IMG/VR virus record: IMGVR_UViG_3300030107_002014
Location: 2,693 to 30,433 of that record
Reading direction: 5' to 3' (one strand)
Origin: a virus
Length of the DNA: 27,741 nt
Positions 1 through 27,741 of this stretch are shown piece after piece (position 1 is the first letter of the stretch; each line of letters opens with the position of its first letter). A program made the position numbers and the translations under genes. The notes beneath the pieces are model-generated. The model was not told the origin of the DNA. It did no database searches and saw only the letters and a list, made by a program, of their open reading frames with translations.

Positions 1-22
1 GTTTAAGTGTAAGTTTACCCAT
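1..22 (-). CDS. Start of an unidentified minus-strand gene, cut by the window edge
   Basis: A minus-strand ATG at 22 opens a frame reading MGKLTLK before the sequence ends. It is preceded by GGAGG six bases upstream and overlaps the end of the upstream gene by eight bases, the same tight packing seen across this arm. Too little protein is present to identify it. By position after the annealing protein it could be another replication or recombination gene, but that is only context. Confidence 0.55.
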
Positions 23-269
23 TGTCATCCTCCATAGGTTCTTCAATACTATAGGACAAATAACTTTGATTAATATTCAAATTAATATGTTCATTGTCTG
101 TTTTCATAACAAATGTTAGCATTGGCTTTCCATGATATAGTTTAGTTCCTGTAAATATTGCATTACGAAACTCTTTACCGTCATTTACTCCAATAGTATA
201 ACTATTATTTGTCTGATATAGTTCGTCTCTATAGTTTTCTTTTGTTTTATTTATTTCACTTAGTTTCAT
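15..269 (-). CDS. Hypothetical protein, 84 aa
   Basis: I do not recognise this protein. It is small and soluble-looking, with an acidic C-terminus (EEPMEDDNG) and no cysteine or membrane segment. The start is well supported: its ATG overlaps the TGA stop of the annealing-protein gene in an ATGA arrangement, so it is probably translated by coupling with that gene. It is followed by an overlapping gene that leaves the window. An accessory role in the recombination cluster is possible from position only. Confidence 0.75.
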   Translation of the reverse strand: MKLSEINKTKENYRDELYQTNNSYTIGVNDGKEFRNAIFTGTKLYHGKPMLTFVMKTDNEHINLNINQSYLSYSIEEPMEDDNG

Positions 270-865
270 TTAGACGCTCTCTTTTCATCAAGTTCGTCTA
301 TAGCTTTCTTTACTTTATCCGCTTTACGCTTCAATTTATTAAAAGCCGCTTTATAGTTAGCATCGTTAATTGTTTCATCACCGATTTGTGCAACTATTTT
401 AGCCTCAAACTCTTTATCGCCAATAATAGCAAGTAAATCTAACATTGATTTGTATTGCTCTTTATTTAACGCATCTGGAGCTTGTGGTAAATCTTCACCA
501 GCATAGATATACAATCCTAATCCATGTAATGCTATTGCTTTTGCTAAACAACGCTGTATTGAATTGTTTATTTGAAAAGCATTAGGCTCAGTTACAGTTT
601 TATTCATGTGGTCTAATACTGGATGTACTTGTGTTCTTCTTACTGAGTCTATACTTACTGTTACTTGTACAAATGCACCAGCTTCAGTACGCATATAAGG
701 TGTTTCTAAACCATTCTCAAAGAAAGTATGTACTTCCCAAGTTGCTTTAGGAAATTCCTCAAGCAATACTTTAACAGCCCACGCCCAAGAAAGATAAGTA
801 AATTTACCTTTCTTCTCTGTATGCTCACTCACATCTATTTTACTTAATACACTAAACGCACTCAT
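266..865 (-). CDS. Sak-type single-strand annealing protein (DUF1071 family)
   Basis: This is probably the phage single-strand annealing recombinase, which coats ssDNA and pairs complementary strands in recombination-dependent replication. The N-terminal block (residues 11-30, KGKFTYLSWAWAV) and the block at about 100-127 (NSIQRCLAKAIALHGLGLYI then YAGEDLP) are the signature segments of the DUF1071/Sak group, which has a Rad52-like fold. The length (199 aa) fits that family. The last 50 residues are lysine- and glutamate-rich. The start is preceded by a G-rich SD and overlaps the upstream gene by 14 bases. The same operon encodes a Cas4-like nuclease at 1954-2703, so the two probably form an exonuclease/annealase pair, analogous to but not homologous with lambda Exo/Beta. 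Confidence 0.88.
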   Translation of the reverse strand: MSAFSVLSKIDVSEHTEKKGKFTYLSWAWAVKVLLEEFPKATWEVHTFFENGLETPYMRTEAGAFVQVTVSIDSVRRTQVHPVLDHMNKTVTEPNAFQINNSIQRCLAKAIALHGLGLYIYAGEDLPQAPDALNKEQYKSMLDLLAIIGDKEFEAKIVAQIGDETINDANYKAAFNKLKRKADKVKKAIDELDEKRASK

Positions 866-1097
866 TTAAATCCCCCCATTTTTCATACAAATCATCAAAG
901 TTATCCATAATTTGTGCCCAAGTATCTCTATCCATATCAACACTATTTCTAGCTTCAGGGCTATACATATTATATTGTCCATCTTGTCTAACTTCAAGAA
1001 ATGCTATCCATTCATCTTTGTATATTTTGTTTATTGGATTTTTATCTTTTCCGTCTCCAACTATTTCATAATTATCTTTATTTGTAACTTTTAACAT
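852..1097 (-). CDS. Hypothetical protein, 81 aa
   Basis: An acidic, tryptophan-containing small protein that I do not recognise (MLKVTNKDNYEIVGDGKD..., ending WGDLNECV). It has a GGAGG SD upstream and overlaps its neighbours at both ends (7 bases with the upstream gene, 14 with the annealing-protein gene), which is good evidence of a real operon member. No catalytic motif or membrane segment is visible. The charge and size would suit a small DNA-mimic or accessory protein, but nothing shows this directly. Confidence 0.75.
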   Translation of the reverse strand: MLKVTNKDNYEIVGDGKDKNPINKIYKDEWIAFLEVRQDGQYNMYSPEARNSVDMDRDTWAQIMDNFDDLYEKWGDLNECV

Positions 1098-1720
1098 ATT
1101 GAAAACCCTCCTGATTGTTCTGCAAATTCTGCAAAGTTTTCTATGTTGTCTTTACTAATAGGATAACTAGATGCCCAATCTCTTTTGTCCATTAACTCGT
1201 CAAATTTCTTTTTCAAGTCTTTTGGATAATTAATTGGTGCTATATCTTTATCACCAGTTATAGTTACAGCTATCTCATCTAAAGCTTTCTTTTCTTGGTC
1301 AAGCATTTCATTATGTTTCTTTGCTTTTTCCATAGCTTTATTATGATTGTCAAGATATTCTTGAGTTTCAGGAGTTTCTAAAGCTTCTTTTAACCTTTTA
1401 GCTATTGCTACTGCTTTATCTTCAGTAATGATATATGCATCATTGTAACAACCAGCGTTCATATCATCTTCTGATAATATATCTTCACAATGGTCGCAAG
1501 TAAATGACCACAAAGGTCTCCACCACCAAACATTATTTCTAAAATAGCTTCCTGGATTGTTCTTTTCCCATTCACTATTTAATTCCCAATACTCATCGTT
1601 AAGTCCTTGTTTTTCTCTTAGTTCATATGACATAGCACATAACTCTTCATATCGTTCGGCTTTCTTATCTGAAAAACCTTTTGCTACTCTTGGATTTTCT
1701 CCATATAAATCGAATCCCAT
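1091..1720 (-). CDS. Conserved phage protein of unknown function with WWWRPLW motif
   Basis: The protein begins MGFDLYG and carries FRNNVWWWRPLW near residue 65, followed by a pair of cysteines (CDHC) and a further cysteine in NAGCYND. From memory, similar MGFDLYG...FRNNVWWWRPLW proteins of unknown function occur in many phages and some bacteria. The middle is helical and charged (residues 110-150). The start has GGAGGAA ten bases upstream. It sits four bases downstream of the small zinc-finger gene in the recombination operon. No enzymatic assignment is possible from sequence alone. Confidence 0.8.
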   Translation of the reverse strand: MGFDLYGENPRVAKGFSDKKAERYEELCAMSYELREKQGLNDEYWELNSEWEKNNPGSYFRNNVWWWRPLWSFTCDHCEDILSEDDMNAGCYNDAYIITEDKAVAIAKRLKEALETPETQEYLDNHNKAMEKAKKHNEMLDQEKKALDEIAVTITGDKDIAPINYPKDLKKKFDELMDKRDWASSYPISKDNIENFAEFAEQSGGFSIC

Positions 1721-1723
1721 TTG

Positions 1724-1930
1724 TTATTCCTCCAACTTTCTTTGTTTAACTTGTTTTACTATCATTTCACTAACTTGTCTACCTTTATCAGCAAACATTA
1801 ATCTTATTCTTGTAGGCAAGACCACATCAAAATTACAGACTGCACAACATCTACCATCATTGATAGGTTCTGCATTGTGTCCATAAGGGTCGTCATGCTC
1901 CTGTCCACATATACTACATTCTAGTTTCAT
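1724..1930 (-). CDS. Small zinc-finger protein, 68 aa
   Basis: The N-terminal half carries two cysteine pairs, CSIC at residues 5-8 and CCAVC at about 28-32, with GHNAEPINDGRC between them. This GHNA-P--DGRCC-VCN pattern is familiar from small phage proteins and looks like a treble-clef or zinc-ribbon fold. The C-terminal half is a basic helix. The SD is CGGAGGAA. It probably binds zinc and perhaps nucleic acid; a more exact function cannot be given. Confidence 0.8.
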   Translation of the reverse strand: MKLECSICGQEHDDPYGHNAEPINDGRCCAVCNFDVVLPTRIRLMFADKGRQVSEMIVKQVKQRKLEE

Positions 1931-1953
1931 TTGGTTCCTCCGTGTTGTATAGT

Positions 1954-2703
1954 TTAGATACTATACAGACCAGGACAATATTTGCCCTGAAATTCACAAT
2001 ATTTACATTCCCAATTATATACGGGAACATTTTCTGCACCAGGTTTAAGCATTTCCGCTTCACCCTGTATGCTATCACTTGTTTCATTTAAGTCAGTCCA
2101 ATAATTAAACGCTTCTTCAAGATATAATTCACTAATCTTTTCTTCACGCATCATTGAATTGTCTTTGTTATACCACATAATAGATAGTCTTATATCAGTA
2201 ATATCTTCTTCATTACCTAATCCTATCGCATAAGTAGCTAATTGTAATTCATAGTTCACACTTGGGTTCTTGTCTGGATTTCTACCAAACTTCATACGCC
2301 ATTTCCAAGCTCCTGCTGTCTTTATATCGTATACATGAATCATTTCACCTTCTCTATTAATAACACCTACATCTAAGTGTCCTACTACATTAAGTTCAGG
2401 TATTTCTATTCTATGTTCTGTAACAACTTGTAATTCATCAGGTTTATCTGCTCTTTCTTGTATGTCGTAATCTTTCATCGCTTCTTCAAAATCAGCGTGT
2501 ACAAGAGTTCCAAGTCTTAGTAATCTAGCACTCTTTTCATCTAATGCTCCAACTTCTAAACCTTGTGTTCTATGTATTTGTTTTCTATAACAACTACCAG
2601 CACTACTAGCTGAGAACCAACCTAAATGGTCTTTGTATTTTTCACGATTCTCATCACTCTTCTTTTGCAAGTATTCGTTATATATTTTAGGTATGTCTAT
2701 CAT
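1954..2703 (-). CDS. PD-(D/E)XK exonuclease, Cas4/RecB-like, with probable Fe-S cluster
   Basis: The 249-residue length and motifs fit a Cas4/AddB-type nuclease. G65-x3-H69 (GTLVH) matches motif I, D111 in GHLDVG is the first metal ligand, D126-I-K128 is the (D/E)xK core, and Q154-x3-Y158 (QLATY) is the QxxxY motif. One N-terminal cysteine (C38) and three near the C-terminus (C233, C236, C243) match the split four-cysteine pattern that holds an iron-sulfur cluster in Cas4 and AddB. No cas1, cas2 or repeat array is nearby, so a recombination role (end resection feeding the Sak annealase) is far more likely than CRISPR adaptation. The SD CGGAGGAA is close to the start and the gene has its own candidate promoter. 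Confidence 0.87.
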   Translation of the reverse strand: MIDIPKIYNEYLQKKSDENREKYKDHLGWFSASSAGSCYRKQIHRTQGLEVGALDEKSARLLRLGTLVHADFEEAMKDYDIQERADKPDELQVVTEHRIEIPELNVVGHLDVGVINREGEMIHVYDIKTAGAWKWRMKFGRNPDKNPSVNYELQLATYAIGLGNEEDITDIRLSIMWYNKDNSMMREEKISELYLEEAFNYWTDLNETSDSIQGEAEMLKPGAENVPVYNWECKYCEFQGKYCPGLYSI

Positions 2704-2719
2704 AGATTCCTCCGATAAT

Positions 2720-2748
2720 AATATACGAATATTTCAGGTTATATGCAA
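2720..2748 (-). promoter_or_regulatory. Candidate sigma70-type promoter for the nuclease gene
   Basis: On the minus strand TTGCAT (2743-2748) and TATATT (2720-2725) are separated by exactly 17 bases. The -10 matches consensus at five of six positions, the -35 at only three. Transcription would start just before the SD, giving a very short leader. This is the longest gap in the early cluster before 3910, which makes an internal promoter plausible. Confidence 0.4.
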
Positions 2749-2758
2749 TATCTATTCA

Positions 2759-2814
2759 GGCTATCGGGACATTTTTATCGACTAAAGCGGATTGAGATGT
2801 AAATCCTAGCCCCG
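2759..2814. other. Intergenic inverted repeats that could form a pseudoknot
   Basis: The gap 2704-2825 carries three complementary pairs: GCTA 2760-2763 with TAGC 2807-2810, CGGG 2765-2768 with CCCG 2811-2814, and a hairpin GGATT 2789-2793 with AATCC 2802-2806. The first two pairs cross each other, which is pseudoknot geometry rather than a nested stem. It lies between the helix-turn-helix gene and the nuclease promoter and has no U-tract typical of a terminator. The stems are short and could arise by chance, so this is tentative. Confidence 0.3.
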
Positions 2815-2825
2815 TGCCTAACTAT

Positions 2826-3089
2826 TTATACTAACCTTCTTAAATCATATAATAACTGATTATTATTTTGAGTATCTTCTAACACATACTTACCAAAGTT
2901 TGCTTCTTTGTGTTGTATTCTTCTAGTATCAATATCAAAGCCTTCTTCTCTAAGTCTAAATATTATTGCACTTAGCCTTGTTGCACGATAAAGTTCAAAT
3001 GCATCTAAGCTTGTGATGTTTCCATATTTCTTCAAGTGTCTCAATATCTTTAAAGTCTTAGTGTCTTTACCAACTGTAAATCTTAACAT
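2826..3089 (-). CDS. Small helix-turn-helix protein, 87 aa
   Basis: Residues 11-60 (TLKILRHLKKYGNITSLDAF followed by ELYRATRLSAIIFRLREEGF) read as a winged helix-turn-helix: a helix, a turn at YGNITSLDA, a recognition helix at ATRLSAIIFRLRE, then a strand pair. This is the pattern of the small phage HTH family (HTH_39-like), found in replication or regulatory regions. It likely binds DNA as a regulator or origin accessory. It abuts the gene upstream (one-base overlap at 3089). Confidence 0.78.
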   Translation of the reverse strand: MLRFTVGKDTKTLKILRHLKKYGNITSLDAFELYRATRLSAIIFRLREEGFDIDTRRIQHKEANFGKYVLEDTQNNNQLLYDLRRLV

Positions 3090-3325
3090 TAGTTTCTCTC
3101 AATCGTAATTTTAATTTTCTTCTTTAAGAACGTACGAGTGTCTTGCATTAATCTAACAAGCCAATGTGTTCTTCTATAATTATTTAAGCCGCTCAATATA
3201 GCTACAGCCTTAGGATTATTGTTAACCTTATAACCATAAGGATGTGTATATTCCCATTCACCATTTTCTTGGTACTCTTTATTAACTCTATTTCTATATT
3301 CTATCATCTCAAATTTGCTCATCAT
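3089..3325 (-). CDS. Hypothetical protein, 78 aa
   Basis: I do not recognise this basic protein (many R, K, N and Y; C-terminal KKKIKITIERN). It overlaps the preceding gene by 17 bases and abuts the HTH gene, so it is a convincing operon member. There is no membrane segment or metal-binding cluster. Two in-frame methionines open the gene; either could be used. Confidence 0.68.
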   Translation of the reverse strand: MMSKFEMIEYRNRVNKEYQENGEWEYTHPYGYKVNNNPKAVAILSGLNNYRRTHWLVRLMQDTRTFLKKKIKITIERN

Positions 3326-3878
3326 TTTCCTCTTCTTCTTTCTTTTTCATTTGTGATAAGTATTTCATTTTATTTCTACCTTTAAGAACAGTTCTAGTTC
3401 TCCAGTCAAACGCTTCTAAATACTTAATATGGTCTTTATAATCTTTAACAACTTGACAGTTTATATCAGAACTATTGTCAAAGTTACTTAATAAATCTGG
3501 ACTAAGCTTATTATATTTACTTTTGATTATATATCTTTTTCTAGCTTCTATAATCTTTCGTTTCTTTTCATCAGCTTCATCGTATTCTTGTTGCCATTTA
3601 ACTAATAAAATACATTCTGATACATATTTATATTTAGTTTTAAATCTTTTTAAATCTCTATAATGCTTAGCATCATGTTTAAATTCTTGTCTATGTGTTG
3701 CAACAGCATAACTTTTAGCTTCTTTTATTGATTTAGCTTTACCTTCTTTGAATGCATCTCTATTTTTAAGATATAGTTTTTGATAATGCTTAAAACATAA
3801 TTTAAGTCTTTTATGATACCTATATCTCTTACAACCTGAATGCTTACAATAATATGTTTTCCAATCTTTCTTTTTCAT
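3309..3878 (-). CDS. Very basic protein with N-terminal Cys/His zinc-binding motif, 189 aa
   Basis: The N-terminus carries C-x4-C (residues 11 and 16), then a cysteine and CxxH-type pair in KLCFKHYQK, a likely single zinc finger of the HNH/recombination-endonuclease-VII-like type. The rest is lysine-, tyrosine- and arginine-rich and helical. No H-N-H catalytic set is clear, so nuclease activity is not claimed. It is more likely a nucleic-acid-binding protein. The leader (AGAGGTAGATATG) is nearly identical to that of the small gene upstream at 4074. Confidence 0.7.
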   Translation of the reverse strand: MKKKDWKTYYCKHSGCKRYRYHKRLKLCFKHYQKLYLKNRDAFKEGKAKSIKEAKSYAVATHRQEFKHDAKHYRDLKRFKTKYKYVSECILLVKWQQEYDEADEKKRKIIEARKRYIIKSKYNKLSPDLLSNFDNSSDINCQVVKDYKDHIKYLEAFDWRTRTVLKGRNKMKYLSQMKKKEEEENDEQI

Positions 3879-4108
3879 ATCTACCTCTTTTCTACCTATC
3901 TATTAAAGTTTACTCATTCTCCTTCAACAGAGATTTGTCAAGTTTAATATGTTTTGTAGTAGAAATTTTATAAGGCTTACCTGTTCTATTCTTTTTCTTT
4001 GGTACTGTTTCAACATCTACTACCATCATAGTTTTTCTTTTTTTACTTACTGATATAACTTTTCGTTCTTTCATATCTACCTCTTTCTGTTTATCTATTT
4101 AAGTTTTA
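3876..4108 (-). repeat. Duplicated 5' leader upstream of two early genes
   Basis: The about 37 bases before the start at 3878 (3876-3912) and those before the start at 4074 (4072-4108) are clearly related on the minus strand. Both read AACTT-AATAGATA, then a short variable part, then AGAAA-GAGGTAGATATG. The shared block includes the SD and an A+T-rich stretch that could be a -10. A partly similar AGAGGTAGAAGATG leader precedes the gene starting at 5516. This suggests a common translational or promoter signal for these early genes. Confidence 0.55.
3910..4074 (-). CDS. Small basic protein, 54 aa
   Basis: A complete frame starting MKERKVISVSKKRKTMMVVD and ending LDKSLLKENE, with GAGGTAG four to five bases upstream of ATG. 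It is lysine-rich and is not recognised. The good SD, shared leader with its neighbour and consistent orientation support a real gene despite its size. It is the first gene downstream of the large structured RNA, whose 3' hairpins end about 30 bases before its start. Confidence 0.62.
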   Translation of the reverse strand: MKERKVISVSKKRKTMMVVDVETVPKKKNRTGKPYKISTTKHIKLDKSLLKENE

Positions 4109-5106
4109 AGCTGGAATCCTGAGATTATGGATTACAATGATATAACTTTAGCTTAGGATTTTTCCTAAAACTCCCTTATTTGTTAGGAGGCATATCCACT
4201 CAGCTTTTATTCACCGAGTATTATATCAAGCCCAATAGGTATCGCCTATCACTCTTACTTCTGAGTTATTTCTACCCCTACTGAACTATTACTGGATTGC
4301 CACCCAATGAATAGTATTTCGGAATACCTAGAGAACTTGGAAGTTCATCTAGACATCTTCTATTTCAAAGACGCTCGAGGGCTCTATGCTCTCAGAAGTT
4401 TCAAGACTTGCTCCGATTGGTATTGCCAATCACTCGTCATATTGCCCGTTGAACTATAAAGCACGCTTTATAACAACTCGGCTATTCATCTTGATTATAA
4501 GTTGAATAGACTATCAAATGAAATGTGCGCTTGAAATAGCAATCAGGACTTCCTTTTGAGAAATCTATTGATTAGCACATCTCTATGTTCCTTATAGGAA
4601 AAGGTTTACATGGTCTTGGCTGTCTTATACTTACACTTTCGCATAAGTATCTATACACCGACTAAATACAACAACCTGGCTCCTACACCTTTATGTCATA
4701 TCCTATGGATTATTCCTATTGCTATCACTAGCTCAATTGATGTTGATACACCAATATAGACTCCAACTCAGCGCCTAAAGGACTTACCTTGTTGTTTTCT
4801 ATGTATTCCAATTGCATACTCAAACACCAAAGTATATTGATGTCGCATTAAATTAGCTCTTTCAGACTAAGTTAACACTTTATCCTTGTTTCCAAGTTTA
4901 TTTAACGATTATATACAACCGATTCTTTTATGGTAGAATGGACCAAATCTTTTTATGGACATAGTGGAGACTTATCATAATGATATATGAGATATACTGA
5001 TAATAAAAAGGAGACAAATCCCCACTAAATTTGAGCGTGACGAGGTAAAATGATAATTACCAACCAATTGATATTAGAGGTAGGCTAACTAAGGTATATC
5101 ACGCCC
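4107..5106 (-). ncRNA. Candidate giant structured non-coding RNA (about 1 kb), GOLLD/ROOL-like in size
   Basis: About 1 kb has no plausible gene on either strand in an otherwise gene-dense genome, yet hairpins follow one another along it. On the minus strand: GCGTGA/TCACGC closes a 70-nt multibranch domain (5035-5104); AGTGGGGA/TCTCCACT (5019-5026 with 4963-4970) encloses TTATCA/TGATAA; CTTG-GAAA-CAAG (4885-4896); GCTA-GTGA-TAGC (4721-4732); a 10-bp stem with GAAA loop (4627-4650); a long-range ATGTGC/GCACAT pair (4523-4528 with 4575-4580); CTATTCA/TGAATAG (4482-4509); an 8-bp TATAAAGC hairpin (4455-4472); a hairpin duplicated at 4410-4435 and 4229-4254; nested stems at 4328-4352 and 4314-4327; and TTAGGA-AAAA-TCCTAA (4153-4168). 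G-U pairs in three stems are A-C mismatches on the plus strand, so the minus strand is the RNA. Giant ornate RNAs of this size are known in phages (GOLLD, ROOL). Assignment to either is inference, and both ends are approximate. Confidence 0.72.
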
Positions 5107-5118
5107 TAAATAATTTTA
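5106..5118 (-). promoter_or_regulatory. Possible -10 element for the structured RNA
   Basis: Minus-strand TAAAAT (5113-5118, five of six matches to TATAAT) lies seven bases upstream of the GGGCGTGA that opens the first stem, and overlaps the stop codon of the upstream gene. No convincing -35 hexamer is present at 16-18 bases, so the RNA may instead be processed from the operon transcript. Confidence 0.25.
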
Positions 5119-5322
5119 ACACCTAATACCTCTTAAGCGTATTTCCATTAACTTTACATCCATATCATTAACCATGTCATAGATTTCTTCAACTGAATAA
5201 TTTCTTACTATCATTGCTTCATCAGTAGAACTTAATTCTACCTTATTTAAGTCTAAATATGAATTTCTAAAGTGTTTCATTAGATTATCACGCTTACTAT
5301 AACTTAGTTCTCCGATAGTCAT
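5116..5322 (-). CDS. Hypothetical protein, 68 aa
   Basis: A small charged protein (MTIGELSYSKRDNLMKHFRN and on to EIRLRGIRC) that I do not recognise; probably helical. AAGGAG lies eight bases before the ATG, and the ATG overlaps the TGA stop of the upstream gene (ATGA), so the two are translationally coupled. It ends about ten bases before the first stem of the structured RNA, making the RNA probably part of, or immediately downstream of, the same transcription unit. Confidence 0.72.
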   Translation of the reverse strand: MTIGELSYSKRDNLMKHFRNSYLDLNKVELSSTDEAMIVRNYSVEEIYDMVNDMDVKLMEIRLRGIRC

Positions 5323-5516
5323 AATTCAACTCCTTCGAACGCATCACTCATACTTTGTTGCATTTCATCAGCAAGAGATGACTTCTTTCTCTTATTAATC
5401 ATTTGAACTACCCATAAAACGCACATAGTAATAAATAATACATGTGATACTATAGATTTAGGATGTATGTATAAATCTTTCACTAAATCATTTAAATCTT
5501 TTAAATCTACTCTCAT
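5319..5516 (-). CDS. Small single-pass membrane protein, 65 aa
   Basis: An N-terminal charged helix (DLKDLNDLVKDL) is followed by one hydrophobic segment at about residues 20-41 (SIVSHVLFITMCVLWVVQMI), then a positive NKRKK stop-transfer and a short polar tail. The topology would be N-out/C-in by the positive-inside rule. Function unknown; small membrane proteins in early phage operons often modify the host envelope or exclude other phages, but nothing here shows which. SD AGAGGTAG precedes ATG. Confidence 0.7.
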   Translation of the reverse strand: MRVDLKDLNDLVKDLYIHPKSIVSHVLFITMCVLWVVQMINKRKKSSLADEMQQSMSDAFEGVEL

Positions 5517-5550
5517 CTTCTACCTCTCTTCTTAGTTTTAATATTATCTA

Positions 5551-5575
5551 AGGGACACCATTACAGCGTCCCTTT
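5551..5575 (-). terminator. Hairpin overlapping the end of the 48-aa gene
   Basis: AAGGGAC and GTCCCTT form a perfect 7-bp stem around an 11-nt loop that includes the stop codon of the 48-aa gene. On the minus strand it is followed by an A+T-rich stretch but not a real U-run, so it may act as a partial terminator, or as a structure separating this gene from those downstream. Confidence 0.35.
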
Positions 5576-5707
5576 AAAGAACTTACATATGTATAGAAAA
5601 AGGTCTATTAAATCATATATCTTTACAGTTTTACCTGTATCAATAATGACTAAATAGCGACCTTTATCATCACTATGAAGTTCAGATGCAATATGTATAT
5701 ATCGCAT
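5561..5707 (-). CDS. Small hypothetical protein, 48 aa
   Basis: The frame MRYIHIASELHSDDKGRYLV to LYICKFFKGTL is preceded by AAAGGAGGTGAT, an almost perfect anti-16S match and the best SD in the early arm. This alone makes a real gene likely. The protein has a beta-like first half and a hydrophobic, cysteine-containing C-terminus. It is the first gene leftwards of the candidate origin and so may be the first translated gene of the early operon. Not recognised. Confidence 0.62.
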   Translation of the reverse strand: MRYIHIASELHSDDKGRYLVIIDTGKTVKIYDLIDLFLYICKFFKGTL

Positions 5708-5754
5708 ATATATCACCTCCTTTCTTTCACTTTATCTACAAGGAAATGATATAT

Positions 5755-5935
5755 TAAAGTTTATCCCCATGTTATCCACATGATGTATATAAAAGGGGTA
5801 TTTTGTGTATGTATGTATAAATCTATGGACAAGTTATACACATATTCACATATTATTAACATTGTATTAACATATTATACACATATATGCTTGTATCTGC
5901 CTGTATCTGTATAACATACTATACTAATTAATAAT
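5755..5935. other. Candidate origin of replication with DnaA boxes
   Basis: This gene-free A+T-rich stretch holds a perfect DnaA box TTATCCACA (5772-5780), a one-mismatch copy TTATCCCCA (5761-5769), and two TTATACACA (5834-5842, 5875-5883) matching the TTATNCACA consensus. All four are in the same orientation. Interleaved are paired TATTAACAT repeats (5854-5862, 5865-5873) and paired TGTATCTG repeats ten bases apart (5892-5899, 5902-5909), followed by a very A+T-rich tract that could unwind. Boxes plus iterons plus an A+T-rich tract between opposed transcription units is origin-like. The four boxes are seen; the origin is inferred. A+T richness raises the chance rate of such 9-mers. Confidence 0.5.
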
Positions 5936-5938
5936 AAA

Positions 5939-5986
5939 AGGAGTTTTTGTACATTTTAAGGGTCGCCCCTATGTATAGGTACTCCT
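5939..5986 (-). terminator. Branched hairpin element, possible second terminator
   Basis: AGGAGT (5939-5944) pairs with ACTCCT (5981-5986). Between them lie two alternative hairpins, AGGG-GCGA-CCCT (GNRA loop on the minus strand, 5959-5970) and CCTAT/ATAGG (5968-5979). On the minus strand the outer stem is followed by TTTTATTATT, so it could back up the terminator at 6013-6041, or be a small structured RNA beside the origin. Confidence 0.35.
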
Positions 5987-6005
5987 AAGACCTAAACAAA
6001 TTATA

Positions 6006-6041
6006 GTAGAAAAGGGTAGTTTATTTAACAAGTACTACCCT
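6006..6041 (-). terminator. Rho-independent terminator of the 6056-6454 gene
   Basis: A perfect 8-bp stem, AGGGTAGT (6013-6020) with ACTACCCT (6034-6041), 13-nt loop, followed on the minus strand by TTTTCT. It starts about 15 bases downstream of the minus-strand stop codon at 6056, the expected place for a terminator. It implies that the early operon left of 5707 has its own promoter. Confidence 0.6.
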
Positions 6042-6055
6042 AAACTTGGGAAGAA

Positions 6056-6454
6056 TTATTCAGATTCTTCTTTACTACCCTGCGCATCCCTAGCGTCAAG
6101 TGCTGCAATAACTTTCGTTACTACCTCGTCAACGTTAAGAGAGTTTTGCTTAGGAGCTGGTGTTACCATCTGGCTAGCTAAAGTGCCAGCAGATTGGATT
6201 AACACAAAGTCAGCTAAGGGAAGTCTACCCATCTCAATAGCTGTTGCTACTTTGACACGCATATCTTTCCATGGCTGATTAGGATTCAGCTTCCAAGCAT
6301 CTCTACCAATGTTCATGCTTTTCTTAAGAGAAATAGCTTCGGCTTTTCTGTTCGCTTCATTCCATAAAGCGTTCATAAAGTCTCTGCTCTCTTGACTAGC
6401 AGTCTCAGTGATTTGATAAGCAGGAGTAGTATCGTGCTCTAATAAATAGCTCAT
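6056..6454 (-). CDS. Hypothetical protein, about 132 aa, isolated leftward gene
   Basis: I do not recognise it. It is a soluble, largely helical protein (residues 15-60 and 100-125), acidic at the C-terminus (ARDAQGSKEESE). An upstream in-frame ATG at 6466 exists, but the SD GGAGGT lies between it and the ATG at 6454, so the start at 6454 (MSYLLEH) is preferred. Base use is visibly less A+T-rich than in its neighbours (many GCG, CTG, CGC-type codons), hinting at separate acquisition. It has its own terminator and faces the late promoter across a 150-bp divergent region. A regulatory or moron-type gene is possible but unproven. Confidence 0.7.
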   Translation of the reverse strand: MSYLLEHDTTPAYQITETASQESRDFMNALWNEANRKAEAISLKKSMNIGRDAWKLNPNQPWKDMRVKVATAIEMGRLPLADFVLIQSAGTLASQMVTPAPKQNSLNVDEVVTKVIAALDARDAQGSKEESE

Positions 6455-6483
6455 CGATACCTCCATGATTTGTTCGCAAACCG

Positions 6484-6504
6484 ATTACAACGTAAAATTG
6501 TAAT
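6484..6504. promoter_or_regulatory. Dyad symmetric operator-like site
   Basis: ATTACAA and TTGTAAT form a perfect 7-bp inverted repeat with a 7-bp spacer (CGTAAAA). It lies about 30 bases before the start of the minus-strand gene and 55 bases before the late -10 element. Position and 14-bp centre spacing suit a dimeric repressor or activator site. It could alternatively be a hairpin in the 5' leader of the minus-strand mRNA. Confidence 0.35.
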
Positions 6505-6557
6505 TCATAAACCGCATAAGCGGGGGTCGGGTGTGTGAGGTTAGGTGCATTTCAAAA

Positions 6558-6566
6558 TGCTATAAT
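6558..6566 (+). promoter_or_regulatory. Extended -10 promoter for the late operon
   Basis: TG-C-TATAAT is a perfect extended -10 element (TGnTATAAT). The -35 region at 17 bases is poor, as is common for extended -10 promoters. Transcription would begin near 6573, giving a 50-base leader before the first late gene at 6624, whose SD is GAGGAG. No terminator with a clear U-run follows for over 20 kb, so one long late transcript is plausible. Confidence 0.5.
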
Positions 6567-6623
6567 TTTTCTTGCAAATAACATGGGGTATGCGTAGATT
6601 ATATAAAATATTGAGGAGAAATT

Positions 6624-6824
6624 ATGGCTAAAGGACATATTACAAGTAAAGATTTATCTGCTGGTGGCGGCTTAACTGGAGTAGCTAGAAAAGAAGCTCA
6701 AAAAGCTAAGATGAATGAAGAGTTATTGCAAAAAGCTATAGAACATGTGCAATCTGAGAAGATTAAAGCAGCTGAGAAAGATTTAAAGAAAAAGAAAGAA
6801 CCAAAGAAAAAGAAATCTACATAA
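6624..6824 (+). CDS. Small lysine-rich protein, 66 aa, first late gene
   Basis: A basic, helical protein with a glycine patch near the N-terminus (LSAGGGLTG) and a poly-lysine tail (KKKKEPKKKKST). It has no recognised domain; it could bind DNA or RNA. GAGGAG is six bases before the ATG, giving a well supported start. As the first gene after the late promoter and upstream of the terminase genes, a packaging-associated or regulatory role is conceivable from position alone. Confidence 0.7.
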   Translation: MAKGHITSKDLSAGGGLTGVARKEAQKAKMNEELLQKAIEHVQSEKIKAAEKDLKKKKEPKKKKST

Positions 6825-6849
6825 TCTACTATTATCTACTAGTATCTGC
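6815..6849. repeat. Four phased ATCTRC repeats upstream of the terminase genes
   Basis: ATCTAC occurs at 6815-6820, 6824-6829 and 6834-6839, with ATCTGC at 6844-6849: spacing of 9, 10 and 10 bases, close to one DNA helical turn, so all copies face the same side. They overlap the stop codon of the first late gene and run into the short gap before the next gene. Such phased repeats could be a protein-binding array, for example a packaging recognition site for terminase. This is inferred. Confidence 0.4.
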
Positions 6850-6910
6850 GATAGCTACGTAGACTACTTGAAGATAAAGTGTTTTATGTGTTATGTCAAG
6901 GAAAAAATGT

Positions 6911-7189
6911 ATGGGTACATCAATTAATTGGTTAGCTAGGTTATCACAAGAGGACCAGGAACGAATCTTGGGACATATTGAACGCTTGGTTAAATTAGAA
7001 AGGATATTGTCTAAACAGATTCTAGAAGATGAAGATATGACAATGGAATATGTAGAAAATGATGGCGATGCTGACGAAGGAACTAATAGTGTACCCATAG
7101 AAATCAATGGTAGAAAATATTTTATACATAAAGATGTTATGTTTTTAATAGAATCTTTACACAAACAATTGGCAAAACGTGGAAAGTAA
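6911..7189 (+). CDS. Hypothetical protein, about 92 aa
   Basis: The frame is open from an ATG at 6893, but only the ATG at 6911 (MGTSINWLARLSQEDQERIL) has an SD (AAGGA, about eight bases upstream), so that start is preferred. Residues 8-40 form an amphipathic helix, followed by an acidic stretch and a small C-terminal domain (IEINGRKYFIHKDVMFLIES). Not recognised. It overlaps the terminase small subunit gene by 11 bases, indicating coupled translation and perhaps a shared packaging role. Confidence 0.68.
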   Translation: MGTSINWLARLSQEDQERILGHIERLVKLERILSKQILEDEDMTMEYVENDGDADEGTNSVPIEINGRKYFIHKDVMFLIESLHKQLAKRGK

Positions 7190-7961
7190 AAAGATTAAAC
7201 ACGTAAGACATTACGTCTATGATACGAAAGAGGAATTTTTAAAGGACCATCCCAAAGGGATACTTCACTCCGAATGGAGAGATGCTAAACAAGGGGATTG
7301 GGTTAAGAGTGATGATGGTCGTATTGTTCAGCTTTTAAAGGTTTCTAGTAATCTATCGCATCCAAAAGATTCTAAAAACTATAAACAATCTAAAGGCTAT
7401 GTAAGAACTATAGTTGGCACATTTATCAATTCTAAGAAAACTTACATGGACACCGACTTTGAAAAACACCCAAATCGCTACACATTTAGCACCAAAATCA
7501 AAAATACATCTAGTAGGGTGAAGGAGAGGTCCAAATGTACGAACAGAGAAAAAATTTTCGCCACTAGCGTGGCAGTAGGAAAAGACGCTGTGAGTGCTTA
7601 TATGAAAGCATTTACTGAAAAAAATCGTAATACGGCTAGAAAAAAAGCTGTAATATTACTTAAACAGGAGCGAGTAATGAGTGAAATAGAAAAAACTTCA
7701 AAAGAAATAGCGAAAGAGCTAGGGATTGACCATGCATATATATTAGGTTCCCTAAAGCAATTAGCTGATACAAGTGAAGACCAAAATATTGCATTGCAAT
7801 CTTTAAAAGAACTAGGAAAAGCAATCGGTACGCTAGGTAATCAAGTTAAGAAAATAGAAACTGGAGTAGTTGGAATGTTCCAAGGGTTTAGTCCTGAAGA
7901 AATAGAAGGAGCTTCTAGAGCTATACTTCCAGAAACAACTTCCGAGGAGGAAAGAAAATGA
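7179..7961 (+). CDS. terS: Probable terminase small subunit
   Basis: DNA-recognition subunit of the packaging motor. The start is a GTG overlapping the preceding gene. After an N-terminal domain of unknown role (residues 1-105), residues about 120-170 read as the HTH region seen in small terminases: KIFATSVAVGKDAVSAYMKA, then NTARKKAVILLKQERVMSEI. A helical segment (175-220, IAKELGIDHAYILGSLKQLA and NIALQSLKELGKAIG) matches the helix-rich part that follows in Terminase_2-like proteins. The C-terminus is acidic. It is longer (260 aa) than most small subunits because of the N-terminal extension. The assignment rests on the HTH pattern and on position 1.3 kb before terL. Confidence 0.72.
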   Translation: MESKKIKHVRHYVYDTKEEFLKDHPKGILHSEWRDAKQGDWVKSDDGRIVQLLKVSSNLSHPKDSKNYKQSKGYVRTIVGTFINSKKTYMDTDFEKHPNRYTFSTKIKNTSSRVKERSKCTNREKIFATSVAVGKDAVSAYMKAFTEKNRNTARKKAVILLKQERVMSEIEKTSKEIAKELGIDHAYILGSLKQLADTSEDQNIALQSLKELGKAIGTLGNQVKKIETGVVGMFQGFSPEEIEGASRAILPETTSEEERK

Positions 7962-8842
7962 TATGTCCACATTGTAGTAGTATGTTGACAAAAAAAGAAG
8001 GTAAAAAACGCAACAAAGATACTGTTAAACAACAATTTAGCTGTAAGTCTTGCGGAAAATGGTTTTCTATACCAATACCTTCTGATGTTAAAGAATATGA
8101 CAAGAAGCACATAGAACCAGGAAAATTATTCCAAGTAAAAAGCAATGAAAAACTACGAGTGCACGGATTAACGGATATACACGTAGGAGCACACGAATTT
8201 GATTTGAAAAAATTTCAAGAGGCAATTAAAATTATATATGAAGACCCAAATGCACGATGGTTTGGTAATGGAGATATGATAGAACTGATTCCCCCTAATT
8301 ATAAAATAAATCAAAGAGGGCAAAGTATTCCACCAGAAGAGCAATATCTAAGCTTCTTAAAACTGGTACAACCCATACAGGATAAGTGCCTATTTATAAG
8401 AGGAGGGAATCACGACTATCTAAGAAGTTTTAACATATTAGATTTTGATGTATGTAAAACGTTAGCAAGTGAAATGGATGTTCCATATTTTAGATTGCCT
8501 GGATACGCACAAATAACTATTGGCGACAAAGATTGGTTTCTTGTTAGTGGACACGGAAAGAGTGGAGCTAAAAACGGAGACACAGAATTGGATAAAATGG
8601 CTTCAGTTTATTCTGATGGCGATGTATACTTTTTAGGACATAATCATCAGTTGTATTGTAAGCCAATTGATTCATTGACAATAGAAGACGGAGAAGAAAG
8701 TCTAAAACGAAAATGGTATGTAAGAGGAGGGTCGTTCCTTAGATACGCAGACTATGCTCGTTATAGCTTCTATGGGATTCAACGTACTGGTTGGATTACT
8801 ATGGAATTTACTAAAGATAAAATTAACTGTTGGGAGAATTAA
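7958..8842 (+). CDS. Metallophosphoesterase with N-terminal zinc ribbon
   Basis: The N-terminus is a zinc ribbon (C3-x2-C6 and C29-x2-C32), followed by a calcineurin-like phosphoesterase domain: D73-I-H75, G105-D106, G150-N151-H152-D153, H199 in SGHGKSG, and G227-H228-N229-H230. All five metal-binding motifs are intact, so an active phosphomonoesterase or phosphodiesterase/nuclease is expected. The zinc ribbon suggests a nucleic-acid substrate. It overlaps the terS stop (4 bases) and is co-transcribed with the terminase genes; its place between terS and terL suggests a role at DNA packaging or end processing, but the substrate is unknown. Length 294 aa is normal for the fold plus ribbon. Confidence 0.9.
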   Translation: MICPHCSSMLTKKEGKKRNKDTVKQQFSCKSCGKWFSIPIPSDVKEYDKKHIEPGKLFQVKSNEKLRVHGLTDIHVGAHEFDLKKFQEAIKIIYEDPNARWFGNGDMIELIPPNYKINQRGQSIPPEEQYLSFLKLVQPIQDKCLFIRGGNHDYLRSFNILDFDVCKTLASEMDVPYFRLPGYAQITIGDKDWFLVSGHGKSGAKNGDTELDKMASVYSDGDVYFLGHNHQLYCKPIDSLTIEDGEESLKRKWYVRGGSFLRYADYARYSFYGIQRTGWITMEFTKDKINCWEN

Positions 8843-8843
8843 A

Positions 8844-8912
8844 ATGCCAAGTGGAAAAGGAACATATAGAAAACCAGGTAGACCAAAAAAGAAAAAAGGT
8901 AAGAAAAAATAA
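8844..8912 (+). CDS. 22-aa AT-hook-like basic peptide
   Basis: The frame MPSGKGTYRKPGRPKKKKGK-KK starts one base after the phosphoesterase stop, with GGGAG seven bases upstream. The core GRPKKK is an AT-hook-like minor-groove motif. Very similar MPSG-GTY--KRGRP peptides are, from memory, widespread in tailed phages, though often left unannotated because of size. It is probably a DNA-binding or capsid-internal peptide. Spacing, SD and the familiar motif make it a credible gene. Confidence 0.6.
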   Translation: MPSGKGTYRKPGRPKKKKGKKK

Positions 8913-9053
8913 ATGAGAAGAAGAGTATTTGGAACCTTTGAAAAAAGGGTTAAAAGAAAGAAGAAGACTAGACAAGGTATGAGTAATAATACAAAATACT
9001 ATACCAAAGAAAGTCCAAACTATAAAAAAAGAAAGGTAGGTCAAGGTGGGTAA
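8913..9053 (+). CDS. 46-aa arginine/lysine-rich protein
   Basis: The ATG immediately follows the stop codon of the 22-aa gene and the frame runs MRRRVFGTFEKRVKRKKKTR to YKKRKVGQGG. Nearly half of the residues are basic. There is no separate strong SD, so translation is probably coupled. It overlaps the next gene by eight bases. A nucleic-acid-binding role is likely from charge alone; no family is recognised. Confidence 0.55.
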   Translation: MRRRVFGTFEKRVKRKKKTRQGMSNNTKYYTKESPNYKKRKVGQGG

Positions 9054-9294
9054 AAGAAATAAACCTGTATTGTCTAAACATGATTTAGTTAGAGGAATTA
9101 AAGAACTAACTATGCAAATACAAATGTTGCATCGTCACGTTATGATGATGGATAATGTTGTAGATATGTATATTCGTATGAATAAAGATGAAAATAAATT
9201 AAAAAAATACATGGAAAATGTATTAGAAAAAGAAAAAAATGCACAAGATACAGAACATAAGCAAAGCGGAAGAAGCGCTAAAACTAGCAAGTAA
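9046..9294 (+). CDS. Small helical protein with GTG start, 82 aa
   Basis: The start is a GTG within the end of the previous gene, with AGGT-rich sequence upstream. The body (residues 12-65) is one long methionine- and histidine-rich amphipathic helix likely to form a coiled coil (LTMQIQMLHRHVMMMDNVVD then KLKKYMENVLEKEKN). It overlaps terL by 56 bases. Not recognised; a packaging accessory is suggested by position only. Confidence 0.62.
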   Translation: MGKRNKPVLSKHDLVRGIKELTMQIQMLHRHVMMMDNVVDMYIRMNKDENKLKKYMENVLEKEKNAQDTEHKQSGRSAKTSK

Positions 9295-10810
9295 AGACAT
9301 GATTGCATTTGGGAAATTATTTCTTCCTGATGATTTTATGCGAAGTGAAACACCTGCATTTCATTACGAAATGGCTGATGCTATTGATAACCCAGAAGTT
9401 AAACAACTAGCAGTTATTTTGCCTCGTGGTCATGGAAAGACTGTGCTTACTAAATGCTCAATTATTAAAGACTTTGTTTTTTGCCCTAAAGACGATATGT
9501 TATTTTATGCATGGGTATCTGCTACGCAAAAACTTAGTACTGGTAATATGGATTATATCAAATACCATTTTGAGTTTAACGATAAAATAAAATATTACTT
9601 TGGTAATTTGAAAGGAAAAAAATGGACAGAAGAAGATGTGGAGTTATCCAATGGATGTAAACTCATTAGTAAATCAAATGTTGCGGGTATTAGAGGAGGT
9701 GCTAAATTGCATAAAAGATACGACCTCATCATACTTGACGACTTCGAACACGAAGCAAATACTATCACGGCTGAAGCAAGGTCTAAAAACAGTAACCTCG
9801 TTACTGCTGTTGTTTATCCTGCTATTGAGCCTCATACTGGTCGTCTCAGGGTCAATGGTACTCCTGTGCATTATGATAGCTTCATCAATAATCTTATCGT
9901 TAATTATGAGCGTCAAGGAGAAAACCAAAAAGATTTTGCGTGGAGAGTAATTACTTATAAAGCTATATTGCCCGATGGGACTTCTTTGTGGCCTGGTTGG
10001 TTTCCATTAGAAAAATTAGAAGAAAAGAAAAAATTCTATCAGGATAGTGGAACGCCTTCTAAGTTTTATCAAGAATATATGATGCAAGTTCAATCTGAAG
10101 AAGATTCTATTTGGACACAAAAACATATTAAATACTGGGAAGGTTATTACGAATATGACGACAATGAAAACACGGGATACATTGTAAAAGACGGAGAAAA
10201 AACTCCAGTAAATACTTTTATTGGATGCGACCCTGCTACTGATATTGATACAAAAGAATCAGATTTTAGTGTTATTATGGTTATTGCAGTTGATGCAAAT
10301 AATAATCGTTATGTGTTAGAATATGAAAGACATAGAAGTATTCCTACATTAGGAGCAAAAGACAAAGATGGTAAGATATTTGATAAAAAAGGAGTAGTAG
10401 ATTACATTATTGAGTTGTATAAAAAATATAATTGTAGTAGTGCTACAGTAGAAGATGTAGCTATGAATCGTAGTGTTTTTCAAGCTCTTAATGACGAAAG
10501 GAGGAGAATTAATCGTTACGATATTAGCGTAATTCCTGAAAAACCAGGTGGAACACAGAAAAGAAATAGGATTTATTCAGGTTTATCTGGCATTTTTAGT
10601 GTAGGTTCCTTATATTTTAGAGAAAATATGTTTGATTTAATTAATGAAATCATTACATTTGGACCAAGAATGGCTCATGATGATACAATTGAGGGACTAT
10701 ATTATGCTAATTTACACGCTTTTCCCCCTAATTATCAACAAAATGGGACAAAAGATAAACCGAAATGGTATAAACCAAAGAGAAAAGCTAAAAGCTGGAT
10801 AACAGCATAG
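9239..10810 (+). CDS. terL: Terminase large subunit (packaging ATPase/nuclease)
   Basis: Motor that translocates and cuts the genome at the portal. ATPase domain: Walker A P62-RGHGK-T68, Walker B LIILDD (D167, D168) followed by E170, and motif III NGTP (206-209). Nuclease domain, RNase-H-like: D331 in FIGCDPATD, E405/D406 in TVEDVAMNRS, and D481/D482 in PRMAHDDTIEGL. All key residues are present and the length (523 aa) is normal. The start is uncertain: ATG at 9239 overlaps the previous gene by 56 bases and has a weak SD; the ATG at 9299 is an alternative and would lose 20 residues outside the ATPase core. Confidence 0.95.
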   Translation: MHKIQNISKAEEALKLASKDMIAFGKLFLPDDFMRSETPAFHYEMADAIDNPEVKQLAVILPRGHGKTVLTKCSIIKDFVFCPKDDMLFYAWVSATQKLSTGNMDYIKYHFEFNDKIKYYFGNLKGKKWTEEDVELSNGCKLISKSNVAGIRGGAKLHKRYDLIILDDFEHEANTITAEARSKNSNLVTAVVYPAIEPHTGRLRVNGTPVHYDSFINNLIVNYERQGENQKDFAWRVITYKAILPDGTSLWPGWFPLEKLEEKKKFYQDSGTPSKFYQEYMMQVQSEEDSIWTQKHIKYWEGYYEYDDNENTGYIVKDGEKTPVNTFIGCDPATDIDTKESDFSVIMVIAVDANNNRYVLEYERHRSIPTLGAKDKDGKIFDKKGVVDYIIELYKKYNCSSATVEDVAMNRSVFQALNDERRRINRYDISVIPEKPGGTQKRNRIYSGLSGIFSVGSLYFRENMFDLINEIITFGPRMAHDDTIEGLYYANLHAFPPNYQQNGTKDKPKWYKPKRKAKSWITA

Positions 10811-10823
10811 AGGGAGAAGAAAG

Positions 10824-11039
10824 ATGTGGGCAATATTTAAAGATAAAAACGAATATAATGAAAAATCTATTATTGGATTTATTTCTTTTGCACTAATGTG
10901 CGTATTTGGAGTTGTAGATTTAGTAACAGGTTTATTAGGACAAGAAATTATAATTAACGATAATATTTATAATTCATTTGTTTGGGTAACATTAGGTTCG
11001 TTTGGAATTGCTGGAGCAGAAAAAGTTTATAAAAAATAA
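10824..11039 (+). CDS. Holin-like membrane protein, 71 aa
   Basis: Two hydrophobic segments (about residues 14-38, IIGFISFALMCVFGVVDLVT, and 47-66, YNSFVWVTLGSFGIAGAE) separated by a short polar loop, with charged ends. Size and topology fit a class II holin, the membrane protein that times release of endolysin. An endolysin gene lies 560 bases downstream, which supports this. It could also be another small inner-membrane protein. AGGGAGAAG provides the SD. Confidence 0.6.
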   Translation: MWAIFKDKNEYNEKSIIGFISFALMCVFGVVDLVTGLLGQEIIINDNIYNSFVWVTLGSFGIAGAEKVYKK

Positions 11040-11052
11040 TTAGGAGTATAAA

Positions 11053-11601
11053 ATGCCACAATTTGTAGATATAAATGGAAATGTTAGAAAGTTTGATTAC
11101 ACTTACGAAGGTCAAGCTGAATATGAAAAAGCGTATCAAAAAGACCAAGAATCTAGAATGAAATCAAAAACAGCGCCACAAGTAAGTCAAAATATACAAA
11201 ATCAAGGAGCTAATTTAGTAAAAGATATGACTCGAACTTGGGAAGCTCCAGGGAATATGAATAAAGCTGAAATAGCTGCATGGCAAGATGAATTGTACCA
11301 ATTAAATATTATTAAAAATCTAGAAGATTATCAAAAAGGAGTTTGGAACGAAGTAACGCAACACGCAACTGAAAAATATAAAATGTATATAGAAGAAGGT
11401 ATTTCTAATACAAATATTTGGAGAAGAGAACATGGTTTGTCAGATATGGATGAAAAAGGCAAATCAATAGAAGATGTATTAATGGATACAATGGGAGATG
11501 TAGGTTCTCCAAAATCAATGGATGCTCGTGCAAAAATTTTCAATGAACAAGTTTCCGAAGTAGCTGAAGCTTATAAAAGAGCTACTAAAAAAGGTTATTA
11601 A
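11053..11601 (+). CDS. Hypothetical protein, 182 aa, between holin-like gene and endolysin
   Basis: A charged, mainly helical protein starting MPQFVDINGNVRKFDYTYEG with an SD (TAGGAG). Many QN-rich turns occur in residues 35-60. No domain is recognised. It shares its stop with the start of the endolysin gene (TAATG). A head or internal virion protein is plausible given its late position before the portal, but a lysis accessory cannot be excluded. Confidence 0.68.
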   Translation: MPQFVDINGNVRKFDYTYEGQAEYEKAYQKDQESRMKSKTAPQVSQNIQNQGANLVKDMTRTWEAPGNMNKAEIAAWQDELYQLNIIKNLEDYQKGVWNEVTQHATEKYKMYIEEGISNTNIWRREHGLSDMDEKGKSIEDVLMDTMGDVGSPKSMDARAKIFNEQVSEVAEAYKRATKKGY

Positions 11602-11993
11602 TGGCAAGTTTTGGTAAAAAATCACAAGAAAGATTAAATACTTGCGACCCAAGATTAATAGAGCTATTTGAAAGAGTAGTAGAAGATTTTGATTGTACTG
11701 TTTTGCAAGGTCATCGTGGCGAAGAAGAACAGAACAAACTATTTGAAGAAGGGTTTAGTAAATTACAATATCCTAAAGGCAAACATAACCAATATCCTTC
11801 ATTAGCTGTAGACGTTGCTCCTTATCCAATAGATTGGAAAGATAGAGAACGATTTACATATTTTGCTGGATTTGTTATGGGGATTGCAGCTTCAATGGGA
11901 CTTACTGTTCGTTGGGGTGGAGATTGGGATAGAGATACAGAATTAAAAGATAACAATTTTGACGATTTACCACATTTTGAAATAAAGGATTAA
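11601..11993 (+). CDS. Endolysin: M15-type L-alanyl-D-glutamate / D-Ala-D-Ala peptidase
   Basis: Zinc peptidase that cuts peptide cross-links of the cell wall. Motifs of the VanY/M15 fold (T5 endolysin-like): H62 in KGKHNQ, D71 in SLAVDVAPY, and H125 in LPHFEIKD as the three zinc ligands; R39 in GHRGEEEQ is the conserved substrate-contact arginine. The first methionine overlaps the upstream stop. No signal peptide is seen, so release needs a holin, consistent with the candidate at 10824. At 130 aa it is catalytic domain only, without a wall-binding domain, as usual for phages of Gram-negative hosts. Confidence 0.9.
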   Translation: MASFGKKSQERLNTCDPRLIELFERVVEDFDCTVLQGHRGEEEQNKLFEEGFSKLQYPKGKHNQYPSLAVDVAPYPIDWKDRERFTYFAGFVMGIAASMGLTVRWGGDWDRDTELKDNNFDDLPHFEIKD

Positions 11994-11994
11994 T

Positions 11995-14250
11995 ATGGCA
12001 AAAAGAGGAAGAAAAAATAAAGCTGATGTTAATAGACAATTATTTGACAAAGCTAATAGTTATGCTAGAAAAAAATGGTTTACTGATTCTCAAAAAAGTA
12101 TGGATTTTTATCTAAATGACCAATTAACTCAAGAAGAAAAAGAAGATTTAAGAGAAGGAGGTATGCCAGATTTTATTATTAATCGCATATCACCTGCTAT
12201 AGATATAATGAAATTCTTTGTTACAGCAAACAATCCTAGATGGCAAGCAATTGGAACAGAAGGTAGCGATACTGATATAGCGCATATTCATAGTATGGTA
12301 GCTGAATATTGTTGGCATTTATCTAATGGTAAAAGTTTGTTTGGAGAAGTTATACAAGATGCTTTAGTAAAAGGAATGGGATTATTTAGAATTGATATTG
12401 ACCCAGACGCAGACAAAGGAATGGGAGAAGTAGTTTTTAAAACTGTAGACCCGTATGATTTGTATGTAGACCCTCAAAGTAGAGATTTTTTATTTAGAGA
12501 TGCTAATTTTTTAATTGTTCAAAAGAATTTATCTAAATCTTCTTTAGTAAGATTGTTTCCACAATATAAGAAAAAAATTGTAAGAGCAAGTGGACAAATG
12601 CAAAGTAAACAATATTCTCAAAGAGATGTTCATGAATCAGAAACTATACAACCTGGAGATATAGAGCAAGAAGCTTATACTTTAGAAGGAGAACAAGATG
12701 AAATTATTGATTTTTATGAAGTATACACCAAGGAAAAAGTTCCTTATGTAAATTTATTTATATCTACTCCTCCTAGCGAAAAAGAATTAGAAAAAATTAA
12801 AGCTGAAGCGCAACAACGTGCTGAAATGTTGCAACAAGAATTACAAGTAGGAATAGAAGAACAAAAACGAGAATTAATGCAAGCAGTTCAAGAAGGAGAA
12901 ATGATAGCTGAAAGAATGGAGCTTGAATTGCAAAAAATACAACAAGATGCACAAAATCAATTACAAGAAGCAATTGCAATGATGGAAGCTGAAATGGTAC
13001 AAGCTGAAACTAAAACTGTGCAACAAGTTATGGAAAAATCTGCATATGAATTATTAGCAAAAGATAACGAAAAATTTCAAAAAAGTATTGTAGATTTAGT
13101 AGAATTTTATAAAACACAAATAAAAGTTTGTGCTTCTGCTGGAGATATATATTTATACGAAACAGTTATTCCTAACATTACTGAATATCCAATTGTTCCA
13201 ATTAATTATAGCTTTACAAACACTCCTTATCCAGTTGGCGCAGTTATGCCTATGATTGGAAAACAAAGAGAAATAAATAAATCTCATCAAATTATGTTAC
13301 ATAATGCAAATTTAGCGTCAAATTTAAGATGGCTATATACTGAAGGAAGTGTTGATGAAGAAGAATGGGAAAAATATTCAAGTTCTCCTGGAGCTATGTT
13401 AAAATACAGACAAGGATTTGAACCTCCTACTGCTATACAACCGTTGCCAATTAATAACGCTTTTTATACAGTAACTCAACAAGGAAAACAAGATATAGAA
13501 CATTTAAGTGGTATATCTTCTAGTATGCAAGGAGTTGGACAAAATAGCCATGAAACTTATCGTGGTATGTTAGCAATGGATGAATATGGAACACGAAGAA
13601 TTAGACAATGGGTAAATAATTCTGTGGAACCAGCATTGGAACATTTAGGTAAAATATTTAAAGATGTAGCACAATTTGTTTATAGGACTCAAAAAGTATT
13701 TAGAATAGTACAGCCAGAAGCAGGAGCTACTGAAGGAGAACTTCAAGAAGTAACTATTAATATTCCAATATACAATGATTTTGGAGAAGCAATTAATAGA
13801 TACAACGATTATGCAACTTCGCAATTTGATATAAGAATTGTAGCTGGTTCAACACAACCTATAAATCGTTGGGCATTATTAGATGAATATTTCAAATGGT
13901 ATCAATCTGGATTAATTGACGATGTAGCTATGTTAGAACAAACAGATATAAGAAATAAAAAATCTATATTGCAACGTAAAAGCATTTATGCCCAAATGGA
14001 AGGTCAAATAAAATCTATGGAAGAAGCTATGAAAAATCAAGCTGGAACTATAGAAACATTAGAAAGACAATTAGTACAACACCAAATTAAAGATAAAGTT
14101 AATGAAGGTGAAAAACAAATAGATAGACAAGTTAATCAATCTGCTATGGAACAAAAATTATTACAGGGTAGAATGAAAGACACTGTTGATATGGCTAAAA
14201 AAGAATTAGCATTACAGAAAAAGAATAATGTTGATAAACAGAAAAAATAA
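11995..14250 (+). CDS. Portal protein, P22-like, with long coiled-coil insertion
   Basis: The dodecameric ring through which DNA enters and leaves the capsid. Residues 30-240 (DFIINRISPAIDIMKFFVTA; VDPYDLYVDP) and 380-700 (TEYPIVPINYSFTNTPYPVG; GKQREINKSHQIMLHNANLA) match the large P22/podovirus portal type. Residues about 258-358 form a continuous, Q/E/M-rich helix typical of a coiled coil, inserted between core strands. The C-terminal about 80 residues are again helical and charged (barrel/coil). The 751-aa size is typical of large portals. It starts one base after the endolysin stop with no strong SD, so coupled translation is likely. Position after terL and before the scaffold supports the call. 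Confidence 0.9.
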   Translation: MAKRGRKNKADVNRQLFDKANSYARKKWFTDSQKSMDFYLNDQLTQEEKEDLREGGMPDFIINRISPAIDIMKFFVTANNPRWQAIGTEGSDTDIAHIHSMVAEYCWHLSNGKSLFGEVIQDALVKGMGLFRIDIDPDADKGMGEVVFKTVDPYDLYVDPQSRDFLFRDANFLIVQKNLSKSSLVRLFPQYKKKIVRASGQMQSKQYSQRDVHESETIQPGDIEQEAYTLEGEQDEIIDFYEVYTKEKVPYVNLFISTPPSEKELEKIKAEAQQRAEMLQQELQVGIEEQKRELMQAVQEGEMIAERMELELQKIQQDAQNQLQEAIAMMEAEMVQAETKTVQQVMEKSAYELLAKDNEKFQKSIVDLVEFYKTQIKVCASAGDIYLYETVIPNITEYPIVPINYSFTNTPYPVGAVMPMIGKQREINKSHQIMLHNANLASNLRWLYTEGSVDEEEWEKYSSSPGAMLKYRQGFEPPTAIQPLPINNAFYTVTQQGKQDIEHLSGISSSMQGVGQNSHETYRGMLAMDEYGTRRIRQWVNNSVEPALEHLGKIFKDVAQFVYRTQKVFRIVQPEAGATEGELQEVTINIPIYNDFGEAINRYNDYATSQFDIRIVAGSTQPINRWALLDEYFKWYQSGLIDDVAMLEQTDIRNKKSILQRKSIYAQMEGQIKSMEEAMKNQAGTIETLERQLVQHQIKDKVNEGEKQIDRQVNQSAMEQKLLQGRMKDTVDMAKKELALQKKNNVDKQKK

Positions 14251-14273
14251 CTGTAAATTAAAAGGAGTACAGT

Positions 14274-15140
14274 ATGGAAGAAAATATACAAAACACGGAT
14301 AACTTAATGCAAGACGACTCTTTAAGAGCAGAAGCATTAACCCCACAGGATGATACTGTGGCTGAAGATTTTTTTTCTCAGCTTGATAAACAAGTGATGG
14401 GCGAAACACTAGAACAGCCAGTCGTTGAACAACAAGAGCCTCGTAATGAACAACCTCAAGTTGTTGAACAAGAAGTTGCTCCAGAAATGGATGCAGCTAA
14501 TTTAGAAAAGAGATATTCGGATTCTTCTCGTGAAGCTAAACGACTTAACACTCGTTTACAAGAGTTAGAACCTTATATGCCTTTACTAAATGCAATGAAA
14601 GAAGACCCTAATTTAATCACTCACGTGAGAGGTTATTTTGAGGGTGGCGGCTCAGCTCCTAAGAGTGTTAAAGAGCAACTTGGAATAGATGAAGATTTCG
14701 TTTTTGATTACGATGAAGCTTTATCAGACCCTTCTTCTCAATCTGCTAAGTTGTTTGGTGCAACAGTAGATGGAGTAGTGCAAAGACGATTAGGTGATTT
14801 TGCAAGACAACAATCTGAACAATCACGAAGAGCTTCTGAAGAAACTAGTTTTAAATCAAAACATAATGTTTCAGATGAAGATTATAATGATTTAATGGAT
14901 TTTGCAAAAGGTCATACATTAACATTGGAAGATGTGTATTATTTAAAAAATAGAGAAAACCGAGACAACTTAGTTGCTAACGGAGCTCGTGAAGAAGTAG
15001 TACAACAAATGAAAAATGTAAGACAAATGCCTACTAGTGTAGCTTCAAGTGGGAATGTGCAAGTGGAAGAAAAATCAATTGACGATGCAGTTTTTGACAA
15101 GTTGTTATCTCAAGGTGCAGGGCTAGATGAGTTAATGTAA
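14274..15140 (+). CDS. Scaffolding protein
   Basis: Guides procapsid assembly and is lost or removed before packaging. Typical scaffold composition: a long acidic, glutamine-rich disordered N-terminus (residues 1-75), a coiled coil (78-105, LEKRYSDSSREAKRLNTRLQ), a helical middle and a short acidic C-terminal motif (DDAVFDKLLSQGAGLDELM) that could contact the capsid protein. It sits directly between portal and major capsid genes, the expected place. SD AAAGGAGT before ATG. Similar to scaffold-like proteins of podoviruses in layout rather than recognisable sequence. Confidence 0.83.
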   Translation: MEENIQNTDNLMQDDSLRAEALTPQDDTVAEDFFSQLDKQVMGETLEQPVVEQQEPRNEQPQVVEQEVAPEMDAANLEKRYSDSSREAKRLNTRLQELEPYMPLLNAMKEDPNLITHVRGYFEGGGSAPKSVKEQLGIDEDFVFDYDEALSDPSSQSAKLFGATVDGVVQRRLGDFARQQSEQSRRASEETSFKSKHNVSDEDYNDLMDFAKGHTLTLEDVYYLKNRENRDNLVANGAREEVVQQMKNVRQMPTSVASSGNVQVEEKSIDDAVFDKLLSQGAGLDELM

Positions 15141-15168
15141 ATAAACAAACCCCGAGGAGGGACATAAA

Positions 15169-16722
15169 ATGCCTAGTACACCTTTAGCATTGTCTACTTC
15201 TACTGGTTTAACTAATACAGGGAGACAAGTTGGTGGAGTTAATCCAACAACAGCATACCCTACTGGTGATTTACGTAGACGTTATGACTTTGGCGATAGA
15301 TTTTCAGAACTCGCTTTAGCTCAGACTCCGTTTTTTAGACTCGTTTCTACAATGGCTAAAAAACCTACGGATGACCCAACTTTTAAGTTTACCGAGAAGA
15401 GACATTCATTCATGAAGCGTTATGTATATATCGTTGGAAGTATTAAATCTACTTCAACTGATGTATTTGATGACGCAACCCTAGCAAGAGCTAACCACGC
15501 TACTGCAGCACCAGCTGTTGGAGATGAAGTTAAACTTTATGCAGGAACAGACTATTACTCAGCTGGAAACATTCAAAATGTTCAAGGACAAAGTAATAGT
15601 GAAATTAAAGTAGGAGACGCTGGTACAAGACCACAATTTCTACAACCTAACCAAGTACTAAAAGTACCTATGACTGGCGCAGCTGGAGATGCAGTTAACG
15701 ATTATATGTTAGTTCGTATTACAGCAGTAGCAGATGCAGACAAAGACCTTAGTGGAGCTAGTGGTGCAAACCCAGCTAAACTATCTCTAATTACTGGTAA
15801 AGTTCTTAGAGCAGCAGGTGCAAATGAACTAGCATCTTTCTTAGCTAATAATAAACCTGACGTATCAGTATACGCAGAAGATATTGCTGAAGCATTAGAA
15901 GGAAAACGTTCATACGTTGTTGGTACTTCATATGGAGAAGGCTCTTCATTACTTGGAGAATCTTGGAAAGACAACCCATACTCAACTGGTTTTGGACAAA
16001 CTCAAATCTTTAGAAGCGAGTTTGGTATGACAAATACCGCTAGAGCAACAGCTCTTAAATACGAACCAAATGAGTGGGCTAGAACATGGAAAGAAAAACT
16101 TATTGAGCACAAATGGGACATTGAATGGGCTGGATTATTCAGTTCACAAGTTGCAGATGGTTCAGTAAACCACACTCAAGGTGCAATTGATTACATCTTG
16201 AATTTTGGTAACATCTTTTCTTGGACAAGCGCTAAATCTATTGATGACTTCTTACAAGATATGTCTCAATATTTTGACCCTAGATACAATCAAGACGGAG
16301 CAACAGTATTCTTATGTAGTACTGAAGTGTACACTTGGTTGCACAAATTAGGTGGGTTCTTTAAGAACAACATTGGACTTGGCGATAATGGTAATAACTT
16401 TAATCGCTTTAGTGCAGACTTAGCCGTTACTGGTAGAAAGAAAGTAATGGGATTAGACGTAACAGAAATTGCAACAGTTTATGGTAAAATGAACGTTGCT
16501 AGATGTATTGCCTTAGATGGCTCACACGTCAAAATCGCTGCTATCAACATGAACAATGTTGCTTACAGACCACTAATTGGTAATGGAGTTAATAGAGACA
16601 CTTCTATTTACGTCGGAGTTCAGAACTTAGAAAACTCAGGTGTAGATAAGAGAGTTGATATGATTCTAACTGAAGCTGGTTTTGAATACAAAATGCCAGA
16701 ATCACACGCTATTTGGAAATAA
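15169..16722 (+). CDS. Major capsid protein
   Basis: Main shell protein of the head. The N-terminus (PTGDLRRRYDFGDRFSELAL then AQTPFFRLVSTM) and the middle/C-terminal region (GQTQIFRSEFGMTNTARATA; TVFLCSTEVYTWLH; TSIYVGVQNLENSGVDKRVD) match capsid proteins of marine podovirus-like phages, presumably HK97 fold with a large inserted domain at about residues 105-235. It has the strongest SD of the late operon (GAGGAGGGAC), consistent with high expression, and codon use is more balanced than in neighbours. The size (517 aa) is consistent with a fold plus insertion and no cleavable N-domain. Confidence 0.9.
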   Translation: MPSTPLALSTSTGLTNTGRQVGGVNPTTAYPTGDLRRRYDFGDRFSELALAQTPFFRLVSTMAKKPTDDPTFKFTEKRHSFMKRYVYIVGSIKSTSTDVFDDATLARANHATAAPAVGDEVKLYAGTDYYSAGNIQNVQGQSNSEIKVGDAGTRPQFLQPNQVLKVPMTGAAGDAVNDYMLVRITAVADADKDLSGASGANPAKLSLITGKVLRAAGANELASFLANNKPDVSVYAEDIAEALEGKRSYVVGTSYGEGSSLLGESWKDNPYSTGFGQTQIFRSEFGMTNTARATALKYEPNEWARTWKEKLIEHKWDIEWAGLFSSQVADGSVNHTQGAIDYILNFGNIFSWTSAKSIDDFLQDMSQYFDPRYNQDGATVFLCSTEVYTWLHKLGGFFKNNIGLGDNGNNFNRFSADLAVTGRKKVMGLDVTEIATVYGKMNVARCIALDGSHVKIAAINMNNVAYRPLIGNGVNRDTSIYVGVQNLENSGVDKRVDMILTEAGFEYKMPESHAIWK

Positions 16723-16738
16723 TCTAAATAGTTAATTT

Positions 16739-16792
16739 GCGGTTGGTCCTTGTAGGTTCTTTACCTCCTTTCTCCCTACGGGGACCTTTCGC
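16739..16792 (+). terminator. Strong hairpin after the capsid gene, possible attenuator
   Basis: Nested perfect stems GGTCC/GGACC (16745-16749 with 16782-16786) and GTAGG/CCTAC (16752-16756 with 16775-16779), with an outer GCG/CGC. The loop contains ACCTCCTTTCT, which is complementary to SD sequences. Only a short TTT follows, so it is a weak intrinsic terminator at best. It probably reduces read-through after the capsid gene or protects the capsid mRNA 3' end. Confidence 0.55.
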
Positions 16793-16806
16793 ATACGGAG
16801 ATATAT

Positions 16807-17886
16807 ATGAAATTATGGGAAAAAGTAAATAATATAACTGGAAACGCTTCTAAAGCTAGATTCTTAGTAGAACATTTAAATGCTGGTGCTAAATTTATTG
16901 TATCTAGTTTACCTGAAAAGTTTTTATGGTCTATTGCTTCTGAAGTAGAAATAGATGGATTTAATAGTACTGGAACAAATATTATTGGAGATGGTTCTTC
17001 TTTAGCGTACGATAAAATATTAGCAGTATATCGTTATGACGGAGCTAAAAAAAGAGTAGCTCAAGAATTACCAGATAATTCTATACACTCTACTGACGAA
17101 TCTGATAGTTTATCTTTTCCAACTAAAATGTTTCCTTTGTATTACAAATTAAGTGGTAAAATATATATTAAACCAGACCCTGATTATAATGCACATGACC
17201 CAGCAGGTAGCAGTTTAGTAGATGCAAGTTGCGATACTACAAGTGGAAATACAACTGTGGGAATAGACAACAATACAGCTTTAAGTGTTGGAATGAAAGT
17301 AAGTGGTTCAGGTATACCATCTGGAGCTACAATAGAATCTATTCCAGGCAATACTACTCAATTTGTATTATCAGCAGCTGCTACAGCAAGTGGTACAAAT
17401 GCTACTTTGACATTTAGTCAAGTATATACACCAGTAGGAGGAACTCCAACAGGAGTTAGTTATTTAGGAGGAGATAAAGGAGTGATTGTTTATTCAGCTC
17501 CTCCAATTATTGACGAAAATACCGATGCTTGGGTATTAACGGAATTTGAAAATGTTGCTTTATTATATGCAGCTTCATTAGATATGTTAAGATTATCTAA
17601 TTCTATAGATGCTGAAAAGATTTTAGAAGGAGGAATTACTTCTTCAGACGCTACAAGCAAAACAAGTTTAAGTGCTATACACTGGTTAGAAGATGAAGAC
17701 CCAGAAATGGCTCAAGCAGTATTAGCAGTTTTTCAAGGAGATTTGTCTTTAGCTAATCAAAGACTTTCTACCGCATTAAACTATTATCAAAGAGCCGTAT
17801 CAGAATTACAATCTATTACAGGAGCTTTAGGAGCGCCTGAACAACAACAACAATCTCAAAGAAGAGAGCAAGGACCGACATCGTGA
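16807..17886 (+). CDS. Head-tail structural protein with inserted Ig/BIG-like surface module
   Basis: The outer parts (residues 1-130, KLWEKVNNITGNASKARFLV..., and 225-359, helical) look like a head completion or adaptor protein, and the gene lies directly after the capsid gene. Residues about 138-205 are a separate beta-rich module: SVGMKVSGSGIPSGATIESI followed by FVLSAAATASGTNATLTF. This type of module recurs in phage surface proteins and resembles an Ig-like decoration domain. The C-terminus is Q-rich. SD CGGAG, about eight bases upstream. It overlaps the next gene by four bases (ATCGTGA), so translation is coupled. Confidence 0.72.
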   Translation: MKLWEKVNNITGNASKARFLVEHLNAGAKFIVSSLPEKFLWSIASEVEIDGFNSTGTNIIGDGSSLAYDKILAVYRYDGAKKRVAQELPDNSIHSTDESDSLSFPTKMFPLYYKLSGKIYIKPDPDYNAHDPAGSSLVDASCDTTSGNTTVGIDNNTALSVGMKVSGSGIPSGATIESIPGNTTQFVLSAAATASGTNATLTFSQVYTPVGGTPTGVSYLGGDKGVIVYSAPPIIDENTDAWVLTEFENVALLYAASLDMLRLSNSIDAEKILEGGITSSDATSKTSLSAIHWLEDEDPEMAQAVLAVFQGDLSLANQRLSTALNYYQRAVSELQSITGALGAPEQQQQSQRREQGPTS

Positions 17887-18161
17887 AAATTTTAGAAATT
17901 ATGGAAAGAGTTAATTCTCGTGATACAAATTTAGTAATTGCTTATATTAAAGATGCTATAAATTTATTAAATTCTAACAATGAATTATTTTTAAGAACAA
18001 AAAAATTAAATATAGTTAAAAATACTAGAGATTATAATTTACCCGCAGATTTAGTATCGTTAAAAAGTATAAGCGTATTAGATACTGAAGATGATAATAA
18101 ATATAAACAAATTAGAAGATTATCAGGAGAACCAATTATATCTGAGGACACAAACCCATGA
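17883..18161 (+). CDS. Tail connector/adaptor protein, N-terminal part, 92 aa
   Basis: A small adaptor-like protein: residues 1-45 form helices (ILEIMERVNSRDTNLVIAYI) and residues 50-80 beta strands ending in DLVSLKSISVLDTEDDNKYK. The start is GTG at 17883, overlapping the previous stop. This looks like the first half of podovirus head-tail connectors of roughly 250 aa. It ends in SEDTNP and is followed in the -1 frame by MSYDTNLTYAYN, which continues the same kind of protein. Together with the next frame (161 aa) it would make one 253-aa connector. Whether it acts as two chains or a frameshift fusion is unresolved. Confidence 0.72.
   Translation: MKILEIMERVNSRDTNLVIAYIKDAINLLNSNNELFLRTKKLNIVKNTRDYNLPADLVSLKSISVLDTEDDNKYKQIRRLSGEPIISEDTNP
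18144..18161 (+). promoter_or_regulatory. Coupling site: SD, slippery-type heptamer and ATGA overlap
   Basis: GAGGA (18144-18148) is followed by A-AAC-CCA (18152-18158), which in the frame of the upstream gene is exactly an X-XXY-YYZ -1 slippery heptamer, immediately before TGA (18159-18161). The last A is the first base of the downstream ATG (18158). SD-to-ATG spacing is nine bases, good for re-initiation. Thus ordinary coupled re-initiation is the simplest reading, with -1 frameshifting as an alternative. Confidence 0.45.
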
Positions 18162-18643
18162 GCTATGATACAAATTTAACATACGCCTATAATCAACAAG
18201 GCGATAAATTGCGTTTATATAAAATTACTAGAGTAGGAAGAATAATAGACAATCAAGGTAGAGTACAAGCTTCAGACCAAAGTGAATTACTTTATCCAGA
18301 TGAAAATATAACTAATGGACTTAGAATAGAATATACTGCTCCTTTAAAATTATTTGTAGACAAAGACCCTAATGTATTGCATACAGATACAGACGAAGAT
18401 ACTTGGGCAAATCCAAGTTTAACTGAAGTAACAAGTCCAGATGAATCTTCGCATTTAAATTTAAATAGAACGTTATCTTTAGCAATAGTGTGTTATGTAA
18501 AAGCACAATTAGCAGAAAGAATGGGAAGTATTGATATAAAAGAATATTATATGAAAGAATTTTATAAAAAAGTTGCTGATAATGAAAGCAATAAAAATAA
18601 AATGTATTTTTCGCAAACAATAAGTACATTTTCAATTAAATAA
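18158..18643 (+). CDS. Tail connector/adaptor protein, C-terminal part, 161 aa
   Basis: The first 60 residues are beta-rich (NQQGDKLRLYKITRVGRIID), then a helical C-terminal region (LSLAIVCYVKAQLAERMGSI then YYMKEFYKKVADNES) which is typical of head-tail connector/adaptor proteins. It overlaps the preceding 92-aa frame by four bases and appears to continue it in sequence. It lies between the head-side adaptor and small tail genes. The exact connector type cannot be named. Confidence 0.7.
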   Translation: MSYDTNLTYAYNQQGDKLRLYKITRVGRIIDNQGRVQASDQSELLYPDENITNGLRIEYTAPLKLFVDKDPNVLHTDTDEDTWANPSLTEVTSPDESSHLNLNRTLSLAIVCYVKAQLAERMGSIDIKEYYMKEFYKKVADNESNKNKMYFSQTISTFSIK

Positions 18644-18655
18644 CAGGAGAAAACA

Positions 18656-18895
18656 ATGGGTTATAAAGGACTTAATGATTACGCAGTACAAGAAAGTGTT
18701 GCTCCGTATATCAAAGCAGTAGTTGCAACAGGAAATGACCAAGACGCTTGTAGAGCCGTGCATATGAAAGGCACATCAGCAAACGTTAATTTAACAGTAA
18801 ATGGTGTTGTAATAGCATTTCATTTGTTAAAAGGACATACATATCCAATTTGTGCAACAAAAAGTAGTTCAACAGACGTAGTATTTTTATATTAG
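18656..18895 (+). CDS. Small virion-associated protein, 79 aa, beta-rich
   Basis: After a short N-terminus (MGYKGLNDYAVQES) the protein is almost entirely beta-strand-like: residues 22-79 alternate hydrophobic and polar (NVNLTVNGVVIAFHLLKGHT; STDVVFLY). The fold may be a small barrel. SD CAGGAGAAA. No family is recognised; position between connectors and fibre genes suggests a virion structural or decoration protein. Confidence 0.7.
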   Translation: MGYKGLNDYAVQESVAPYIKAVVATGNDQDACRAVHMKGTSANVNLTVNGVVIAFHLLKGHTYPICATKSSSTDVVFLY

Positions 18896-18904
18896 GAGTA
18901 AAAA

Positions 18905-19249
18905 ATGATAGAATTAGAACAATATCAAGATTTACAAATAATGCAAAAAACAGATTTTGAAAATACTATTACATTTGAAGCACCGCATAATACGGCTAAT
19001 TATGATTACAAAGTAGTTATAGCGCCTGACTATGCTTCTTCAGCAACATTTACTTTAGGAGTAGGTAGTGGATTAACAAAAACTAATGCAACTACATTAA
19101 CAATGAAATTAACTGATGACCAAACAAATAGTTTGGCTGATAATTATGAAGGGGTTTGGGAATTAGTTTCTCAAGCTAGTGATGGAACTTTAACAAGAGA
19201 ATTACAAGGCGATGTTGTAGTTTCTCCTGGATTGGTACCTATTTGGTAA
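18905..19249 (+). CDS. Tail-associated beta-sandwich-like protein, 114 aa
   Basis: Residues 18-100 form alternating strands (FENTITFEAP; YDYKVVIAPDYASSATFTLG; TTLTMKLTDDQTNSLADNYE) with the pattern of an Ig-like or fibronectin-like beta sandwich; the final part (GDVVVSPGLVPIW) ends in a strand. SD TAGGAGT. Its stop overlaps the start of the next gene (TAATG). Probably a small tail or fibre accessory protein; no exact match is known to me. Confidence 0.68.
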   Translation: MIELEQYQDLQIMQKTDFENTITFEAPHNTANYDYKVVIAPDYASSATFTLGVGSGLTKTNATTLTMKLTDDQTNSLADNYEGVWELVSQASDGTLTRELQGDVVVSPGLVPIW

Positions 19250-19764
19250 TGGCTATTTCAGCAAAAATAACGACTCCAGTAGATGTAAAAGCAACTGTTA
19301 AAAATAATAGTGCTACAAAAACTGTAGGAGTGCAAAATGTTAGTAAGGTTACAGATAGTTTTACTATAGATGCTAGTGAAATACCTATTAGTTTAGACAA
19401 TAGCAATGCAACTAATGTTAGAGATGCATTAAATGGAACAGCAACAGCTGATGCCACACAAACATTAACAAACAAAACAATTAATGCTGATAATAATACA
19501 CTTAGCAACGTAGAAGTAGATAATTTAAAAGCGGGAGTACTAGATACGGACTTAAGTTCAACAGTTGGTACTGATACAACATTGCCTAGCGCTAAGGCAG
19601 TAAAGACTTATGTAGATACACAAGTTTCAGGAGAGGATACTCTTGCTGAAATGAATGATACAAATTTAACATCTCCAGTAGATGGAGCTATTTTAACATA
19701 TGATAATTCTAGTTCTAAATGGGTAGATGCTGATTCAATAGATGGGGGACAATTTAACAGCTAA
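19249..19764 (+). CDS. Tail fibre-like protein, 171 aa
   Basis: The ATG at 19249 is part of a TAATG overlap with the previous stop; the TTG a few bases upstream is less likely. The protein starts with a T/V/N-rich beta part, then a segment like phage fibre stems (QTLTNKTINADNNTLSNVEV; LPSAKAVKTYVDTQVSG), and ends GGQFNS. The SAKAVKTYVD pattern is common in trimeric fibre shafts. It probably forms a trimer attached near the larger fibres encoded next. Confidence 0.72.
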   Translation: MAISAKITTPVDVKATVKNNSATKTVGVQNVSKVTDSFTIDASEIPISLDNSNATNVRDALNGTATADATQTLTNKTINADNNTLSNVEVDNLKAGVLDTDLSSTVGTDTTLPSAKAVKTYVDTQVSGEDTLAEMNDTNLTSPVDGAILTYDNSSSKWVDADSIDGGQFNS

Positions 19765-19777
19765 TTAGGATACAATT

Positions 19778-21709
19778 ATGGCGAATACATTAAAAATAAA
19801 AAGAAGTGGAACGTGGAATAGTGATACTAATCCAAGCAGTTTAGCTTACGGTGAAGTCGCATGGAGTAATAATGTTGCAAAACTTTTTGTAGGAAGACAA
19901 ACAGATAGTGGGGGAACAGTACAACCTTTTCATGTTAGTACTTTAGCAGATTTAACTGCTGGGACTGGTCTTGCTGGTTCTCTTGGAAGTGGTAATGGAG
20001 ACAACGATTTAACTCTTTCTTTAGATTTAAATGAGCTAGGAAATGAAACGAGTATAGCTCAACCAGACTTTATAGCAATGGTCGATGCTACTGATAACGG
20101 TTCACAAAAAATTACATTTAGTAATTTAGAAGATACAATATTTGGAAACGTAGGTGGAGACGCTACTATTGCAGCTGGCGGTACTCTAACTATTGCAAAT
20201 GATGCTGTAGAACAAGCAATGATTGCTGATGACGCAGTAGGTGCTGACCAACTTGCTTCTAACGCAGTTGTAAACGCTTCTATTGCTTCTAATGCAGCTA
20301 TTGATATGGATAAATTAGATGGCGATTCATTGGCAAGTACTTTATCAGATTTTGCACAAGACGATTTAGTTATTGTATCAGATACTTCTGATTCAGGTAA
20401 TTTAAAGTCTATGACTACATCAAATTTAGAAGATTCAATATTTGGAAATGTTAGTGGAGATATTGCAATCGCAGCTGGTGGAGCAGCAACAATACAAGCA
20501 AATAGTGTAGCATTGACAACTGATACAACGGGAAATTATGTAGGAACTGTAACGGGTGGAACTGGAATTTCTTCAACAGGAGCTACAAGCGGTGAAGGAA
20601 TAGCACATACACTTAGTGTATCTGCAGCTCAAACATCAATTACTTCTATATATAATACTGGTTTAAAATTAGGATACGGTAGTTCTCATGCTCATATAGA
20701 TTTTAGCACAGACAATGAAATACATATGGAAATAGATGGTTCTCCAGAATTTAAAGTTCTTGCAAATGGAATTTCTATAAACGAAGGAGATAAAATTTTC
20801 CTTGATGGTGGTGGAGATACATATATTCAAGATGATTCTGGCGATACAATGCGATTTGTCGTTGGTAATATAAATATGTTTGAAATGATTGAAAATTCAA
20901 GCGACCCAGATGAAATTGTAGTTAATCAATCAGGTGGTAATGTAGATTTTAGAATAGAATCTGAATCTAGCGCAAATGCTTTTAAAGTAGATGCAAGTAA
21001 TGGAAATGTATCTGTAGCTGGTGATTTATCAGCAAATTCAATGAGTATTACTACATTGGGAGTAACTACATTAAATGCTACAAACGTAGATACTACAAAA
21101 ATTAGAAATTCAAGCGATGCGGATATGATGACATTGGGTGGTTCATATACAACATTTAATAAATATGCTGTAATGGATACTGGTGTTGCTAAGTTAGTTT
21201 TAAAATGCGCAGATGCGGCAACAACAAAAATAGAAAAAGTTAATTCAAGCGGTGAGCTTACTATTTATAATGGTGGAGCAGGAAATGCTGAAAATGAAGA
21301 ACATATAGTTATTCATAATGGTGTTCAAGATAAAGATATTATTTTCAAAGTCAATGACGGAGGAACATCTGCAGCAGCTATGACAATTACTGGAGCTACT
21401 AAAAAAGTAACTATTGCTGGAGATTTACATGTAAGTGGAACTACTACTACAGTAAATAGTACCACATTAGATGTTGCTGATATAAATATTACTGTTGCAA
21501 AAAATGCTACAACAAGCTCAGCAACAGATGGAGCTGGATTAACATTTGGTGCTTGGTCTTCAGGTACTATTCCAACTTTGACATATGTACATTCAGGAAC
21601 TAAATTCTCTATGAATAAACCGTTATCAGTTACAGGAACTATCACATCTAGTAGCACTATTACTGGTACTGCTTTAGATGGTTGCGAAGTTGATGGCGGA
21701 GTATTTTAA
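19778..21709 (+). CDS. Tail fibre / receptor-binding protein 1, 643 aa
   Basis: The N-terminal 50 residues (MANTLKIKRSGTWN; SLAYGEVAWSNNVAKLFVGR) match the N-terminus of the next gene's product and probably attach the fibre to the tail. The rest is low-complexity A/T/S/G/D-rich repeat, typical of trimeric beta-structured fibres. A 30-residue block recurs exactly 100 residues later (115-144 and 215-244, SNLED(T/S)IFGNV-GD). A GGGDTYIQDDSGD block is also shared with the next protein. The last 100 residues (DINITVAKNATTSSATDGAG; LTYVHSGTKFSMNKPLSVTG) are probably the distal or tip region. No enzymatic domain is visible. Receptor binding is inferred. Confidence 0.8.
   Translation: MANTLKIKRSGTWNSDTNPSSLAYGEVAWSNNVAKLFVGRQTDSGGTVQPFHVSTLADLTAGTGLAGSLGSGNGDNDLTLSLDLNELGNETSIAQPDFIAMVDATDNGSQKITFSNLEDTIFGNVGGDATIAAGGTLTIANDAVEQAMIADDAVGADQLASNAVVNASIASNAAIDMDKLDGDSLASTLSDFAQDDLVIVSDTSDSGNLKSMTTSNLEDSIFGNVSGDIAIAAGGAATIQANSVALTTDTTGNYVGTVTGGTGISSTGATSGEGIAHTLSVSAAQTSITSIYNTGLKLGYGSSHAHIDFSTDNEIHMEIDGSPEFKVLANGISINEGDKIFLDGGGDTYIQDDSGDTMRFVVGNINMFEMIENSSDPDEIVVNQSGGNVDFRIESESSANAFKVDASNGNVSVAGDLSANSMSITTLGVTTLNATNVDTTKIRNSSDADMMTLGGSYTTFNKYAVMDTGVAKLVLKCADAATTKIEKVNSSGELTIYNGGAGNAENEEHIVIHNGVQDKDIIFKVNDGGTSAAAMTITGATKKVTIAGDLHVSGTTTTVNSTTLDVADINITVAKNATTSSATDGAGLTFGAWSSGTIPTLTYVHSGTKFSMNKPLSVTGTITSSSTITGTALDGCEVDGGVF
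20120..20509 (+). repeat. Internal duplication in fibre 1, 300 bp period
   Basis: 20120-20209 and 20420-20509 encode near-identical 30-residue blocks starting SNLED, with first halves IFGNVGGDATIAAGG and IFGNVSGDIAIAAGG. The exact 100-residue spacing indicates an in-frame tandem duplication of a fibre-shaft unit. Codons have diverged moderately, so the duplication is not recent. Confidence 0.6.
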
Positions 21710-21721
21710 TTAAGGAGTTAA

Positions 21722-24700
21722 ATGGCTAATACAATTAAAGTTAAAAGAGGTACAAATCTCTCAAATGCTGGTACCCCAGCTGCAGGTGAATTAGTATGGA
21801 ATAGTAATACAAATAAATTGTATGTTGGTAATGGCTCTACTGCAGCTACTGGTTTAACAGCTATTGGTGGTAACATTTATACTGCTGGAACTAATATTAC
21901 TTTAAATGGAAGTGAATTTGATGTAGATGATGCCTTTCTAAAAAATGATGCTAATGATACTACAAGTGGAACAATCACAGCTGCTGGATTTACAACTTCT
22001 GGAAACTTAACTCTTGGTGGACATGCAGTAAATGATATTGATATTGGTTCTGAATTCGTTGATACCGATGACCACTTAATGACATCGGGTGCAATTAAAG
22101 AAAAGATTGAAAGTTATAGCTACTTAACATCTGTACCTAATCATAGTGCTGCTCTTCTTACATCTGGAACTTTACCATTAGCAAGATTATCAAATATATC
22201 AGATAGTCAAATAGCTTCTGATGCACAAATTTCAGGTTCTAAAATAGAAGATGCTTTCTTAAAAAATGATGCTAATGACACTACGAGTGGAACAATAACT
22301 GCTGCTGGTGTGACATTAAGCGGTACTTCAAAGTTGAAAGTTCCAGGGACTATTGAACATGTTGGTGATGATGATACTTATATATTTCTTACTGATAATA
22401 GAATTAGACTCTACGCTGGTGGTAGTCTAAAAGTAGATACAAATGAAACTTATCTAACATCTTCTTCATCTATTTCCTCTTTATCTGCTACTGATGATAG
22501 AGATTTTAAACCTAATACTATTGATACAAGTGGACAAGTAAGAGCATATTTTACAACATTAGAAGGTATGACTGGTAGTGCTGGAAGTGATTATCAAGAT
22601 ATGTTGGTATTGGACACTTATTCAGATGGAACTGGTGGAGATAGTAATGCTTTAGTATTTGATAAAAGCACTCATAATATTTATCATTATTTGGCAGACC
22701 AAGCAGCATCAACTTGGGGAACTCCAAAAAGATTAGCTTATATAGAAAATGGTTCTAACAATAGAGTAATGACTGCATCAAGTTCTTCTACAGTAAATGG
22801 AGAAGCTAATCTTACTTTTAATGGAACACAATTAACCAATACTGGAGATATTAAAATAGCTTCTGGAGCTTTAGGTGTAAGTACTAATCCTTTAGCAGAT
22901 AATGGTAGTATTGTTGCAACAAATGATATTATTGCTGGATATGGTGGTGGTGGTATAGCATTAACTATTAATGACGGTGGTGGTAATGCTAATGTTTGTT
23001 TTAATCATAGAGATAAAACTCCAGAACAAAATGGACAATCTGCAAGAATTGAAGTAAATACTGATGCTACTTCAACAGAGGGAATAATGTATTTTGAAAC
23101 TTCTACTGCTGATGTTACTTCTGGAAGTTCAGTAAGTTTGGCAAATGCTATGACACTTGCTCATGATTATATGGATATTCCAAATAAAATAAGGCATATG
23201 GGAGATACTGATACTTATATGCAGTTTTCAGCAGCAAATACATGGAAAGTATATTGTGGTGGGGATAATCCTTTGACAGCTATAGCTAATAGAGTTTATG
23301 TAAATGCAACAGGAGCTAATGGATTACTTATTAATAATGATGAGGGTAATGCTGCTGATAGTGCAAGAATATTTTTTGAAGGAACTTCTACGACTGCTTT
23401 AATGCAACAAGGAAATGATTTTAGTATTAGAAGCGGAGCAACAACTGGTAGTTCAAGTGGAACTGAAAGATTTTATGTAAATTCAAGTGGAGCAACTGTA
23501 GTAGGAGATTTGGCAGTTACTGGTAATTCAGTATTACAATATGGATTAGTAGTTAATGAAGGTAGTCACGATGCAGACTTTAGAGCAGAAAGTAATGGAT
23601 ATGCAAATGCTTTAAAAGTAGATGCGGGAGCAGATAGAGTAGATGTTGGTGTATCAATGAAAGCCGAATATGGTTTACATATGGATGGATTAAATAGAGC
23701 TGGTGGAAATGCTTCAAGTCATCACTTAAGAACAAGGCATAACATTTTAACATTTAGTGATAATACTAATTGGGATGGTGCAATGGTTATCAATACGGAT
23801 ATTACAAGAGCATCCGCTCGTATGTGTAGTATTCATGTTCAAGGGTATGCTTATGGAGAAGCAGAAATTATAGATTTTACAATATCATTTTATACTTATT
23901 CGGGAGCAAACGGACAAGATGGAGTAGCAGGATATACATATGGTCCAGTTTGTCTTGATAGAGGAACAGACGGACATCAAAAATTCGTAGGTATTAATTC
24001 TGATGGCAATGTTGCCATTGCGATTGATGATTACGATGGTGCAAATAAATATTATTATGGATTTAAAGTTACCTTAGATAATCATTTAAACGGAGTTGGA
24101 CATAGTGCTTATAGTAGTTGGACAGTAACAAAATCAACAACTGATGGATTTGGTTGGTTAGATAAAAGAATACCTGTTGGAAATATTCGTATGGACCAAA
24201 GAAATGTTGGTATTGGATTAATTGATAATGGCACTACTCCTGATGCAAGATTGGTAGTATCAGAAAACGGTGGTTCAACAGATGATTTCTTTAAAGTAAA
24301 TCCAGCTAATGGTCATAATAGAACAATGGAAATTGCAGGAGATGCAATTAATGTTACAGTAACTGGTGGTTCTTCTACTACATTAAGACTAAATGAAGAT
24401 GGTGGAGATGTAGCAGTATATAATCATTTAATTATGGCTCCAACTAAAAAACTTTATTTAGATAATGGTGGCGATACTTATATCTTTGAAGAAAGTGCTA
24501 ATAATGTAATGTTTAAAGTTGGCAACAATAATAATTTAAGATTTAATAGCACAGGTGCAATCTTTAATGACGGTTCTATAGATTTAGATTTTAGAGTTGA
24601 ATCTAATGGCGATGCTAATATGTTATTTGTAGATGGTGGTGCGAATCGTGTAGGAATTGGTACAGGTAGCCCAGATAGTGAATTACACGTTTCTAATAAT

Positions 24701-25759
24701 ACTGCTAATCTTAAAATAGAAAGTACTGGTTCAGGGAATGCATCTTATTTACATATAAAAAATACAACTAACCAATATGATATATATAATAATGCTGGAG
24801 ATTTAGTTATTGATTTAAATGGTGTAGCAGAAAGAATGCGAATAGACTCAAATGGAACTTTGTGTATTGGACATACATCAGGTTGGAGTTCTACTGTATT
24901 AGATTTAGGTGCTACTTCAAATCATATGCGAGTAGGTGGCACTATATATTTATATGATAGCAATAGATACATAAGAAGAAATGGCGATGATATAGATTAT
25001 TACTCTAATAGTGGTAGCCATAATTTTACTTCAGGCAATGTTTTAATAGGACACAATACAGAAGTGCAAACAATAGGACAAACTGCTGCATTTCAAGTAT
25101 TAGGAACAGGAAATGGAGATAGTCATTTAAATATTGGAAGATTTAGCAATAATGCTAGTGCTCCTATGCTTACTTTCACTAAATCAAGAAGTGGAACAAT
25201 AGGAACATCTACTGTTATTCAAAATGGTGATGCTTGTGGAACTATTGGTTGGGCAGTTGCAGATGGAACAGATTTTGAAAGTTATATTGCTGCTATTGCA
25301 ACACACGTAGATGGAACACCAGGTGGTAATGATGTTCCAGGAAGAATAGAATTTAATACTACAGCAGATGGCTCAGCAGGCTCAATAGAAGCAATGAGAC
25401 TTGATAGTAGTCAAGATGCACACTTTGACCAAGATGTAATTGCATTCTCAACAACTCCATCTGATATAAGATTAAAAAAGAATTTTACAAAGATTGAAAA
25501 TGGATTAGATATAGTATTGCAATTAGAAGGACATACATTTAATTGGAAAAAAGAAAGAAGTGGAGAAAGATTAAGTGCTGGATTTAAAGCACAAGAAGTA
25601 GAAAAGATTTTACCACATTTGGTTGATGAGAAGAAACTTCCATTACGAGCAGATGATGATAAAGAATATAAGATTTTACGATATGAGGAAATGATACCTT
25701 ATTTAGTAGAAGCAATTAAGGAACTTAAACAACAAATACAGGAGTTGAAAAATGGCTAA
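21722..25759 (+). CDS. Tail fibre 2 with C-terminal Peptidase S74 chaperone, 1345 aa
   Basis: A very large trimeric fibre. The N-terminal module (MANTIKVKRGTNLSNAG; GELVWNSNTNKLYVGNG) resembles that of fibre 1. The shaft is repetitive, with recurrent DGGGDTYI/F, FR-ESNG-AN-LKVD and GIGTGSPDSELHVSN blocks and a duplicated LKNDANDTTSGTITAAG. The last 99 residues form an intramolecular chaperone of the S74 family: S1247-DIRL-K1252 gives the Ser/Lys catalytic pair, with cleavage expected before S1247, and the fold ends in a coiled coil (EAIKELKQQIQELKN). After trimerisation the C-domain is usually released. Residues 650-800 (DGAMVINTDITRASARMCSI; YGFKVTLDNHLNGVG) may be a globular receptor-binding or enzymatic domain. 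SD AAGGAGT. Confidence 0.9.
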   Translation: MANTIKVKRGTNLSNAGTPAAGELVWNSNTNKLYVGNGSTAATGLTAIGGNIYTAGTNITLNGSEFDVDDAFLKNDANDTTSGTITAAGFTTSGNLTLGGHAVNDIDIGSEFVDTDDHLMTSGAIKEKIESYSYLTSVPNHSAALLTSGTLPLARLSNISDSQIASDAQISGSKIEDAFLKNDANDTTSGTITAAGVTLSGTSKLKVPGTIEHVGDDDTYIFLTDNRIRLYAGGSLKVDTNETYLTSSSSISSLSATDDRDFKPNTIDTSGQVRAYFTTLEGMTGSAGSDYQDMLVLDTYSDGTGGDSNALVFDKSTHNIYHYLADQAASTWGTPKRLAYIENGSNNRVMTASSSSTVNGEANLTFNGTQLTNTGDIKIASGALGVSTNPLADNGSIVATNDIIAGYGGGGIALTINDGGGNANVCFNHRDKTPEQNGQSARIEVNTDATSTEGIMYFETSTADVTSGSSVSLANAMTLAHDYMDIPNKIRHMGDTDTYMQFSAANTWKVYCGGDNPLTAIANRVYVNATGANGLLINNDEGNAADSARIFFEGTSTTALMQQGNDFSIRSGATTGSSSGTERFYVNSSGATVVGDLAVTGNSVLQYGLVVNEGSHDADFRAESNGYANALKVDAGADRVDVGVSMKAEYGLHMDGLNRAGGNASSHHLRTRHNILTFSDNTNWDGAMVINTDITRASARMCSIHVQGYAYGEAEIIDFTISFYTYSGANGQDGVAGYTYGPVCLDRGTDGHQKFVGINSDGNVAIAIDDYDGANKYYYGFKVTLDNHLNGVGHSAYSSWTVTKSTTDGFGWLDKRIPVGNIRMDQRNVGIGLIDNGTTPDARLVVSENGGSTDDFFKVNPANGHNRTMEIAGDAINVTVTGGSSTTLRLNEDGGDVAVYNHLIMAPTKKLYLDNGGDTYIFEESANNVMFKVGNNNNLRFNSTGAIFNDGSIDLDFRVESNGDANMLFVDGGANRVGIGTGSPDSELHVSNNTANLKIESTGSGNASYLHIKNTTNQYDIYNNAGDLVIDLNGVAERMRIDSNGTLCIGHTSGWSSTVLDLGATSNHMRVGGTIYLYDSNRYIRRNGDDIDYYSNSGSHNFTSGNVLIGHNTEVQTIGQTAAFQVLGTGNGDSHLNIGRFSNNASAPMLTFTKSRSGTIGTSTVIQNGDACGTIGWAVADGTDFESYIAAIATHVDGTPGGNDVPGRIEFNTTADGSAGSIEAMRLDSSQDAHFDQDVIAFSTTPSDIRLKKNFTKIENGLDIVLQLEGHTFNWKKERSGERLSAGFKAQEVEKILPHLVDEKKLPLRADDDKEYKILRYEEMIPYLVEAIKELKQQIQELKNG
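21933..22310 (+). repeat. Repeated 57-bp block in fibre 2
   Basis: The coding block for FLKNDANDTTSGTITAAG occurs at about 21933-21989 and again at about 22252-22308, with only a few, mostly synonymous, differences (GATACTACAAGT versus GACACTACGAGT). This points to an intragenic duplication in the N-terminal shaft. Confidence 0.6.
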
Positions 25760-25994
25760 GAAAATAGCAGAAAAAGAAGCAGCAAGTGATTTAGCACCAG
25801 TTAAACAAGTTGAAATTACACATCTTAAAACAATGAAAGATGACAAAGGTAAAGATGTTTCAGTAGTTGATTGGAGTGAAGTTAAAGATGTTGATAGTGC
25901 AATTTCAGACGCAGAAGCAGCTTTAGCAAAAGCAGAAGCACAAGTTACTGAACTTAAAGCAGATATAGTTGAATATAAAAAGATAAAGGGATAG
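25752..25994 (+). CDS. Small coiled-coil protein after the S74 fibre, 80 aa
   Basis: The ATG lies inside the last codons of the fibre gene (8-base overlap; SD CAGGAG inside it). Residues 1-45 are mixed; residues 47-80 form a heptad-patterned helix (VDSAISDAEAALAKAEAQVT). It does not resemble a known T4-type assembly chaperone closely, but a fibre accessory or chaperone role is plausible from overlap and position. Confidence 0.66.
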   Translation: MAKKIAEKEAASDLAPVKQVEITHLKTMKDDKGKDVSVVDWSEVKDVDSAISDAEAALAKAEAQVTELKADIVEYKKIKG

Positions 25995-25995
25995 T

Positions 25996-26340
25996 ATGGC
26001 AGGTCCAGCAGTAGGAACAACTAATGTAGGTATTAGAGCAATAGGTAGTGCTATTGGTGAAGCTACTAATGTTATACAAACGTCTAATTTAAGTTTGGCA
26101 AGTTTACTTAGTGGCGATAGCCATGGTGGTATACAAAACACTTTTGTCAATAATGACGATAGTGGTCCAGCAGATACTTTCAATAGAATAGGTGGAACTA
26201 ATAATCCTATACAAAGCACATCATTAGATAATCCTGGTGCAAGTATTATGAATAATTTGTCTTCAGCTCCATTTCATATGAGCCATACATTTGGTGGACA
26301 ACACGCTGATTTAGGTGGCGGAGGAGGTCCAGGTCGATGA
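25996..26340 (+). CDS. Gly/Asn/Ser-rich hypothetical protein, 114 aa
   Basis: A low-complexity protein: alanine- and glycine-rich N-terminus (AVGTTNVGIRAIGSAIGEAT), histidine and asparagine in the middle, and a glycine-rich C-terminus (GGQHADLGGGGGPGR). It starts one base after the previous stop. The composition suits an internal virion or tail-tip protein, but nothing identifies it. Its stop overlaps the methyltransferase start (ATGA), implying coupled translation. Confidence 0.62.
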   Translation: MAGPAVGTTNVGIRAIGSAIGEATNVIQTSNLSLASLLSGDSHGGIQNTFVNNDDSGPADTFNRIGGTNNPIQSTSLDNPGASIMNNLSSAPFHMSHTFGGQHADLGGGGGPGR

Positions 26341-27005
26341 AAGGTTATGCATATGGTGCAACTTATACTGTAACAGAAGATGCAATAATAGATAAAGCAA
26401 CAGGTTGGGATGTAATGTCTACTTGGGAAACTCCTATTATGCAAAAACACGCTGATATAGTGTGTGCTAATGGTGGACATATATTAGAATTTGGCTTTGG
26501 TATGGGAATTAGTGCTGGTTTAATACAAGAAAAAGATATTGAATCGCATACGATTATAGAAATCAATGATGGGATATATGCTAATTTAGTAGAATGGGCT
26601 AAAGATAAGCCTAATGTTGTAGCAGTTAAAGGAGATTGGTATAATGATATACCTAAAGATAAGAAATATGATGGTATTTTTTATGATGGTTTTGGAGATA
26701 TGATGAATAAAAGATATTTTCCTACAAGAATTATGGAACATTGTAAGGTTGGGACTATCCTTACTTGGTATAATAATCTCTTAAAAGAAGAAAGCCAATA
26801 TGATGGTGATGTAAAAACAATGAATAGATTACATAATGGTAAAGCATTGGGAGATTTAGAACAATTTAAAAGTCCAGAAAGAATTACTTACGAAACAGTA
26901 AGTTTAACAATACCAGATGAAGCTAGAGTAAAATGGTATTTAGAGGGAAGTGGTAATACTTACTATGCCCCTAAATTAATAGTGGATAATAATGATTTAA
27001 ATTAA
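26337..27005 (+). CDS. SAM methyltransferase resembling guanidinoacetate N-methyltransferase (GAMT)
   Basis: The Rossmann fold is complete: motif I LEFGFGMGIS (50-59), motif II acidic E75 in IIEINDG (ribose contact), then VVAVKGDW (94-101) and YDGIFYD (111-117). Beyond motifs common to all class I enzymes, residues match GAMT all along: VMSTWETPIM (GAMT VMERWETPYM; E31 is the substrate-contact Glu), the IIE-NDG and KG-W blocks, YDG(I)-YD with D117 as the catalytic Asp equivalent, and a C-terminal TYYAPKLIVDN like the GAMT YYAFPQMITPL. Length 222 aa is close to GAMT (about 236). So a guanidino-group methyltransferase (free metabolite or protein arginine) is likely, but the substrate is not known. 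It follows the fibre genes, so a virion, host-surface or metabolic target is possible. Confidence 0.82.
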   Translation: MKGYAYGATYTVTEDAIIDKATGWDVMSTWETPIMQKHADIVCANGGHILEFGFGMGISAGLIQEKDIESHTIIEINDGIYANLVEWAKDKPNVVAVKGDWYNDIPKDKKYDGIFYDGFGDMMNKRYFPTRIMEHCKVGTILTWYNNLLKEESQYDGDVKTMNRLHNGKALGDLEQFKSPERITYETVSLTIPDEARVKWYLEGSGNTYYAPKLIVDNNDLN

Positions 27006-27044
27006 TAAATTATATGCACTTAAAATAGTAAATAAGGAGAAAAA

Positions 27045-27218
27045 ATGGCTAAAGAACAAGATAAAGCAAAAGAAATAGTACAAGAACCTATCAATTTAGA
27101 AGAACAATTGAAGGTAATTGAAGCTCAAATTGCTGAATTGCGTGGAACACACAACTACATAAATAGTCTTTTACAACAAGGCTTTACAGTTGTGCCACCA
27201 GCTGAAGCTGAAAAGTAG
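27045..27218 (+). CDS. Small coiled-coil protein, 57 aa
   Basis: The frame MAKEQDKAKEIVQEPINLEE to VVPPAEAEK is preceded by AAGGAG seven bases before ATG. Residues 17-45 form a heptad-like helix (LEEQLKVIEAQIAELRGTHN), then a short QQGFTVVPP tail. It is not recognised. The helix-turn pattern is like small virion or assembly proteins found near fibre genes. It is followed directly by a terminator. Confidence 0.66.
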   Translation: MAKEQDKAKEIVQEPINLEEQLKVIEAQIAELRGTHNYINSLLQQGFTVVPPAEAEK

Positions 27219-27224
27219 AAAAGA

Positions 27225-27250
27225 GGGGGGAGTTAATTCTCCCCTACTTT
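27225..27250 (+). terminator. Terminator after the 57-aa gene
   Basis: GGGGAG (27227-27232) pairs with CTCCCC (27239-27244) around TTAATT, with a perfect G+C-rich stem, followed by TACTTT. The U-run is imperfect but the position, seven bases after the stop codon and before a 30-base gap to the next gene, fits an intrinsic terminator. This is the first clear termination signal in the late operon. Confidence 0.62.
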
Positions 27251-27273
27251 AACCTTTAGATTACGGAGATAAC

Positions 27274-27564
27274 ATGGAAGTAGGAAAAGACACTAAGTTT
27301 AGTCTTACAATTGAAACAGCAATTAGTATTCTAGTTTCTGTTGGTATGGTTATTGGTATGTGGTTTACTCTTCAAGCGGATATTGAAGAAGCAAAAGAAC
27401 TACCAGTTCCAGAAGTGGGTCGTACAGAATATGATTTAAAAGACCAAATGATACGAAACACCATCATAGAAACGCAAAAAGATGTAACAGAAATGAAGGA
27501 AGAGCAAAAAGAAATGCGTGATGATGTCAAAAATATCGAACGTATGATGATGCAACAAAACTAA
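27274..27564 (+). CDS. Membrane-anchored coiled-coil protein, 96 aa, possible lysis protein
   Basis: One N-terminal transmembrane segment (about residues 10-32, LTIETAISILVSVGMVIGMW) is followed by a polar linker and a long charged coiled coil (55-93, QMIRNTIIETQKDVTEMKEE). This layout is shared by i-spanins and XhlA-like haemolysin/holin accessories. SD TACGGAG. The membrane-anchor-plus-coil design and the two membrane/secreted frames overlapping downstream make a lysis or envelope role plausible. Not proven. Confidence 0.7.
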   Translation: MEVGKDTKFSLTIETAISILVSVGMVIGMWFTLQADIEEAKELPVPEVGRTEYDLKDQMIRNTIIETQKDVTEMKEEQKEMRDDVKNIERMMMQQN

Positions 27565-27650
27565 TGAGGTACAGAGATGAACTTATATTATGGTATTTTA
27601 TCGTTACTTGGTTTGTCGTTGTGGCTTACGCCATTACACTCACAAGGTAA
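27564..27650 (+). CDS. Possible 28-aa membrane peptide overlapping the next gene
   Basis: The ATG overlaps the stop of the preceding gene (TAATG). The frame MRYRDELILWYFIVTWFVVV-AYAITLTR is almost entirely one hydrophobic helix with charged ends. There is no SD of its own, so it would depend on coupling. It lies in another frame over the start of the 27577 gene. It may simply be a chance frame. Confidence 0.3.
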   Translation: MRYRDELILWYFIVTWFVVVAYAITLTR

Positions 27651-27741
27651 ATTAAAAGATTTAGAACAAATACAGTTATTAAGTCAAGACGAATGCGTTA
27701 TAGTTCAAGTCAATGCAGACTGGAATATTAAAGCTTCTATA
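27577..27741 (+). CDS. Secreted protein, possibly thioredoxin-like, cut by the window edge
   Basis: The frame begins MNLYYGILSLLGLSLWLTPL, a clear signal-peptide-like N-terminus, with GAGGT six bases before ATG. After the cleavage region (HSQG) come QLLSQDECVIVQVNADWNIK and ASI, where VIVQVNADWN resembles the strand before the active site of thioredoxin-fold proteins but without the CxxC pair. Only 55 residues are present. A periplasmic or secreted product is expected; the fold is uncertain. Confidence 0.55.
   Translation, partial: MNLYYGILSLLGLSLWLTPLHSQGKLKDLEQIQLLSQDECVIVQVNADWNIKASI

What the first reader, a model, noticed from the sequence alone, without database searches (positions are those of the whole stretch)
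4107..5106. About 1 kb gene-free, hairpin-packed region: candidate giant phage RNA
In a genome where gaps are usually a few bases, 1 kb has no plausible gene yet more than a dozen good hairpins tile it, from a closing GCGTGA/TCACGC stem to a 3' TTAGGA hairpin. Several loops are GNRA on the minus strand and at least one long-range pair is present. Size and style match known giant ornate RNAs from phages (GOLLD, ROOL). It may be one of those or an undescribed class. Function in the phage is unknown.
Basis: partly seen in the sequence, partly recalled or inferred. Interest (0 to 1): 0.92.

Follow-up and report, generated by a model that had tools for sequence, protein, structure and literature searches.

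The report
Divergent phage GOLLD RNA
The gene-free stretch in this phage encodes an ~840-base structured RNA of the known GOLLD family, whose relatives self-assemble into hollow RNA cages; it is a diverged member that database thresholds miss and that lacks one of the known cage-contact hairpins.

Summary
A whole-window Rfam scan missed it, but scanning the region alone gives RF02032 end to end (positions 1-416, 106 bits, E=1e-28). That is below Rfam's curated 150 bits but far inside the E<1e-5 used in the 2025 GOLLD structure paper. Fourteen virus records, the window's included, match GOLLD at 106-141 bits. Across 11 distinct sequences, 97.4% of cells of 149 consensus pairs are paired, with two-sided changes at 78 pairs, beyond all shuffles. 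The less conserved 5' domain also belongs to GOLLD: its profile finds the 5' part of 39 of 72 GOLLD loci collected only by their 3' end.

Corrections: the RNA is ~0.84 kb; the 'closing' GCGTGA/TCACGC stem lies upstream and is not conserved.

Distinctive points: this clade lies in the recombination-gene operon, has no tRNAs nearby, is swapped as a cassette between phages, and in 8 of 11 sequences (window included) lacks hairpin P21a, whose loop makes cage bridge B8 in the solved structure. Function remains unknown; cage formation is inferred.

The parts
4115..4955 (-). GOLLD RNA gene, ~840 nt; 5' end inferred from where conservation begins (AAAGATTTGGTCC at 4952-4940), 3' end from the last hairpin
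   Evidence: Alignments of homologous loci; RF02032 match; covariation
4584..4955 (-). 5' domain (forms the cap in the solved GOLLD structure), not covered by the Rfam model
   Evidence: Profile of this domain hits the 5' part of 39 of 72 GOLLD loci found by their 3' motif, E down to 2e-14; helices 2-14 of the consensus lie here, most with compensatory changes
4116..4583 (-). 3' domain, the universally conserved GOLLD part
   Evidence: cmscan RF02032 positions 1-416, 106.3 bits, E=1.1e-28
4630..4647 (-). Hairpin with GAAA loop in the 5' domain, probable equivalent of GOLLD P11a/L11a
   Evidence: CUUAUGC-GAAA-GUGUAAG in the window; GAAA-loop hairpin folds in most relatives; L11a GAAA described in PMC12286853
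4415..4519 (-). Variable linker of the 3' domain (disordered and inside the cage in the solved structure); longest of the set here, with an added hairpin at 4455-4473
   Evidence: Alignment dips to about 50% identity here while the flanking RNA is >90% identical to L107; insertion relative to RF02032; lengths
4292..4307 (-). Core of hairpin P21b, loop GGCA; the partner hairpin P21a is missing
   Evidence: ATTGGGT-GGCA-ATCCAGT matches CTGGGGT-GGCA-ACCTCGG of high-scoring GOLLDs in length and loop; no second hairpin on P21
4115..4133 (-). 3'-terminal hairpin P27 with invariant UAAUCUCA loop (4120-4127)
   Evidence: Invariant in all aligned homologues, stem covaries; L27 is a tertiary hub in PMC12286853
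4956..5106 (-).
   Evidence: Not conserved in any relative; promoter and terminator counts are at chance level
3910..4074 (-). Short ORF (54 aa) right after the RNA, with a Shine-Dalgarno-like AAAGAGG; a different gene stands here in some relatives
   Evidence: Sequence; flank alignment; no Pfam family

Best explanation
Window 4955->4115 (minus) encodes a GOLLD RNA, an accessory gene in the leftward (recombination) operon of an environmental tailed phage. It is probably transcribed leftward with, or just ahead of, the Sak/PD-(D/E)XK genes during lytic growth. It folds into a 5' cap domain and a 3' ring domain and assembles, without protein, into a closed homo-oligomeric cage with the variable linker inside, as the solved env-38 GOLLD does. 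Shown here: RNA-level conservation, GOLLD membership of both domains, synteny, cassette-like exchange, absence of hairpin P21a. Inferred: transcription, cage assembly (I give about 0.7), and that half-shell closure relies on the retained P21b loop (bridge B9) and A-minor contacts rather than P21a (B8). What the cage holds or does is unknown for the family; my guess (about 0.3) is that it sequesters an RNA or ribosomal component during infection. The confidence given is for GOLLD identity.
For: RF02032 match over its full length, E=1.1e-28, 7.3e-31 for the window's own record; 14 virus records, the window's included, match at 106-141 bits. Covariation: 149 pairs, 97.4% of cells paired, 78 pairs with two-sided change against a shuffled mean of 56 and 12-18 when slid, score 0.584 vs 0.260, 0 of 500 shuffles. 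5' domain homology to GOLLD loci, five of which were checked at 282-320 bits. Invariant UAAUCUCA loop, conserved GAAA hairpin. Same place and strand relative to TerS and PD-(D/E)XK in the relatives that have it. Cage structure and multimer evidence for the family: PMC12286853. GOLLD accumulation during lytic infection, and dispensability in one prophage: as cited in PMC7567579.
Against: Scores lie below Rfam's gathering cut-off of 150 bits. P21a, whose loop makes a cage bridge, is absent here, so a closed 14-mer cannot be taken for granted. No transcript data; no promoter or terminator signal above chance. No tRNAs nearby, unlike many GOLLDs.
Confidence: 0.95

Rival explanations
1. A GOLLD-derived RNA that is expressed but no longer forms the closed 14-mer: with P21a gone it makes half-shells, a smaller ring or only monomers.
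For: P21a, whose loop makes inter-half-shell bridge B8 in PMC12286853, is absent in the window and 7 of the 10 other distinct sequences, while the GOLLDs of other lineages in which P21b was recognised also show a P21a hairpin.
Against: P21b (B9) is kept with its GGCA loop, and the rest of the fold is under clear pairing constraint. L098-type sisters keep two hairpins.
Confidence: 0.25
2. A long structured 5' leader or processed spacer of the downstream operon rather than an independent RNA.
For: It sits inside a same-strand gene block and ends about 40 nt before an ORF with a Shine-Dalgarno-like sequence; no terminator was found after it.
Against: The downstream ORF differs among relatives while the RNA is kept; GOLLDs elsewhere are often followed or preceded by tRNAs instead.
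Confidence: 0.05
3. A ROOL RNA or an undescribed class of giant RNA.
For: Size and phage setting are similar.
Against: No ROOL match at E<=10 in the region alone, where GOLLD scores 1e-28; both domains align to GOLLD.
Confidence: 0.01
4. Protein-coding or decayed-gene region.
For: Two antisense frames of 49-50 codons stay open, wholly or nearly, in the close relatives.
Against: Both frames are broken by stops in L098, L101, L102, L104 and L108; open-frame lengths are at chance level; the pairing constraint lies on the other strand.
Confidence: 0.01

Closest known systems
GOLLD RNA (Rfam RF02032)
   Same: Full-length 3' domain match, homologous 5' domain, length about 840 nt (env-38: 833), variable linker at the same place, invariant 3' loop UAAUCUCA, GAAA hairpin in the 5' domain, phage-borne
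   Different: 106 bits against 282-320 for five typical GOLLDs checked here; P21a missing; no tRNA nearby; located in the recombination-gene operon
GOLLD env-38 (cryo-EM, PMC12286853)
   Same: Two-domain layout; L117 and L134, found here with a Met-tRNA just upstream as described for env-38, share the 5' domain of the window RNA
   Different: env-38 has both L21a and L21b bridges (B8, B9); the window RNA has P21b only. The env-38 sequence itself was not available for direct alignment
ROOL RNA
   Same: Giant ornate phage RNA that forms a cage
   Different: No sequence or structure match
ICP1 ~800-nt non-coding transcript (PMC7567579)
   Same: Abundant ORF-less phage RNA in a ~1 kb gap, no tRNAs
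   Different: Compared with GOLLD/ROOL by length only in that paper; homology not tested here

Membership tests
GOLLD (RF02032) | Match to the universally conserved 3' domain covariance model | tested here: met
   Positions 1-416, 106.3 bits, E=1.1e-28; within the E<1e-5 criterion of PMC12286853
GOLLD (RF02032) | Rfam gathering score of 150 bits | tested here: not met
   106.3 bits here, 106-141 in the clade. The cut-off is a curation threshold, not a feature of the RNA; homology is independently shown by the 5' domain
GOLLD (RF02032) | Separate, less conserved 5' domain of about 420 nt | tested here: met
   About 370 nt, homologous to the 5' domain of 39 of 72 GOLLD loci
GOLLD (RF02032) | Covarying secondary structure | tested here: met
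   149 pairs, 78 with two-sided changes, 0 of 500 shuffles reach any of the five measures
GOLLD (RF02032) | L27 loop hub | tested here: met
   UAAUCUCA invariant in all 11 distinct sequences; its contacts were not tested
GOLLD (RF02032) | Two hairpins P21a and P21b carrying self-kissing loops (B8, B9) | tested here: not met
   Only P21b (GGCA loop) present in the window and 7 other sequences; both hairpins in L098, L101, L102 and in other lineages. A variation inside a shown homologue, read here as secondary loss; not one of the features by which the family is defined in Rfam
GOLLD (RF02032) | Variable linker in the 3' domain | tested here: met
   4415-4519, variable between otherwise >90% identical RNAs
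GOLLD (RF02032) | Kissing interaction between L20 and J13/15 (B7) | tested here: inconclusive
   Helix numbering could not be mapped without the figure; no clean complementarity was found by eye
GOLLD (RF02032) | Frequent tRNA neighbourhood | tested here: not met
   No tRNA in the window, its record, the relatives' loci or three records of 52-55 kb; a common but not defining trait
GOLLD (RF02032) | Homo-14-mer cage; expression in lytic growth | not testable with these tools
   Needs RNA biochemistry and RNA-seq
ROOL | Match to the ROOL covariance model | tested here: not met
   No match at E<=10

The most novel reading that the evidence does not exclude
A natural clade of GOLLD RNAs that has lost the P21a kissing-loop hairpin (bridge B8) and so closes its cage with one loop-loop contact fewer per interface, or assembles into a different oligomer, giving natural mutants of the half-shell interface.
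Probability: 0.5. Interest if true: 0.5.

Novelty: new member of a known kind. Interest (0 to 1): 0.38.

Why it matters
It shows that GOLLD RNAs in environmental phages reach well below the curated Rfam threshold and can be missed in window-scale scans. This clade adds phages without tRNAs nearby in which the RNA is swapped as a cassette in the recombination operon, which argues against an obligatory link with tRNA genes. [quoted passage not shown]

Tried and rejected
Whole-window Rfam scan: negative, a filter artefact overturned by scanning the region alone. Searches for the RNA in named phages and by pattern in GTDB genomes: nothing; weak 33-nt Campylobacter phage hits (E=0.3) discarded as chance. 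Terminase search in GTDB genomes: no relative. Host identification: terminase is only about 22-24% identical to Roseobacter and Vibrio phages and the portal only weakly like four scattered records, so the host stays unknown. Closing GCGTGA/TCACGC stem: rejected, not conserved. Promoter and terminator scan: at chance level. Coding hypothesis: rejected. Mapping bridge B7 (L20-J13/15): could not be settled.

Full report
Observation. The block 4075-5115 on the window lies between small minus-strand ORFs and contains no plausible gene. The minus strand of 4120-5115 folds to -276 kcal/mol against -230 in dinucleotide shuffles (z=-6.7, 0 of 40), the plus strand only z=-1.4. Several coding windows also reach z of -4 to -5.6 in the same test, so folding energy alone would not settle it.

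Relatives. Using the neighbouring Sak-type annealing gene as bait (identified), related environmental virus contigs were fetched. The block has syntenic homologues in L007/L008 (88% identity), L002 (65%), L006 and L009. A conserved 30-nt pattern from the 5' part gave further members, for 14 virus records matching the family model, including the window's own. Conservation starts sharply at AAAGATTTGGTCC (window 4952) and ends after the hairpin with loop UAAUCUCA (4120-4127); what stands upstream and downstream varies between phages.

Identity. Rfam on the whole window was negative, but three relatives matched GOLLD RF02032 at E 1.6e-29 to 2e-37. Scanning 4050-5150 alone gives GOLLD for the window too: 4583->4116, model 1-416 complete, 106.3 bits, E=1.1e-28. 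The other members give 111-141 bits. All are below the 150-bit gathering score. The structure paper PMC12286853 collected GOLLDs at a cut-off of 1e-5, which all of these pass. No ROOL match was seen.

Structure support. In the alignment of 11 distinct homologues, RNAalifold finds 149 pairs. Of all cells 97.4% are paired, 78 pairs have changes on both sides, and no shuffle of 500 reaches any of the five measures; sliding the partners by 1-3 columns drops paired cells to 37-45% and two-sided pairs to 12-18. Twenty-eight helices are counted, in both domains. The structure was derived from the same alignment, which favours it over the slid versions, and shared ancestry inflates cell counts, but the number of two-sided changes goes well beyond that.

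The 5' domain. Rfam models only the 3' half. To test the 5' half independently, GOLLDs were collected by a motif from the 3' end of the Rfam consensus (72 loci); five checked score 282-320 bits. A profile of the 5' domain of the window clade then hits the 5' part of 39 of the 72 at E<1e-6, best 2e-14, in register. L117 and L134 among them have a Met-tRNA just upstream, the setting described for env-38, the RNA solved by cryo-EM as a 14-mer cage. The env-38 sequence itself was not available here.

What differs. First, P21: the Rfam consensus and high-scoring GOLLDs carry two hairpins on P21, P21a (loop CGCAA, or GUCGAA in L165/L168, in line with the GC-to-CG switch that the paper reports for L21a) and P21b (loop GGCA). 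The window and 7 of the 10 other distinct sequences have a single hairpin whose 7-bp stem and GGCA loop match P21b; there is no room for P21a. L098, L101 and L102 keep both, P21a with the loop CUAAUUA, which holds the palindrome UAAUUA. The assignment of these hairpins to the paper's names rests on order, loop sequence and the reported dinucleotide switch, since the figure was not readable here. In the solved structure L21a and L21b form the self-kissing bridges B8 and B9 between the half-shells. Second, no tRNA is found in the window, the rest of its record, the relatives' loci or three records of 52-55 kb. Third, the RNA always lies on the strand of, and upstream of, the PD-(D/E)XK and Sak genes and divergent from the terminase genes, but the close relatives L004, L005 and L010 have no GOLLD match at E<=10, and neither does L003, whose contig may not reach the locus: an accessory gene. 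Fourth, L098 and L110 share 86-100% identity up to the first ~40 nt of the RNA and only about 50% after, while L098 and L101 are unlike upstream and 93-100% identical through the RNA: the RNA is exchanged as a cassette with a breakpoint in its conserved 5' block. The linker is variable among otherwise nearly identical RNAs and is longest in the window.

Mechanism. Shown: RNA-level conservation, family membership, context, exchange. From the literature: GOLLDs form RNA-only 14-mer cages in vitro, accumulate in lytic growth, and one was dispensable for phage production. Inferred: leftward transcription with the recombination genes and assembly of a cage enclosing the linker. The cargo and benefit are unknown; sequestration of an RNA or ribosomal component is a guess.

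Verdict. The structural variation at P21 is the one point worth bench work.

Noticed in passing
window 5010-5023 and 4974-5003, minus strand: A terminator-like hairpin followed by a promoter-like match just ahead of the RNA; counts in the region are at chance level, so only suggestive of a separate transcript.
   Followed up: partly
L098, L101, L110 around the 5' end of the RNA: Recombination breakpoint inside the conserved 5' block of the RNA swaps whole GOLLD bodies between phage backbones.
   Followed up: yes
window 7958-8842: A 294-aa protein like DNA repair exonucleases (PHROG 7339), lying between the small and large terminase genes and strongly conserved (87-99% identical) across close relatives.
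   Followed up: no
window 21722-25759: 1345-aa fibre-like protein; its C-terminal end (SDIRLKKNFTKIENGLDIVLQLEGHTFNWKK...) reads like an intramolecular chaperone/S74 peptidase domain, from my own reading only.
   Followed up: no
window 26337-27005: 222-aa protein with a motif resembling SAM-dependent methyltransferases (LEFGFGMG), no Pfam match, in the late-gene half.
   Followed up: no
L117, L134, L136, L143, L158: GOLLDs with a Met-tRNA immediately upstream (L117, L134) or downstream (L136, L143, L158); the side differs between lineages.
   Followed up: partly
L165, L168: P21a loop GUCGAA instead of CGCAA, in line with the GC-to-CG switch of the self-kissing dinucleotide reported for L21a.
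   Followed up: partly
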